A program made the translations under genes and the position numbers. A stretch of 64,000 nt of DNA from Xanthomonas sp. 10-10 (GTDB lineage: Bacteria; Pseudomonadota; Gammaproteobacteria; Xanthomonadales; Xanthomonadaceae): assembly GCF_040182365.1 (NCBI RefSeq), contig NZ_CP144460.1, forward strand, positions 2,666,001 to 2,730,000, written 5' to 3'. Positions 1 to 64,000 of this stretch are shown in pieces (position 1 is the stretch's first letter; each line of letters starts with the position of its first letter). Under the pieces are notes generated by a model, which was not told the DNA's origin, made no database searches, and saw only the letters and a program-made list of their open reading frames with translations.

Positions 1-324
1 GACGATGCGGCCGCGAACGCTGATCTCGCGCGCTTCGTCACGTGGCGGCAATTGCGACTGCAAGGTCTCGGCCACTTGCCAGCCAGTCAGCCCGAAGCCT
101 GCCGTCGCCGTTGCAAGTGCCAGCATCCACCACGCTGGCCGCGGACGCAGCCACAGGGTGAGCGCAGTGCCGAGCACGCCAGCAAACAGACAGGCGGCAT
201 ACAGCGCCTGCGGCAACAGCGCCGGCGACCATGCACAAACGACCACGCCCAGCAGCAACGCGCCTGCGACCGGCACTGCCGATGCAAGCCGCGGCGACGG
301 GGCTGCGTGACCTGACACATCCAT
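1..324 (-). CDS. comEC: ComEC/Rec2 DNA-uptake channel, N-terminal part (truncated by window edge)
   Basis: This frame stays open from an ATG at 324 down to base 1 and gives 108 residues of a membrane protein. Three hydrophobic stretches are visible at about residues 17-33, 40-62 and 70-86. They are followed by a soluble stretch ending in a short beta-like segment (ISVRGRIV), as at the N-terminus of ComEC, which conducts single-stranded DNA across the inner membrane during natural transformation. The call also relies on my memory that comEC lies close to lolD in xanthomonads. Only the first seventh or so of the protein is present, so the competence and metallo-beta-lactamase domains cannot be checked. 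Another membrane protein is possible. Confidence 0.65.
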   Translation of the reverse strand, partial: MDVSGHAAPSPRLASAVPVAGALLLGVVVCAWSPALLPQALYAACLFAGVLGTALTLWLRPRPAWWMLALATATAGFGLTGWQVAETLQSQLPPRDEAREISVRGRIV

Positions 325-707
325 GTTGCCGCTCAATCCCGATCATCCTGATCCAAAGAGCAACGCTAAACCAGCCGGTGGGTTGGAGGCAGCGGTGGTT
401 TGCGTACAACACGGTCAGAAGAGACCGCATCTGCTGTAGCGCGTTGCCGGCCTGCCGCGATTCGATGCGCATGCTCAACGCTGCCAACGGGTTTCGGCCA
501 GGAGCCTCAGCGATGAAGCTGGCGGTCAGCTCGATCGTCCCCCGCGCATCCCCTCGGTCGAGCCGCACGAAAAAACCGCGTAGAACGATGAAACGTGGCC
601 GATGCAACAATCGCCAGATCACCCCAACAGATCGCACGGCGCCGCATTCGCCCCGATTTCATGAGCGAGCGACTATGTTCGACGCTGTTTTTGAGGAGTT
701 CCCCCAC
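325..707. other. Divergent intergenic region, comEC / PRISE reductase
   Basis: These 383 bases separate the minus-strand comEC start from the plus-strand reductase start. A minus-strand reading frame crosses part of the region from 637. Its third-position GC is lower than in neighbouring genes and it runs into comEC in a different frame, so I do not call it. A Shine-Dalgarno sequence (GAGGAG, near 693) lies at the right-hand end and serves the reductase. Confidence 0.5.
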
Positions 708-1772
708 ATGCGTAAAGGCATTGCATTGATTGTCGGCGTGACCGGCATCTCCGGCTACAACCTGGCCAACGTGCTGGTCGCCGATGGCTGGACCGTTTAC
801 GGCCTGGCGCGCCGCCCGCTGCAGCACGACGGCGTCATTCCCGTCGCCGCCGATCTGCTGGACGCCGACAGCACCAACAACGCGTTGCGTGGCCTGCCGA
901 TCACCCACGTGTTTTTCTGTACCTGGACGCGTCGCGACACCGAACGCGAGAACGTCGAGGCCAATGGCGCAATGATGCGGCACCTGTGCGATGCCTTGAG
1001 CGCCGCGCCGCTGCAGCACATGGCGCTGGTCACCGGCACCAAGCATTACCTGGGCGCCTTCGAGAACTACGGTAGCGGCAAGGCCGAAACGCCGTTCCGC
1101 GAGAGCGAGCCACGCCAGCCGGGCGAAAACTTCTACTACACGCTCGAAGACCTGCTGTTCGCGCACGCCGAGCGGCACGGCTTTGGGTGGAGCGTGCATC
1201 GCTCGCACACCATGATCGGCATGGCCAACGGCAGCAATGCGATGAACATGGGCGTGACGCTGGCGGTCTACGCCTCGCTGTGCAAACACACCGGGCAGCC
1301 ATTCGTGTTCCCGGGCTCGCAAGCGCAGTGGAACAGCCTCACCGACCTGACCGACGCTGGCCTGCTTGGCCGTCAGCTGGCCTGGGCGGGTCTGAGCCCG
1401 GCAGCGCGCAACCAGGCCTTCAACACCGTCAATGGCGATGTGTTCCGCTGGCGCTGGATGTGGGGCGAGATCGCGGCGTTCTTCGACCTCGATGCCCCCC
1501 CCTGCCCCGACACGCCGCAGCCACTGGAAGCGCGCCTGACCGAGACCGCACCAGCGCTGTGGGCCGAGCTGGCCGCGCAGCACAATCTGGTCGAGTCGGA
1601 CGTCAATCGCCTGGCCTCGTGGTGGCACACCGATGCCGACCTGGGCCGCGAGATCGAGTGCGTCAACGACATGACCAAGAGTCGCGAACTGGGTTTTCTG
1701 GACTTCTACGACAGCCGCGCTTCGTTCTTCGAGCTGTTCACCCGGTTGCGGGCACTTCGCATCATTCCCTGA
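708..1772 (+). CDS. PRISE-type SDR oxidoreductase (progesterone 5-beta-reductase-like)
   Basis: A 354-residue NAD(P)-dependent reductase of the extended short-chain dehydrogenase fold. The dinucleotide loop GVTGISG is at residues 10-16. The family hallmark TGTKHY (109-114, catalytic Lys112) and NFYYTLED (141-148, catalytic Tyr) identify the PRISE group, which reduces enones and related activated C=C bonds. The ATG at 708 is chosen because GAGGAG sits 8-15 bases upstream; an in-frame ATG at 675 lacks such a site. The gene stands alone, divergent from comEC and convergent with lolD, so its position gives no substrate clue. The fold is certain, the physiological substrate unknown. Confidence 0.85.
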   Translation: MRKGIALIVGVTGISGYNLANVLVADGWTVYGLARRPLQHDGVIPVAADLLDADSTNNALRGLPITHVFFCTWTRRDTERENVEANGAMMRHLCDALSAAPLQHMALVTGTKHYLGAFENYGSGKAETPFRESEPRQPGENFYYTLEDLLFAHAERHGFGWSVHRSHTMIGMANGSNAMNMGVTLAVYASLCKHTGQPFVFPGSQAQWNSLTDLTDAGLLGRQLAWAGLSPAARNQAFNTVNGDVFRWRWMWGEIAAFFDLDAPPCPDTPQPLEARLTETAPALWAELAAQHNLVESDVNRLASWWHTDADLGREIECVNDMTKSRELGFLDFYDSRASFFELFTRLRALRIIP

Positions 1773-2073
1773 CCGCAGCCAATGCGTCGCTGCAGGTCGC
1801 ACCGGCCTGCAGCGATGTGAATAAGCGTGGAGCAAAGAGGTTTAGAGCCGCCCGACAAACCGCGTGTGCTCACCGCCGGTGGGACGCAGCCAATGCTCGG
1901 TCTGGCAACGGCTCGCCACGTTGCGTCCGCTGGCCCTGGAGCTGCGCACCGGGATTACACCACGGCGGCGACGCACCGAGCTGCCGCGCTGCGCATCCTG
2001 CACGCAGCGCGATGGCGCGAGAGATGCGTTTTATTGCGCGAGGCGACCGACAACCCGATCGCGTCGCAGGCAC
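1773..2073. other. Convergent intergenic spacer
   Basis: About 300 bases between the stop codons of the PRISE reductase and lolD. Apart from one hairpin near its left end I see no gene-like frame; the open frames here are short and shift between strands without a ribosome-binding site. Confidence 0.5.
1788..1814. terminator. Hairpin after the PRISE reductase, possible terminator
   Basis: A perfect 9-bp stem (CGCTGCAGG / CCTGCAGCG) with a 9-base loop starts 16 bases after the stop codon. There is no T-run after either arm, so intrinsic termination is uncertain. Confidence 0.35.
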
Positions 2074-2829
2074 TCACAAGGCCGAGGGCGCCAGCTCGCG
2101 CAACTTGCCTTGATGCAGCTCCAGCACCCGATCCAGGCGACGCGCCAGGCTGCGGTCGTGAGTGACCAATACCAGGCTGGTACGCTGCGCGCGGTTGAGT
2201 TCCAGCATCAGTTCGAACACCGTGCCGGCGGTCTTGTCGTCGAGATTGCCGGTGGGCTCGTCGCCCAGCACGCATCCCGGCTTGTTCACCAGTGCACGCG
2301 CCACCGCACAGCGCTGACGCTCGCCGCCCGACAGTTCGCTGGGCTTGTGCTCGATACGATGGCCGAGCCCGACCGATTCCAGCAACTGCAATGCCTGCCC
2401 ACGCGCCACCGCCACATCCTTGCCCGACAGCAGCACCGGCATCATCACGTTTTCCAGCGCGGTGAATTCCGGCAGCAGATGATGGAACTGGTACACGAAG
2501 CCCAATGCCTGGTTTCGCAGCCTGCCGCGCTCGCCATCGGACAGCGCCGACATGCGCTGTCCTGCGACATACACCTCGCCCGAGGTTGGAATGTCCAGCC
2601 CGCCAAGCAGATGCAGCAAGGTGCTCTTGCCCGCGCCGGACGCGCCGACGATCGCGACCGTTTCGCCGGTTGCCACCGACAGATCCAGACCGTCGAACAC
2701 CGGCGTGCGCATCTTGCCTTCGGCATAGGTCTTGCCCAGACCCTCGGCCCGAATCACTGACTCTGCTTGGTTTGGCTTCTGCACGACCGATTCCCGATTG
2801 CCGATTTCCGATTCCCTGATCTCATTCAT
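2074..2829 (-). CDS. lolD: LolD, ATPase of the lipoprotein-releasing ABC transporter
   Basis: A 251-residue ABC ATPase that powers extraction of outer-membrane lipoproteins from the inner membrane for transfer to LolA. Walker A GASGAGKS is at residues 63-69, the signature LSGGE at 166-170, and Walker B with its glutamate (CVLGDEP) just after 186. Its first 8 bases overlap the end of the permease gene, so translation is probably coupled. The first 20 or so residues are unusual: they are encoded by four tandem 7-bp repeats and have no match in the core ABC fold, which begins near residue 25. A start further downstream would also give a complete ATPase. Confidence 0.93.
2787..2814 (-). repeat. 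Four tandem heptamers inside the lolD 5' end
   Basis: On the plus strand the heptamer CCGATTN occurs four times head to tail (last base C, G, T, C), followed by a degenerate fifth copy, all within 45 bases of the lolD start codon. Seven is not a multiple of three, so gain or loss of one copy would change the frame of the N-terminal extension. Confidence 0.85.
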
Positions 2830-4063
2830 AACGCAGCGCCTCCGCCGGCTGGGTACGCGAGGCGCGCCATGCCGGGTACAAGGTCGCCAGGAAACTCATC
2901 ACCAGCGCCACCACGGTGATCACCACCACGTCCTGGGTCTGCATGTCGGTCGGCAGGCCGGTGATGTAGTACACGTCTTCCGGCAGCAGCTTGACGCTGA
3001 AGATCGTCTCGATCAGGCCGAGGATGCGCTCCAGATTGAGGGTCAGCACGATACCGCCGATCACCCCCATGATCGTGCCCATGAAACCGATCAACGAGCC
3101 CTGCACCATGAACACCTGCATCACCCCGCCGGGCGACAGGCCCAGCGTGCGCAGAATCGCGATGTCGGCCTGCTTGTCGGTGACCAGCATGACCTGCGAA
3201 GACACCAGGTTGAACGCACCCATCGCCACGATCAGCGACAGCAGGATGCCCATCACGGTCTTTTCCATCTTCAACGAGTGATAGAGATTGGCGTTTTCCT
3301 GGGTCCAGTCGCTCACCCGGTACGGGCCGTGCAACTTCAACGCCAGATCGCGCGCGACGTTCCAGGCCTGATCCATGTCGTGGAGCCGCAGCCGCACGCC
3401 GGTGACGCCATCCATGCGCAACACCCGCCCCAGATCCTGCATGTTGACCACCGCCAGGCCGCGATCGATCTCGTTGTAGCCGGCTTCGAAAATCCCGCTG
3501 ACGGTGAAGCGCTTGAGCCGCGGCATCGCGCCCAATGGCGTGGCCTGGGTATCGCTGAGCAATACGACGACGCTGTCGCCCACATCCACGCCCAGCCAGA
3601 TCGCCAGCTCCTTGCCGATGACGATGTTGTAGGAGCCCGGAGTCAGGCTGTCGACCGAGCCCTGCTGCATCTTCTTGGCCAGCACGGACACCTTGTTCTC
3701 TTCGGCCGGAACGATGCCACGGACGATGGCCGGCTGCTTGCGTGGGCCCTGCAGCAGCGATTCGGTTTCGATATACGGTGCGGCGCCGGCAACGCGCGGG
3801 TCGGCCATGGCGACCTCGACCGCATGCTGCCAATCGCGCATCGGCGCGCCTTCGGCGCTGACAGTGGCATGCGCCGCCATCTGCAGCAGACGGTCGCGGA
3901 TTTCCTTTTGAAAACCGCTCATCACTGCCAGCGTGGTGATCAGCACGGTGACGCCCAGGGCGATGCCCAGGATCGATGCCATCGAGATAAAGGAGATGAA
4001 GCCATTGCGCCGCTTGGCACGCAGGTAGCGCAAGCCGATGGCAACCGGGATAGGTTTGAACAT
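2822..4063 (-). CDS. lolC: LolC/LolE-family lipoprotein-releasing permease
   Basis: A 413-residue inner-membrane permease of the MacB/LolC type. A first membrane helix at about residues 20-50 is followed by a large periplasmic domain, then three helices in the last third (about 270-290, 315-345, 375-400). The N-terminal [19 protein letters not shown] is typical of LolC/LolE. ATG 4063 is preferred over the upstream in-frame TTG. It works with LolD to release lipoproteins to LolA. Only one permease gene is next to lolD here, so it may act as a homodimer (the LolF arrangement); a second permease elsewhere cannot be excluded. Confidence 0.9.
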
Positions 4064-4086
4064 GCGGTTCAACCGGGAAAGGGACG

Positions 4087-4539
4087 CTATGGTGCCACTT
4101 GCGGCCGCCCGGACGAAATCGCATGTGCCTGCGCGGCCAGACGCAGTTCACGTCGTTGCGCTGCAGGCAGGGTATCCGGCCAGAAATGCAGGCGTTCGCG
4201 GCGCGCATCCGGACCTGTCCACGCCACCACCGCAATCGGTCCGCGCCAGGCGATCTGCAGGTTCTGCACCTGCGTGCCGTCAATGCTGGCGGGGCTCTCG
4301 CCCCACGGAACGACCAGTTGCCGCACTGGCGAACGCAACAGCCGCCAGTGCGACCTGCCGACCGAAGCCGACGCAACGATGGACAGGACCACAGCCAGCC
4401 AGGCCGGCATGCCGCTGCGCCAGATGGCGCACAACGCCAGCACTGCGAGAAGGCTCAGTGCGCAAACAAGCCCGCGCGAAGGCCGCCACTCAAGCCGGCA
4501 AGGCGCGGATATCGGCGATGAGTGCGGCGTTGGCGACAT
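4087..4539 (-). CDS. YgfX-like small inner-membrane protein
   Basis: A 150-residue protein with two adjacent hydrophobic helices (about residues 24-42 and 44-60) and a soluble C-terminal half containing [18 protein letters not shown]. That half resembles the end of E. coli YgfX (CptA), which is also encoded next to sdhE/ygfY. The start overlaps the end of sdhE by 50 bases, supporting co-transcription. In E. coli this family has been described as the partner of YgfY/SdhE; whether it affects succinate dehydrogenase here is not visible. Identification rests on topology, position and the C-terminal pattern. Confidence 0.7.
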
Positions 4540-4738
4540 CCGGGCAAGCCTCGTAACCCATGAACCAGCGCCACAACTTATCGTCTTCGCAATCCAGCAG
4601 CTGTAGGAAAACCGCGCGCTCGGCCTCGGAAGCCTGCGCCCAGCGCTGATCCAGATAGCGCCCGAACAGCTGATCCAGTTCGCGCATGCCGCGCCGGCAA
4701 CGCCAGCGCAGCTTTTTCAACAAGGTCTGTTCGTCCAT
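4490..4738 (-). CDS. sdhE: SdhE, FAD assembly factor for succinate dehydrogenase
   Basis: An 82-residue protein of the SdhE/YgfY (SDHAF2) family. The sequence around [11 protein letters not shown] (about residues 16-26) carries the conserved RGxxE patch used to bind the flavoprotein SdhA and promote covalent FAD attachment. ATG 4738 is chosen because GGTGGAGATAGGA lies directly upstream; the longer frame starts in non-conserved sequence. It is immediately downstream of sdhB in the sdh operon, consistent with maturation of the neighbouring complex. Confidence 0.92.
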
Positions 4739-4851
4739 TCCTATCTCCACCCCGCCCTGCGGCGGGGGCGAAAACGACAGCGGCACCTGACCATGAGGCC
4801 GGTGCCGCTGCGAACCACATCCCGCCCATGCGAGATATCGGCGCCTTGCGA

Positions 4852-5634
4852 TCAGGCGCGACGGGCCATCATCAATTTCTTGATCTCGGCGATCGCCAGC
4901 GCAGGATTCAGGCCCTTCGGGCAGGTCCGTGCGCAGTTCATGATGGTGTGGCAGCGATACAACTTGAACGGGTCCTCAAGATCGTCCAGCCGCGCACCGG
5001 TGTCCTCGTCGCGCGAGTCGATGATCCAGCGGTACGCCTGCAGCAGGATTGCCGGACCCAGGTAACGCTCGCCATTCCACCAGTAGCTCGGGCAGCTGGT
5101 CGAGCAGCACGCGCACAGGATGCACTCGTACAGGCCATCGAGCTTACGGCGGTCTTCCGGCGACTGCAGGCGCTCGCGATCCGGCGGCGGCGGGGTCTGG
5201 GTGCGGATCCACGGCTTGATCGACGCGTACTGCGCATAGAAGTGGGTCAGATCCGGAACCAGATCCTTGATCACATCCATATGTGGCAGCGGGTAGATCG
5301 GCACTTCGGCCTTGCCGCAGGCATCGATCGCCTTGGTGCAGGCCAGCGTATTGGTGCCGTCGATGTTCATCGCGCACGAGCCGCAGATGCCCTCGCGGCA
5401 CGAACGACGGAACGCCAATGTCGGGTCGATCTCGTTCTTGATCTTGATCAGTGCGTCCAGCACCATCGGGCCGCACTTGTCGAGATCGATCTCATAGCTA
5501 TCGGTGCGCGGGTTGGCGTCGCCATCCGGATCCCAGCGGTAGACCTTGAAGGTGCGCGTGTTCTTGGCGCCCTGCGCAGGGTAATGCTTACCCTTGCCGA
5601 TCTTTGAATTCTTGGGGAGGGTGAACTCTGCCAT
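4852..5634 (-). CDS. sdhB: Succinate dehydrogenase iron-sulfur subunit
   Basis: A 260-residue electron-transfer subunit of complex II. The 2Fe-2S ligands are in CREGICGSC plus a following Cys (C79, C84, C87, C99). The second domain carries [12 protein letters not shown] (from C171) and [12 protein letters not shown], which ligate the 4Fe-4S and 3Fe-4S clusters. It passes electrons from SdhA flavin to ubiquinone at the SdhC/SdhD anchor. It lies in the order sdhC-sdhD-sdhA-sdhB-sdhE, separated from sdhA by an unusually long spacer of about 230 bases. Confidence 0.98.
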
Positions 5635-5650
5635 AGCTGCTCTCGTTGGC

Positions 5651-5860
5651 TCAGGCGGTGCGCGGTGCGAACGACAGCCGCACCGTGCGCATGAAGGTAA
5701 AGACGATGGATGCCGCCACCGAAGCGGCGGTACAGCGGCCGGCCTGTTGCCGGCGCTGCTCCTGCGTGGTCAAACGCTCCGGCCGCTGCAAGCACCTGCC
5801 GCGGCGCCAGGACAACCCGGCGACCGGCTTCGTTACAGCGAGGGAGCCTTGCATGCGCAT
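5651..5860 (-). CDS. Possible small ORF between sdhA and sdhB
   Basis: A 69-codon frame starts 3 bases after the sdhA stop codon and ends 16 bases before sdhB. The product is Arg-rich (15 or so arginines) with one weakly hydrophobic stretch near the end ([10 protein letters not shown]). I recognise no domain and no good ribosome-binding site. It may be fortuitous; the case for it is its exact fit into the operon gap. The spacer may instead be untranslated RNA. Confidence 0.25.
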
Positions 5861-5863
5861 CGA

Positions 5864-7654
5864 TCAGTAAACGCGCGGCTTCGGCGGGACGACGTCCACG
5901 TCCTTGCTCAGCGTATACATGTGCACCGGGCGATACTCGAACTCGCACTTGCCCTTGTCGTCGACGGTGACCAGCGTGTGCTTCTGCCAGTTGACGTCGT
6001 CGCGGTCCGGGAAGTCCTCGTGCGAATGCGCGCCGCGGCTTTCCTTGCGCTGCTCGGCCGAATTGATCGTCGCCACTGCGTTGAGCAGCAGGTTGTTCAA
6101 TTCGTAGGTCTCGATCAGATCCGAGTTCCAGACCAGCGAGCGGTCGGACACCTTGACGTCTTCGAAGGTGGCGAAGATCTCGGCCATCTTGTCCACGCCT
6201 TCCTTCAAGGTCTTGCTGGTGCGGAACACTGCGGCGTCGGACTGCATGGTGCGCTGCATGTTGTCGCGGATCACCGAGGTCGGCGTGGAGCCGTTGGCAT
6301 AGCGCAACTTGTCCAGCAGCCCCAGTGCCTTGTCGCAGGCATCGGCCGGCAGGTTCTTGTGCGGCTGGTTGGGCTTGACCGTCTCGGCGCAGCGGTTTGC
6401 CACCGCACGGCCGAACACCACCAGATCCAGCAGCGAGTTGGAACCCAGGCGGTTGGCACCGTGCACCGACACGCAGGCGGCTTCGCCGATCGCGTACAGG
6501 CCAGGCACCACCGCATCCGGGTCGTCGCCCTGCTTGCGCACCACTTCGCCGTAGAAATTGGTCGGAATGCCGCCCATGTTGTAGTGCACCGTCGGCAGCA
6601 CCGGGATCGGCTGCTTGGTCACGTCCACACCGGCAAAGATGTGGGCGCTTTCGGCGATGCCGGGCAGCTTTTCGTTGATGACTTCCGGGCCGAGGTGGGT
6701 CAGGTCGAGCAGGATGTGATCCTTGTGCTCGCCGACACCGCGGCCTTCGCGGATCTCCACCGTCATCGAACGCGACACCACATCGCGCGATGCCAGATCC
6801 TTGTAATGCGGTGCATAGCGCTCCATGAAGCGCTCGCCGTTGCTGTTGCGCAGAATGCCGCCTTCGCCGCGTACGCCCTCGGTGATCAGGCAGCCCGCAC
6901 CGTAGATGCCGGTGGGATGGAACTGCACGAACTCCATGTCCTGCACCGGCAGGCCGGCACGCATCACCAGGCCGCCGCCATCACCGGTACAGGTGTGCGC
7001 GGAGGTGGCGCTGAAGTAGGCACGGCCGTAACCGCCGGTGGCCAGCACCACGCCGTGTGCGCGGAACAGATGCAGCGAGCCTTCGGCCATGTCCAGGGCC
7101 AGCACGCCACGGCAGACACCTTCTTCGTCGAAGATCAGGTCCAGCGCGAAGTACTCGATCATGAAGCGCGCGTTGTGCGCCAGCGACTGCTGATACAGCG
7201 TGTGCAGCATCGCGTGGCCGGTACGGTCGGCTGCCGCGCAGGTGCGCTGCGCCGACGGGCCTTCGCCGTACTTGGTGGTCATGCCACCGAACGGGCGCTG
7301 GTAGATCTTGCCCTCTTCGGTGCGCGAGAACGGCACGCCGTAGTGTTCCAGCTCGATGATGGCCGGAATCGCTTCGCGGCACATGTACTCGATCGCGTCC
7401 TGGTCGCCCAGCCAATCGGAGCCCTTGATGGTGTCGTAGAAGTGGTAGCGCCAATCGTCTTCGCCCATGTTGCCGAGCGCGGCGGAAATACCGCCCTGCG
7501 CTGCGACGGTGTGCGACCGGGTCGGGAAGACCTTGGTCAGGCAGACCGTCTGCAGGCCTTTCTGGGCCAAGCCGAACGTGGCACGCAGGCCGGCGCCGCC
7601 GGCACCCACCACGACCATGTCGTACTTGTGTTCAGTGATCTTGTAAGCGGACAT
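5864..7654 (-). CDS. sdhA: Succinate dehydrogenase flavoprotein subunit
   Basis: A 596-residue FAD subunit that oxidises succinate to fumarate. The N-terminal dinucleotide motif VVGAGGAGL (about 15-23), the covalent-FAD histidine in [10 protein letters not shown] (about 46-55), the active-site stretch [21 protein letters not shown] and the C-terminal FAD/capping region are all present. The length is typical. SdhE (82 aa, same operon) should catalyse the FAD attachment. Confidence 0.98.
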
Positions 7655-7688
7655 CTAATCTGGATTCCTGTTCTGTGTGCCCGATGAC

Positions 7689-8075
7689 TCAGGCACCGCC
7701 CAGCGCGATGCGCGCCACTGCGAAAATGCTGACGATCGCGCCAAGCACGGCGATGAACTTCACCGTCGTCTGCAACGCCAGCGCCAGCAACGAATTGTGG
7801 ATGTAGTCCTCGAGCACGACCTGCAGGCCAAGCTGCGCGTGCCAGAACATCGCCACCAGGAAACCGACCAGCAATACGGAGTTCCATGGCTTGGACACTG
7901 CGGTGACTGCCGTCATGTAGTCGGAACCGAGCAGGCTCAGCACGAACGCCACGAACCAGATCGCCAGCACGACCAAGGCGGTCGCGGTCAGCCGCTGCAT
8001 CACGAAATGTTCGGTGCCGGTCTTGGCCGCGCCCAGCCCGCGTACGTTCTTCAACGGGGTGCGATAGCGGCTCAT
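7689..8075 (-). CDS. sdhD: Succinate dehydrogenase membrane anchor subunit
   Basis: A 128-residue protein with three membrane helices (about residues 29-50, 60-82, 97-120). AKTGTEHFVMQRLTA near the start and HAQLGLQVVLEDYIH in the middle match the quinone- and heme-binding regions of SdhD. Its ATG overlaps the sdhC stop in ATGA, so translation is coupled. With SdhC it anchors SdhAB and forms the ubiquinone site. Confidence 0.95.
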   Translation of the reverse strand: MSRYRTPLKNVRGLGAAKTGTEHFVMQRLTATALVVLAIWFVAFVLSLLGSDYMTAVTAVSKPWNSVLLVGFLVAMFWHAQLGLQVVLEDYIHNSLLALALQTTVKFIAVLGAIVSIFAVARIALGGA

Positions 8076-8464
8076 GCGGAAGCTCCAGTGAGGACATACG
8101 CCCAGATCGCAGCGGTCAGCACCAGGCTGGCGATCACCGACGTCCAGCTGCTGCGGATGAAGGCGGGAATGCTGAAGCCGCGGCCGAAATCCTGGACGAT
8201 ATGACGGATGCCGTTGGACAGGTGATAGGTGAAGGCCCATGACCAGGCGAACAGGAACAACTGGCCGTACCAGGCACCCAGATGCTGGGTGAGGCAATTC
8301 CAGTGGTCCTCACCGAGCATCAGCAACAGCAGCGAGACGGCGATGACCAGCGCGCCTCCGGAAAGGATGACGCCGGTGGCTCGATGCAGGATCGAGGTCG
8401 CCATCTGGATCTGCCAGCGATATACCTGCAGATGTGGAGAAGTGGGACGTTCGCGGATCGCCAT
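8072..8464 (-). CDS. sdhC: Succinate dehydrogenase cytochrome b556 subunit
   Basis: A 130-residue anchor subunit with three membrane helices. The opening RPTSPHLQVYRWQ followed by SILHRATGV (quinone-site Ser/Arg) and the heme-ligand segment TYHLSNGIRHIVQD are diagnostic. Its stop codon overlaps the sdhD start (ATGA). Confidence 0.97.
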   Translation of the reverse strand: MAIRERPTSPHLQVYRWQIQMATSILHRATGVILSGGALVIAVSLLLLMLGEDHWNCLTQHLGAWYGQLFLFAWSWAFTYHLSNGIRHIVQDFGRGFSIPAFIRSSWTSVIASLVLTAAIWAYVLTGASA

Positions 8465-8520
8465 TCGCTGGGCTCGTTTTCTCGGCTGGGCGGCACTAGG
8501 CCGCTGTGGCTAGACGCTGC

Positions 8521-8691
8521 TCAAAAATCGATGCAGCGTCCATTTTTTTCCCAGTCGCCGTAGCGCGTTGGCTCGGGGCCGTCGCGTCCACCAATCTCCT
8601 TCGGCAGTGGCTTCTTCTCGGGAATATGCTCCTGAGGGGAAGGCTGCGTCTCGGAATCCTGCGCTGGGGTGGGGGTTGGATGGCCTATCAT
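8521..8691 (-). CDS. DUF1674 / SDHAF4-like small protein
   Basis: A 56-residue protein whose C-terminal half contains GGRDGPEPTRYGDWEKNG, the conserved block of the DUF1674/SDHAF4 family. In eukaryotes SDHAF4 protects free flavinylated SdhA before it joins SdhB. The gene is the first of the minus-strand sdh cluster, 56 bases before sdhC, which supports the same role here. The N-terminal half is Pro/Thr-rich and probably disordered. Family membership is clear; function in bacteria is inferred. Confidence 0.88.
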   Translation of the reverse strand: MIGHPTPTPAQDSETQPSPQEHIPEKKPLPKEIGGRDGPEPTRYGDWEKNGRCIDF

Positions 8692-8730
8692 AGTGGTCTC
8701 ACAACGTTGCGATTTTAGTCCTCCCCATCC

Positions 8731-9603
8731 ATGGCTGACAACCTGAATCTTATTCCACAGGGTTTTGGCTCCCTGCACGATATGCAATACGTCCGACTCG
8801 TCGGCGCGGATGCAGTGGCGTTTGCGCATGCCCAATTCGCCAATGACGTGCAGGCGCTGGCGATCGGGCAGTGGCAGTGGAACGCGTGGTTGACGGCGAA
8901 GGGGCGCGTGATCGCCATCTTCGCACTCCTGCGTGAGGACGACACCAGCGTGCTGATGCTGTTGCCTGACGGCAACGCCGGCGAGATCGCCGCGCAGCTC
9001 GGACGCTTCGTGTTCCGGCGCAAGCTGAAAATCAACGCCGTCGCGCTTGTGGCGTATGGCCGCTTCCAGGCGCCCGAGCACGCGCGAGGCGCGCAGGCCG
9101 ATATCGGAACGCAGCGTGTCGCGCTGGATATGGGCAGCGCCGGCTTGCCGCGCACGCTCTTGCTCATCAGCGACCACGCATTGGCAGCGACTATCGAATT
9201 GCCCAACATGGACGTGCAATGGCGCCGTGCGGATCTGCAACTGGGCCTGGTTCGGCTGCCGGATGCGCAGCGCGAACAATGGACCCCGCAGCAACTGGCA
9301 CTGGACCGCCTACAGGCTTTCAGCGTCAAGAAGGGCTGTTACCCGGGTCAGGAGATCGTTGCGCGCACGCATTTCCTGGGCAAGGCCAAGCGTGCGTTGC
9401 AGCTCGTGGAGACTGGAGAGGCCGCCCAGGCAGGCGATAGCGTCGAACTGGACGGTACCGCCATCGGCACAGTGGTCAGCGTTGCCGGCGATCTGGCACT
9501 GGCGGTGTTGCCACTGGACTTGGCCGTGGACGCGGCTATCGCCCTCAACGTGGGCGCGCAGGCCGCGCACCCGCGCGCGATCGTTCCCGGGCTGGAGCGT
9601 TAA
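8731..9603 (+). CDS. ygfZ: YgfZ/GcvT-like folate-binding protein
   Basis: A 290-residue protein of the YgfZ (IBA57-related) family, which helps repair or assemble certain iron-sulfur enzymes using a folate. The signature KKGCYPGQE (about residues 200-208), with the essential Cys, is intact, and the N-terminal GcvT-like fold is visible. It is divergent from the SDHAF4-like gene across only 39 bases, so the two start regions almost touch. Its stop codon overlaps that of the sugar ABC ATPase gene on the other strand. Confidence 0.93.
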   Translation: MADNLNLIPQGFGSLHDMQYVRLVGADAVAFAHAQFANDVQALAIGQWQWNAWLTAKGRVIAIFALLREDDTSVLMLLPDGNAGEIAAQLGRFVFRRKLKINAVALVAYGRFQAPEHARGAQADIGTQRVALDMGSAGLPRTLLLISDHALAATIELPNMDVQWRRADLQLGLVRLPDAQREQWTPQQLALDRLQAFSVKKGCYPGQEIVARTHFLGKAKRALQLVETGEAAQAGDSVELDGTAIGTVVSVAGDLALAVLPLDLAVDAAIALNVGAQAAHPRAIVPGLER

Positions 9604-10688
9604 GCCGGCTCCAGCCGCTGCCCGGTTGCCGGGTCGAAGAAATGCAACGCGTCGCTGCGCAATACCAGGCGCAGCGGTTGCCCGACCGCCGGCAGCGCCT
9701 GCGGCGCCACGCGGATCACCAGCGGCTGCCCACCGCGATCGAGATTGAGGAAGATCTCGTTGCCGACCGGCTCGATGACCTCCACCTGCGCATCGAAACC
9801 CAGGTGCGCATCGCTGGACGGCTGCAGATGCTCGGGGCGCACACCGACAATGACGTCCTGGCCGAACCAGCGGCGATCGACGCGTGCGGCGCCCAGCGGC
9901 ACCCGCCAGCCGTCGGCCATCGCCAGATGCAGGCCGTCCTGCTCATCCAGCCGACCCTGCAGCACATTCATCGCCGGGCTGCCCAGGAAACCGGCGACAA
10001 ACAGGTTGGCCGGACGATCGTACAGCGCCATCGGGCTGTCGATCTGCTGGATCACGCCGTCCTTGAGCACCACGATGCGCTGGCCCAGCGTCATCGCTTC
10101 GACCTGGTCGTGGGTGACGTAGATCATGGTGGTGCCGAGCTTGCGGTGCAGCTGTGCGATCTCGGTGCGCACGCTGTGGCGCAACTTGGCGTCCAGATTG
10201 GACAGCGGTTCGTCGAGCAGGAACACCGACGATTCGCGCACCATCGCCCGCCCCAGCGCCACGCGCTGGCGCTGGCCGCCGGACATCGCCTTGGGCAGCT
10301 TGTCGAGCATCGGGGTCAGGCCCAGCAGCTCGGCGGCGTTATTGACGCGCTCGGCGATGACCTGCTTGGGGTGACCACGCAGCTTGAGGCCGAAGGCCAG
10401 ATTTTCCGCCACGGTCATGTGCGGATACAGCGCATAGCTCTGGAACACCATGGCGATGTCGCGGTCCTTCGGTGCCACGTCGTTGACCACGCGCTCGCCG
10501 ATCTTGAGCGTGCCCGCGCTGATGTCCTCGAGCCCTGCGATCATGCGCAGCAAGGTCGACTTGCCGCAGCCTGACGGTCCGACCAGCACCATCAGCTCGC
10601 CATCGGCCACCTCGAAGCTTGCGCCCTGCACCGCCACCTGGCCGTTTTCATAGACCTTGCGGACACCTTCCAACTGCACTTTCGCCAT
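9600..10688 (-). CDS. ugpC: Orphan sugar ABC transporter ATPase (UgpC/MalK type)
   Basis: A 362-residue ATPase for carbohydrate import. The nucleotide-binding domain has Walker A GPSGCGKST (about 38-46), signature MSGGQRQRVALGRA (about 134-147) and Walker B VFLLDEPLSNLDAK. The C-terminal 120 residues form the TOBE/MalK-type regulatory domain (VGVRPEHL). No permease or binding protein is adjacent, so it may serve permeases encoded elsewhere, as MsmK-type shared ATPases do. It lies divergent from the Entner-Doudoroff genes, with a LacI-type palindrome between them. The exact sugar is unknown. Confidence 0.87.
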   Translation of the reverse strand: MAKVQLEGVRKVYENGQVAVQGASFEVADGELMVLVGPSGCGKSTLLRMIAGLEDISAGTLKIGERVVNDVAPKDRDIAMVFQSYALYPHMTVAENLAFGLKLRGHPKQVIAERVNNAAELLGLTPMLDKLPKAMSGGQRQRVALGRAMVRESSVFLLDEPLSNLDAKLRHSVRTEIAQLHRKLGTTMIYVTHDQVEAMTLGQRIVVLKDGVIQQIDSPMALYDRPANLFVAGFLGSPAMNVLQGRLDEQDGLHLAMADGWRVPLGAARVDRRWFGQDVIVGVRPEHLQPSSDAHLGFDAQVEVIEPVGNEIFLNLDRGGQPLVIRVAPQALPAVGQPLRLVLRSDALHFFDPATGQRLEPA

Positions 10689-11082
10689 CGTTCGGCCTCA
10701 ACGTGTTGTATGCGCCCTGCCCTCGGCCCTCCCGATGGCAATGACGACCGACCCGTCTGCGAGGAAATCCCCTGCAAACGAATGCATTGGTTTATTCTGA
10801 CATGTAATCGTTTTCACATGGCAACATCGATCTCGGAGGAACCATGCCGCTACCGACCCACGCCGCTGTTTCCGGCCACGTTACCTGCGCCGCGCGGGCG
10901 GGCATTCCGCCACGCATGTGCAGGTATGCCGCCCAGGCGCTAACCGCTGACCACCAGTTGCTGCAACAATCGGGGATTGGGCGTCAGCGTCCATCCCCCG
11001 CTGCGCGCACGCAAGTGTCGCCCAGGAACAGACGTACCGACCGCCGGGTATCCGGCGCCTTTCCGACAAGCCGCTGATAACG
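10689..11082. other. Divergent control region, ugpC-like / zwf
   Basis: These 394 bases between two divergent sugar-metabolism transcripts hold the AT-richest stretch of the neighbourhood (about 10770-10830) and the LacI-type palindrome at 10803-10816. No gene-like frame is supported. The sequence right next to zwf is GC-rich and has no strong ribosome-binding site. Confidence 0.6.
10803..10816. promoter_or_regulatory. LacI-family-like operator
   Basis: TGTAATCGTTTTCA fits the palindromic pattern TGNAANCGNTTNCA, with both half-sites and the central CG intact, as bound by LacI/GalR-family regulators and close to cre-like sites. It lies 115 bases upstream of the ATPase start and about 267 bases upstream of zwf. 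No LacI-family gene is in the window, so the regulator would act in trans. The call rests on the pattern and its location only. Confidence 0.55.
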
Positions 11083-12540
11083 ATGTCCCCAGAATCTGAA
11101 ACTCGGTCCATGCACAACACCCTGATCCTGTTCGGCGCCACCGGCGACCTCGCCCAGCGCTATCTCTTCCCCTCCCTGCTGCGCCTGTTCGTCGACGGCC
11201 TGCTGCCGGAGGACTTCCGTATCCGCGCGCTGGCATTGTCGCCGCACGATACCGAGGCCTTCCGTGAAGTGCTGCGTCCCCGCCTGACCGAAGCGCTGCC
11301 GATTGCCACCCCGGAGCAGATCCAGACCCTGCTGCAGCGCGTGGACTACCGCTCGGTGGACCTGCGCAATGCCGAATCGGTGGCCGATGCGGTCCGCGAG
11401 CTTGCGTCCCGCCAGATCGTAAGCTACCTGGCGATCCCGCCGGGGCTTTACATCAGCACCTGCCAGGGTCTGGCCCTGGGTGGCGCGCTGGCCGCACCGC
11501 ACCGGCTGATGCTGGAGAAGCCGATCGGCCACGACTCGGACAGCGCCCGCGAGATCCTGCAGTCGATCGGCGCGCTGATCGACGAAGACCGCGTATTCCG
11601 TCTGGACCATTACCTGGGCAAGGCGGCGGTGCAGAACCTGATCGCGCTGCGCTTCGGCAATACGCTGCTCGAGGCGGTCTGGAACCGCACCTATATCGAG
11701 TCGGTGCAGATCCTGGTTGCCGAAAGCGAAGGGGTCGACGGGCGCGATGCCTATTACGCCCGCTCCGGCGCGCTGCGCGACATGGTGCAGAGCCATATCC
11801 TGCAGCTGCTGTGTCTGGTGGCGATGGAGCCGCCGGCCGCGCTGGATGCCGACCGCATCCGCGACGAAAAGGTCAAGGTGCTGCGTGCGCTGCGTCCGAT
11901 GACCGCCGAGCATGCTGCCCATGACAGCGTGCGCGGCCGCTACACCGCCGGCACCATCAATGGCCAGCCGGCGCAGGCCTACCACCCGCCGGAAGGCAGC
12001 GACGTGGAAACCTTCGTCGCGGTGACCGCGCATATCGACAACTGGCGCTGGGCCGGGGTGCCGTTCCATCTGTGCACCGGCAAGCGCCTGGCCGAGCGTT
12101 CCACCCGTATCGTGGTGACGCTCAAGCCGGTGACGCATTGGTTGTTCGAGCGCCCGGACCGGCAGAACGCAGTGCCCAACCGGCTGACCTTCCAGCTGCA
12201 ACCGCAGGAAAACATCGAGCTCGGCCTGATGAGCAGCCTGGCCGGCCCGGAATGGGGTGCGATCGAGCTGCAGCCGCTGGAACTGGAATTGTCGGTGCCG
12301 ACCGGCCTGCACCGGCGCATCGCCTACGAGCGCCTGTTCGTGGATGCCTTCAACGGCAACCCGGCGCTGTTCGTACGCGACGACGAGGTCAAGGCAGCCT
12401 GGTCCTGGATCGACAGCGTCAGCGACGCCTGGGCCGCGGCGCAATTGCCGCTGCAGCCCTACCCCGCCGGTAGCTGGGGCCCGGACACCGCCGCAGCGTT
12501 CCTGCCTCCTGCCACCGACGCACAGGGAAACAACGCATGA
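11083..12540 (+). CDS. zwf: Glucose-6-phosphate 1-dehydrogenase
   Basis: A 485-residue enzyme oxidising glucose 6-phosphate to 6-phosphogluconolactone with NADP. The coenzyme loop GATGDLA is near residue 19 and the substrate site RLDHYLGK is present. The residue after that Lys is Ala (LGKAAVQN) where most family members have Glu. A second in-frame ATG at 11110 begins nine codons later, right before the conserved LILFGATGD; neither start has a strong ribosome-binding site. First gene of the zwf-glk-pgl-edd-eda block; its end overlaps glk by ATGA. Confidence 0.95.
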   Translation: MSPESETRSMHNTLILFGATGDLAQRYLFPSLLRLFVDGLLPEDFRIRALALSPHDTEAFREVLRPRLTEALPIATPEQIQTLLQRVDYRSVDLRNAESVADAVRELASRQIVSYLAIPPGLYISTCQGLALGGALAAPHRLMLEKPIGHDSDSAREILQSIGALIDEDRVFRLDHYLGKAAVQNLIALRFGNTLLEAVWNRTYIESVQILVAESEGVDGRDAYYARSGALRDMVQSHILQLLCLVAMEPPAALDADRIRDEKVKVLRALRPMTAEHAAHDSVRGRYTAGTINGQPAQAYHPPEGSDVETFVAVTAHIDNWRWAGVPFHLCTGKRLAERSTRIVVTLKPVTHWLFERPDRQNAVPNRLTFQLQPQENIELGLMSSLAGPEWGAIELQPLELELSVPTGLHRRIAYERLFVDAFNGNPALFVRDDEVKAAWSWIDSVSDAWAAAQLPLQPYPAGSWGPDTAAAFLPPATDAQGNNA

Positions 12541-13544
12541 CCGCTCCTTCCAAGCCGGTGCTGGTTGCCGATATCGGCGGAACCAACGCACGCTTCGCGC
12601 TGGCCGATGTCGACGCCTCGGTGCCGCTGCTGGACGACACCTCGCGTGAGTTCGCGGTGGTGGAGTTCGCTTCGCTCGGCGAGGCCGCGCGGTATTACCT
12701 CGACCAGATCGGCGTGCAGGCCACCCAGGGCGTGTTCGCCGTCGCCGGCCGCGTCGATGGCGACGAAGCGCGCATCACCAACCATCCGTGGGTGATCTCG
12801 CGCACGCGCACCGCCAGCATGCTCGGTTTCAGCACCCTGCACCTGATCAACGATTTTGCCGCGCAGGCCATGGCGATCAGCCTGCTGCGCCCGCAGGACG
12901 TGGTGCAGGTGGGCGGCGCCAGCTGGCGCCCGGCGCCGATCGATCAACCGCGCAACTACGGCGTGATCGGCCCCGGCACCGGCCTGGGCGTAGGCGGGCT
13001 GATCATCCGCAACGGGCGCTGTTTTCCGCTGGAGACCGAAGGTGGCCACGTCAGCTTTCCTCCCGGTACGCCGGAAGAAATCCGTGTGCTGGAAATCCTC
13101 TCCGAGCAGTTCGGCCGGGTGTCCAACGAGCGGCTGATCTGCGGCCCCGGCCTGGTCAACATCCACCGCGCATTGAGCGAGATCGCCGGCATCGACCCGG
13201 GCCCGCTGGAGCCCAAGGACATCACCGCACGCGCTGCTGCAGGCGACCCGCGCTCGGCGCGCACCATCGATCTGTTCTGCGCCATCTTCGGCGCGATCGC
13301 CGGCGACATGGTGTTGATGCAGGGCGCCTGGGATGGCGTGTTCCTCACCGGCGGGCTGGTGCCCAAGGTGCTGGATTCGCTGCAGCATTCGGGCTTTCGC
13401 CAGCGTTTCGAGCACAAGGGCAGGTTCTCCGCGATCATGTCGCGGGTGCCGTCGCTGGCGGTCATGCATCCGCATGCCGGCCTGCTGGGCGCGGCAGCGT
13501 ATGCGGTGGATGCGCAGCGTCAGCATCCGGGAGAGCAGCGATGA
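12537..13544 (+). CDS. glk: Glucokinase
   Basis: A 335-residue kinase of the bacterial glucokinase (ROK-independent Glk) family, phosphorylating glucose to glucose 6-phosphate. The phosphate-binding LVADIGGTNARFAL is at the N-terminus, the catalytic region around HLINDFAAQAMA (Asn-Asp) near residues 100-112, and PGTGLGVGGLI near 140. It overlaps zwf and pgl by ATGA at each end, so the three are translationally coupled and supply 6-phosphogluconate together. Confidence 0.96.
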   Translation: MTAPSKPVLVADIGGTNARFALADVDASVPLLDDTSREFAVVEFASLGEAARYYLDQIGVQATQGVFAVAGRVDGDEARITNHPWVISRTRTASMLGFSTLHLINDFAAQAMAISLLRPQDVVQVGGASWRPAPIDQPRNYGVIGPGTGLGVGGLIIRNGRCFPLETEGGHVSFPPGTPEEIRVLEILSEQFGRVSNERLICGPGLVNIHRALSEIAGIDPGPLEPKDITARAAAGDPRSARTIDLFCAIFGAIAGDMVLMQGAWDGVFLTGGLVPKVLDSLQHSGFRQRFEHKGRFSAIMSRVPSLAVMHPHAGLLGAAAYAVDAQRQHPGEQR

Positions 13545-14260
13545 ACCTGCAGGACAACCCGCGCATCACACTGGTGCGCTACGAAGACCCGGCCGAATGG
13601 ACCGAAGCGGTCGCCAGCGAGATGGCCGATCTGCTGGAACAGGAAATCTCGCGCCGCGGGCAGGCCCGCATGTTGCTCTCCGGCGGCACCACGCCGGCGC
13701 CAGTCTATGAATCGCTGGCCCATCGCCCGCTGGATTGGTCGCGGGTGGAAGTGGGCCTGGTCGATGAGCGCTGGCTCTCGCCGCAGGATCAGGACAGCAA
13801 TGCCTGGCTGGTCAACCACAGCTTCCTGACCCATGCGCCGGCTGCGACCTTCATCCCGTTGGTGCGCCCCGGCAAGCAATTGCCCGAGTGCGTGCACACC
13901 GCCAACCTGCAGGCCACGCATGCCGAGCCGGCTTGCCTGGCGGTGCTGGGAATGGGCGGCGACGGACACACTGCTTCGTTGTTCCCCGGTTCGACCGATC
14001 TGCCCAAGGCGCTGGCCAGCCCACAGCCGTATGCGTCGCTGGACGCGACCGGTTGCCCAGGCGCGAACCAGTGGCCGCTGCGGATCACGCTGACACCTGC
14101 CGGGCTCGCCGCTGTCCCTACGCGCCTGCTGCTGTTGCGCGGCAAGCAGAAGCTCGACGTGCTGCAAGCCGCGCTCGCCGGCGAAGACATCGGCGAGTAC
14201 CCGATTCGCGTTGCGCTCCAGCAGCCCGGTCCGCGTCTGCGGGTGCATTGGTGCTCTTGA
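13541..14260 (+). CDS. pgl: 6-phosphogluconolactonase
   Basis: A 239-residue lactonase of the DevB/Pgl type, hydrolysing 6-phosphogluconolactone. LLSGGTTPAPVYESL (about 46-60), VGLVDERWL (about 71-79) and LGMGGDGHTASLFPG (about 128-142, with the catalytic His region) are the family blocks. It starts in the ATGA overlap with glk. Hairpin repeats follow directly after its stop, before edd. Confidence 0.95.
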   Translation: MNLQDNPRITLVRYEDPAEWTEAVASEMADLLEQEISRRGQARMLLSGGTTPAPVYESLAHRPLDWSRVEVGLVDERWLSPQDQDSNAWLVNHSFLTHAPAATFIPLVRPGKQLPECVHTANLQATHAEPACLAVLGMGGDGHTASLFPGSTDLPKALASPQPYASLDATGCPGANQWPLRITLTPAGLAAVPTRLLLLRGKQKLDVLQAALAGEDIGEYPIRVALQQPGPRLRVHWCS

Positions 14261-14380
14261 ATGCGCATCCCTCGCAACAGCCGATTGTTGTGCGAATCCC
14301 TCGCAACAGCCCGTACATCCATGTGCGGGAATTCAAACATGCGAGTCCCTCGCAAGAGCCCGCACATCCATGTGCGGGTA
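14261..14380. repeat. Tandem hairpin-bearing repeats between pgl and edd
   Basis: Three imperfect copies of a unit beginning TGCGNNTCCCTCGCAA follow one another directly after pgl (starts near 14262, 14291 and 14340). Copies two and three each contain a palindrome: CCCGCACAT-CC-ATGTGCGGG at 14359-14378 is perfect, and 14310-14329 differs by one base. They would form 9-bp hairpins in the mRNA between two genes of the same pathway, and could act in RNA stability, attenuation or differential expression. Confidence 0.8.
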
Positions 14381-14433
14381 TCTGAGAAAAGAACAGCGTG
14401 ATTACCTTCCCCGTTTCTCATAGCCGGTAGCCA

Positions 14434-16350
14434 ATGAGCCTGCATCCGAACATCCAAGCTGTCACCGACCGTATCCGCAAGCGCAGCGCGCCGTCGCGCG
14501 CGGCGTATCTGGCCGGTCTCGATGCCGCCCTGCGTGAGGGTCCGTTCCGTAGCCGTCTGAGCTGCGGCAATCTTGCGCACGGCTTTGCGGCCTCCGAGCC
14601 GACCGACAAATCGCGCCTGCGCGGTGCGGCCACCCCCAATCTGGGCATCATCACCGCCTACAACGACATGCTGTCGGCGCATCAGCCGTTCGAGCATTAC
14701 CCGCAACTGATTCGCGATGCCGCGCGTACGCTCGGCGCCACCGCGCAAGTGGCCGGCGGTGTGCCGGCGATGTGCGACGGCGTCACCCAGGGCCGCGCGG
14801 GCATGGAGCTGTCGTTGTTCTCGCGCGACAACATCGCCCAGGCTGCAGCGATCGGGCTCAGCCACGACATGTTCGACAGCGTGGTGTACCTGGGCGTGTG
14901 CGACAAGATCGTGCCTGGCCTGTTGATCGGCGCGCTGGCGTTCGGCCATCTGCCGGCGATCTTCATGCCGGCCGGCCCGATGACGCCGGGCATCCCGAAC
15001 AAGCAAAAGGCCGAAGTGCGCGAGCGCTATGCCGCCGGCGAAGCCACGCGCGCGGAGTTGCTGGAGGCCGAGTCGTCGTCGTACCACTCTGCCGGCACCT
15101 GCACCTTCTACGGCACTGCCAATTCCAACCAGGTGCTGCTCGAAGCGATGGGCGTGCAGTTGCCCGGCGCCTCGTTCGTCAACCCGGAATTGCCGCTGCG
15201 CGATGCGCTGACCCGCGAGGGCACCGCACGGGCCCTGGCGATCTCGGCGCTGGGCAATGACTTCCGCCCGTTCGGCCGCCTGATCGACGAGCGCGCCATC
15301 GTCAATGCCGTGGTCGCGCTGATGGCGACCGGCGGCTCGACCAACCACACGATTCACTGGATCGCAGTGGCGCGTGCGGCCGGCATCGTGCTGACCTGGG
15401 ACGACATGGATCTGATCTCGCAGACCGTGCCGCTGCTGACCCGCATCTACCCCAATGGCGAGGCCGACGTAAACCGCTTCCAGGCCGCAGGCGGCACCGC
15501 GTTCGTGTTCCGCGAGCTGATGGACGCCGGCTACATGCACGACGATCTGCCGACCGTGGTCGAAGGCGGCATGCGTGCCTACGTCAACGAGCCACGCCTG
15601 CAGGACGGCAAGGTCACCTATGTGCCAGGTACAGCGACGACCGCCGACGACAGCGTGGCGCGACCGGTCGGCGATGCATTCGAATCGCAAGGCGGCCTGC
15701 GCCTGCTGCGCGGCAACCTGGGGCGCTCGCTGATCAAGCTGTCGGCGGTCAAGCCGCAGCACCGCAAGATCGAAGCGCCTGCGGTGGTGATCGACACCCC
15801 GCAGGTGCTCAACAAGCTGCATGCGGCCGGCGTGTTGCCGCACGATTTCGTGGTGGTGCTGCGTTACCAGGGCCCGCGCGCCAACGGCATGCCCGAGCTG
15901 CACTCGATGGCCCCGTTGCTCGGCCTGCTGCAGAACCAGGGCCGCCGCGTGGCGCTGGTTACCGACGGCCGCTTGTCCGGTGCCTCGGGCAAGTTCCCCG
16001 CCGCAATCCACATGACGCCGGAAGCCGCGCGTGGCGGCCCGATCGGGCGCGTCCGCGAAGGCGACATGGTGCGCCTGGACGGCGAAGCCGGCACGCTGGA
16101 AGTGCTGGTCTCGGCCGAGGAATGGGCATCGCGCGAGGTTGCCCCGAACACCGCCGTGGCCGGCAACGACCTTGGCCGCAACCTGTTTGCGATCAACCGC
16201 CAGGTCGTCGGCCCGGCCGACCAGGGCGCCATCTCGATTTCATGCGGCCCGACCCATCCGGACGGTGCGCTGTGGAGCTACGACGCCGAGTACGAACTCG
16301 GCGCGGATGCTGCTGCAGCCGCTGCGCCACACGAGTCCAAGGACGCCTGA
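14434..16350 (+). CDS. edd: Phosphogluconate dehydratase (Entner-Doudoroff)
   Basis: A 638-residue 4Fe-4S dehydratase of the IlvD/Edd family converting 6-phosphogluconate to 2-keto-3-deoxy-6-phosphogluconate. Conserved blocks include NLGIITAYNDMLSAH (about 69-83), the cysteine-bearing VPAMCDGVTQG (about 109-119), GVCDKIVPG, and SAGTCTFYGTANSN near residue 221. Length and domain order are standard. It is separated from pgl by 173 bases of hairpin repeats and followed by eda after 52 bases. Confidence 0.97.
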   Translation: MSLHPNIQAVTDRIRKRSAPSRAAYLAGLDAALREGPFRSRLSCGNLAHGFAASEPTDKSRLRGAATPNLGIITAYNDMLSAHQPFEHYPQLIRDAARTLGATAQVAGGVPAMCDGVTQGRAGMELSLFSRDNIAQAAAIGLSHDMFDSVVYLGVCDKIVPGLLIGALAFGHLPAIFMPAGPMTPGIPNKQKAEVRERYAAGEATRAELLEAESSSYHSAGTCTFYGTANSNQVLLEAMGVQLPGASFVNPELPLRDALTREGTARALAISALGNDFRPFGRLIDERAIVNAVVALMATGGSTNHTIHWIAVARAAGIVLTWDDMDLISQTVPLLTRIYPNGEADVNRFQAAGGTAFVFRELMDAGYMHDDLPTVVEGGMRAYVNEPRLQDGKVTYVPGTATTADDSVARPVGDAFESQGGLRLLRGNLGRSLIKLSAVKPQHRKIEAPAVVIDTPQVLNKLHAAGVLPHDFVVVLRYQGPRANGMPELHSMAPLLGLLQNQGRRVALVTDGRLSGASGKFPAAIHMTPEAARGGPIGRVREGDMVRLDGEAGTLEVLVSAEEWASREVAPNTAVAGNDLGRNLFAINRQVVGPADQGAISISCGPTHPDGALWSYDAEYELGADAAAAAAPHESKDA

Positions 16351-16402
16351 CCCTTTTCCCTCTCAGCGGCCGCCCCGACGGTCGCCGTCTAACGGAGTTG
16401 CA

Positions 16403-17062
16403 ATGACGATTGCCCAGACCCAGAACACCGCCGAAAAGCTGCTGCGCGACGCCGGCATCCTGCCGGTGGTCACCGTGGACACGCTGGACCAGGCGCGCCG
16501 CGTCGCCGATGCGCTACTCGAAGGCGGCCTGCCCGCGATCGAACTGACCCTGCGCACCCCGATCGCGCTGGAAGCGCTGGCCATGCTCAAGCGCGAGCTG
16601 CCCAACATCGTGATCGGCGCCGGCACCGTGCTGAGCGAGCTGCAGCTGCGTCAGTCGGTGGATGCCGGTGCGGACTTCCTGGTCACCCCGGGCACGCCGG
16701 CACCGCTGGCGCGGCTGCTGGCCGATGCGCCAATCCCGGCCGTGCCCGGCGCGGCCACCCCGACCGAACTACTGACCCTGATGGGCCTGGGCTTCCGGGT
16801 CTGCAAGCTGTTCCCGGCCACCGCCGTGGGTGGTCTGCAAATGCTCAAGGGCCTGGCCGGCCCGTTGTCCGACCTCAAGCTCTGCCCCACCGGCGGCATC
16901 AGCGAAGCCAACGCGGCGGAGTTTCTGTCGCAGCCGAACGTGGTCTGCATCGGCGGCTCGTGGATGGTGCCCAAGGACTGGCTGGCACAGGGTCAGTGGG
17001 ACAAGGTCAAGGAAAGCTCGGCCAAGGCGGCGGCGATCGTGCGGCAGGTGCGTGCGGGCTGA
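16403..17062 (+). CDS. eda: KDPG aldolase (2-keto-3-deoxy-6-phosphogluconate aldolase)
   Basis: A 219-residue class I aldolase that cleaves KDPG to pyruvate and glyceraldehyde 3-phosphate. The Schiff-base lysine is Lys135 in CKLFPA, and the general base Glu is in IELTLRT. The ATG at 16403 is preceded by CGGAGTTGCA, a fitting ribosome-binding site, while the longer frame upstream overlaps edd. It completes the pathway begun by zwf. Confidence 0.96.
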   Translation: MTIAQTQNTAEKLLRDAGILPVVTVDTLDQARRVADALLEGGLPAIELTLRTPIALEALAMLKRELPNIVIGAGTVLSELQLRQSVDAGADFLVTPGTPAPLARLLADAPIPAVPGAATPTELLTLMGLGFRVCKLFPATAVGGLQMLKGLAGPLSDLKLCPTGGISEANAAEFLSQPNVVCIGGSWMVPKDWLAQGQWDKVKESSAKAAAIVRQVRAG

Positions 17063-17135
17063 TTTCTGAGCGCCGCATCCAGCGAGTTGAAAAGCCGAGC
17101 TGCGTTGGAAAGCTGATTTGGTGACAAAACGCTGG

Positions 17136-17226
17136 TTGGCTGAGGAAAGCCTGGTTGGCCAGCGCTTTCAGGTGATTGAGTAAAAGCGCAGTCTGGTTAC
17201 GCTTTGAATTTGGCTGAGCAAGCCTG
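17136..17226. repeat. Direct repeats downstream of eda
   Basis: A segment of the form TTGGCTGAGNAAGCCTG (one copy with an extra A) occurs at 17136-17153 and 17210-17226, with further partial copies of CTGGTTGGC in between. The tract from about 17100 to 17240 is AT-richer than the surrounding sequence. Confidence 0.6.
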
Positions 17227-17262
17227 ATTCGCTGACGCCTTGATCTTGTGCGTGGGAGCGGC

Positions 17263-17354
17263 CCGCGGGCGCCGGGGCAGGACACGCCGTGAACCCATCC
17301 ATGGGGGCTCTTACACGCGCCTTGTCGTGTAAGGTCCTGCCCCGGCGCCCGCGG
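17263..17354. repeat. 21-bp perfect inverted repeat with nested hairpins
   Basis: The 21 bases at 17263-17283 are exactly complementary to 17334-17354. Inside the 50-base interior lie CCCAT-CC-ATGGG (17294-17305) and an 8-bp stem CTTACACG / CGTGTAAG (17310-17317 and 17326-17333). The structure resembles a small palindromic intergenic element. The CATCCATG core is shared with the pgl-edd repeats, suggesting one family. Confidence 0.85.
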
Positions 17355-17434
17355 ACCACTCTTCGAATGTTCCTGTGTTGGCGGAACGGAGAGCAGAGAT
17401 CGCCGCAGGGCATGCTCGACCTAGGCTTTGATCG

Positions 17435-17455
17435 TTGCCTCGGCTATCGAGGCAA
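17435..17455. other. Stable hairpin
   Basis: TTGCCTCG-GCTAT-CGAGGCAA is a perfect 8-bp stem with a 5-base loop, in gene-free sequence. There is no T-run, so it is not a standard terminator on either strand. Confidence 0.6.
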
Positions 17456-17682
17456 AGGCCTCTTCGCATCCCTCTTGAAGGCGGCGGATTGAGAGAGTAG
17501 TAGAAACCGTGTGCTTCTAAGTGGTTGGCGTCAGGGCGGTTTATCTGAGAGCTGCGAAGTCGAAGGCCCAGAAGACGTGCAGCGAACCTGGCGGATGATT
17601 GGCATGTACCAAATCGAGCACTGAATCGGCTGTCGTTGTTCGTCGCTCAAAGTCACGGCAACGACTCGCCGGGGCGGCAGCG

Positions 17683-17774
17683 TGGCCGGGGATTGGCGGA
17701 GAGCGGCACATGGACGTGCCGCGGCGGCGAGTCAGACAGGATGTCTGACCGAGCCGAGGAGCCGATCCCCGGAC
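17683..17774. repeat. Multi-hairpin (cloverleaf-like) intergenic element
   Basis: Outer arms CCGGGGAT and ATCCCCGG close a segment that contains two further perfect stems: GCGGCAC / GTGCCGC (17703-17722, 6-base loop) and GTCAGACA / TGTCTGAC (17731-17749, 3-base loop). It would fold as a branched DNA or RNA structure. No coding potential accompanies it. Confidence 0.75.
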
Positions 17775-18045
17775 GCGCTGTCGCTCTCACCGAAGCCAGC
17801 GAATAACAGCCGGATGATTGGCAGTGCCCGGAGAACCCGTACCCTTTCCCCCAACCCCCGCTCCGCGCCCCGGCCCGCGCTTGCGGCGCGGGCGCTCCAA
17901 GACACGCGTGCCCATGGCGCCCACGCTGTGCCTCCTCGCTCCGGCGGGAGAGGGGCGTCAGGCGGCTCATGAGGTTCAAGGCCCGAGCACGACGTGACAG
18001 CGGCGCCGTCGGCGCACCGCGACAAACTTCAGCCAGGCTGAATGA

Positions 18046-21000
18046 TCAAGACTCCAGCGCTGCGCTCGCCGGGGACGTGTGCGGCACCCCGCGCGCACGT
18101 CGTACCAGCGCTGCTGCGCCGCTGCTCATGTCGTCGAGAATCGCGTAGATCGTCGGCAGAAACAGCAGGCTCACCACCGTGGAAAACGCCAGGCCGCCGG
18201 CGATGGCGCGCGCCATCGGGAAGTACGGCGGGCCGTCGCTGAACATCGTGGTGCTGGTCAGCGAGATCGGCACCATCGCCAGGATCGCGGTTCCCATCGT
18301 CATCATGATCGGGCGCAAGCGCTCGCGTGAGCCTTCCACCAGCGCCTGCGTGCGGCCCATGCCACGGCGACGCAAATTGTTGATGTGCTCGATCATCACG
18401 ATGCCGTTGTTCACCACCACGCCCATCAGCACCAGGATGCCGATGAAGGACATGATGCCGAACGAGGTGCCGGTGATCCAGAACAGCCAGAACACGCCAA
18501 AGATCGAAAACAGCACGCCGCTCATGATGGCTGCCGGGAACAGCAGCGACTCGAACACCGCCGCCATCACCACGTAGATCATCACCAACGCGATTATCAG
18601 ATTGAATGCCATCTGGCCCATCGCTTCGCCGTCGTTCTGGTAATCGCCGCCGTCGAAGGTGTAGCTGTAGCCGGCCGGGAAACTCATCGCCTTGAGCGGC
18701 TTTTCCATCGCCGCACGTGCTTCCGGCACGGTGACTTTTTCGGCCAGATTGGCCTTGATGGTCAATGTGGTCTGACGATTGGTACGCCCGATCTGGGTGG
18801 CGGCCGGGCGAATCTGCACGTCCACCAGGCTCAGCAACGGCACGCTGCGGCCATCTTTTGTGCGCACGGTGAAGCCGGCCAGGTCTTCGGGCTTGCTTTG
18901 CTCGGCGCCGGCAAAACGCACCCACACCGGCACTTCATTGTCGCCACGACGGAATTCGCGCAACGGCGTACCGCGCAATGCCAGACCCACGAAACTGGCC
19001 ACCTGCTCCGCACTGAAGCCGAATGCAGCCGCGCGTTCGCGGTCTACCCGAATCGCCAGCTCGCTGGTGCGGTCGCCGGTATCCACATGCACGTCGCGCA
19101 ACTCCTTGCGTTGCGCCAGCAGCGGAATGACGTCGTCGGCCAGCGACTTGAGCGCTTCGGTGGAATCGCCAACCAACTGCACCTGCACGCCCTGGTTGCC
19201 GCTGCCGCCATCGCCCTGGTTGCCAATGCTGTAGTCGGCGCGCGCAGAGCGCGGCAGTTCCTTGCGAATCTTTTCCAGCAACGGCGGCAGATTCTTCACC
19301 TTGCTCGCGTCGAAGGTCACCACCGTATTGCTGCCTTCCACTTCGCTGAACCACGAATAGATCTGCGTGATGTGGTATTTGGCGCGATTGGCTTCGAGAT
19401 AATTTTCCACACGGCCGATCTCTTCGCCCAACTGCTCACGGGTGTAGGAGCCTTTCCACTGATACTGGATGAAGGCCTCGTTGCCCCCATCGCCGCCGAA
19501 CATGTCCACATTGGTCAGCTTCATCGGCACCAGGCTGATGGCGCTCACCAGGATGATGCCGGTCACGCTCCAGCCGCGATGGGCCAGCGTCCACGCCAGT
19601 ACCCGCGCATAGCGGCGTTGCAGTCTGGCGATCACGCCATGGTCGGAAGTCACCATGGGCGGCGTCTTCATGCGCGCGGACAGCATCGGGATCAGGCTGA
19701 TCGCCACCAGCCACGACGCCAACAGCGACACCGAAATGGTGATCGCGATCTGCGCCATGAAGATGGAGATGTTGTTTGTCTCGCCGAACAGGTTCGGCAC
19801 GAAGACGATGCAATGGCACAAGGTGCCGGCGCTGAGCGCGATCGCCACGCTGCGGGTGCCGAGCAGCGCCGCCAGTTGCGGCTGCCCGGGCATGCGCTCG
19901 CGTTCCTGGTAGATGCTTTCCACCACCACCACCGCGTTGTCCACCAGCATGCCGACCGCCAGCAACAAGCCCATCATGGTCAGGATGTTGAGCGTGACGC
20001 CGACGAAATACATGAAGCCCAGCGTGATCGCAAAGCAGATCGGGATCGCCAGCGTCACCATCAGCGTCGATGGCCAGTGGCGCAGGAAGAAGAACAACAC
20101 CGTGATCGACAACAACAGGCCCACCGCGCCGGCTTCGGCCAGTTCGGCCAGCGACGAGGTCACCGCCTTGCCCTGGTTGTCGATCACCTTGATCTGCACG
20201 TCGCGCATCGCAGGCTCGGCGCGAATGTCTTCGACCTCTTTCAGCGCAGCCTTGGACACTTCCACCAGATTGGCACTGCGCTCCTTGTAGACATCCAGGC
20301 CGATCGCCGGGCGCCCGTCCAGCCGCCGCCCGTAGTTCATGCGCGTGGGCTTGAGGCGTACCTGCGCAATATCGCCCAGGCGCAAGCCCTTGGCATTGAG
20401 TACGAGCTCACGCAGCTCCTGCAGATCGCGCAACTCGCCGATCGGCTGCACGCGGATGCGCTGCCCGTTGTCGTCGATCTGCCCGGCGGACACCGAGAAA
20501 TTGAGCTTGCCCAGCCGCTCGCTCAGGTCATTGAGGCTGAGATCGTGCGCGGTCAGGCGATCCGGCGCGATGGCGATCTCCACCTCGTTGGGCGGAGCCC
20601 CGGAAATTTCGACCTTCGCCACGCCGGGAATGCGTTCGATGCGCCGCTTGAACTCGCGGTCGAGCATGTCGTACGCACCGGTCAGGTCGGTCTGGCTGGC
20701 CAGGCGCACCTTGAGCACCGGCTCGTCGCTGCTGGACCACTTGAAGATATGGAAGCGCTGCAGATCGTCCGGAAAATCGTCGCGAATGGCATCCAGCCGC
20801 TCGCGGGCATCCGATGCGGCGATGGCGATATCGCGGTCCCAGTCGGAGAACTCGATAAAGATGTTGGCGCCGTCGGCGGTAGCGGTGGAGCGCATGCGCT
20901 TGATGCCGGTCATCGTGGCCAAGGCTTCTTCGGCCGGCCGCACCAGGTTGCGCTCCACCTCGTCCGGGGTGGAGCCGGTATACGGCAACTGCACGAACAG

Positions 21001-21132
21001 GAACGGCGCCGAGATATCCGGCAGCGCCTCCAACGGCAATCGGAAGGCGGCGATCAAGCCCACCACCACCAGCGACACGAAGCACATGATGGTGGTGACC
21101 GGACGACGAATGCTGAAAGCCGCAACGCTCAT
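18046..21132 (-). CDS. RND efflux permease (second of the pair)
   Basis: A 1028-residue inner-membrane proton antiporter of the AcrB/HAE type with 12 predicted helices and two large periplasmic loops. It opens with FSIRRPVTTIMCFVSLVVVG. The helix-4 proton-relay motif reads GMLVDNAVVVVE (near residue 395), that is Asp-Asn rather than Asp-Asp. It overlaps the upstream permease gene by ATGA and is third in the operon adaptor-permease-permease. The pair probably forms a mixed trimer with its partner, as MdtB/MdtC do. Substrates are unknown. No outer-membrane channel gene is adjacent. Confidence 0.9.
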   Translation of the reverse strand: MSVAAFSIRRPVTTIMCFVSLVVVGLIAAFRLPLEALPDISAPFLFVQLPYTGSTPDEVERNLVRPAEEALATMTGIKRMRSTATADGANIFIEFSDWDRDIAIAASDARERLDAIRDDFPDDLQRFHIFKWSSSDEPVLKVRLASQTDLTGAYDMLDREFKRRIERIPGVAKVEISGAPPNEVEIAIAPDRLTAHDLSLNDLSERLGKLNFSVSAGQIDDNGQRIRVQPIGELRDLQELRELVLNAKGLRLGDIAQVRLKPTRMNYGRRLDGRPAIGLDVYKERSANLVEVSKAALKEVEDIRAEPAMRDVQIKVIDNQGKAVTSSLAELAEAGAVGLLLSITVLFFFLRHWPSTLMVTLAIPICFAITLGFMYFVGVTLNILTMMGLLLAVGMLVDNAVVVVESIYQERERMPGQPQLAALLGTRSVAIALSAGTLCHCIVFVPNLFGETNNISIFMAQIAITISVSLLASWLVAISLIPMLSARMKTPPMVTSDHGVIARLQRRYARVLAWTLAHRGWSVTGIILVSAISLVPMKLTNVDMFGGDGGNEAFIQYQWKGSYTREQLGEEIGRVENYLEANRAKYHITQIYSWFSEVEGSNTVVTFDASKVKNLPPLLEKIRKELPRSARADYSIGNQGDGGSGNQGVQVQLVGDSTEALKSLADDVIPLLAQRKELRDVHVDTGDRTSELAIRVDRERAAAFGFSAEQVASFVGLALRGTPLREFRRGDNEVPVWVRFAGAEQSKPEDLAGFTVRTKDGRSVPLLSLVDVQIRPAATQIGRTNRQTTLTIKANLAEKVTVPEARAAMEKPLKAMSFPAGYSYTFDGGDYQNDGEAMGQMAFNLIIALVMIYVVMAAVFESLLFPAAIMSGVLFSIFGVFWLFWITGTSFGIMSFIGILVLMGVVVNNGIVMIEHINNLRRRGMGRTQALVEGSRERLRPIMMTMGTAILAMVPISLTSTTMFSDGPPYFPMARAIAGGLAFSTVVSLLFLPTIYAILDDMSSGAAALVRRARGVPHTSPASAALES

Positions 21133-24100
21133 AGCGCCTCCAGCCCGTCGGTGGTCTGGTGTGCCTGCGCCTGCTGCCGCGCCATGCGCCGCCCGCGCTC
21201 CAGGTAGTAGGCATCGGCGCGGCGATCCAGCAGGTCGTACACCACCGGGATCACCAGCAGCGTCAGCAGCGTGGACACCAGCAAGCCGCCGATCACGGTG
21301 ATCGCCATCGGTGCACGCACCTCAGCGCCCTCGCCCATCGCCACCGCCAGCGGCAGGAAGCCGAACAGGGTGCACAGCGTGGTCATGATGATCGGCCGCA
21401 AACGCGAACGTGCCCCCTCGATCAGCGCCTCGCGCTTGGGCACGCCCTCTTCGCGCAACTGGTTGACCTTGTCGATCAGGATGATGGCGTTCTTGGTCAC
21501 CAGGCCCACCAGCAGGATCAAGCCGATGAACACCACCACCGACACCGGCTTGCCGGTCATCAGCAGCGCCAGCACCGCGCCCACCATCGCCAGCGGAATG
21601 GTGAACAGGATGACGAACGGATGCAGCAGCGATTCGAACTGCGACGCCATCACCAGATAGACCAGGAAGATCGCCAGCCCGAACGCGAACAGCAGCGACT
21701 TCACCGACTGCGCCAGCTCCTCGCCCTGCCCGCCGATATGCATGCCCACACCCGCAGCCAACGGGTCCTTGCGCACCAGCGTCTCCACTTCGCGCACCGC
21801 ACCGCCCAGGTCGATGTCCTTCAGGCTGGCCGACACGATGGCCACGCGGGTCTGATCGGCGCGATGGATCTCGCTCGGGCCGGTCGTCGCCAGCACCTCG
21901 GCCACCGCAGCCAGACGTACCGGCCGGCTGCTGCCCGGATTGACGATCAGCTGGCGAATCGCATCCACGCTCGCACGGTCGCTGTGCTGCGCACGCACCA
22001 GCACATCGATCTTGCGATCACGGAAGCTGTAGCGCGTGGCGACATCGCCACGCACCTTCTTGACGATGACATCGGCGATCTGGCGCGTGGTCAGCCCCAG
22101 CGCACCGGCGCGCTCCTGATCGAAGCGGATCTGGATTTCCGGAAAGCCCTCTTCCACCGTCGACTTGACGTCGGCGTAGTGTCCATTGGCGCGCAGCATC
22201 GCGGCCAGTTTTTGCCCTGCACGCTCCAGCTCGCCCAGATCCTGCCCGCGCAATTCCACTTCCAGCGGCGTGGAGAAGCTGAACAACGCCGGCCGTGCGA
22301 AATCCACCTGCGCGCCGGGATGCCCGACCATGCTGCTGCGCAACCGCTGCGTCGCCGCCGCTTCCACTTCCGGGCTCCCGCCGCCAGCCATCACCACGGT
22401 GAGCTTGCCGATGTTCTCCCCGCTTTCGGTGGGGTTGGCATCCAACCGCGTACCACTGCCGCTCACGCCATACAACGAGGCGATGCCCGGGTCCTTGTCG
22501 TGCGCCAGCTGCAACTCGCGCACCAAGGCATCGGTCTGCGCCAACGGCGTGCCGGATGGCAGCTTCACCGTCATTTCGAAGCGATCCTGCGCCAGCTGCG
22601 GGATCAGGTCCGCGCCCAGCATCGGCACCAGCAACACAGTGCCGACAAACGCCGCCGCCGCCAGTCCCAGTACCAGACCGGGCCGCCGCAACGCCGCCGG
22701 CAGCATCGCCAGATAGCCGCGTTCGGCACGGCCGTACGGCGCCATCGCCAGGTCGCTGGCCTTGCGCATCACCGGCGACACCACCCGCGCGAGGCCACGC
22801 CATAGCTTGACCACTGCCCACGCTGCACCGAAGAACGCATAGCGCACGCTTGCGCCCGCACCGCGCCGACCGGCAGCCACCGGCTTGAGCCAGCGTTGTT
22901 CGGGCTTCCAGTCCGGATGGCCTGGCTCATCCGGGAACGCCATCGGCGGAGCGCCCTTGAGCGAACTCAGCATCGGGATCAGCGTCATCGACACCACCAG
23001 CGAGATCGCGATCGCGATCGCCACGGTCATCGCCTGGTCGCGGAACAGCTGCCCGGCGATGCCCTCCACGAACACCAGCGGCAGGAACACCGCGATCGTG
23101 GTCAAGGTGGACGCCATCACCGCCATGCTGACTTCGCGGGTGCCGGCGATCGCCGCATCCAGCACGCTCAAGCCACGTTCGCGCGCCTTGGCGATGCTTT
23201 CCAGCACCACGATCGAATCGTCCACCACCAGGCCGGTGGCCAGCGCCAGCCCACCCAGCGACATCACGTTGAGACTCAGGCCCAACTGGCCCATGAAGAA
23301 GAACGTGGTGATGATCGACACCGGCAGCGACAGGCTGATCACGAAGGTGCTCCAGCCATCGCGCAGGAACAGGAAGATGATCACGATCGCCAGCACGCCG
23401 CCGATTACCGCATCCTTCTTGACGTCGCTGATCGCGTGCTCGATGAAGTGCGACTGGTCCTCGATGGTGGTGATCTCCACATCGCCGGGCAAGCTCGCCT
23501 TCAACTGCTCCAGCCGCTTGCGCAGCGCAGCGGCGGTGGAGACGGTGTTGGCGTCGCCTTCCTTGTAGATCGCCAGCTCCACCGCCTCCTTGCCGCCCAG
23601 GCGGATGATCGCCTCGCGCTCCTTGTAGCCCTGCCGCACGTCGGCCACATCCTTCAGCCGCACCGGCATGCCGCCGGCGATGCTGCTGCTGGACGCCGAC
23701 GAGGTGCTCTGCACTTCGGCCGCCGCAGCTAATGCCGCCTGCGAACCGGTGGACGCGGCAATCGCATACATCTGCTGCATCGCCGCCTGCGCCGCGCTGC
23801 CGCTGCTGCTCTGCGTGGTGACCAGCATGTTGCGGATCTCGTCCAGATCCACGAACTGGTTGACCGTTCGCACCAGGTAGCGCTGCGAACCTTCTTCCAG
23901 CCGGCCGCCGGAGATGTTGACGTTCTCTTCCTTGAGCCGGGTGATCACGTTGTCGATCGGCAGGTTGAGCTGTGCGAGTTTTTGCTGATCGATATCCACC
24001 TGGATCTCGTCTTCCAGGCCACCGCCGACCTTGACCGCCGCCACGCCGGCCACCGGTTCGAGCTTCTTTTTCAGGTCTTCGTCGGCATAGCGGCGCAGGC

Positions 24101-24638
24101 CGGTGAGCTGACGGATCGCATCGTTGTCGGAGGCCGGCGCCTGTTTGGGCGACAACGCAAGGCGCATGATCGGTTCGGTGGAGGGATTGAAGCGCAGCAG
24201 CACCGGCGGCTTGGTTTCCAGCGGCAGCGACAGCGCTTCCATCTTGTCGCGCACTTCCAGGCTGGCCTGGTCCATGTTGGTGCCCCAGGCGAATTCCAGC
24301 ACCACATCGCTTTGCCCGGTGCGCGAGATCGACTTGAGCTTGCGCAGGTTCTTGACCACGCCAACGGCTTCTTCCACCGGCTCGGTCACCAGCGTTTCGA
24401 TTTCCGCCGGCGCTGCGCCGGTGTATTCGGTGCGCACGGTCAGCGTGGGATAGCTCAGATCCGGCAGCAGATTGACCTTGAGGCTGCGCAGTGCGATCAG
24501 GCCGAACAACAGCATGGTCACGGTGATCATCGCGATGGTCACCCGCCGTCGTGTGGCGAAGACCACCAGCCCGCCACCGCCGGGCAATGGCGCATGCGGG
24601 TCATGCACGGGTCCGTGCGGGTTGCCGTGATCGCTCAT
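21129..24638 (-). CDS. RND efflux permease with two insertions (first of the pair)
   Basis: A 1169-residue AcrB-type permease, about 130 residues longer than usual. The extra length comes from a low-complexity Ser/Ala/Gln insert in the first periplasmic loop (about residues 272-322) and an extended cytoplasmic segment between the two halves (about 555-645). The helix-4 motif is GLVVDDSIVVLE, with the usual Asp-Asp pair. It overlaps the adaptor gene upstream and the second permease downstream by 4 bases each, so all three are translationally coupled. Confidence 0.92.
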   Translation of the reverse strand: MSDHGNPHGPVHDPHAPLPGGGGLVVFATRRRVTIAMITVTMLLFGLIALRSLKVNLLPDLSYPTLTVRTEYTGAAPAEIETLVTEPVEEAVGVVKNLRKLKSISRTGQSDVVLEFAWGTNMDQASLEVRDKMEALSLPLETKPPVLLRFNPSTEPIMRLALSPKQAPASDNDAIRQLTGLRRYADEDLKKKLEPVAGVAAVKVGGGLEDEIQVDIDQQKLAQLNLPIDNVITRLKEENVNISGGRLEEGSQRYLVRTVNQFVDLDEIRNMLVTTQSSSGSAAQAAMQQMYAIAASTGSQAALAAAAEVQSTSSASSSSIAGGMPVRLKDVADVRQGYKEREAIIRLGGKEAVELAIYKEGDANTVSTAAALRKRLEQLKASLPGDVEITTIEDQSHFIEHAISDVKKDAVIGGVLAIVIIFLFLRDGWSTFVISLSLPVSIITTFFFMGQLGLSLNVMSLGGLALATGLVVDDSIVVLESIAKARERGLSVLDAAIAGTREVSMAVMASTLTTIAVFLPLVFVEGIAGQLFRDQAMTVAIAIAISLVVSMTLIPMLSSLKGAPPMAFPDEPGHPDWKPEQRWLKPVAAGRRGAGASVRYAFFGAAWAVVKLWRGLARVVSPVMRKASDLAMAPYGRAERGYLAMLPAALRRPGLVLGLAAAAFVGTVLLVPMLGADLIPQLAQDRFEMTVKLPSGTPLAQTDALVRELQLAHDKDPGIASLYGVSGSGTRLDANPTESGENIGKLTVVMAGGGSPEVEAAATQRLRSSMVGHPGAQVDFARPALFSFSTPLEVELRGQDLGELERAGQKLAAMLRANGHYADVKSTVEEGFPEIQIRFDQERAGALGLTTRQIADVIVKKVRGDVATRYSFRDRKIDVLVRAQHSDRASVDAIRQLIVNPGSSRPVRLAAVAEVLATTGPSEIHRADQTRVAIVSASLKDIDLGGAVREVETLVRKDPLAAGVGMHIGGQGEELAQSVKSLLFAFGLAIFLVYLVMASQFESLLHPFVILFTIPLAMVGAVLALLMTGKPVSVVVFIGLILLVGLVTKNAIILIDKVNQLREEGVPKREALIEGARSRLRPIIMTTLCTLFGFLPLAVAMGEGAEVRAPMAITVIGGLLVSTLLTLLVIPVVYDLLDRRADAYYLERGRRMARQQAQAHQTTDGLEAL

Positions 24639-25765
24639 GAGCGCTTCCCATCACTGCCGGTTGCCGGCGCCGCAGCCGCCACCGGCTTGCGGTCGGGCTG
24701 GCCGATGACCTGCACCGCAGTGCCGTCGCGCAGCGCCACCTTGCCGGCGGTCACCACCTGGTCGCCTTCCTTCAGGCCCTGCCGCACTTCCAGCCACGGG
24801 CCTTCGGCGTAACCGAGTTTCACCGGCACCCGCGCTGCCTTGCCATTGCGCACCACGAATACCGCCGGCTCACCGTCGTCCAGCAACGCCAGACGCGGGA
24901 TCACCAGGGCATCCTTGCGCTGGTCGTAATCGATGCGGATGCGCCCGAACATGCCGGGCTGCAGCGACTCGGCGCCCTTGCCGAACGCACACACCACGCG
25001 GAACGTCCCGCTCCCCGAATCCACCACCGGCGCAATGCGATCCACCTTGCCCATGAACTGCTGGCCCGGCAGCGCATCGGCCAGCAGGGTCACCGGCTGG
25101 CCGGATTTCAATGTCGCCAGTTCGCGTTCGGGCACGTTGAGCGTGGCTTCCAGCTGCGAGTCGTCGACGATGCGAAAGATCGGTGTATTGATCTGCACGA
25201 AGTTGCCGGTCTTGATCGAACGCGAGGCGATCACGCCGGAAATCGGCGCCTGCACCGTGGTGTAGGACAGCTCCAGCGATGCCAGGCGATGCTGCGCACG
25301 GCTGTTTTCCACATCGAACTTGAGCTGGTCCACATCGGCCGCGCTCACCAGCTGCTGGCCGACCAGTTGCGTCGCACGGCGGTAGCTGTTTTCCAGCTTG
25401 CGCAGCTGCGCTTCGCTCTGTGCGACGGCCAGATGCGCGCGGTCCGGGTCCAGTCGCACCAGCGCCTGGCCGGCCGACACCTTCTGGCCTTCTTCCACCA
25501 TCACCGCCAATGCCACGCCGGACGTCTTGGCCACCACCTGCGCCTCGGCGCGCGGCTCCAGCGCGGCGGTACCCGTATAGCTAGCGGCTACTGCGCGACG
25601 TGCTGCCTTGGCGGTTTCCACCGGCACCGCGTCCACGGCCTTTTTTTCTTCTGCGGCCTTGGCCTCTCCATCGCCGGTCTTGCAGCCGCCCAACAGCAGG
25701 CTGGTGGAGATCAATACTGCGGCGCAGATTCCGCTGCGGCCGGGCAAGAAGAAGAGTGGCGACAT
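24635..25765 (-). CDS. RND periplasmic adaptor lipoprotein
   Basis: A 376-residue membrane-fusion protein. The signal sequence ends in the lipobox LLLGGC, so the mature protein should be anchored by a lipidated Cys28. It shows the usual order of barrel-sandwich, hairpin (about 115-155) and beta-barrel, with AQVVAKTSGVALAVMVEEGQ and VQAPISGVIASR as the lipoyl-like half motifs. It is the first gene of the operon and links the two RND permeases to an outer-membrane channel encoded elsewhere. It is divergent from the cytochrome gene at 25970. Confidence 0.92.
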   Translation of the reverse strand: MSPLFFLPGRSGICAAVLISTSLLLGGCKTGDGEAKAAEEKKAVDAVPVETAKAARRAVAASYTGTAALEPRAEAQVVAKTSGVALAVMVEEGQKVSAGQALVRLDPDRAHLAVAQSEAQLRKLENSYRRATQLVGQQLVSAADVDQLKFDVENSRAQHRLASLELSYTTVQAPISGVIASRSIKTGNFVQINTPIFRIVDDSQLEATLNVPERELATLKSGQPVTLLADALPGQQFMGKVDRIAPVVDSGSGTFRVVCAFGKGAESLQPGMFGRIRIDYDQRKDALVIPRLALLDDGEPAVFVVRNGKAARVPVKLGYAEGPWLEVRQGLKEGDQVVTAGKVALRDGTAVQVIGQPDRKPVAAAAPATGSDGKRS

Positions 25766-25969
25766 CGTCGTGTCCTAGTGGATGCGTGAACAGGTGTTGT
25801 AGGCAAGTAGACCACCCGAACATGCATGTCGCCAATGCGCCAAAGGTCATGGTCTGTTCAACTTCGCGTATTCACCCCGTTTGCGCCACGCCAAATCGCA
25901 GGCATACTCGGTCCGGTTCCGTCACGCCCCCACGTGCGGACGCTCAATCAGTCTTCCGGATACGAAACC

Positions 25970-26368
25970 ATGCGCCCGCAGCCGCTCGCCGCTTGTCTCG
26001 CTCTGGTCGTCTTCCTGCCGTTTGGGGGCGCATCAGCGACACCGTCAGTCACGCCAGCAGTCCCGGCCACGCCGGCGCCTGCCGCCGCACCTGCTGCCTC
26101 CGCGCCCGCAGCCCCGACCGGCAATCCCTCCAATGGCCGTCTGCTGGCGTATACCTGCCAGGGCTGCCACGGCGTGACCGGCTACAAGAACGCCTATCCC
26201 AGTTACCGCGTGCCCAAGATCGGCGGCCAGTCCAGTCAGTATCTGACCCAGGCATTGACCGAGTACCGCCAGGGCAAGCGCAAACACCCGACCATGCAGG
26301 CGCAGGCGCAGAGTTTCTCCGAGCAGGACATCGCCGACATCTCCGCCTTCCTGTCCACCCTCAAGTAA
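25970..26368 (+). CDS. Small exported c-type cytochrome
   Basis: A 132-residue protein with a signal peptide (about residues 1-23), an Ala/Pro-rich linker (24-54) and one cytochrome c domain. The heme motif CQGCH is at 63-67, and Met108 in KHPTMQ is the likely axial ligand. The EYRxGKRxHPTM block is like one half of a cytochrome c4. It probably carries electrons in the periplasm. ATG 25970 begins the signal peptide. The next cytochrome gene starts 8 bases after it ends, so the two form an operon. Confidence 0.88.
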   Translation: MRPQPLAACLALVVFLPFGGASATPSVTPAVPATPAPAAAPAASAPAAPTGNPSNGRLLAYTCQGCHGVTGYKNAYPSYRVPKIGGQSSQYLTQALTEYRQGKRKHPTMQAQAQSFSEQDIADISAFLSTLK

Positions 26369-26376
26369 GCGCCCAC

Positions 26377-26838
26377 ATGCCGAACGCCCTGCACGCTCCG
26401 CGTCTAGCCATCGTCCTGGTCGCTGCCCTGATGATGGCGGCCTGTTCCCAATCCCAGGTCGAATCCACCGATCACTCCGCCGGCGATGCCGGCCATGCCA
26501 GCGGCGAACACGGCTCTGGCTCCTCTGCCGGCCTGCCCACCGGTCGCGCCGACGCCGGCGACAAACTCGCGCATGCCAAGGGCAAGGCTACCGGCCAGAG
26601 CTGCGTGGATTGCCATGGTGCCGATGGCAATGCACCGATCGACCCCAGCTATCCCAAGCTCGGCGGCCAGTACGGCGACTATCTTGCGCATGCGCTGCAG
26701 GCCTATCGCAGCGGCGATCGCCAGCACCCGCTGATGACTGCGCAGGCCACCGCATTGAGCGATCAGGACATCGCTGACCTCGCCGCCTACTTCGGCGCTC
26801 GGCCGACGCAGCTGCGCGATCTGCATGGCGTCAAGTAA
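26377..26838 (+). CDS. Lipoprotein c-type cytochrome
   Basis: A 153-residue protein with a lipoprotein signal (LVAALMMAAC, lipidated Cys23), a His/Ser/Gly-rich linker (24-60) and a cytochrome c domain with heme motif CVDCH (76-80). Met120 in RQHPLM is the likely axial ligand. The domain is clearly related to the one just upstream. Together the pair resembles a split two-domain cytochrome c4 with one soluble and one membrane-tethered part. Redox partners are not encoded nearby. Confidence 0.88.
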   Translation: MPNALHAPRLAIVLVAALMMAACSQSQVESTDHSAGDAGHASGEHGSGSSAGLPTGRADAGDKLAHAKGKATGQSCVDCHGADGNAPIDPSYPKLGGQYGDYLAHALQAYRSGDRQHPLMTAQATALSDQDIADLAAYFGARPTQLRDLHGVK

Positions 26839-26893
26839 GTGGCAGGCAGCGCTGCCGAGCGCACGCGCCGTCTCAACCGGAATGAAAAAGCGC

Positions 26894-26922
26894 TTGCGCG
26901 AACATTAACAGGTCGCTATCAT
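26894..26922 (+). promoter_or_regulatory. Promoter of the first tRNA-Ala/Glu unit
   Basis: TTGCGC and TATCAT are separated by 17 bases and lie 17 bases before tRNA-Ala, fitting a sigma-70 promoter. Confidence 0.65.
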
Positions 26923-26939
26923 TTCGTTCTCAGTTTCGT

Positions 26940-27015
26940 GGGGCCATAGCTCAGCTGGGAGAGCGCCTGCATGGCATGCAGGAGGTCGGCGGTTCGATCC
27001 CGCCTGGCTCCACCA
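26940..27015 (+). tRNA. tRNA-Ala (GGC), copy 1
   Basis: A 76-base cloverleaf with acceptor GGGGCCA / TGGCTCC, D-arm, anticodon stem CCTGC / GCAGG around loop ATGGCAT (anticodon GGC) and T-arm with TTCGATC; CCA is encoded. It is identical to the copy at 27718 and co-transcribed with tRNA-Glu. Confidence 0.97.
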
Positions 27016-27062
27016 CTTCAGACATTAGGCCGTCTGAAATGACAACTCAGGTTTTGATCTGC

Positions 27063-27138
27063 GTCCCCATCGTCTAGAGGCCTAGGACACCACCCTTTCA
27101 CGGTGGACACCGGGGTTCGAATCCCCGTGGGGACGCCA
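27063..27138 (+). tRNA. tRNA-Glu (TTC), copy 1
   Basis: A 76-base cloverleaf with acceptor GTCCCCA / TGGGGAC, anticodon stem CCACC / GGTGG around loop CTTTCAC (anticodon TTC), discriminator G and encoded CCA. It is followed at once by an intrinsic terminator and identical to the copy at 27840. Confidence 0.97.
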
Positions 27139-27145
27139 ATCATCC

Positions 27146-27173
27146 AAAAACCCCGGCTTTGCCGGGGTTTTTT
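27146..27173 (+). terminator. Intrinsic terminator of tRNA unit 1
   Basis: CCCCGGC-TTT-GCCGGGG followed by six T, 8 bases after tRNA-Glu. Flanking A and T runs extend the stem. Confidence 0.93.
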
Positions 27174-27670
27174 CTTTGCATGATGCCTGGCCGGCACGCA
27201 CATGGGTCGCCCCCCCCCCTGCCCGGTGTCGCGCAAAGCCTCATGATTGCGACACCTCGCATCACGACCAACACAGCGATACGCCTGGATGCATTCGTAA
27301 AAAGACAGGCAAGTTCGCGGGTTGCACTGACGAAGAAGTCATGCAGTTGGCACACACTTTTGCCGTGAAGCGCGGCGGGTGGCCGAAGTCGCGCCCGGCC
27401 ATCGCACCTGTTGAATGCAGCCCGCACCGGCAAGGACGCGCTGCATGATGTGCAGCACGCCTTGCCACGAATACCCACGCCCGGCGAATCGCAACCCTGG
27501 CGCGCAGGGCGTTTCGCCAAAGTGCCGGCGCGGTCGCATGCACTCGTATACGCCCATTGCGGTGCTCGAACGCGCAAGGAGTGCTCGCCGTCTCTCCTCA
27601 TCCAGGCGCAGACACCTCAGAAGCCGCGTCAGCGAGGCTCACCCCGTACGAAAAAAGTTGCGACATCGCT
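27174..27670. other. Spacer between duplicated tRNA units
   Basis: About 500 bases with no supported gene. It includes a run of ten C at 27210-27219. The frames here are short, on alternating strands and without ribosome-binding sites. Confidence 0.6.
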
Positions 27671-27698
27671 TTGCAAACGACGATGAGTTCGCTATGAT
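27671..27698 (+). promoter_or_regulatory. Promoter of the second tRNA-Ala/Glu unit
   Basis: TTGCAA and TATGAT with a 16-base spacer lie 20 bases before tRNA-Ala copy 2. The sequence differs from the promoter of copy 1, so the duplication may not include the promoter, or it has diverged. Confidence 0.7.
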
Positions 27699-27717
27699 TG
27701 CCGGCTCGCAGCAACGC

Positions 27718-27793
27718 GGGGCCATAGCTCAGCTGGGAGAGCGCCTGCATGGCATGCAGGAGGTCGGCGGTTCGATCCCGCCTGGCTCCACCA
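27718..27793 (+). tRNA. tRNA-Ala (GGC), copy 2
   Basis: Same 76-base sequence as the copy at 26940, with anticodon GGC and encoded CCA. The following spacer (CAGACATTAGGCCGTCTG) is also conserved between copies. Confidence 0.97.
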
Positions 27794-27839
27794 CTTCAGA
27801 CATTAGGCCGTCTGGAATGGACAACGAGTTTTGATACGC

Positions 27840-27915
27840 GTCCCCATCGTCTAGAGGCCTAGGACACCACCCTTTCACGGTGGACACCGGGGTTCGAATC
27901 CCCGTGGGGACGCCA
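27840..27915 (+). tRNA. tRNA-Glu (TTC), copy 2
   Basis: Same 76-base sequence as the copy at 27063, with anticodon TTC and encoded CCA, followed by the same terminator hairpin. Confidence 0.97.
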
Positions 27916-27922
27916 ATCATCC

Positions 27923-27951
27923 AAAAACCCCGGCTTTGCCGGGGTTTTTTT
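27923..27951 (+). terminator. Intrinsic terminator of tRNA unit 2
   Basis: CCCCGGC-TTT-GCCGGGG followed by seven T, the same hairpin as after unit 1. Confidence 0.93.
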
Positions 27952-28071
27952 ATGCATTGCTGTTCACAGCATACGCAAGACAGCGTTCGGCTGAAGCGGG
28001 TTATTCAACCCCTGCAAGTGCGGCTGGGTGCGTGCATGCGACACGCGCATGCTCATCACCATCCAGCACGC

Positions 28072-28257
28072 TCAGGCCTGCCCGTCGTCCAACGCCTTGC
28101 GACCCTCGTGGGTCAGATCGATATCTCCGTCCTCGGCTTGCGTGGCATAGCCCGCACGTACCGCCCAGTTGCCCTCCTCGTCGGATACCGGCTTGGTGTC
28201 GTGGATGTCGCGAAGAATGCGCAACTGCTGCGAAGAATCGAAATCCATTAGGGCCAT
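28072..28257 (-). CDS. Small acidic hypothetical protein
   Basis: A 61-residue, Asp/Glu-rich soluble protein with no signal or membrane segment. The central part (LRILRDIHDTKPVSDEEG) and the end (DIDLTHEGRKALDD) read like a winged-helix fragment, but I do not recognise the family. ATG 28257 is chosen because GGAGGT lies 14 bases upstream (rather far); ATG 28248 and a longer frame from 28365 (97 residues) are alternatives. It stands alone between tRNA genes. Confidence 0.6.
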   Translation of the reverse strand: MALMDFDSSQQLRILRDIHDTKPVSDEEGNWAVRAGYATQAEDGDIDLTHEGRKALDDGQA

Positions 28258-28534
28258 CCGCTTGAAAGAGACCTCCACGGTACGCACCGGGCGTGATGAC
28301 TGCGTGCCTGCAACGCCATCCGGTACCGCAGCTGCGCGCAGCGAAAACTTGGTTCGGTGAGGCATGACGACTGCCACCAGACGATGGATCGATATCGACG
28401 ACAGACAACGCAACGACGCCTGCGCAATGGGGCAGCGTTGATGCCGCCCGCTACGGACGGACGCTTCACCAGTACTCGTCGCGCACTTCGCGACCGGGTG
28501 AAAGCGCTCGCCTGCACGGCAAGCCGGCATACAG

Positions 28535-28568
28535 CAAAAAGCCCCTCCGGATTGCGCCGGAAGGGCTT
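28535..28568 (-). terminator. Terminator of tRNA-Leu
   Basis: Read on the minus strand, a GC-rich stem (about GCCCxTCCGG / CCGGAxGGGC) is followed by five T. It lies 20 bases after tRNA-Leu. Confidence 0.8.
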
Positions 28569-28587
28569 TGCTATTACTGCAACATCT

Positions 28588-28674
28588 TGGTGCCGAAGGT
28601 GGGACTCGAACCCACACGCTTTTAAGGGCGGCGGATTTTGAGTCCGCTGCGTCTACCGATTCCGCCACTTCGGC
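28588..28674 (-). tRNA. tRNA-Leu (CAA)
   Basis: An 87-base class II tRNA with a long variable arm. Acceptor GCCGAAG pairs with CTTCGGC, the anticodon loop is CTCAAAA (anticodon CAA) and CCA is encoded. Confidence 0.96.
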
Positions 28675-28812
28675 GTGGCCGCGCAGTATAGCGGCTTGCG
28701 AATGAAACGAACAGTGTCAGGACGCTCCTGACGAATTCAGGTGCAAGCGGCATCGGCAGCGCCGTGACCGACCAGCCCCGATATACTGGCCGACTTGGTG
28801 AAGGAGTAAGCA

Positions 28813-29193
28813 ATGTCGGTGTTGCGTGGAGTTCGGGTACTCGTGGTCGAAAACGATGACATGAATGCCATGCTGCTCGAGTTGCAGCTTGTCCACGCCG
28901 GTGCGGCTGTGGTCGGTCCTGTCGGCGAGGTGCAGGACGCGCTGCAGTTGATTCAGGACGATGCGCCGGATATCGCCGTGCTGGACTATCGCCTGGGCAA
29001 TGGCCAGACCAGCGAGCCGGTTGCCCGCCTGCTGTCAGAGCGCGGCATTCCCTTTGTACTGGCAACCGGCGTTGCCAGCGGCAGCATTCCCAGCGGCTTC
29101 GAACGCGGCGTCATTCTGACCAAGCCCTATCTGTCCGAAGAACTTGTCGGTGCGCTGTCGCGTGCGCGGCAGCTGAGCGGCGCCAGCAGCTAA
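28813..29193 (+). CDS. Receiver-only response regulator
   Basis: A 126-residue stand-alone receiver domain. The acidic pocket is in VVENDD (11-16), the phospho-accepting Asp58 in VLDYRLG, and the conserved Lys in LTKPY near residue 105. There is no output domain, so it should act by protein contact or as a phosphate relay. AAGGAG lies 6 bases before the ATG. It precedes a large hybrid histidine kinase by 105 bases on the same strand, and the two may form one signalling unit. Confidence 0.9.
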   Translation: MSVLRGVRVLVVENDDMNAMLLELQLVHAGAAVVGPVGEVQDALQLIQDDAPDIAVLDYRLGNGQTSEPVARLLSERGIPFVLATGVASGSIPSGFERGVILTKPYLSEELVGALSRARQLSGASS

Positions 29194-29298
29194 CCGTCCC
29201 TGGTTGCCTGGTCGCCCTCTGACCGGGTGTCGGCTGCAGTTGCCAGCTGAGCGGTTGTCACTAGAATCAGGCATCGAAGATTTGCAGGTGGTTGCTGG

Positions 29299-32200
29299 AT
29301 GGAGAATGCCGCCTCGCCGTTTGCCGGTCTGTTACCGCAGACGAGCGAAACCGCAGCATTGGTCAGGGCATCGGCATGCGTGGCCGACCCACTGCTCTGC
29401 AGCAGTCAGGCACTGCGCACCGCGCTGTCGGTGTGCCTGCACGCAGCGCACCCGATGCTGCTGGTCTGGGGCGAGCACGCACACTGCATCTATAACGACG
29501 CCTGCATCGCTTCGTTCGGCCCACGGCACCCTGCTGCATTCGGCCAGCCGCTTGCCGAGCTGACGACAAGCGACAGCCCTGGCAACCCGCCTGCCGGCGC
29601 AGGCACTGCATTGAATCTGTCGACATGGTCGTGCAGTCCGATCCTGGATGCCGGCCAGCAGGTAGGTGCGTTGTATGTGGCCACTGCGTCCGCACGCAGT
29701 GCGCCCGAGTGGCGTAGCGCTGCAGTGTCGCTTGCAGCGCCACCAGCGCTCGACCAATCGCCGGCCTTCATGGCGGTGCTGCGGGGGCCCGACTACATCA
29801 TCGAGAGCGTCAACCAACGCTTCCACGATCTTGTCGGCGAGCGCCCATTGCTGGGCCGCCCCTTGCTGGAGGCGATGCCGGAGATCGCCGATCAAGGCTA
29901 TCTCGGCCTGCTCGACGAGGTGCGTCGTAGCGGCCGGCCCTTCATCGGCGAATCGATGACGGCCTATCTGCAGCGCACACCCGGCAGCATGCTCGACGAA
30001 ACCTTCGTGGACTTTCTGTACCAGCCGATGCGCGACAGCGACGGCCGCGTCGATGCGATCCTGGTGCACGGCTTTGATGTCACCGCGCAGCGGCGCGTGG
30101 AAGGGCGTGACAGTTTTCTGCTGATGCTCGAAGACGCTTTGCAACACGTCTCCGACCCACGGCACGTCATCGACACCAGCGTGCGCCTGCTGGGTGAACA
30201 TCTGCAGGCCAACCGCTGCGCATTCGGACTGGCGACCGAAGACGGCAGCATCATGCGTGTCATCAGCGACCATGTGCAGGCCATGCCGAGCCTGCAAGGC
30301 GACTTTCCGATGGAAGTGGCCCAAGGTCTGCGCGATGCACTGCTGGCAAACCGGCCCTGGTTCACCACCGATGCGATGGCACCGGGTGCGCCGGACTATG
30401 TGGCCGAGCAGTATCGCCACTCCGGCCTGCGCGCATCGTTGGCGATACCACTGCATAAACATGGCCGTCTGGTCGCGGCGATCGGGGTGCATCAACGCGC
30501 ACCGCGACGCTGGTTGTCGAGCGAGATCGAGCTGGTGCGGCTGGTGGCGGCACGCTGCTGGGAGTCGATGCAGCGGGCCAAGGCGCAGCAGCAACTGGCG
30601 GCCAACGAAGCGCGTCTGCGTCGGCTTGCCGACACCTTGCCGCAGATCATCTTCATCGCCGGACCGGATGGGCAGCCGCACTACTTCAATCAACGCTGGT
30701 ACGAGTACACCGGGCTGGATCCGGCCAACAACGAGAGTGCGGCGTGGCATCGGGCCCACACCGCCGATGGCCTGCGGTTGTCTGTGAAAACGTGGCAGGA
30801 CGCACTGCTCGACACCCGTGCCTACGAGATCGAATGCGAATTGCTGCGGTACGACGGCCAGGCGCGTTGGCATCTGGCACGCGCCCTGCCCGTTCGTGGC
30901 GACGACGGCCGCATCAGCGAATGGATCGGCACCTATACCGACATCCACGATCGCCGCACCTTCGAGCAGCAATTGCGCGAGAGCGAAATCCGCTTCCGTG
31001 CGCTGTGCGAGACGGTGCCGGCCATGATCTGGATGTCCGATGCGCAAGGCGCCTGCGTGTACTGGAACCCGCGCTGGTACCACTTCACCGGACAAGCCGA
31101 AGACCAGGCGCTGGATCAGGGCTGGTGGGACGTGATGCACCCGGACGATGCCGGGCGCGTACGGCTGGCGTTCGAACAGGCACTGGAACGGCGCGGCGAA
31201 TTCCTGGCCGAGTACCGCGTGCGCCGCCACGACGGGCAGTACCGCTGGTGCATCGATACCGCCTCGCCGCATTTCGCCAGCGATGGGCGTTTTCTCGGGC
31301 ATATCGGCTCGCTCACCGATATCTCCGAACGCAAGCATATCGAAGATGCCACCGCGTCCGACCGCGCGATCCTGAGCCTGATCACCACCGGCGCGCCGTT
31401 GCCGGTGGTGCTGGATGCGATTGCATTGAGCGTGGAGGCGCGCGGTGAGATCGGCCTGTATTGCTCGGTGATGGTGCTGGACGAAGTGCGGCACACCTTG
31501 AGCTTCGGCTCGGCGCCGCACTTTCCAATCGCGTATCACGGCAACTTCGAGCCGGTCCCGATCGGTCCGGGTGGCCCGCCCTGCTCGCGCGCCGCGCATC
31601 TTGGCCGGCAGGTCATCTGCGCCGATCTCCAGGCCGAGCCAAGTTTCGGCCCTCATCATGCGGTGTCGGCGATGCTGGGCATCGTGGCGTGCTGCGTGAC
31701 GCCGATCTTGTCCAGCGATGGTCAGGTGTTGGGCACGCTCAATATCTACTACGACCGCCCATATCTGCCGTCGCTGCGCGAACAGGCGATGGCACGCTCT
31801 GCATCACACCTGGCCGGCATCGTGATCGAACGCACGCGCGTAGATGCCAAGCTCAAGCTGTCGCTGCAGGCGGAAACCGCTGCGCGCGGTCAGGCCGAAC
31901 ACGCCAGCCGGGTCAAGGACGAATTCCTGGCCACGCTCAGCCACGAATTGCGCACGCCGCTCAACGCGATTTTGGGGTGGTCGCGACTGATGCAGTCGCA
32001 GAGCTTCGCGCCGGAGAATCTGGCAAAGGGCCTGGTCATCATCGAGCGGAGCGCGCGTGCGCAGACGCAGATCATCGACGACCTGCTGGACATGAGCGCG
32101 ATCCTGTCCGGCAAGATTCGTCTGCAGTCCGCGCATTTCGACATTGCCGGATTGGCGCACAGCACCGTGGAACTGATGCAGCCGGCCGCACTGGCGCGCG

Positions 32201-33060
32201 ACATCGCGTTGGAACTGGACGCACCGGCTGGTAGCGAGCTGTGGTTCTTTGGCGATGCCGGGCGCGTGCAGCAGGTGCTCACCAACCTGCTCAGCAATGC
32301 GCTCAAGTTCACCGCACCCGGTGGCAGCGTGCGCGTGGGCCTGGATGTGGAGGACGGGCGTCTGCGGCTATGCGTGCAGGACAGCGGGATCGGCATTGCG
32401 CCGGACTTCCTGCCGCACGTGTTCGATCGGTTTCGGCAGGCAGATGCCGGCACCACACGCCGGGTTGGCGGCCTCGGGCTGGGGTTGTCGATTTCTCGCC
32501 AGTTGGTGGATCTGCACGGCGGCAGCCTTGGCGCCTCCAGTGCCGGTGAAGGCAAGGGGGCGACATTCACCATCGTGCTGCCGTTCCAGCATGGGGTCAG
32601 TGGCCTGCGCCCGCAATCGGTGGATTCGAGCCAGCATGGGCCGCTTCCGGCCGATTGCCATGGGCGGCTGGACGGCGTGCGGGTGCTGCTGGTCGACGAC
32701 GATCAGGATTCGCGCGAGGCGGTGCTGCAGTTTCTGTTACTTGCCGGCGCACAGGTGCAGGCGGCCGGCTCGGTGGATGCGGCCGAACACTGTCTGGCCG
32801 CTGCGGCCTTCGACGTGCTGGTCAGCGACATCGCGATGCCGCTGCGCGATGGTTACGATCTGATCCGCAGCGTGCGCGCCGGTCGCGCCGATCTGCCGCG
32901 GCATATCCCGGCAATCGCACTGACTGCCTACGTGCACGAAGAAGACCGCGACCGTGCGGTGGCGGCCGGTTTCGATGCGCATATGGGCAAGCCGGTGGAG
33001 CCGCCCGGACTGGTCGATCTGATCGAAGGCTTGGTGGTGCCGATGCGTGCGGTACCGTGA
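29299..33060 (+). CDS. Hybrid sensor histidine kinase with multiple PAS and GAF domains
   Basis: A 1253-residue soluble-looking sensor without clear membrane helices. In order: a PAS-like N-terminal domain (about 30-110), PAS (149-270), GAF (271-430), PAS (440-558), PAS (560-685), GAF (685-841), HisKA with His882 in LSHELRTPLNA, HATPase (981-1094; N-box NLLSNALKF, G boxes DSGIGIA and GLGLGLS), and a receiver (1126-1250) with Asp1177 and Lys near 1230. It probably senses a cytoplasmic signal and passes phosphate to its own receiver and perhaps to the receiver-only protein upstream. The ligand is unknown. Confidence 0.92.
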   Translation: MENAASPFAGLLPQTSETAALVRASACVADPLLCSSQALRTALSVCLHAAHPMLLVWGEHAHCIYNDACIASFGPRHPAAFGQPLAELTTSDSPGNPPAGAGTALNLSTWSCSPILDAGQQVGALYVATASARSAPEWRSAAVSLAAPPALDQSPAFMAVLRGPDYIIESVNQRFHDLVGERPLLGRPLLEAMPEIADQGYLGLLDEVRRSGRPFIGESMTAYLQRTPGSMLDETFVDFLYQPMRDSDGRVDAILVHGFDVTAQRRVEGRDSFLLMLEDALQHVSDPRHVIDTSVRLLGEHLQANRCAFGLATEDGSIMRVISDHVQAMPSLQGDFPMEVAQGLRDALLANRPWFTTDAMAPGAPDYVAEQYRHSGLRASLAIPLHKHGRLVAAIGVHQRAPRRWLSSEIELVRLVAARCWESMQRAKAQQQLAANEARLRRLADTLPQIIFIAGPDGQPHYFNQRWYEYTGLDPANNESAAWHRAHTADGLRLSVKTWQDALLDTRAYEIECELLRYDGQARWHLARALPVRGDDGRISEWIGTYTDIHDRRTFEQQLRESEIRFRALCETVPAMIWMSDAQGACVYWNPRWYHFTGQAEDQALDQGWWDVMHPDDAGRVRLAFEQALERRGEFLAEYRVRRHDGQYRWCIDTASPHFASDGRFLGHIGSLTDISERKHIEDATASDRAILSLITTGAPLPVVLDAIALSVEARGEIGLYCSVMVLDEVRHTLSFGSAPHFPIAYHGNFEPVPIGPGGPPCSRAAHLGRQVICADLQAEPSFGPHHAVSAMLGIVACCVTPILSSDGQVLGTLNIYYDRPYLPSLREQAMARSASHLAGIVIERTRVDAKLKLSLQAETAARGQAEHASRVKDEFLATLSHELRTPLNAILGWSRLMQSQSFAPENLAKGLVIIERSARAQTQIIDDLLDMSAILSGKIRLQSAHFDIAGLAHSTVELMQPAALARDIALELDAPAGSELWFFGDAGRVQQVLTNLLSNALKFTAPGGSVRVGLDVEDGRLRLCVQDSGIGIAPDFLPHVFDRFRQADAGTTRRVGGLGLGLSISRQLVDLHGGSLGASSAGEGKGATFTIVLPFQHGVSGLRPQSVDSSQHGPLPADCHGRLDGVRVLLVDDDQDSREAVLQFLLLAGAQVQAAGSVDAAEHCLAAAAFDVLVSDIAMPLRDGYDLIRSVRAGRADLPRHIPAIALTAYVHEEDRDRAVAAGFDAHMGKPVEPPGLVDLIEGLVVPMRAVP

Positions 33061-33736
33061 GCGGCGTGAGATCGCCCGACAGCGGCTGACAAAAAGAATG
33101 CAGGCAGGGAGAAGGACGAAGGCCAACGCCCTGATCGCGAGTGCACACTGTCTTGCGGGAGCGCACCGCCTGGCAGCCGGCACGTTTCAATTGCCGCCCG
33201 ACTGCATTGCAGGCTGCATGTGCACAACGTCATTCGAGTAGTAGCGTCGCTCGTTGGATGCAGTCAAAAGCGCAGGTCGTCGAGGGTGCGGTGCCCTCGC
33301 CGCTCGCGGGACACCGCAGCAACGAGTTGGCTGGTCGCGTTATTGAAAACAATGCGCACAGATCATCTCGACTGGTCCTTAGCCCGCCCACCGTCGCGGG
33401 ACCTTATGCGACATGGATGCCGCAGAAGAGCCTTATCTGCTCGGATTCTGGCGTTTGGGTGTCGAGAGCCGGCGTAGGTCACTGTGAGCACCTGGATCGT
33501 TACCGATCGTCGTGTAGCTGGGTGCCCCCGCCGGTTTCTCCCCTGTGTCGCCCGAACGGTTGCCAGAGTTGCCACTCGTGGATGTAATGCTGGGCAGGCA
33601 AGTCACAGGGACGTGTGTCCCGCGATGGTGGGCGGGCAAGGCCCCTGCAGTCACGTTGCACATCAGCCGCTCACGACTGATCTGCAACGTTGCTGCCCCA
33701 TCACTTCAAGCCAGTCGTCACGCAAGGCAGCATGAC
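33061..33736. other. 676-base intergenic region with an inverted-repeat-bounded element
   Basis: Convergent space between the hybrid kinase and tex. The frames on both strands are short, Ser/Arg/Pro-rich and lack ribosome-binding sites. The main structure is the pair of inverted arms at 33382-33402 and 33618-33638 (listed separately). Confidence 0.6.
33382..33638. repeat. MITE-like segment bounded by 21-bp inverted repeats
   Basis: The 21 bases at 33382-33402 (starting GCCCGCCCACC) are the reverse complement of 33618-33638 except for one position. Allowing one inserted base, the similarity extends outward through CCTT, giving arms of about 26-30 bases around a 215-base interior with no transposase. 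I see no clear target-site duplication. It may be a non-autonomous mobile element or a structural repeat. Confidence 0.65.
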
Positions 33737-36106
<2,370 letters not shown>

Positions 36107-36209
36107 GACGGCGCGGCATGAACCGCTTCACTGAAAAAAAGCATTTTCGCAGTGCGGGCCCGTCACGGAAACCCGTTGACAGCGCCGTCGTAAACCTATG
36201 CCGCCGCGC

Positions 36210-36437
36210 TCAGCTGGCGCGGTGCGCGTAATGGGTGGCGGCGCGTTCGACCAGAATGCTTTCGTGCAGGGATTCCAGTGCCATGACGCGGATCTTGCCG
36301 ACGTCCTTCAGCGGCACCATCCGTTCCACATACACCTCCGGGCCGGCGTCGGTCATCGCCCGCGACTTGCTGAACCCGTAAGGCACAACGCCCTTGTCGC
36401 CATCTTTGCTGCCACCGACGTACAGGACAATCGACAT
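36210..36437 (-). CDS. Small conserved-looking hypothetical protein
   Basis: A 75-residue soluble protein starting MSIVLYVGGSKDGDKG. ATG 36437 has AAGAGGGTG about 10 bases upstream, supporting translation. Composition is normal for a real protein and unlike the shadow frames. No domain is recognised. It lies upstream of tex on the same strand with a 103-base gap and may be independent. Confidence 0.6.
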   Translation of the reverse strand: MSIVLYVGGSKDGDKGVVPYGFSKSRAMTDAGPEVYVERMVPLKDVGKIRVMALESLHESILVERAATHYAHRAS

Positions 36438-36623
36438 GCCACACCCTCTTGTTGCAGTTGCTGCGTTGGGGCGCGAGCATAACGAGCGCGCCGTGAGGAG
36501 CTTTCCACGCACGTTAACGCCGGCTGTTTGCGGTTTGGTGACGGCCTCCAGGCAAGGCTCGCCTCACGGCGACTTCACCGCACTCGGCTGTCCAATCGCG
36601 ATCCCCAGTTCTCACGACATCGC

Positions 36624-37835
36624 ATGGACCTCAAAAGTGGCTACCCGTTCTGGTCGATCCGAAACGGATTGATGCGTGCCTATCCACGCCTGGAGCAAGA
36701 CATCCACAGCGAGGTGGTGATCGTGGGCGGCGGAGTGACCGCGGCGCTGATCGCGCACGAACTGCTGCGCAATGGCCATGAAGTGGTGGTGGTCGAACAA
36801 CGCGAAATCGGCTGGGGCAGTACCTCGGCCAGCACGGCGCTGCTGCAGTATGAAATCGATACGCCACTGATCGACCTGGCCAAACAGCATGGCATGCCGG
36901 CTGCCGCGCTTGCCTATGGCGCCTGCGCGCAGGCCATCGTCGATCTGCAGGATCTGTGCGACAGCGTTGGCGGTTGCGATTTCACCCGCCAGGACAGCCT
37001 GTATTACGCCAGCCGTGCACGCGACCTGAGCGACCTGCGTGACGAGCTCGACGCACGCCAGACGCATCGGCTGCCGGTGGAATGGGTCGACCGCGAGGCG
37101 TTATGGCACGATTACGGCGTGCGCTCGGACGGCGCAATCCTCAGCCGCCTTGCCGCCAGCGTCGACCCGTATCGCCTCTGCTACCGCCTGTTTGCCGAGT
37201 GCGAGCAATACGGCGCACGCATCTTTGATCGCACCACCATCGCCGCCATCATCCCGCACGATCAACACGTCCGATTACGCACGCGCGATGGCGTCGTGCT
37301 GCACGCCAAGCACGTGATCCTGGCTGCAGGCTATGGCAACCAGCAGTGGCTGTCGCAGCGCGTGGCACGCAATCGCAGCAGCTATGCCTTCGTGACCGAC
37401 CCGCTGCACGACAGCGAGATCGGCGCGCTCAAGCACACCATGATGTGGGAGACCGCACGCCCGTATCTGTACATGCGCAGCACCCCCGATGGCCGTGTGG
37501 TGGCCGGTGGCGAAGACGACAACGTGGACATCCCCGCACGCCGCGATGCGCGCGTGCAGGGCAAACTGAAGACGCTGCTGAAAAAGATCGGCAAGACCAT
37601 GCCGGACGCGCGTCTACGCCCGGTGTTTTCGTGGGGCGGCACGTTTGCCGAAACCGCCGACGGCCTGCCCTTCTTCGGCACGCATGCCGAGCAAGGCCCA
37701 CGCGTATCGTTCGCGATGGCCTACGGCGGCAACGGCATCACCTACAGCGCAATCGGCGCCGGCTTGCTGCGTGCGCAACTGGAAGGAAAGCCGCACCCGT
37801 TGTCGGAACTGTTCGGATTTTCGCGATTGGGTTGA
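36624..37835 (+). CDS. FAD-dependent oxidoreductase (DAO family)
   Basis: A 403-residue flavin oxidoreductase of the D-amino-acid-oxidase-like family. The FAD loop VVIVGGGVTAALIAHELL is at about 30-47, followed by VVVVEQREIGWGSTSAST. The C-terminal half has the second FAD-binding stretch (SWGGTFAETADGLPFFG). These enzymes oxidise C-N bonds of amines or amino acids. There is no signal peptide. ATG 36624 is preferred because the alignable part starts soon after it. The substrate cannot be inferred from neighbours. Confidence 0.82.
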   Translation: MDLKSGYPFWSIRNGLMRAYPRLEQDIHSEVVIVGGGVTAALIAHELLRNGHEVVVVEQREIGWGSTSASTALLQYEIDTPLIDLAKQHGMPAAALAYGACAQAIVDLQDLCDSVGGCDFTRQDSLYYASRARDLSDLRDELDARQTHRLPVEWVDREALWHDYGVRSDGAILSRLAASVDPYRLCYRLFAECEQYGARIFDRTTIAAIIPHDQHVRLRTRDGVVLHAKHVILAAGYGNQQWLSQRVARNRSSYAFVTDPLHDSEIGALKHTMMWETARPYLYMRSTPDGRVVAGGEDDNVDIPARRDARVQGKLKTLLKKIGKTMPDARLRPVFSWGGTFAETADGLPFFGTHAEQGPRVSFAMAYGGNGITYSAIGAGLLRAQLEGKPHPLSELFGFSRLG

Positions 37836-38011
37836 GAGGGGATGCCGTCTTGCAGCGCAGCCGCTGAGTGTGTGGCTGTCACCACGAGGGACTGACACAG
37901 ATCGCGAGCAGTCGGCAGGCGGGTATGGATGGTGCGCTCATGACCAGGATGGGCGCAGGCCTGGCGGTGAGGGCGGAAGCGTTGTCAGCCACTGCAGATC
38001 CATTGCAGTGC

Positions 38012-38452
38012 CTAAGACCACCACGGCCACCAACCGCGGCCGTGCATTGCATAAGCGTCGGCCGCCCGCTCCAGCGGATTGCGCACATGGATGCCGCCGC
38101 AGATCAGATACACCGGCAGGAACAGCGGCCCGAGCAGCATGTATTGATAGACATGTGCGCGCTCGTGATCGCCCAGGCGCACCGGCGGATGCTCGCAGCG
38201 GCCCGCCGCGTGCGCATAGGTGCTGCATTGCAGATCCAGCGATGCGCCCTTGAGCAGGATCACATTGCCCAGCGTCATCGCCCCGCCCGGCCCCCAGGGC
38301 CAGCCATGAAAAACAAGCGCAAGCTCGTGGCCCGACCAGCGCGGACGCGCGCCAAAACAACTGCCGACCGCACCGATCAACAGGCCAAGCACGGTGTTGG
38401 GCAGCGTCCACAACGCGCCCAGCAGCAGCCATGCCGATCGTGCCTGCCGCAA
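38012..38452 (-). CDS. Membrane protein with HExxH (zincin-like) motif
   Basis: A 146-residue protein with a hydrophobic N-terminal helix (about residues 8-28) and a second one after the motif LGDHERAHVYQYMLLGPLF. HERAH fits the zinc-peptidase HExxH pattern, and NPLERAADAYA downstream may give a third ligand. This combination occurs in small uncharacterised membrane proteins, often not proven to be peptidases. No ATG is available; TTG 38452 follows the PspC-domain gene by 5 bases and is the likely start. Activity is inference only. Confidence 0.6.
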   Translation of the reverse strand: MRQARSAWLLLGALWTLPNTVLGLLIGAVGSCFGARPRWSGHELALVFHGWPWGPGGAMTLGNVILLKGASLDLQCSTYAHAAGRCEHPPVRLGDHERAHVYQYMLLGPLFLPVYLICGGIHVRNPLERAADAYAMHGRGWWPWWS

Positions 38453-38457
38453 CCGGC

Positions 38458-38655
38458 TCAGTCGGCCTGATTGGGGATCAGCAGCCACAGGATCAGGTAG
38501 ACCAGGATGCCGGGAAACGCAGCCGAGGCGATCGAGACGATCACGAACAGGATGCGCAGCAGCGTTGAGCTCCAACCGAGACGGCGCGCGATGCCGCCGA
38601 CGACGCCGGCGATCATGCGGTCATTGAGGGAGCGGGACAGTGCAGTGGTGGCCAT
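38458..38655 (-). CDS. PspC-domain small membrane protein
   Basis: A 65-residue protein made almost only of a PspC domain: ALSRSLNDRMIAGVVGGIA followed by a long hydrophobic helix (about 31-60, LRILFVIVSIASAAFPGILVYLILWLLIP). In the phage-shock system PspC senses membrane stress, but no other psp gene is here. It is followed after 5 bases by the HExxH membrane protein, so the two form an operon. Confidence 0.88.
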   Translation of the reverse strand: MATTALSRSLNDRMIAGVVGGIARRLGWSSTLLRILFVIVSIASAAFPGILVYLILWLLIPNQAD

Positions 38656-38756
38656 GGGAAGGCTCCTCGAAACGTAGCGCGCAGTCTAAAAAACCGCGCG
38701 GCAGCGGGCCGTGATGGGCGGCGATCGCACACGGATCGGCGGTTGCACGCGGCGCG

Positions 38757-39833
38757 TCAGGCGCTGCGGTCGCGCTCCTGCAACCAGCGATGGATCGCCA
38801 CCGGCACCTCTCGCTGGGCACGTCCGGACACGTAGATCCCGATGTGCCCGCCGCGAAAACTCAGCTCGCTGTAGTCGTCGCTGCCAACCAGCCCACGCAG
38901 TGCACGCGAGGCATCGGGCGGCACCAGATGGTCGTGTTCGGCGTAGATGTTGAGCACCGGCATGTCCACGTCCTGCAGATCCACCGCCTGCCCGCCGATG
39001 CTCACCTGGCCGGTGACCAGCCCGTTGCGCTGGTAGAACAACGTCACGAATTCGCGGAACGCCTCGCCCGCCAGATCCGGCGAATCGAAGATCCACTTTT
39101 CCATGCGCAAGAAGTCCTCCAGCGCCTGCTTGTCGTCGAGGATGTCGAGCAAGCCGACGTATTTCTGCAGGTTGAGCCGGAACGGCTTGAGCATCAGGTA
39201 ACTGGCGTTCATCAGATCGGCCGGCACGTTGCCCATGGTGTCCACGAACAGATCCACATCGACCATGCGCGCCCAGTTGGACAGCATGTTGTCGGGCGTG
39301 TGGAAATCCACCGGCGTCACCATGGTGATCAGGTTGCGCACCTTGTGCCGTTGCAGCGCGGCGTAGCACAGCGAAAAGGTGCCGCCCTGGCAGATGCCCA
39401 GCACGTCCACCGCATCCAGCCCCGATTGCGCACGCAGGTGGTCCACCGCGCCATCGATGTAGCGCAGCAGATAGTCTTCGAGCGTGAGGTAGCGCTCGGA
39501 GCGATCCGGGTAGCCCCAGTCCAGCACATACACGTCCTGGCCGTGACTCAGCAGGCCCTTGACCAGCGATCGATCGGCCTGCAGATCCACCATGTACGGG
39601 CGATTGACCAACGCATACACGATCAGCAGCGGCGTCTTGGCCACCGGCGCCTGCTCGCCGACAAAGCGATACAACACCACCTTGCCGTCGCGCCAGATTT
39701 CCTCGCGCTCGGTCACCCCGTAGTCGACGTCTTCCACACCGGGCAGCAGTTTCAGGCCTTCGCGCAGCTTGCGTTGCAGCGACAGGGTTTCCTGCATCAG
39801 GTCTTCGGCGCTGAATCCCAACGGCCCTTTCAT
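38757..39833 (-). CDS. phaC: Class III poly(3-hydroxyalkanoate) synthase, PhaC subunit
   Basis: A 358-residue catalytic subunit of the two-component PHA synthase, polymerising 3-hydroxyacyl-CoA. The lipase-like box GICQGG carries Cys148; Asp301 (AEHDH) and His330 (GGHIG) complete the triad at almost the same positions as in Allochromatium PhaC. The short length is typical of class III, which needs PhaE. It starts in the ATGA overlap with phaE, ensuring balanced production. Confidence 0.94.
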   Translation of the reverse strand: MKGPLGFSAEDLMQETLSLQRKLREGLKLLPGVEDVDYGVTEREEIWRDGKVVLYRFVGEQAPVAKTPLLIVYALVNRPYMVDLQADRSLVKGLLSHGQDVYVLDWGYPDRSERYLTLEDYLLRYIDGAVDHLRAQSGLDAVDVLGICQGGTFSLCYAALQRHKVRNLITMVTPVDFHTPDNMLSNWARMVDVDLFVDTMGNVPADLMNASYLMLKPFRLNLQKYVGLLDILDDKQALEDFLRMEKWIFDSPDLAGEAFREFVTLFYQRNGLVTGQVSIGGQAVDLQDVDMPVLNIYAEHDHLVPPDASRALRGLVGSDDYSELSFRGGHIGIYVSGRAQREVPVAIHRWLQERDRSA

Positions 39834-40999
39834 GCCTTGGCTCCACGTGGCGGGCGTGCGACCGGCTTACCGGCGGACGCCTTGCCGGACGAGGGTTTCG
39901 ATGTGGCTTTCGCTGTCGCGGGCTTTCTGGCCGCAGGTTTCCTGGGGGCGGTCGTCTTTGCTGCATCGGTTGCAGCGGCCGGCTTGCGCGCAGCGGCGGA
40001 TTTGGGCGCCGCTGCGCGCCTTGGCGGGCGCGCGGCCTGCGGCTCGTCCGGGGTGGCGTCGGCAGGCTTGCCCGCCGTCCGGGTGCTGGCGGCGGCGGTA
40101 CGCAGCATCCGTCGCACCGCGCGCTCCAGTTCTGCGATACGGCGATGGGCGGCATCCATCTCCGAGCGCGTCGGCATCCCGAAGCGCTCGCTGAGTTGCT
40201 CTACTTCCTCCTGCAAGGCCGCGCGCAAGCGCATATGCGCGTTGGCGAAACCGCCGTACACGTCGCGGAACTGATCCGACAACGCGACATCGGCATAGGA
40301 TTCTTCGGCCGCCTCGATCCACAGATCGAACAGGGCGCGCGCGCTGGTCAGCTGGCTGCCGCTGCTTTCGTGCTCGCTCAACTTGGTGGTGAACCGGGTG
40401 AAGGCCTGCTCGATCGCGGCCTTGAGTTGCTCGCCATAGGCCTGCGACTGCGCCTGATAGTCCTGTTGCGCGCGCGCCAGTTTCTGCAGGCGCGCCTGAT
40501 GATTGCGGTTCAAGCCGAAGGCTGGCATGTCCAGCCACGGCGCGTTTTCCTCGCGCCATTTGCCCAGGGTCTGTGCCGCCTCCTGCAACCACGGGTCGAA
40601 GCCACCCGGGCCGCCGCCGCGCAGCGAGCCCAGCGTCCACTGCATCAGTTGTTCGCCCTGCCCTTGCACCGCACGCCGCCAGGCATCGGAGACTTCATTG
40701 GCGGAGGTATCGCGGCCCGCGAACTGCCCGGCCACCTGTTGCATGGTGCCGAACCAGCCGCCAGCCTGGGTCCGAAAGCGATCGATGGCTTCCTGCGCCT
40801 GCGGCGCGGCCTGGGTGGGCAGCAACTGCGACCACCAGTCCACCGCCTTGCGCCAGTCCTGCGGGGCGTCGCCGCCGGGCGCCGGCGGTGGCTGCGCGGC
40901 GGACCCGGACTGGCCGTGGCGCATGGCGTCTCCCCAGGCGGCCCAATACTGGCGAGCCTTGTCCTCGACATTGCCGTTGTCCGAACCGCTGCTAGCCAT
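39830..40999 (-). CDS. phaE: Class III PHA synthase, PhaE subunit, with basic Ala/Lys/Pro tail
   Basis: A 389-residue PhaE-type protein. The first 300 residues have the helical Trp/Gln-rich PhaE core. The last 85 or so are made of KPAA-like repeats, strongly basic, like the tails of PhaF phasins, AlgP and histone-H1-like proteins. ATG 40999 is preferred over 41002 because AGGAGG would be only one base from the earlier codon. PhaE activates and stabilises PhaC; the tail may add DNA or granule-surface contacts. Confidence 0.9.
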   Translation of the reverse strand: MASSGSDNGNVEDKARQYWAAWGDAMRHGQSGSAAQPPPAPGGDAPQDWRKAVDWWSQLLPTQAAPQAQEAIDRFRTQAGGWFGTMQQVAGQFAGRDTSANEVSDAWRRAVQGQGEQLMQWTLGSLRGGGPGGFDPWLQEAAQTLGKWREENAPWLDMPAFGLNRNHQARLQKLARAQQDYQAQSQAYGEQLKAAIEQAFTRFTTKLSEHESSGSQLTSARALFDLWIEAAEESYADVALSDQFRDVYGGFANAHMRLRAALQEEVEQLSERFGMPTRSEMDAAHRRIAELERAVRRMLRTAAASTRTAGKPADATPDEPQAARPPRRAAAPKSAAARKPAAATDAAKTTAPRKPAARKPATAKATSKPSSGKASAGKPVARPPRGAKA

Positions 41000-41057
41000 C
41001 ATGCCCTCCTGTGACGATCCACCGAGCCATCCTACCGCGTGAGACCAGGCGTGCCGC

Positions 41058-41672
41058 TCAGGGTTTGGGAATCCGCAACGTCTTGCTGATCATCAGCGAG
41101 CCGGAGATGGCGAACAGCAGCACCAACGGATGGAACTGCCATGGCCCGAGCTGCCACTGGCCCCACCACAGGGATTGGCCGATGTGGCCGGTGCTGGCGG
41201 CGACCGCGAGCAGGATCACCAGCACCAGACTGGTCGGAATCGGCGTGCCTTCGAAGTACGGCACCTTGTCGGCCTCGCCGGCGATCTCTTCGGCGGTCAC
41301 GTTGTAGCGCGCCAGCCGGCTCACGCCGCAGCAGACGAAATAGCTCAGGACCAGCCAGTCCCAGCCGCCACGCATGCCGCAGGCGTAACCAAGCGCCGCC
41401 GGCGCCACGCCGAAGGAGATCACGTCGGCCAGCGAATCCAGCTCACGGCCAAGGGTGGAGGACGCCTTGCGCCAACGCGCGACGTGCCCGTCCAGCGCGT
41501 CGAAGACGAATGCCAGCGGAATCAACGCCATGCCCAGCAACAGGTCGCCCCGGTGTCCTTCCTGCAGGAACCGCATCGCGGCGAAAACCGCCCCGGTCCC
41601 GCAGAAGGCGTTGGCGAGCGTGAACCAGTCCGCAAGTTGGAAATCGCGCAGCATCGAAAAATGGCGTTTCAT
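41058..41672 (-). CDS. pssA: CDP-alcohol phosphatidyltransferase, probable phosphatidylserine synthase
   Basis: A 204-residue membrane enzyme with six or so helices and the full CDP-alcohol motif from Asp58: D61-G62, A65-R66, G75, D79 and D83 are in the right spacing. The sequence is like bacterial type II PssA, which makes phosphatidylserine from CDP-diacylglycerol, the precursor of phosphatidylethanolamine. ATG 41672 gives the normal N-terminus. A phosphatidylcholine or glycerol product is less likely. Confidence 0.83.
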   Translation of the reverse strand: MKRHFSMLRDFQLADWFTLANAFCGTGAVFAAMRFLQEGHRGDLLLGMALIPLAFVFDALDGHVARWRKASSTLGRELDSLADVISFGVAPAALGYACGMRGGWDWLVLSYFVCCGVSRLARYNVTAEEIAGEADKVPYFEGTPIPTSLVLVILLAVAASTGHIGQSLWWGQWQLGPWQFHPLVLLFAISGSLMISKTLRIPKP

Positions 41673-41803
41673 GCGGAACCTGATCGGAGCGAGGCGCAAA
41701 GGGTAACGCGCGCGCGCCATGCAGGCGACCGTTTCGCCCTCGTCCGCTAGGCTGGCGATCAGCGTGGCCGCTCCTGGCCGCGCATCACAGAGAAGGACTC
41801 CCG

Positions 41804-42562
41804 ATGCGCAGCATCCTGATCACCGGCGCGGGCAGCGGCATTGGCGCCGGCATCGCCACCCACCTGGCAAGCGACGGCCACCATCTGCTGGTCAGCGACA
41901 TGGACCAGACCGCTGCCGGGCACACGGCCCAGCGCATACGGAACGCGGGCGGCTCGGCCGAGGCCCTTGTGCTGGATGTCACCGACGACGACAGCATCGC
42001 GCGTGCGCTGTCCAGCGCCTCGCAGCCCCCGCAGGTGCTGGTGAACAACGCCGGCCTGCAGCAGGTGGCTGCGCTGGAAGACTTCCCGATGCAGCGTTGG
42101 GCGCTGCTGGTCGAGGTCATGCTGACCGGTGCGGCTCGGCTCAGCCGTGCAGTGCTGCCGGGCATGCGCGCGGCAGGCTATGGCCGTATCGTCAACGTCG
42201 GCAGCATCCATTCGCTGGTCGCCAGCCCCTACAAGAGCGCGTATGTGGCCGCCAAGCATGGCCTGGTCGGCCTGTCCAAGGTGATCGCGCTGGAAACCGC
42301 CGACTGCGACATCACCGTCAACACGCTCTGCCCCAGCTATGTGCGCACGCCGTTGGTGGAGCGCCAGATCGCCGACCAGGCGCGCACGCGTGGCATTGCC
42401 GAAGAGGCGGTGATCCGCGATGTCATGCTCAAGCCGATGCCCAAGGGCGCCTTCATCGAGTACGACGAGCTGGCCGGCACGGTAGCGTTCCTGATGTCGC
42501 ATGCGGCCCGCAACATCACCGGGCAATCCATCGCCATCGATGGCGGCTGGACCGCCCAATAA
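41804..42562 (+). CDS. Probable D-3-hydroxybutyrate dehydrogenase (SDR family)
   Basis: A 252-residue classical short-chain dehydrogenase. The coenzyme loop GAGSGIG is at 8-14, NNAG at 81-84, and the catalytic Ser134, Tyr147 and Lys151 are present. The SIHSLVASPYKSAY stretch is typical of 3-hydroxybutyrate dehydrogenases, which return PHB-derived 3-hydroxybutyrate to acetoacetate. Location close to phaE-phaC supports this. The AGGA upstream of ATG 41804 is a fair ribosome-binding site. Confidence 0.82.
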   Translation: MRSILITGAGSGIGAGIATHLASDGHHLLVSDMDQTAAGHTAQRIRNAGGSAEALVLDVTDDDSIARALSSASQPPQVLVNNAGLQQVAALEDFPMQRWALLVEVMLTGAARLSRAVLPGMRAAGYGRIVNVGSIHSLVASPYKSAYVAAKHGLVGLSKVIALETADCDITVNTLCPSYVRTPLVERQIADQARTRGIAEEAVIRDVMLKPMPKGAFIEYDELAGTVAFLMSHAARNITGQSIAIDGGWTAQ

Positions 42563-42798
42563 ACGCACTGGCGAAATTTTGACCAGCCAGCGCAAGCGCG
42601 TTGCGCCGCAAGGGGGCTGCGCACTTGTCCACAGACTTGCGCAGCGTCCATCCACAGGGCATGTGGAAAACTGTGCGGGCAATCGCGCCTTGCTGATGAC
42701 GAAGATCGCCGACGGCACCGGTGAGCCCGGCGAGCGCGACGTTACATGCCGGCGGCCCGACGCGTGGCGGCCGTGCAGGACAGCCCAACGGCAATCGA

Positions 42799-43287
42799 TC
42801 AGACCCGCGAATAGCTCCACGATTGCATGCGCCCGTCGCGATACGGCATCACCCCATGGAAGGGGCGCGGGTCGCCATCGAACACCAGCGGCAGGAAGTT
42901 GCGGTCGCCCTCCCACATCGGCACCTGGTCCATCTGCGCAAGCGGCACCCATTCCAGCGTACCTTCCGGATTGGAGGTTTGCGGGGTGCCGTCGAAGCTG
43001 CGGATCAGGAACACGAACCCCAACCAATCCTCGCCCTGCTTGCCGAACCCGGGCCAGCTGATGGTGCCGCGCAATTGCATGTCGCCGCACTCCACGCCGG
43101 CTTCTTCGCGGATCTCGCGCCGCATGCAGGCCAGCACGTCTTCGTCCGGCTCCACCTTGCCGCCGAGCCCGTTGTACTTGCCCAGGTGTTGATCGCCGGG
43201 GCGAGCATTGCGGTGGATCATCAGCACCTGCGTGCCGTCCGGCGACAACAGGTAGCCAAGCGTGGCGACAATCGGGGTATAGGGCAT
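42799..43287 (-). CDS. NUDIX hydrolase, MutT/8-oxo-dGTPase-like
   Basis: A 162-residue NUDIX protein with an intact box from Gly43: GGKVEPDED...RREIREEAGV, containing Glu49, Arg57, Glu58, Glu61 and Glu62. The remaining sequence, including WPGFGKQGEDWLGFVFL and the C-terminal HGVMPYRDGRM, resembles MTH1/YtkD-type 8-oxo-dGTP diphosphatases. It probably cleans oxidised nucleotides. A different nucleoside diphosphate substrate is possible. Confidence 0.85.
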   Translation of the reverse strand: MPYTPIVATLGYLLSPDGTQVLMIHRNARPGDQHLGKYNGLGGKVEPDEDVLACMRREIREEAGVECGDMQLRGTISWPGFGKQGEDWLGFVFLIRSFDGTPQTSNPEGTLEWVPLAQMDQVPMWEGDRNFLPLVFDGDPRPFHGVMPYRDGRMQSWSYSRV

Positions 43288-43496
43288 GGCGCGCGATCTG
43301 CAACGAAGCGCATCAGTATGACCGATGCCACGCATCCCGCGTGGCGCAGGCAGCGACCGGCCGATGTGCGGTCGTGGCACATATGCATCGGCTGCGCTTG
43401 GCGCGGGCCAGGCCCGACCCGCTTGCAGACGACTTGCCCCCCCTAGCCAACGGCCGCGCTCGCTGATGATGCGCAGGCACCCGCCACTGAGTGCGC

Positions 43497-44006
43497 TTAA
43501 CCGACAATTGCCTGCGCGCTGGGCCGCGGCGGCGCCACGTAGTCGGTATCCAGCCGCAAGGTGGCAACTCCGTGGCCGCGTTCGGCCAGGTATTCCAGCC
43601 ACTTGCCCAGGAAGGTATTCATGCGCATGCGGTGGCTGATCAGCTCGGCCGGCGGCGGAAACATGCCCATCACGTCCTGCCAGCGACGGCCCACGTAGCA
43701 ATGGGTGGTCTCGGCCTGGCGTGCATCGCGGTACAGACGCACATATGCAGACGGGTCCGGCTCACCGGTCACCGGATCGCACAGGTCGTAGGTCAGGCGC
43801 AGCTCGACGGTGTAGCGATGGCATTCGATCACGTCCAGCCGCAGGTTCAGCCCATCGCCGATCGACGACACATACGACCCAGGCGCCAGATCTGCCGGCG
43901 CAAACAGGCGGGTGAGATGCTGGAAGTTTTCTGCGTACAACCCCATCAGCCAGCCAAAACGGCTCAGACGGGGGATGATTTCGAGTTTGCTCAATGCTTG
44001 GGCCAT
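43497..44006 (-). CDS. DUF1249 (YqiB-like) protein
   Basis: A 169-residue soluble protein of the DUF1249 family, which includes E. coli YqiB. Conserved parts are LMGLYAENFQHLTRLF near residues 20-35, the beta-strand-rich middle and NTFLGKWLEYL near 128-138. The molecular role is unknown. Confidence 0.82.
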   Translation of the reverse strand: MAQALSKLEIIPRLSRFGWLMGLYAENFQHLTRLFAPADLAPGSYVSSIGDGLNLRLDVIECHRYTVELRLTYDLCDPVTGEPDPSAYVRLYRDARQAETTHCYVGRRWQDVMGMFPPPAELISHRMRMNTFLGKWLEYLAERGHGVATLRLDTDYVAPPRPSAQAIVG

Positions 44007-44216
44007 GCACCGATCCTACACGCTGCGCTGCCGCACGGGCAGCATTGACGAGAGCCCAATGACAGGCCTACCTTGGCGGAGTACTGCCCCGCCCGCTTGA
44101 TTTCCCTCGCACTGCCAGCAAGCCGTCAGCGGCGTCGCGGCAGCACCCGGATGGTGGACGCCGCCCGGTTGCCCAACCCCTTGCCCAGCCCGCAAGCCCG
44201 CCGCGCCAATCCGGGC

Positions 44217-45038
44217 TCAGAACATCTCGCGCTGCAGCCCCAGGGTCGACAACACCTTGCTGGAGATTTCTTCGATCGACGTGTTGGTGGTGCTGAGCGT
44301 GGGAATGCGCTCCATCTGGAACATGCGCTCGGCAGTTGCAACCTCGCGTCGGCAGGTCTCGGCCGCGCTGTAGCGCGAGTTGGCACGACGCTCCTGGCGG
44401 ATCTGCTGCAGACGCTCCGGGTCGATGGTCAGGCCGAACAACTTGTTGCGGTAGTTGCGCAAGCGCGGCGGCAGGCGTTCGTTTTCCAGATCTTCTTCGG
44501 TCAACGGATAGTTGGCGGCGCGGATGCCGTAATGCAAGGCCAGATAGATGCACGTTGGCGTCTTGCCTGCACGCGATACCGCTACCAGAATCACATCGGC
44601 CTCGTCGTAGTTGAGCGCAATGCCGTCGTCGTGGCTCAACGCGAAGTTCATTGCATTGATGCGGCGATGATAGGTCTCGAAATCGACCATGCCGTGCGCG
44701 CGGCCCACGCGCGAGTGCCGCGGCGCGTTGAGCTCGCGCTCCAGCGGCTCGATGAAGGGCGCAAACACATCCAGCATCAGCGCACCGCTTTCGGCCAGGA
44801 TCATGCTCAGCTGCGGATCGACGCAGGAATTGACCACCACCGGACGCACCTGGTAACGCTCGCCGGCAGCGCGCACCCGCATCGCGGCGTCGCGCGCTTT
44901 TTCTGCATCGTCAATGAACGACATGCGGTCGGTGACGAAGTTGAATCCGCTGAACTGGGTGAGCAGGCTATGCCCAATCGTTTCAGCGGTGATACCGGTT
45001 CCATCGGAGACGTAAAACACCGGCCGAATTGTTGACAT
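44217..45038 (-). CDS. ppsR: PEP synthase regulatory kinase/pyrophosphorylase
   Basis: A 273-residue DUF299 protein that switches PEP synthase off by ADP-dependent phosphorylation and on by phosphate-dependent dephosphorylation. The N-terminal [19 protein letters not shown] and the P-loop VSRAGKTPT are intact. ATG 45038 has AGAGGTGG upstream and is preferred over the longer frame. It is divergent from its target ppsA across 142 bases, the usual arrangement. Confidence 0.95.
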
Positions 45039-45180
45039 CAAGACCACCTCTTTGAACTGGTGTCCAAAAGTTACGGGTTCATGCTTGTGCAGGCTCCGCT
45101 GTGCACTGCATCATAGCGGCTTCTTCCTACGGTCGCGGCCATTCAGCCCGCTCGGGCGATGGCCTTACGGAGCATCGCGC

Positions 45181-47559
45181 TTGAACGAGAATATCCTGTG
45201 GTTGCATGAGCTACGCCTGGCCGACCTGGCCCGCGTAGGCGGTAAGAACTCCTCGCTCGGCGAGATGATCGGCAACCTGGCCGGGCTGGGCGTTTCGGTT
45301 CCCGGTGGATATGCGACCACTGCCGAAGCGTTCAAGGACTTCATCGCGCACAACGATCTGTCCAAGCGCATTTTCGACAAGCTCGCAACGCTGGACGTCG
45401 AAGACGTCACCGCACTCACCGCGGCCGGCAAGGAAATCCGCGGCTGGGTGATCGATGCACCGCTGCAGCCGGAACTGGACCGCGACATCCGCACCGCCTA
45501 CGAGCAGTTGTGCGCAGAAAATGGCGGCGGCGACGTCGCGGTGGCCGTGCGTTCTTCTGCCACTGCAGAAGACCTGCCGTACGCCTCGTTCGCCGGCCAG
45601 CAGGAAACCTTCCTCAACGTGACCGGCGCCGACGATGTCGTGCACAAGGTCAAGGAAGTGTTCGCCAGCCTCTACAACGATCGCGCGATCGCCTATCGCG
45701 TGCACCACGGCTTCAAGCACGAAGACGTGTTCCTGTCGGCCGGCGTGCAGTTGATGGTGCGCTCGGGCGTGGGCGCGGCCGGCGTGTTGTTCACGCTGGA
45801 CACCGAATCGGGCTTCCGCGACGTGGTGTTTGTCACCTCCAGCTTCGGCCTGGGCGAGATGGTCGTGCAGGGCGCGGTCAATCCGGACGAGTTCTATGTC
45901 TACAAGCCCACGCTCACTGCAGGCAAGCCGGCGATCCTGCGCCGCTCGCTCGGTAGCAAGGCGATCCGCATGGTGTACTCGGATGTGCCCGGCGAGCGCG
46001 TGCGTACCGAAGACACACCGGTGGAGCTGCGCAGCACCTTCTCGATCAGCGACGAAGACGTGCAGGAGCTCTCCAAGCAGGCGCTGGTGATCGAAAAGCA
46101 TTACGGCCGCCCGATGGATATCGAGTGGGCCAAGGATGGCGTGAGCGGCAAGCTGTTCATCGTGCAGGCGCGCCCGGAAACCGTGAAGTCGCGCAGCCAT
46201 GCCACCCAGATCGAGCGTTTCTCGCTGGAAGCCAAGGACGCCAAGATCCTGGTCGAGGGCCGTGCGGTCGGCGCCAAGATCGGCAGCGGCGTGGCGCGGG
46301 TGGTGCGCTCGCTGGACGACATGAATCGCGTGCAGGCCGGCGACGTGTTGATCGCCGACATGACCGACCCCGATTGGGAGCCGGTGATGAAGCGTGCCTC
46401 GGCCATCGTCACCAACCGTGGCGGCCGCACCTGCCACGCGGCGATCATCGCGCGCGAACTCGGCGTGCCGGCCGTGGTCGGCTCGGGCAACGCCACCGAT
46501 GTAATCAGCGACGGCCAGGAAGTGACGGTCAGCTGCGCCGAAGGCGACACCGGCTTCATCTACGACGGCCTGCTGCCGTTCGAGCGCACCACCACCGACC
46601 TGGGCAACATGCCGCCTGCCCCGCTCAAGATCATGATGAACGTGGCCAACCCGGAGCGCGCGTTCGACTTCGGCCAGCTGCCCAACGCCGGCATCGGCCT
46701 GGCGCGTCTGGAAATGATCATCGCCGCGCATATCGGCATCCATCCCAACGCGCTGCTGGAATACGACAAGCAGGACGCCGACGTCCGCAAGAAGATCGAC
46801 GCCAAGACCGCCGGCTATGGCGACCCGGTGAGCTTCTACGTCAACCGCCTGGCCGAGGGCATCGCCACGCTGACCGCCTCGGTGGCGCCGAACACGGTGA
46901 TCGTGCGTCTGTCGGACTTCAAGTCCAACGAGTACGCCAACTTGATCGGCGGTTCGCGCTACGAGCCGCATGAAGAGAACCCGATGATCGGCTTCCGTGG
47001 CGCCAGCCGCTATGTCGATCCGTCCTTCACCAAGGCCTTCGCGCTGGAGTGCAAGGCGGTGCTGAAGGTGCGCAACGAGATGGGCCTGGACAACCTCTGG
47101 GTGATGATCCCGTTCGTGCGTACGCTGGAAGAAGGCCGCAAGGTGATCGAGGTGCTTGAGCAGAACGGGCTCAAGCAGGGCGAGAACGGCCTGAAGATCA
47201 TCATGATGTGCGAGCTGCCGTCCAATGCGTTGTTGGCCGACGAGTTCCTGGAGATCTTCGACGGTTTCTCGATCGGCTCCAACGACCTGACCCAGCTGAC
47301 CCTGGGCCTGGACCGCGATTCGTCGATCGTGGCGCACCTGTTCGACGAGCGGAATCCGGCGGTCAAGAAGCTGCTGTCGATGGCGATCAAGTCGGCGCGC
47401 GCCAAGGGCAAGTATGTGGGCATCTGCGGCCAGGGGCCGTCGGATCACCCAGAGCTGGCCGAGTGGCTGATGCAGGAAGGGATCGAGTCGGTGTCGCTGA
47501 ATCCTGACACCGTGGTCGATACCTGGCTGCGTCTGGCCAAGCTGAAGAGCGAGGGCTGA
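45181..47559 (+). CDS. ppsA: Phosphoenolpyruvate synthase
   Basis: A 792-residue enzyme converting pyruvate and ATP to PEP, AMP and phosphate, the gluconeogenic partner of the Entner-Doudoroff route encoded earlier in the window. The start is a TTG at 45181 with ACGGAG upstream; this gives exactly the 792 residues of E. coli PpsA, while the next upstream frame adds unrelated sequence. The phospho-His is His419 in [10 protein letters not shown]; the C-terminal PEP-binding domain has [14 protein letters not shown]. The stop overlaps the next gene's start by one base. Confidence 0.96.
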
Positions 47560-48527
47560 TGGGTATGTTGGGTGCGGTACTGGCGGCAGCAGCGGGAGCT
47601 GCTGCAGCAACCACCAAGACGGTAGTCGCTGTCCCGAAGCAACCGACGGGCTGGGATAAGGTCGACTGGGCGCAAATCCTGCTGAACTGGGGAGTTGCGC
47701 TTGTCATTCTGGTCGTGGGCATGTGGCTGGCAAAGCAGCTCAGCCAATGGCTGCACCGCGCTTTGACCCGCGCCCGCATCGAGATCACGCTGACCAACTT
47801 CCTGCGCAATGTGGTCTACGCATTGCTGCTGGTCCTGGTGTTCGTCAGTGCGCTGAGCAAGATCGGCGTACCGCCAACCTCGTTGATTGCGGTGCTCGGT
47901 GCGGCAGGCCTGGCGGTCGGTCTGGCGTTGAAGGATTCGCTGTCCAACATCGCAGCAGGTGTGATGCTGATCGTGCTGCGGCCGATGCGCGACGGCGACC
48001 ACGTGGTGATCGCCGGCCAGGAAGGCATCGTGGACGAGATCCGGATCTTCCAGACCCGGCTGCGTAGCTTCGACGAACGCATGATCACCCTGCCCAACAG
48101 CACCATCACCACCGCGCCCATCGTCAACTACAGCACCCTGCCCAACCGTCGCCTGGAAGTGACCGTGGGCGTGGGCTACGGCGATGACCTGAAGAAAGCC
48201 CAGCAGCTGTTGCTGCAGATCGCCAAGGACAATCCGAACATCCTGCAGTCGCCGGCACCGTTCGTGCAGGTCACCAACCTGGGCGAAAGCACGGTGGATC
48301 TGATGTTGTTCGCATATGCGACCAACGGCAATTTCGGCGCGGCCAAGAGCACCACGCTGGAACAGATCCGCAACCAGCTGCTGGAGAACGGGCTCAACAT
48401 TCCGTATCCGCAGCGCGACCTGCACGTGTATCACCACGATGCCGACGGCAAGCCGATCGGGGATCTGTTGCGCAAGGGCATCGCGGACGATGGCGATCTC
48501 ACCAAGGGGCCGCCGTTGGCGCGCTGA
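47559..48527 (+). CDS. MscS-family mechanosensitive channel
   Basis: A 322-residue small-conductance channel. Three membrane helices lie at about 45-62, 85-105 and 108-128; the pore helix has the typical Ala/Gly-rich stretch VLGAAGLAVGLALKDSLSN. The beta domain follows (DGDHVVIAGQEGIVDEI) with the C-terminal alpha/beta domain. It opens on hypo-osmotic shock. Its first base is the last base of ppsA, an unusual junction of metabolic and osmotic genes. An in-frame ATG at 47565 is an alternative start. Confidence 0.92.
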   Translation: MGMLGAVLAAAAGAAAATTKTVVAVPKQPTGWDKVDWAQILLNWGVALVILVVGMWLAKQLSQWLHRALTRARIEITLTNFLRNVVYALLLVLVFVSALSKIGVPPTSLIAVLGAAGLAVGLALKDSLSNIAAGVMLIVLRPMRDGDHVVIAGQEGIVDEIRIFQTRLRSFDERMITLPNSTITTAPIVNYSTLPNRRLEVTVGVGYGDDLKKAQQLLLQIAKDNPNILQSPAPFVQVTNLGESTVDLMLFAYATNGNFGAAKSTTLEQIRNQLLENGLNIPYPQRDLHVYHHDADGKPIGDLLRKGIADDGDLTKGPPLAR

Positions 48528-48551
48528 GCGTCCAGGTCACCTGTAAAGAGC

Positions 48552-48581
48552 AAAAGGCCGCATCGAAGGATGCGGCCTTTT
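48552..48581. terminator. Strong hairpin terminator after the MscS-like gene
   Basis: AAAAGGCCGCATC-GAAG-GATGCGGCCTTTT is a perfect 13-bp stem with a GAAG tetraloop, 24 bases past the stop. T-runs on both strands make it probably bidirectional, also serving orn. Confidence 0.92.
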
Positions 48582-48687
48582 GTGTTGCGTCACCGCGCGC
48601 TGTGCTGCTGCTGCGATTTCGACGGCGGCCTTGGCATGGGCGCGATCGAGTCTGGGTGCGCCAGATGCACTGCGTCCTGCAGCAGGA

Positions 48688-49272
48688 TCACCCCTGCGCG
48701 CCGGCCTCGGTATCGCCGCCGAGCGCACCCATGAACTGGCGGTAGTGACGCAGTTCGTCGATGGAATCGCGCACATCGCTCAGCGCGGTGTGCGCCGAGC
48801 TCTTGGCAAAACCATTTGCCACCGTCGGTGCCCAGCGGCGCGCCAATTCCTTGATGGTGGACACGTCGAGATTGCGGTAGTGGAAATAACGCTCCAGGCG
48901 CGACATCTGGCGGTGCAGGAAGCGGCGGTCCTGGCAGATCGAGTTGCCGCACATCGGCGAGGCGCCGGCGCGGATCCACTCGCCCAGAAACGCCACCGTC
49001 TGCGCTTCGGCCTGCGCATGGGTGACCTGGCTGTCGAGCACGCGTTGCCACAGGCCGGAACGACGGTGCTGGTTGCGGTTCCACTCGTCCATCGCTTCCA
49101 GGGTGGCCAGCGGGTGGGCGATGGCCAGTTCCGGCCCTTCGGCAAGCACGTTTAACTGCGCATCGGTCACGATGGTGGCGATCTCGATGATCGAATCGCG
49201 ATCGGTATCCAGGCCGGTCATTTCCAGATCGATCCAGATCAGTCGGTCGTTGCCCGCAACGTTGTCTGCCAT
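48688..49272 (-). CDS. orn: Oligoribonuclease
   Basis: A 194-residue DEDDh 3'-5' exonuclease degrading 2-5-base RNA pieces and pGpG from cyclic-di-GMP turnover. The motif [10 protein letters not shown] with the first Asp and Glu is at 13-22. [13 protein letters not shown] and [11 protein letters not shown] carry the later acidic residues and the catalytic His. The ATG at 49272 gives the normal length. In Xanthomonas the enzyme would also affect cyclic-di-GMP control (inference). Confidence 0.95.
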
Positions 49273-49343
49273 ATCACCGTCCTGTGGAGGCCGTTGCCGG
49301 CCGGGGTACTGAAAGGGCGCGCATCATACCGCGGCCGTGCCGC

Positions 49344-49859
49344 TCAGGGCACGAGCGGCGGCTTGCCACGCTTGGCGCGAAAATAATTGGTCAGCCGCAG
49401 GCTCGCCTCTGCCGCCAGCACGCCGCCCGCCACCTGCACGCGATGGTTGTGACGCGGGTCGGCCAACAGGTCGAAGACACTGCCGCAGGCGCCGGTCTTG
49501 GGGTCGCTGGCGGCGAACACCACGCGGGCGATACGTGCATGGATCATGGCCATGGCGCACATCGCGCACGGCTCCAGCGTGACGTAGAGCGTGCAGCCGA
49601 TCAGGCGGTGATTGGCCAGGCGGCGCCCGCCTTCGCGCATGGCCACGATCTCGGCATGCGCGCTGGGGTCGTGACTGGCGATGTTGTAGTTCCAGCCCTC
49701 GCCCAGCACGTTGCCATCGGTGTCGATCAGCACCGCCCCGACCGGGATTTCGTCATAGTCGCGTTCGGCACGCTCGGCCAGCTGCAGGGCGTGCTGCATC
49801 CACTGCGTATCGATGGCCGCCTGCGACGTATCGACCAGCGGTGCGACCGGCGCACTCAC
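49344..49859 (-). CDS. tadA: tRNA-specific adenosine deaminase TadA
   Basis: A 171-residue zinc deaminase converting A34 to inosine in tRNA-Arg(ACG). The active-site HAE is at 68-70 (His68 and Glu70), with PCAMC (97-101) supplying the two Cys ligands. The start is GTG 49859, which overlaps the mntR stop in GTGA; the alternative is an ATG at about residue 21. This overlap suggests translational coupling to mntR. Confidence 0.93.
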
Positions 49860-50350
49860 GTCGCCGGACCGCCCTGGCGATCGAGAAACGCGGCGAACGC
49901 GGCAACGGTGGCCTCGCTGACATGGTGTTCGATGCCTTCGGCATCGCGACGTGCGGTGGCTTCGTCGATGCCCAGTGCGAGCAGGAAGCGCTCGACGATC
50001 TGATGCCGCTGGCGGCTGGAGGCTGCCAATGCCTCGCCGGCCGGGGTCAGGAACACGCCGCGGTACGGGCGCTGCACCACCCAGCCGTCGCGTACCAGGC
50101 GCTTGAGCATCTTGGCCACGGTGGGCTGCGCCACGCCCAGGCGCGCGGCGATGTCGACCTGGCGCGCCTCGCCGCCGTCGACCAATAGATCGGAGATCAG
50201 CTCCACATAGTCCTCGACCAGCTCGGCGCGGCGCGCTTCGCGCACCTGACGGAAGCTCTCCATATGCACCTGCGCATCGATCAGGGACGGCGTAGCCGCC
50301 GCCAGCTTTTCGCTCTTGCCCACCCGCATCCTCGTCGTCGCGTCCGGCAT
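49856..50350 (-). CDS. mntR: MntR, manganese-responsive transcriptional regulator
   Basis: A 164-residue DtxR/MntR-type regulator. The winged helix includes [21 protein letters not shown] (about 62-82 in the native numbering, written here as a description of positions), with the metal-binding C-terminal helix containing GIEHHVSE. Manganese-bound MntR represses mntH. ATG 50350 fits the family start; an earlier ATG at 50407 would place the coding sequence next to the operator. It is divergent from mntH with the MntR box between them, and coupled to tadA downstream. Confidence 0.93.
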
Positions 50351-50418
50351 CGGTGCCGGGTGCGTAGTGTGAAGCACGCGGCCGATCAATACGATTGAGT
50401 TTGCCAATGCTCAATAGC

Positions 50419-50432
50419 ATAGCACTTGCTAT
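50419..50432. promoter_or_regulatory. MntR operator
   Basis: ATAGC-ACTT-GCTAT, a perfect 5-bp palindrome with a 4-base spacer, equals the core of the E. coli MntR box. It is 36 bases before the mntH start and 69 bases before the mntR start, so it can control both divergent genes. Confidence 0.85.
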
Positions 50433-50467
50433 ATCATCCATTCCACCGCCCTCGCTGCCTCCCCTGC

Positions 50468-51802
50468 ATGTCCGCCGATACGCTTTCCCCTGTGCGCTCT
50501 CCTGCCTCCACCAACGGCGGGCTGGGCGACCACCACGCCAGCGTGGCCGTGCCCAGGAACGGCCATTGGTGGTTCCGTCTGCTGGCCTTTCTGGGCCCGG
50601 GCTACATGGTGTCGGTGGGCTACATGGATCCGGGCAACTGGGCGACCGATCTGGCCGGCGGCTCGCAGTTCGGCTATCTGCTGCTGTCGGTGATCCTGCT
50701 GTCCAATGTCATGGCGATCGTGTTGCAGAGCCTGTCGGCGCGGCTGGGCATCGCCACCGGGCTGGATCTGGCGCAGGCCTGCCGCGCGCGCTACCCGCGT
50801 GGCGTGAACCTGGCGCTATGGGGGCTGTGCGAGCTGGCGATCGTCGCCTGCGATCTTGCCGAAGTGATCGGCACCGCGATCGCGTTGAAGTTGTTGTTCG
50901 GTATTCCGCTCACCATGGGCGCGATCATCACCGCGATCGATGTGGTGCTGGTGCTGTTGCTGATGAATCGCGGCTTCCGTGCACTGGAAGCGTTTGTGAT
51001 GGCGTTGCTGCTGATCATCTTCGTGTGCTTCGGCATCCAGATCGCGCTGGCGGCACCGCCGATCGCCGCCGTGCTGGGCGGCTTCATTCCGCGTGCGCAA
51101 GTAGTCACCGATCCGCAGGCGCTGTATCTGGCCATCGGCATCATCGGCGCCACCGTGATGCCGCATAACCTGTACCTGCATTCGTCGATCGTGCAGACGC
51201 GCGCCTACCCGCGCACCGACGATGGACGTCGCTCGGCACTGCGCTGGGCAGTCACCGACAGCACCGTGGCGCTGATGTTTGCGTTGTTCATCAACGCGTC
51301 GATCCTGATCCTGGCGGCAGCGGTGTTCCATGCGCAGGGCCGCACCGACGTGCAGGAAATCGAACAGGCGCATGCCTTGCTCGCGCCGATGCTGGGCGTG
51401 GGGCTGGCCTCGACCCTGTTTGCGATCGCCCTGCTCGCCTCCGGGGTCAACTCGACGGTCACCGCGACGTTGGCCGGACAGATCGTGATGGAAGGCTTCC
51501 TGCAATTGCGCTTGCCGCCGTGGGTGCGCCGCTTGCTCACCCGTGGCATCGCCATCGTGCCGGTGGTGGTGGTGACCTGGTTATACGGCGAGGCAGGCAC
51601 TGCGCGGCTGTTGGTGTTGAGCCAGGTGGTGCTATCGATGCAGTTGCCGTTTGCGGTGATTCCGCTGGTGCGCTTTGTCTCGGACCGAACCCTGATGGGC
51701 GTGCTGGTGGCGCCGGCCTGGCTGGTACGCATGGCCTGGGTGATCGCGGCGGTGATCATTGTCTTGAACGGCAAGCTGCTGTGGGACACTGCACTGCACT
51801 GA
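50468..51802 (+). CDS. mntH: MntH, Nramp-family manganese importer
   Basis: A 444-residue proton-coupled Mn2+ transporter with 11 predicted helices. The metal-site helix DPGNWATD is near residue 53 and the second metal-site motif MPHNLYLHS near 230. ATG 50468 is preferred over the upstream TTG. Regulation by MntR is expected from the operator upstream. Confidence 0.95.
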
Positions 51803-52158
51803 GTGGCGGGCATAACCGGCATGGTCGATGGGACACGGCATCGGCGCGCGCTGCAGAGCCAGTCGGCGATGCACGCTGAGGCTTTGATCAGCGCCGCACT
51901 GCGTTCATGCGAGGTGGATGTCCGGAAAGATCCACAACGGCGCATCGACTGCACCGAACGAGCTGATCTGCAACACGGGGGATAACCGCTGTAGAGCGCA
52001 CGCAGATGCAATCTGCGCTGCAACGCAGGCGGTCTACTGCTCGCATGCACCGGCACGCCCGTGGCCTGCTCGCGATGCGTGGCGCAGGCCCATGCAAGCG
52101 CGATGCGATCGCATCGTGCCATTGCCGGGCTGCATGCCCCTCGCCCCCAGGAGTATTT
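51803..52158. other. Intergenic region upstream of the Tat-leader hydrolase
   Basis: 356 bases between mntH and the hydrolase. I see no convincing gene, and no palindrome of note. The hydrolase ribosome-binding site CAGGAG lies at the right end. Confidence 0.5.
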
Positions 52159-53151
52159 ATGGATCCGTTCGAGGCGCATCCGGCCGACGCCGGACGCCGC
52201 AGTTTTCTCATCACCGGCACGGTCGCCGTGGCAGCGTTGTCATTGCCAGCGCTCGCCACTGCCGCTGCTCCCGCACGCGCCCCCGCTGCCACCCCGTCCC
52301 ACTCGTCCACTCACGGAGTCAACCCGATGTCCAATTTCGTCAAACGCCCCGACGGCGCCAACATCTTCTACAAGGATTGGGGCAAGGGCCAACCGGTCGT
52401 CTTCGCACATGGTTGGCCGCTCAGCGCCGATGCCTGGGACCCGCAAATGCTGTTCATGGGTCAGCACGGCTATCGCGTGATCGCGCACGACCGCCGCAGC
52501 CATGGCCGCTCCTCGCAGACCTGGGACGGTAACGATATGGACACCTATGCAGACGACCTGGCTGCAGTGATCGACGCGCTGGACCTGAAGGACGCGATCC
52601 TGGTCGGCCATTCCACCGGCGGTGGCGAAGTGGCGCATTACGTTGGCCGCCATGGCAGCAAGCGCGTGGCCAAGGTGGTGCTGGTCGGTGCGGTGCCGCC
52701 GCAGATGGTCAAGAGCCCGACCAATCCGGGCGGCCTGCCGATGAGCGTGTTCGACGGCATCCGCGATGGCGTGGCCAAGGACCGTTCGCAGTTCTATCAG
52801 GACCTGACCACGCCGTTCTTCGGTGCCAACCGTGACGGCAACAAGGTCACCCAGGGCATGCGCGATTCGTTCTGGCTGCAAGGCATGCTGGGAGGCCACA
52901 AGGGTCAGTACGACTGCATCAAGGAATTCTCCGAGGTCGATTACACCGCCGACCTGAAGAAGATCGATGTGCCGGCGCTGGTGGTGCATGGCGACGACGA
53001 CCAGATCGTGCCGATCGATGCGTCGGGCAAGTTGTCGGCCAAGATCATCAGCAACGCCGAGCTGAAGATCTACGCTGGCGCGCCGCATGGCTTGACCGTC
53101 ACCCACGCCGATCAGTTCAACAAGGATCTGCTGGCCTTCGCCAAGAGCTGA
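52159..53151 (+). CDS. Alpha/beta hydrolase (non-heme chloroperoxidase/esterase type) with Tat leader
   Basis: A 330-residue serine hydrolase. Catalytic Ser152 is in GHSTGG, the Asp in GDDD (279-281), and His310 in [13 protein letters not shown] (12-20) followed by a hydrophobic stretch is a twin-arginine-type leader ending near residue 38. CAGGAG precedes the ATG. A second ATG at 52327 (residue 57) also has a ribosome-binding site (GGAG, 8 bases upstream), and the classical cytoplasmic enzymes begin there. Two products may be made, one exported and one not. The natural substrate is unknown. Confidence 0.85.
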
Positions 53152-53173
53152 TTCTTGCTTCACCGCGTCAGGC

Positions 53174-53201
53174 AAAGGCCGGCTCGTGAGAGCCGGCCTT
53201 T
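53174..53201 (+). terminator. Terminator after the alpha/beta hydrolase
   Basis: AAAGGCCGGCTC-GTGA-GAGCCGGCCTTT is a perfect 12-bp stem with a GTGA loop 22 bases past the stop. Confidence 0.9.
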
Positions 53202-53808
53202 CGCTTTGGTGCGCGGGAATGCGTTGCGATCAGGCTGGCGGCCTCAGCGTCGATGGCTTGTTGCCAGTGGCGCCCGTGCCGGGCATCAATGCGCCTCGTG
53301 CAGGCGCGATGCGGGTCCGTGCCGTGCTCGCAAGATGTCGAACCAGCAAGTGGTGTGGCAACGGTGCAGCTTCGCGGCATGGTCGCAACAAGGCGCAACG
53401 GACCAGCTCCAGGCATGGACTGGCCAGCCACCGGTCAGCGCAGCAGCCAGTACCCGGAAGAAACCGCCACGCAGCGCGACCACCAGCAACGCGACGCTCA
53501 GCCGTGGCGGTGCCAGCAATGGCAGGTCAGGCAGCCGGCAGCCGATATCGATCAGCAACGCGAGCGATACGCCGACCGGTGAAAGACACGCGCCCTGCCC
53601 TGGCCGACCGTGCGGCCGATCGGCCGCCGCCAGCAAGCAGGTTGCGCCCTGTCCGTTTGGCCAGCAGGCGCTCCAGCACTGCGCCTGCGCAAGCCGTTGC
53701 CAGCGCCGGCAACCGCCCTCACGCGCGGCAGGCACGGCCGATCTGGCAGCCGAAAGCGACGTCCATTTCAGCGCCGGGCCGATCGGGAGCGTCGCGGTGT
53801 CGAGGTTC
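53202..53808. other. 607-base region without a supported gene
   Basis: Between the hydrolase terminator and the MFS gene. Frames are Arg- or Ala-rich and change strand. One minus-strand frame has two hydrophobic stretches near 53450-53560 and could be the remnant of a membrane protein, but no family is recognised and no start with a ribosome-binding site is seen. Confidence 0.45.
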
Positions 53809-55437
53809 TCAGATATCCGCATGCGCATGCGGCGGCACCGCCACACCGCCGCCACCGACGAAGTGGCGCACCACCGGCGCGCGCTCGCCTTGATGCAGTG
53901 CGCGGATCTGCTCCTGCAGCTGGCGGTCGTCGCCGGTGACGCGCTCGTGCTGGCGCAGATGTTCCAGCCACGAGGCGACGATGAAATATTCCAGCTGCAC
54001 GCCGGGTGTTGCCGCGTCTTCGGCGATACCCCAGACCACCGCACCATCACGACGCCGCGCGTTGCCCAGTTGCGTCATCAGCTGCAGGAAGGTCATGCGC
54101 GCGTCGGCAGCGATGCGGTATTCGACCGTCACCAGCACCGGGCCGCGATCGTGCTCGACCGCATCCGATTGCGCCGGCACAGGCCAGTGCCCGCCGGGGG
54201 CGAGGTCCAGCTGTTCGGTGCCGGCAATGCGTGCGCGCTTGACCAGCAGCGCCGCGATCACCGCACCAACGGCGGCAATCTGCAGGGCGGTCGCGATCGA
54301 GGTGCGCTGCGCCAACGCGCCCCAGACCAGCGAGCCGGCCGCCATACCCGCAGAAAACACCACGATGTACAGCGACAACGCACGTGCGCGCACCCAGGCA
54401 GGCACCGCCGTTTGCGCGGCGATCTGCAAGGACGACAGCACGCTGATCCAGGCCAGGCCGTTGACCACCATCACCACGCACAGCACTCCGATCTGACGCG
54501 ACAATGCCAGCCCCAGCAACGAGGCTGCGCACACGATGGTGGCCACAAACACCACCAGGTCGCGGTCGTAGCGCGCACGCAGGCGTGGCAACAGCAATGC
54601 GCCACTGATCGCACCGATGCCGATGCAGCCCAGCAAGATGCCGTAGCTACCGGCGCCCAACTGCATGTCGCGACGGACCACCAATGGCAGCAATGCGGTC
54701 AACGCGCTGGCGAACAGGAAGAACCCGGCGGCCTTGATCAGCACCGCCTGCAAGCGCCCGGCGCGTGCGGCGTAGCGCAGACCGGCACGCAGGCCCGCGC
54801 CGAAGCTCTCCGGCGGCAAGGCAGAGACGTGCGCATCGCGACGCCAACGCCACAACACCAGCAGCATCAGGCCGAAGGTCACGCCGTTGAGCAAAAATGC
54901 CCACGGCGGCCCGAATTGCGCCACGATCAAACCGCCAACCGCAGGGCCGATCGAGCGGGCGATGTTCATGCCGATCGAATTGAGCGCCACCGCCGAGGCC
55001 AGCATCGGCCGCGGCACCAGCTCCGACACGATTGCCGCCTGCGCAGGCATCGCCATTGCCGCGCCCATGCCCATCGCAAAGGTCAATGCCACCAGTACCC
55101 ACGGGGTGAGCAACTGCAAATGCGATAGCAAGGCCAACGCCGCGGCCACCAGCAACATCCAGCCCTGGGTGAGCATCAGGTAGCGGCGGCGGTCGACGAT
55201 GTCGGCCAGCGTGCCCGCCACCAGTGCGAACAACACCACCGGCAAGGTGGTGGCCGACTGCACCGCCGCCACCATCAACGGCGAGCCGGTCTGTTCGGCC
55301 ATGACCCAGGACGCGGCGACATCGTTGATCCAGGTGCCGATGTTGCTGCCTAAAATGGCCAGCCATAACGCACGAAAGATCGGCTCGCGCAGCGGCGCCC
55401 AGGCACCGCTATCGGCGGGTGCGGCAGAAGAAGTCAT
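53809..55437 (-). CDS. MFS exporter with C-terminal extra domain (PF05977-like)
   Basis: A 542-residue major facilitator protein. The first 410 residues carry 12 helices, opening with FRALWLAILGSNIGTWIND. The last 120 form a soluble domain (VLVTVEYRIAADARMTF, then FIVASWLEHLRQHERV) like an antibiotic-monooxygenase fold, as in the MFS_3/EntS-like family. The start at 55437 gives the normal N-terminus. It lies 85 bases after the amidohydrolase gene on the same strand and may be the last gene of that operon. Its substrate is unknown. Confidence 0.85.
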   Translation of the reverse strand: MTSSAAPADSGAWAPLREPIFRALWLAILGSNIGTWINDVAASWVMAEQTGSPLMVAAVQSATTLPVVLFALVAGTLADIVDRRRYLMLTQGWMLLVAAALALLSHLQLLTPWVLVALTFAMGMGAAMAMPAQAAIVSELVPRPMLASAVALNSIGMNIARSIGPAVGGLIVAQFGPPWAFLLNGVTFGLMLLVLWRWRRDAHVSALPPESFGAGLRAGLRYAARAGRLQAVLIKAAGFFLFASALTALLPLVVRRDMQLGAGSYGILLGCIGIGAISGALLLPRLRARYDRDLVVFVATIVCAASLLGLALSRQIGVLCVVMVVNGLAWISVLSSLQIAAQTAVPAWVRARALSLYIVVFSAGMAAGSLVWGALAQRTSIATALQIAAVGAVIAALLVKRARIAGTEQLDLAPGGHWPVPAQSDAVEHDRGPVLVTVEYRIAADARMTFLQLMTQLGNARRRDGAVVWGIAEDAATPGVQLEYFIVASWLEHLRQHERVTGDDRQLQEQIRALHQGERAPVVRHFVGGGGVAVPPHAHADI

Positions 55438-55522
55438 CGCGGCAAGGCTCCAGTGAACGGGGTGAAACAAACAAGGTGACGGGCCAGGATGCGCCGGCAG
55501 GCGCATCGCTACGGGGTCGATC

Positions 55523-57481
55523 TCAAAACGCGAAACACGCGCAACCCAACCCACCCCAGAAGCCGCGCAAATCATCGCTGGGCGCAGCATGCTGCGCTGC
55601 ATGTCCATGCGGCCCGTGCGCGCGACAGCCATGACCATGCACGTGCGTGGCGCTGGCAAGCCCGCTGACCGCACCACCCACGTGATAGCCGCCGAAACGA
55701 TTGACCGGCGACCAGTCCGGCATCGCCGGCGGCAAGGTGGGCGCCAGCGCGGCGAAGTCGCCATCGCCATGGACGATGCGACCACCCAGCACGGTCAGCA
55801 CGCTGGTGATGTCGGCAATGGCGGCATCGTCGACGCGGAAGTAATCGTCCGACAACACGATGAAATCGGCCAGTTGCCCCGCCGCCAGCGTGCCCTTGTG
55901 GCTCTCATCGCCGGAGAACCACGCGCTGCCCTGCGTCCACAGCCGCAACGCCTGCTCGCGGTCGAGCAGGTTCTCTTCGCCGTACAACGCCAGGCCGCCC
56001 ACGGTGCGTCCGGTGACCAGCCACGACAGCGCCACCCACGGGTTGTAACTGGCCACGCGCGTCGCATCGGTGCCGGCGCCCACCGGTACGCCGGCCGCCA
56101 ACATGCGGCGCACCGGTGGCGTGTGCCGCGCAGCCTGTACGCCATAGCGCTGGACAAACGCTTCGCCCTGATAGGCCATGCGGTGCTGCACGGCGATGCC
56201 GCCGTTCAAGGCGCCGATGCGGTCGATATTGCGTGGCGTGATGGTTTCGGCGTGGTCGATGAACCAATGCAGGCCATCGAAGGGAATGTCGGCATTGACC
56301 TTTTCGTAGACATCGAGAATGCGCGCGATGCTTTCGTCGTAGGTGGCATGGATACGGAATGGCCAACGCTTCTCGACCAGCAACCGCACCACCTGCTCCA
56401 GCTCGGGCTCCAGTTCCGGCGGCAGCTCCGGGCGCGGCTCGCTGAACTGCTCGAAATCCGCCGCCGAGAACACCAGCATTTCACCTGCCCCGTTGTGCCG
56501 CAACAGATCGTCGCCCTTGCGCACCGGCAGCATCTCGGTCCAGCCACGGAAGTCGTCGACTTCCCTGCCCTTGTTCTGGGTGAACAGGTTGTAGGCGATG
56601 CGCACGCTCAACTGGTCGGCCGCATGCAACTGCTCGATGACCTGGTAGTCCTCCGGATAATTCTGGAAACCACCGCCGGCATCGATCACCGAGGTGATAC
56701 CCAGCCGGTTGAGTTCGCGCATGAAATGGCGGGTGGAATTGGCCTGATACTCCAACGGCAGACGCGGGCCCTTGGCCAGGCTGGCGTAGAGAATCAGCGC
56801 ATTGGGCTTGGCCAGCAGCAGGCCGGTGGGGTTGCCCAGCTTGTCGCGCTCGATGCGCCCGCCGGGCGGATCGGCAGTGGCCTTGTCGTAGCCACAGGCG
56901 CGCAAGGCCGCGCGGTTGAGCAGGGCGCGGTCGTACAGATGCAGCAAAAATACCGGTGTCTCCGGTGCGAGTGCATTGATCTCGTCCAGGGTCGGCAAGC
57001 GCTTTTCGACGAACTGATGTGCGGTGAATCCACCGACCACACGTACCCATTGCGGCGCTGGCGTGCGGTCGACCTGCGCCTTCAACATCGCCATCGCATC
57101 GGCAAGCGAGCGCACGCCATCCCAGCGCAGCTCCAAGTTGTAATTGAGCCCGCCGCGAATCAGATGGGTGTGGCTGTCGTTGAGGCCAGGCAACAGGCGC
57201 CGGCCTTGCGCATCGATGCTGCTGGCGCCAGCTGCCAGCGCCATGATCTGCGCGTCGTCGCCCACCGCCACGATGCGTCCATCGGCCACTGCTATGGCGG
57301 TGGCGCTGGGCTGACGCGGATCGAGCGTGGTGATGCGTGCATTGCGAACGACAAGATCGACCATCTCAGACTTCCTTGAAGCAGACGAAGCGCCGGGCAA
57401 GGCGCCCAACGCAAGACCGGCGGCGGCGCCCTGCATCCACAGGCGCCGCCCGGCATCGTGATCCTTCGGTGCACTGCTCAT
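55523..57481 (-). CDS. Tat-exported amidohydrolase (YtcJ-like) with His-rich tail
   Basis: A 652-residue metal-dependent hydrolase of amidohydrolase family 3. The N-terminal AGRRLWMQGAAAGLALG fits a twin-arginine leader. NDSHTHL (near 110) and the later FIDHAE and GAGTDA segments carry the metal and catalytic residues. The last 40 or so residues are His/Gly-rich (THVHGHGCRAHGPHGHAAQH), possibly a metal-binding tail not usual for the family. It starts in an ATGA overlap with doxX and is the fourth gene of the araC operon. Substrate unknown; N-acyl or carbamate compounds are typical. Confidence 0.88.
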   Translation of the reverse strand: MSSAPKDHDAGRRLWMQGAAAGLALGALPGASSASRKSEMVDLVVRNARITTLDPRQPSATAIAVADGRIVAVGDDAQIMALAAGASSIDAQGRRLLPGLNDSHTHLIRGGLNYNLELRWDGVRSLADAMAMLKAQVDRTPAPQWVRVVGGFTAHQFVEKRLPTLDEINALAPETPVFLLHLYDRALLNRAALRACGYDKATADPPGGRIERDKLGNPTGLLLAKPNALILYASLAKGPRLPLEYQANSTRHFMRELNRLGITSVIDAGGGFQNYPEDYQVIEQLHAADQLSVRIAYNLFTQNKGREVDDFRGWTEMLPVRKGDDLLRHNGAGEMLVFSAADFEQFSEPRPELPPELEPELEQVVRLLVEKRWPFRIHATYDESIARILDVYEKVNADIPFDGLHWFIDHAETITPRNIDRIGALNGGIAVQHRMAYQGEAFVQRYGVQAARHTPPVRRMLAAGVPVGAGTDATRVASYNPWVALSWLVTGRTVGGLALYGEENLLDREQALRLWTQGSAWFSGDESHKGTLAAGQLADFIVLSDDYFRVDDAAIADITSVLTVLGGRIVHGDGDFAALAPTLPPAMPDWSPVNRFGGYHVGGAVSGLASATHVHGHGCRAHGPHGHAAQHAAPSDDLRGFWGGLGCACFAF

Positions 57482-57915
57482 GCGGCACCACGCCTGCGCA
57501 GCCCATCCAGCGACCATGCGCCACCGCCGGCGGCGGTCAGGGCCAGCAACAGCAACAGCCACATCAGCGGATATTCCATGCCACCGTGCATCCAGAACCA
57601 GCCATTGGGCACGGCCACCACGACGGTGGTGGCGATGAACACGGCCGCCAGCGCGGCACTGACGCGCGTCCATAGACCCAGCAGCACCGCCAGCCCCGAG
57701 AGCGTCTGTACCAAGGCCAGCAGCAACGGCAGCGGCGGTGCGGACGGAAACCCGAATTGCTGTAATTCAGCAGCAAATCCAGCCAGTCCCGGTCCACCGA
57801 ACCATCCCAGCAACTTGCCCAGACCATGCGGCAGCAGGAAGCCGCCGCCGGCAATGCGTAGCATCAGCAATGCCGATGCAAGACCGGCGCTGCTGCGTGG
57901 TACCGATGCGTTCAA
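57478..57915 (-). CDS. DoxX-family membrane protein
   Basis: A 145-residue protein with four membrane helices. The first conserved stretch is LMLRIAGGGFLLPHGLGKLLGWFGG (about 16-40), typical of DoxX, and the last is followed by a basic end. The start codon is a TTG at 57915 overlapping the upstream stop in TTGA; no ATG gives the full domain. DoxX proteins occur with redox and thiosulfate functions; here the role is unknown. It is coupled at both ends to its neighbours. Confidence 0.85.
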   Translation of the reverse strand: MNASVPRSSAGLASALLMLRIAGGGFLLPHGLGKLLGWFGGPGLAGFAAELQQFGFPSAPPLPLLLALVQTLSGLAVLLGLWTRVSAALAAVFIATTVVVAVPNGWFWMHGGMEYPLMWLLLLLALTAAGGGAWSLDGLRRRGAA

Positions 57916-58568
57916 TGCCCGCCTTCCTGCGCGCCGAACATGGTCTTGGCGTACTGAATGCCGATGCCGTAGCCGCCCGCATGCGCACGCGCGATGCCGG
58001 TGGTGAGGTCGTAGGTGTCGCTGCGGGCCCAGTCGCGCTGCAATTCCAGCAGGTACTGCACACTGGTGATGGGCGCGGCGCCGGCCTGCACCATCCGCGT
58101 CACCGCGCGCTCGTGCGCTTCGTCGCTGACATCGCCGCAGGCATCGGTGATGACGTAGACCTCGAACCCCTGTTCGATCGCCGACAGCGTCGGGCCGACG
58201 ATGCACACGCTGGTCCACAGCCCTGCAATCACCAGACGCTGCTTGCCGATGGCGTTGACGCGATCGATCACGCCCTGGTCTTCCCAGGCATTCATGCTGG
58301 TGCGGTCGAACACCGGCTCGCCGGCAAAGATCTCCGGCAGCTCGGGAAACAACGGGCCGGAGAACGATTTCTCTGCGACGGTAGTCAGAATCACCGGCAC
58401 CTTGAAGCCCTTGGCGCCCTTGGCAATCAGCGACACGTTGTTGCGCAGCGCCGAGATGTCGATGGTATGCGTGGCGAACGCCATCTGCGATTGGTGGTCG
58501 ATCAGGATCAACGCGTGATCGCCGGGCGACAACAGAGACTGACCGGGGACGGCGGTGGCGGTGGTCAT
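57912..58568 (-). CDS. Isochorismatase-family hydrolase (YcaC-like)
   Basis: A 218-residue cysteine hydrolase. Asp24 (LILIDHQ), the Lys/Thr region around VAEKSFSGPLFPEL and Cys122 in GLWTSVCIVGPTLSA form the catalytic set. The C-terminal extension fits YcaC, an octameric family of unknown substrate. GGAG stands before ATG 58568. It overlaps araC upstream and doxX downstream by 4 bases each. Confidence 0.88.
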   Translation of the reverse strand: MTTATAVPGQSLLSPGDHALILIDHQSQMAFATHTIDISALRNNVSLIAKGAKGFKVPVILTTVAEKSFSGPLFPELPEIFAGEPVFDRTSMNAWEDQGVIDRVNAIGKQRLVIAGLWTSVCIVGPTLSAIEQGFEVYVITDACGDVSDEAHERAVTRMVQAGAAPITSVQYLLELQRDWARSDTYDLTTGIARAHAGGYGIGIQYAKTMFGAQEGGH

Positions 58569-59041
58569 ACGTGATGCTCCAGGGAGGATGAAAAAGAACC
58601 AGCGGCGTGCCGATGCGCACGCGGTGCGGTGCGCGCGGCGCAGGGGGCGTTGGCCACTTGCGCGGCAAAGCGCGCCGGCGTGCAGCCGGTGGCATTGCGG
58701 AAGCTGCGCACGAAATGGCTTTGATCGAAGAAGCACAGATCGGTGGCGATCTGGCTGATGGTGTGGCGGCCTTCGCGCAACATCGCCTGCGCGCGTTCGA
58801 GGCGACGACGCCGCAAGTACTCCATCGGGCTGGCGCCCAGCGCATCGCGAAACACGCGCGCAAAATGGAAGCGGCTCATGCAGGCAGCGCCGGCCAGTTG
58901 CGTCACGCCGATGGGCTCGTACAGATGCGTATCGATGTACTGCAGCGCTCTTGCCACGGCACGTGCGCGTGGGGCATGCGGTGCGTTGGTGGCGTTGCCT
59001 GCATGCAGATCGGGGCGACCAGCGGCAGTCAGACGTGCCAT
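58565..59041 (-). CDS. AraC-family regulator lacking a sensor domain
   Basis: A 158-residue protein that is nearly all AraC DNA-binding domain: the two helix-turn-helix units lie at about 25-125, including GVTQLAGAACMSRFHFARVF and ISQIATDLCFFDQSHFVRSF. About 30 residues precede and follow. There is no ligand-binding cupin, so it may respond to expression level or a partner. GGAG lies 8 bases before ATG 59041. It is the first gene of the coupled operon and probably regulates it; a candidate palindrome lies upstream at 59141. Confidence 0.87.
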   Translation of the reverse strand: MARLTAAGRPDLHAGNATNAPHAPRARAVARALQYIDTHLYEPIGVTQLAGAACMSRFHFARVFRDALGASPMEYLRRRRLERAQAMLREGRHTISQIATDLCFFDQSHFVRSFRNATGCTPARFAAQVANAPCAARTAPRAHRHAAGSFSSSLEHHV

Positions 59042-59505
59042 GCGGCGTCTCCGGCGGGGAATGACGCCATGGTGGGGCGAACATGCCGATCGCCCCACCC
59101 CTGATGGTGAGGCCGATCGCTCACTCTTTCGGGTGAGCAGCATGCGTGCTGCGACAAGCACGCATGGGATCGCATGCGTGCATCGCCATGGCATGCGCCC
59201 GCGCATGCAGGCCAACGCAGCGGCGAGACCGCGCGGTTGTTTCTGTCGCGCCTTGCAGTGTCCAGGTCGGCATCCGCACGACACGCAAACCAAGCGAACG
59301 CCAGCGCATGGCACGACACGCTACAAGGCAGCGTCATCGCTGCTGCAGCCAACCGATGGCATCCGGCTCAGCGCTCACCGCATCGCAGCGACACGCACGC
59401 ACCCCACGCCACATGACGATCCATGCGTAGCCGATTTCCTGCCCGACCTGCCTCCCCCGAAAGAGGTGGTGGTGCTTGGCCCCGATCTCGCCCGACAATG
59501 CTGCA
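59042..59505. other. Divergent control region, araC operon / sensor kinase
   Basis: 464 bases between divergent transcripts. It is rich in GCATGC-type palindromes (59141-59220) and contains the 10-bp inverted repeat listed next. Frames here are random-looking. Confidence 0.6.
59141..59166. promoter_or_regulatory. 10-bp inverted repeat upstream of the araC operon
   Basis: CATGCGTGCT and AGCACGCATG are perfect complements with a 6-base spacer, about 100 bases upstream of the AraC start. Further GCATGC copies follow. It may be an operator for the AraC protein or another regulator. Confidence 0.5.
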
Positions 59506-62500
59506 ATGCCGCGCGAGCCCCCCATCCGCCTCCACCTGCTCTGGCGCCTGTGCGCAGCGGTGATCGTTGTGCTGTGCAGTTACGGGTGGCCTTGCACCCC
59601 CGTGTATGCCGAAGGCATCGCCGCAACGCGTGCTGGGCTGCTGCAATTCCACCACACCGCCTGGAGCACCGAGCGCGGCGCACCGGCAGATATCTGGGAT
59701 ATCCAGCAAGCCGATGCCGGGCCATTGTGGCTGGCGACCGGATTTGGGCTGTTTCAGTTCGATGGTGACCGTTTCGCGCGGCAGGCGGCGCCGGATGGCG
59801 AGGCCTATGCATCGCACAACATGACCGCGCTTGCGCTGGCGCCGGACGACACCGCCTGGATCGGCTACTTCAACGCCGGCATCGATCGCCTTGCCGACGG
59901 TCACCTGACGCACTTCAGCCCGGGCAGGGACGTGCCTGCCGGCATGGTGTTCCGCATCGAGCACGATGGAAGTGGGCGCTGGTGGGCCGCCATCGATGGC
60001 GGTTTGTGCTGGTTCGATGGACAACGCTGGCAGCGTGCAGGCGCCGACTGGGGCTACACCGCCGAGCGCGCGCATTGGCTGCTGCGCGATGTGCGCGGCA
60101 CGCTCTGGGTCAGCGACGGCACCCAGATTCTGTCGTTGCGGCCTGGCGCCAAACGCTTCGAACCCAGCGGCCAGCAGGTAGGCCTCTACGTCACCATGGC
60201 CGAAAGTCCGGACGGAGCGATCTGGGTTGCAGACCCGTACCGCGGCGTGTTTGCGTTGACCGATGCGCATGGCGACGTGCTGCCCGCCGCGGCCCGTGCC
60301 CGGCTGCAATTTCCCGGGCTGTTCGCGCGGCGCATCCGGTTCATGCGCGATGGCGCGCTATGGGGCAGCGACTACGCGGCGCATGGTCTGTTCCGTATCG
60401 CCTTGCCCACATCGCCCACGCCGGTGCTGGAACGCTTCGGAACCGTACAAGGCCTGACCTCCGCCACTGCCGGCCCCTTGCTCGAAGACCGCGAAGGCAA
60501 TCTGTGGGCCGGCACCAATCTGGGCCTCAACCGGTTCCGGCATCGCGCGTTGCTGCCCCTGGCGTCCTTGCTGCCGGGCCAGGCGATGGCGGTGGCGACC
60601 TTCAATCCCGCCCCGGGCACCGCCGCACGGCCGCTCCTGGCCAGCCTGCGCGATGGCCGGCTGCTGGCCTTGAGCCGCGATCGCCTCGAAGGCTTGCAGC
60701 ATGGTGCGTCCCACCACATCCTGGATGTGCCGGCGACCGCCAATGGCTGGGTGCTCGGCGAGCATGCCTTGCTACGTCTGCAGGTCGGCCGCGTGCAACC
60801 GGTGGCGCTGCCGCTCGGCCTGCCGACCGGCGCCATCCGCGCCTTCGTCGTGGACAACCGCAACCATCCCTGGGTCTGCCCGGATGCCGGCGGCCCCTAC
60901 GCTTTCGACGGCAACGCCTGGCAGCCGCTGCCCACTCTGCAGGACAGCCCGTGCACGGTGCTCGCCAGCACGCGCGATGGCGGCGTGTGGGTGGGCACCA
61001 TCAAGGGCGATGTGCGCCTGCTGCAGGGCCGGCAGGTGACGCGCTACAGCACAGAAGATGGCCTGTCGGTGGGGCCGATCACCGCCATCTGGCAAGGCCC
61101 ATCGCTCACGCTGGTCGCCGGCGAAACCGGGCTGGCGGCGCTGGGCGCCGACGGCCGGTTCCGGCAAGTGGCCGATCAGACCAATCCGCTCCTGCAAGGC
61201 ATCACCGGCATCGTGCAGGACCGGCACGGCACGCTGTGGTTGAACGGCAACCGCGGCGTGGTGCAGATCGCTCAACCTGCGCTGCTGCGCAGCGTGCAAT
61301 CGGGCGTGGTCAGCCCGGCGCTGCGCCTGTACGACATCATGGACGGGTTGCCCGGTGTCGCCCAGCAGGCCACACCGGTCCCCACGGCCATCGCCGCCGA
61401 CGACGGCCTGTTGTGGTTCACCACCAACCAGGGCCTGGCCTGGCTGGACCCCGAACAGACCTACCGCAACCCCACCGCGCCGGAAGTCTCCATCACCGAC
61501 GTGGTCGCCAACGACCGCCCCTACCCGCGCACCGCCGGGCTGCGCCTGCCCAGGTGGACGCACCGCCTGCGCATCGGCTACGACGCTGTGAGCCTGACCC
61601 GGCCGGAACGCGTGCGCTTCCGCTACCGGCTGGAGGGCGTGGACGCGCAATGGCAGGACGCCGGCAACCGTAACGAGGCGTTCTATACCAACCTCGCGCC
61701 CGGCCGTTACCGCTTCCGCATTGCCGCCGCCAACAACGATGGCGTATGGAACGCGCGCGGCGACACCCTGGACTTCGTCATCGAAGCGGCCTTCGTGCAG
61801 ACCTGGCAGTTCAAGGTGTGCGTCGCGCTCGCCCTGCTGCTAACGCTTGCGATGCTGTGGCGCATGCGCACCCGGCATGTTGCCGGACGCCTGCGTGCAC
61901 GACTGGAAGAGCGCTACCGCGAACGCGAACGCATCGCGCGCGAGCTGCACGACACCTTGTTGCAGGGCACCCAGGGGCTGATCCTGCGGCTGCATGCCGC
62001 CAGCCGCTCGTTGCCGCAGGACGACCCGCGCCGGCTGGAGCTCGAACAGGCGGTCGACCTGGCCGAGAATGCGCTGGTCGAAGGCCGCGACCGCGTCAAC
62101 GGCCTGCGCGACAGTTATTCGCTGCGCCAGGATCTGGCCGCCGCACTGCAGCGCGCACGCGAGGCCAGCATGCCACCGGCGTCGGCCGACCTGCAGGTGT
62201 CGGTGGAAGGACGCCCGGTGGCGCTGCGCCCGCTGGTGGCCGACGAAGTGTTCCAGCTTGGCCGCGAAGCATTGGCCAATGCCGATCGCCATGCCGACGC
62301 CACGCGCATCGCGCTGGAACTGCGTTACGGTTCACGTGACTTCGTGCTGCGCATCCGCGACGATGGCTGCGGCCTGGATCCGGACGTGCTGCATGGGCAT
62401 GCGCGCACCGGGCACTGGGGGCTGACCGGCATGCAGGAACGCGCCAAACGCATCGGCGCCAAGATGCAGTTGTGGTCGCGTCCAGGCAGCGGCACCGCAA

Positions 62501-62598
62501 TCCAGATCACGCTTCCGGCCCGCACCGCCTATGCGACGCCACCGCGCTGGTGGTGGCGATTTCGACCTGCACGATCCACGGAGAGCTCCAATGGCTGA
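59506..62598 (+). CDS. Beta-propeller sensor histidine kinase (Reg_prop, Y_Y_Y, HisKA_3)
   Basis: A 1030-residue kinase. After an N-terminal signal or membrane helix (about 9-35) comes a long periplasmic region of WxAT/WIGxxxxG-type propeller blades (about 45-690), a Y_Y_Y domain (703-749), one membrane helix (768-787), and a NarL-type kinase core with His815 in ARELHDTLLQG and a C-terminal HATPase. Start ATG 59506 is chosen; an in-frame TTG lies 30 bases upstream. It overlaps its response regulator by 8 bases. In related systems the propeller senses sugars or glycans; the ligand here is unknown. Confidence 0.93.
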   Translation: MPREPPIRLHLLWRLCAAVIVVLCSYGWPCTPVYAEGIAATRAGLLQFHHTAWSTERGAPADIWDIQQADAGPLWLATGFGLFQFDGDRFARQAAPDGEAYASHNMTALALAPDDTAWIGYFNAGIDRLADGHLTHFSPGRDVPAGMVFRIEHDGSGRWWAAIDGGLCWFDGQRWQRAGADWGYTAERAHWLLRDVRGTLWVSDGTQILSLRPGAKRFEPSGQQVGLYVTMAESPDGAIWVADPYRGVFALTDAHGDVLPAAARARLQFPGLFARRIRFMRDGALWGSDYAAHGLFRIALPTSPTPVLERFGTVQGLTSATAGPLLEDREGNLWAGTNLGLNRFRHRALLPLASLLPGQAMAVATFNPAPGTAARPLLASLRDGRLLALSRDRLEGLQHGASHHILDVPATANGWVLGEHALLRLQVGRVQPVALPLGLPTGAIRAFVVDNRNHPWVCPDAGGPYAFDGNAWQPLPTLQDSPCTVLASTRDGGVWVGTIKGDVRLLQGRQVTRYSTEDGLSVGPITAIWQGPSLTLVAGETGLAALGADGRFRQVADQTNPLLQGITGIVQDRHGTLWLNGNRGVVQIAQPALLRSVQSGVVSPALRLYDIMDGLPGVAQQATPVPTAIAADDGLLWFTTNQGLAWLDPEQTYRNPTAPEVSITDVVANDRPYPRTAGLRLPRWTHRLRIGYDAVSLTRPERVRFRYRLEGVDAQWQDAGNRNEAFYTNLAPGRYRFRIAAANNDGVWNARGDTLDFVIEAAFVQTWQFKVCVALALLLTLAMLWRMRTRHVAGRLRARLEERYRERERIARELHDTLLQGTQGLILRLHAASRSLPQDDPRRLELEQAVDLAENALVEGRDRVNGLRDSYSLRQDLAAALQRAREASMPPASADLQVSVEGRPVALRPLVADEVFQLGREALANADRHADATRIALELRYGSRDFVLRIRDDGCGLDPDVLHGHARTGHWGLTGMQERAKRIGAKMQLWSRPGSGTAIQITLPARTAYATPPRWWWRFRPARSTESSNG

Positions 62599-63232
62599 GA
62601 TGGTCAAACCGACCGACGTGCTGGTGGTAGACGATCATCCGCTGCTGCGCGACGGTCTCAGCGCCATGCTCGCCGCCGAACACGACATGCGTGTGGTCGG
62701 CGAAGCCGAGGACGGCGAACAGGCCGTGGCCTGCTACGCCAGCCTGCGCCCGGACGTGGTGCTGATGGATCTGCAGATGCCGCGCGTGGATGGCGTCGAA
62801 GCCATCCAGCGCATCCGCCGTGTCGACCCCGCCGCCAAGGTCATCGTGTTGACCACCTATACCGGCGATGTGCGTGCGGTGCGCGCACTGCAGGCCGGCG
62901 CCTGCGGCTACCTGCTGAAGAGCGCGCTGCGCCGCGAGCTGGTCGACACCATCCGCGACGTACGCCGCGGCCAGCGGCGGCATGTGCCGGCATCGGTGGC
63001 CGAAAACATCGCCGCCCACGTGCTCGACGACGCACTATCCGCCCGCGAGACGGAGGTACTGAGCCTGGTGGCCACCGGCTGCTCCAACAAGCAGATCGGC
63101 AACGCCTTGAGCATTTCCGAAGAGACGGTCAAGGCGCATATGAAGAACATCCTGGCCAAGCTCGGCGTGCGCGATCGCACCCACGCAGTCACCGTTGCCC
63201 TGCGCCGGGGAATCCTGTCGCTGGAAACCTGA
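62591..63232 (+). CDS. LuxR/NarL-type response regulator
   Basis: A 213-residue regulator. The receiver has VVDDHP (12-17), Asp60 in VLMDLQMP and Lys near 107; the LuxR helix-turn-helix (about 150-210) contains EVLSLVATGCSNKQIGNALS. GGAGAG lies 8 bases before ATG 62591. It overlaps the kinase gene and is its evident partner. Confidence 0.95.
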   Translation: MAEMVKPTDVLVVDDHPLLRDGLSAMLAAEHDMRVVGEAEDGEQAVACYASLRPDVVLMDLQMPRVDGVEAIQRIRRVDPAAKVIVLTTYTGDVRAVRALQAGACGYLLKSALRRELVDTIRDVRRGQRRHVPASVAENIAAHVLDDALSARETEVLSLVATGCSNKQIGNALSISEETVKAHMKNILAKLGVRDRTHAVTVALRRGILSLET

Positions 63233-63645
63233 GCCGCCTGCAACCTGGTAGGTCGCAAGCGTCGGTCGCTCTTCAATCGCCGCTTCATCCGGTCATTGCG
63301 GTAGCACGGCAAGGGCAGGCGGGATGCCAAGACGCACCCCGCGCATCGGCCGGCTCACCCATGGCGCCGCGATGGATCGCCCCATGGAGGACTCCCCCAC
63401 CCCGCTGCCCACCACGCTCGCCAGCGCCAACTCTGTAACCCGGTCCACCATTCTTGAACGCAAGGCGCACAAGGCGATCGACACGCACTGTCAAATCGAT
63501 CGGCTTGAGCTATCTTATGCCCCGCCAAGCGGCATGGGGGCCGCTTCAGCATCTTGTCTGACAGCCGATAACGGCTAGGTCCGACCGCCGCACAGCGCTG
63601 CGGCGGCACTCGATTCAATCACTAAACGCGTTCAGGGGAATTGCG
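63233..63645. other. Intergenic region upstream of the chemoreceptor gene
   Basis: 413 bases with no supported gene. The right half holds the candidate sigma-28 element at 63564 and a ribosome-binding sequence (AGGGGA) before 63646. Confidence 0.5.
63564..63571 (+). promoter_or_regulatory. Candidate sigma-28 (FliA) -10 element
   Basis: GCCGATAA is an exact match to the FliA -10, 75 bases before the chemoreceptor start. The expected -35 (TAAA) is poorly matched, and the element also lies in a short palindrome (AGCCGATAACGGCT). Confidence 0.4.
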
Positions 63646-64000
63646 ATGCTTCGTCACTCTTTGCGGGTGCGCCTGCTGTTGCCGGTGCTGGCCTTGGTGC
63701 TGGTCGTGGTGGTGGCCCTCACGGTCATTCTGGCCATTACCGAAGCGAACCGGGTCAAGTTCGAGACCGGCGACGCGATCGAGCGCCAGTCGGTGTCCTT
63801 GCAGACCTTGTTCGCCGTCACCCGCTCGATGATGCTCGACCGCGTCAATTCCTCGATGCGCCAGTTGCGCAAGGAAGCCAATGCGCAGGGCGCCCCGAGC
63901 ATCGGCAGCGAAATCCGCGTCGCCGACCGCAACGCCAACGACCTGCTGCTGGGCCAGCGCCCGCAGGCAAACGCCTTCACCATGCTGGACGACGTCACCG
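63646..64000 (+). CDS. Methyl-accepting chemotaxis protein, N-terminal part (truncated by window edge)
   Basis: The first 118 residues of a membrane protein open to the window end. A basic start (MLRHSLRVR) and one long hydrophobic helix (about 10-31) are followed by a periplasmic, helix-rich segment (LDRVNSSMRQLRKEAN), like the Cache-type ligand-binding domain of bacterial chemoreceptors. The signalling domain lies outside the window, so a sensor kinase or cyclase is also possible. Confidence 0.65.
   Translation, partial: MLRHSLRVRLLLPVLALVLVVVVALTVILAITEANRVKFETGDAIERQSVSLQTLFAVTRSMMLDRVNSSMRQLRKEANAQGAPSIGSEIRVADRNANDLLLGQRPQANAFTMLDDVT

Follow-up and report, generated by a model that had tools for sequence, protein, structure and literature searches.

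A conserved Amidohydro_3 and YcaC-like hydrolase module with a predicted two-start enzyme and an invariant Cys/His tail

Introduction

Which genes of a compact Xanthomonas operon belong together, and what might their products do? The question is raised by five minus-strand genes in the window analysed here (the whole stretch of 64,000 nucleotides, within the 5.17 Mb single-contig genome of Xanthomonas sp. 10-10). They encode, in order, an AraC-type regulator, a YcaC-like cysteine hydrolase, a DoxX-family membrane protein, an Amidohydro_3 hydrolase (AMH) and an MFS_3 exporter (Table 1). The original prediction read them as a coupled operon in which an exported metal hydrolase with a His-rich tail helps to degrade or detoxify an extracellular amide or carbamate. 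Crystal structures of YcaC exist, with its function given as unknown in 2015 in the available text of PMC4519933. Characterised Amidohydro_3 (PF07969) enzymes in the accessible part of a preprint (PMC13081902) include metal-dependent bile salt hydrolases, NfdA and AtzC.

Table 1. Features of the operon and its surroundings, in window positions
Feature	Position	Strand	Basis
AraC-type minimal regulator, 158 aa, helix-turn-helix domain only	58565..59041	-	Pfam HTH_18 + HTH_AraC, 84 bits
YcaC-like isochorismatase-fold cysteine hydrolase	57912..58568	-	Pfam Isochorismatase, 103 bits
DoxX-family membrane protein, TTG start overlapping YcaC stop	57478..57915	-	Pfam DoxX
AMH, Amidohydro_3 (YtcJ-like), long form with Tat-type leader, 652 aa	55523..57481	-	Pfam Amidohydro_3
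Tat-type leader, AMH codons 1-39	57365..57481	-	twin-arginine GRRLWMQ, by eye
Shine-Dalgarno AAGGA of internal start	57373..57377	-	
Predicted short (cytosolic) AMH form, internal ATG at codon 40	55523..57364	-	start and Shine-Dalgarno conservation
AMH C-terminal Cys/His tail, residues 601-652	55526..55681	-	C619, H622, C647, C649 invariant
MFS_3 family exporter, conserved C-terminal soluble part	53809..55437	-	Pfam MFS_3, 616 bits
Alpha/beta hydrolase (ABH) with Tat-type leader, convergent to operon	52159..53151	+	reading frame, Pfam
Sensor histidine kinase, divergent: Reg_prop, Y_Y_Y, HisKA_3, HATPase_c	59476..62598	+	
Response regulator, NarL/LuxR-type	62588..63232	+	

Results

Locus layout and enzyme identity

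Adjacent reading frames overlap by four bases at 58565-58568, 57912-57915 and 57478-57481, exactly where overlaps had been predicted. The anticipated exporter follows AMH without overlap, across an 85-base gap, and the regulator, proposed to be ligandless, matches HTH_18 and HTH_AraC only in Pfam. A search of 52000-59700 gave no sigma-70-like promoter, and the number of terminator-like sites matches chance (5 seen, 5.2 expected). From the 4-base overlaps and the conserved gene order, we infer that the five genes are co-transcribed. Flanking genes absent from the original prediction are a divergent two-component system and the convergent ABH. Elsewhere in the window, tRNA-Ala(ggc) and tRNA-Glu(ttc) form two tandem pairs about 780 bases apart (26940-27915).

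The YcaC-like protein shares its fold family and Asp-Arg-Cys site with YcaC of P. aeruginosa and E. coli, as described in the available text of PMC4519933. Its D24, R89 and C122 match Asp19, Arg84 and Cys118 of the P. aeruginosa protein and are invariant in 78/78 aligned sequences, the catalytic Asp and Cys among them. It differs from these proteins in its tie to AMH and in scoring only 144.7 bits against the NCBIfam YcaC equivalog (NF041461, cut-off 310), by which measure the window gene is related to YcaC and is not YcaC itself. In the window it has no leader, which does not support the original prediction as worded. DoxX (PF07681) scores 53 bits against a gathering cut-off of 23.6. The C-terminal part of MFS_3 was considered as a fused ABM domain and rejected (hhalign probability 4.2% over 29 columns against ABM-TM proteins).

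AMH matches Amidohydro_3 with 454.9 bits (gathering cut-off 29.7) over residues 89-571 of 652, leaving the C-terminal tail outside. H104, H106, E334, H378, H410 and D472 are invariant in 67/67 aligned sequences; the HxH motif, two further histidines and the aspartate are presumably metal ligands, as in the superfamily. Family membership and the conserved His/Asp ligands are common to AMH and the characterised enzymes in the accessible part of PMC13081902. With regard to the bridging carboxylated lysine expected in the family, the invariant Glu334 (67/67) ends the strand before that of H378 in the predicted structure and, judged by predicted strand order, would occupy the place of a lysine conserved in those enzymes.

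Conservation of the module

A pattern scan for AMH across an 84,980-species collection gave at least 547 confirmed stretches, of which the best 80 were kept; the nearest named relatives among the matches listed are from Xanthomonas (92-99% identity). Neighbours were counted within 4.5 kb of AMH in these 80 best loci of at least 547, with profiles from clustered neighbours, and the counts are lower bounds, some loci being cut by contig ends. YcaC accompanies AMH in 77/80 loci and 34 of 35 genus labels, DoxX in 67 (29 labels), MFS_3 in 49 (19), ABH in 47 (20), an alginate-export outer-membrane protein (OMP) in 43 (19), XapX in 38 (22), a histidine kinase in 38 (15), AraC in 35 (11 of 35), a response regulator in 32 (17), YoaK in 25 (15), a VOC-like protein in 12 (5) and pirin in 10 (7).

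Near AMH (within 4 kb) and farther away, respectively, hits per kb are 0.124 and 0.002 for YcaC, 0.105 and 0.003 for DoxX, 0.077 and 0.002 for MFS_3, and 0.054 and 0.013 for AraC. Enrichment reaches 50-fold for YcaC, 31 for MFS_3, 28 for OMP, 25 for DoxX, 24 for XapX, 23 for VOC-like, 9 for YoaK and 3.9 for AraC; it is low for ABH (1.8-fold), kinase (1.8), pirin (1.2) and response regulator (0.8). The rates of YcaC, DoxX, MFS_3 and AraC stand above local background, and a chance neighbourhood was rejected on the near/far rates. YcaC, DoxX, AMH and MFS_3 travel together across Pseudomonadota and Myxococcota; their separation in relatives, which the original prediction had named as its refutation, was not what we found. 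The reading as a coupled operon is supported with respect to these four genes. AraC lies on the same strand in 34/80 best loci. AraC, pirin and the response regulator were rejected as module core on locus counts and near/far rates, and on these measures AraC is a lineage-specific add-on.

A second, less biased sample came from searching 398 genomes, taken from across the phylum, with the AMH tail profile. The tail was found in 49 genomes at E up to 0.01; after removal of three weak rows (E over 0.002), 46 strong genomes with 53 places were counted, or 45 without an isolated remnant in one genome (G358). Strong YcaC (E up to 1e-50) occurs in 41/398 genomes. With G358 excluded and kinship ignored, 37 of the 398 genomes have both tail and strong YcaC, 8 the tail only and 4 YcaC only. 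A strong YcaC lies within 5 kb of 37/53 strong tail places; conversely, a tail lies no more than 5 kb from 37 of the 53 strong YcaC places and is missing within that distance from the other 16.

Of the 53 tail places, 42 were taken as a second locus set, chosen by the tail. A YcaC-type gene is present within about 12 kb in 38 of these loci, some of the matches being weak (161-171 bits; profile sensitivity). The other families are MFS_3 (19 loci), DoxX (19), XapX (18), ABM (16), ABH (15), AraC (12), OMP (10), response regulator (8), pirin (7) and YoaK (6). Both DoxX and XapX are missing from 13 of the 16 loci with an ABM-domain protein near AMH (L123, L137, L139, L144-L146, L150, L151 and L153-L160). 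The ABM-domain proteins are small, and aligned copies have a C-terminal membrane-like segment.

AMH relatives at E up to 1e-100 also occur on 377 of 72,556 plasmid records, including Rhizobium, Sinorhizobium, Pantoea and one Priestia plasmid. Among the 377 records, 136 are predicted to be conjugative and 13 are from Escherichia; one AMH match, on an E. albertii plasmid, spans residues 164-490 only.

The presence of AMH relatives on plasmids, like the grouping of three hydrolases, would suit a catabolic operon that uses a specific amide or ester as a source of carbon or nitrogen rather than detoxifying it, and some characterised Amidohydro_3 enzymes cleave amides (PMC13081902, accessible part). 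The tallied neighbour families, however, include no constant uptake or oxidation gene, Pfam labels MFS_3 a secretion family, and regulators differ by lineage among module loci. We consider the catabolic operon unlikely, although it is the strongest of the alternatives weighed here.

Evidence for two translation starts

The predicted export of AMH agrees with its Tat-type leader. A strict twin-arginine leader with a hydrophobic stretch is present in 56 of 79 AMHs (the best 80 minus L007, whose frame is split), a number that may be inflated because start choice favoured twin-arginine starts. Export is only part of the picture, however, as 23/79 have no strict leader (two are borderline) and the internal start would yield a cytosolic form too. 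At the place where leaderless relatives begin, 54 of the 56 strict-leader AMHs keep a start codon (51 ATG, 3 GTG), sought in a span of about ten codons where GTG alone is not rare; L053 and L082 have lost it. The three GTG codons lie at the aligned place, with Shine-Dalgarno (SD) energies of -6.6 to -6.9.

The SD duplex energy at the internal ATGs averages -6.1 kcal/mol, compared with -2.35 kcal/mol at 576 control in-frame ATGs of the same genes, and 40/51 reach -5 or below (controls, 17%). Averaged by genus (19), the SD is stronger than under synonymous recoding (p=4.6e-4) and stronger than at control ATGs (p=3.8e-6). The second set agrees: all 21 leader-bearing AMHs, with the leaders of L147 and L152 doubtful, have the internal start, where the energy averages -7.2; the mean of the 259 control ATGs is -2.5 (p=1.7e-10 for this comparison, p=0.0035 for that with recoding). 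Energies of -5 or below are found at 18/21 of these starts (controls, 15%), and the SD is weak in L125, L129 and L142. Because the amino acids encoded by the SD differ by lineage (e.g. SKERR, ARNAR, PGRAA), the simplest interpretation is selection at the nucleotide level. Among the 11 in-frame ATGs in the window, the internal one comes only third in SD energy, so the case for a dual start is carried by cross-species conservation.

The internal start might be a relic, kept after a leader was added upstream, with only the exported form of consequence. Leaderless relatives do begin exactly at this start, and the two leader-bearing loci without it fit such a history. The linker, however, varies by lineage while the start codon is kept in 54/56 and 21/21 cases, three of the five non-ATG cases are GTG, and synonymous recoding would predict a weaker SD. 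We regard the relic as improbable.

The opposite possibility, that the short cytosolic form alone is made and the leader-like stretch is untranslated, draws on the mean SD energy, which is stronger for the internal start (-6.1) than for the long one (-4.4). It conflicts with the twin-arginine and hydrophobic stretch in 56/79 AMHs, with the overlap of the long start and the DoxX stop in the window, and with leader pN/pS values of 0.35, 0.16, 0.09 and 0.24 in four groups, a sign of purifying selection. These values (0.09-0.35) point to translation of the leaders, and a short form alone is very improbable.

The AMH genes carry two conserved start codons with initiation signals, from which we infer that one gene yields exported and cytosolic forms. 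Leader state changes at least 17 times on a FastTree tree of 122 AMHs (117 labelled, 37 open forks). In two sphingomonad loci without a leader, the internal ATG persists together with an SD; in one the leader was lost by an out-of-frame change (or an assembly error), and in the other the stretch was replaced. With phylogenetic pairing, leader presence showed no significant association with DoxX, ABM, XapX, MFS_3, OMP, ABH or YcaC, MFS_3 coming closest (median p 0.0625).

ABHs with leaders look alike in this respect and may also have two starts. An internal start is present in 11 of 12 leader-bearing ABHs, a sample that excludes Xanthomonas L003-L009 and perhaps others. SD energies at these ATGs average -6.2, compared with -4.1 at 83 controls, and 9/11 reach -5 or below (controls, 24%). 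The window ABH, checked by itself, has an internal ATG at 52327 with GGAG upstream on the plus strand.

The C-terminal tail

The His-rich tail described in the original prediction exists, but most of its invariant ligands are cysteines. The group AMHs end in C-x2-H...G-C-x-C-x3-COOH in 67/67 aligned sequences. C649 lies fourth from the C-terminus in 67/67 of the first set and 42/42 of the second, where agreement is partly built in by drawing the set on the tail. More distant AMH relatives lack the tail, and in plasmid relatives of about 40% identity the match ends at residue 600-615. In AlphaFold models (mean pLDDT 79.1 for the window AMH, 82.9 for a Sphingomonas homologue) the barrel is well resolved, whereas the tail (601-652) stays under 50, or partly 50-62 in a homologue. 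The tail profile gave no match in the PDB up to E=10. Metal binding is the most likely role of the tail.

A free-standing tail domain was rejected, as 52/53 strong places lie inside an open frame of at least 619 aa. The exception is an isolated 66-aa frame that matches the tail alone (L121:5753-5899); tblastn with six window proteins found no match in the 10 kb around it, and it is probably a gene remnant. In L124 (G025), an AMH relative of 52% identity stops just before the tail and adjoins a YcaC of 67% identity, which indicates that the YcaC-AMH pair can dispense with the tail. Both N-termini of this pair resemble Sec leaders by eye, so a periplasmic location of the two proteins is possible in that species.

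Operons of the Hvf/bufferin type, which specify copper-binding RiPPs, have a DoxX-type membrane protein. The module could accordingly be imagined to handle copper, with DoxX a relative of HvfX and the Cys/His tail a metal sink. The DoxX match to NCBIfam HvfX is weak, at 29.9 bits below the cut-off of 80, no RiPP maturase appears among the annotated neighbour clusters, and neither hydrolase varies in its catalytic residues. Copper handling is highly doubtful, though less so than production of the short form alone.

Discussion

The best overall explanation, to which we assign a probability of roughly 0.5, is a detoxification module that combines a two-start AMH with a metal-binding tail, YcaC and an exporter. 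Its core would be the YcaC-like cysteine hydrolase and AMH with its 3Cys-1His tail. Usual additions would be a small membrane partner (DoxX, XapX or an ABM-domain protein) together with an MFS_3 exporter or a channel in the outer membrane; ABH would often be present too. The upstream AMH start would give a long enzyme that folds in the cytosol with its metals and is exported by Tat, while the internal start, with its own SD, would give a short enzyme that stays in the cytosol with YcaC. The leader-bearing ABH would likewise be translated from two starts, and the same hydrolysis could then take place on either side of the inner membrane. The AMH tail would hold a metal, YcaC would act in the cytosol on the substrate or the product of AMH, and DoxX, XapX or ABM-TM would be the membrane partner. 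The exporter would remove product, with MFS_3 or OMP moving product or substrate.

The likeliest role appears to be to detoxify a small molecule, be it an amide, an ester or an aromatic electrophile; an amide or carbamate, as first proposed, is a possible substrate. The VOC-like, ABM, DoxX and HxlR neighbours hint at aromatic or quinone-like electrophiles. The electrophile-stress argument is weakened by the low near/far ratios of ABH, kinase, pirin and response regulator.

In Bacillus subtilis, CatD is DoxX-like and CatE is a VOC dioxygenase; we know of no YcaC/AMH pair in that system. Module loci resemble it where DoxX adjoins a putative VOC-type gene, a label assigned by eye (no Pfam hit; E=0.011, below the cut-off). 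The available text of PMC6943732 links catDE with an HxlR/DUF24-regulated quinone response; one Rahnella plasmid has an HxlR regulator next to ABM-AMH. The Amidohydro_3 enzymes in the accessible part of PMC13081902 are described with neither a Cys/His tail nor a dual start.

Our literature search returned no description of the AMH tail or of a dual-start AMH, both weak negatives. For the gene combination it covered titles and the starts of abstracts, with subscription journals mostly outside it, and again found none, a weak negative; the original prediction likewise knew of no such system. The genes form a conserved hydrolase module for which this search found no earlier description. The broader proposal is of a widespread module in which AMH and ABH are each periplasmic and cytosolic through two starts, the exported form is gained and lost often, and a new 3Cys-1His metal site has its last Cys exactly four residues from the end; we hold this tentatively, at slightly less than even odds.

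To our knowledge, few bacterial enzymes are documented to reach both sides of the inner membrane through dual translation starts. The dual-start signature would add such a case, and it recurs over 19 genus labels and in a second sample. The link between YcaC and AMH (77/80 best loci; 37/53 strong YcaC places) provides a genetic handle on the function of such hydrolases.
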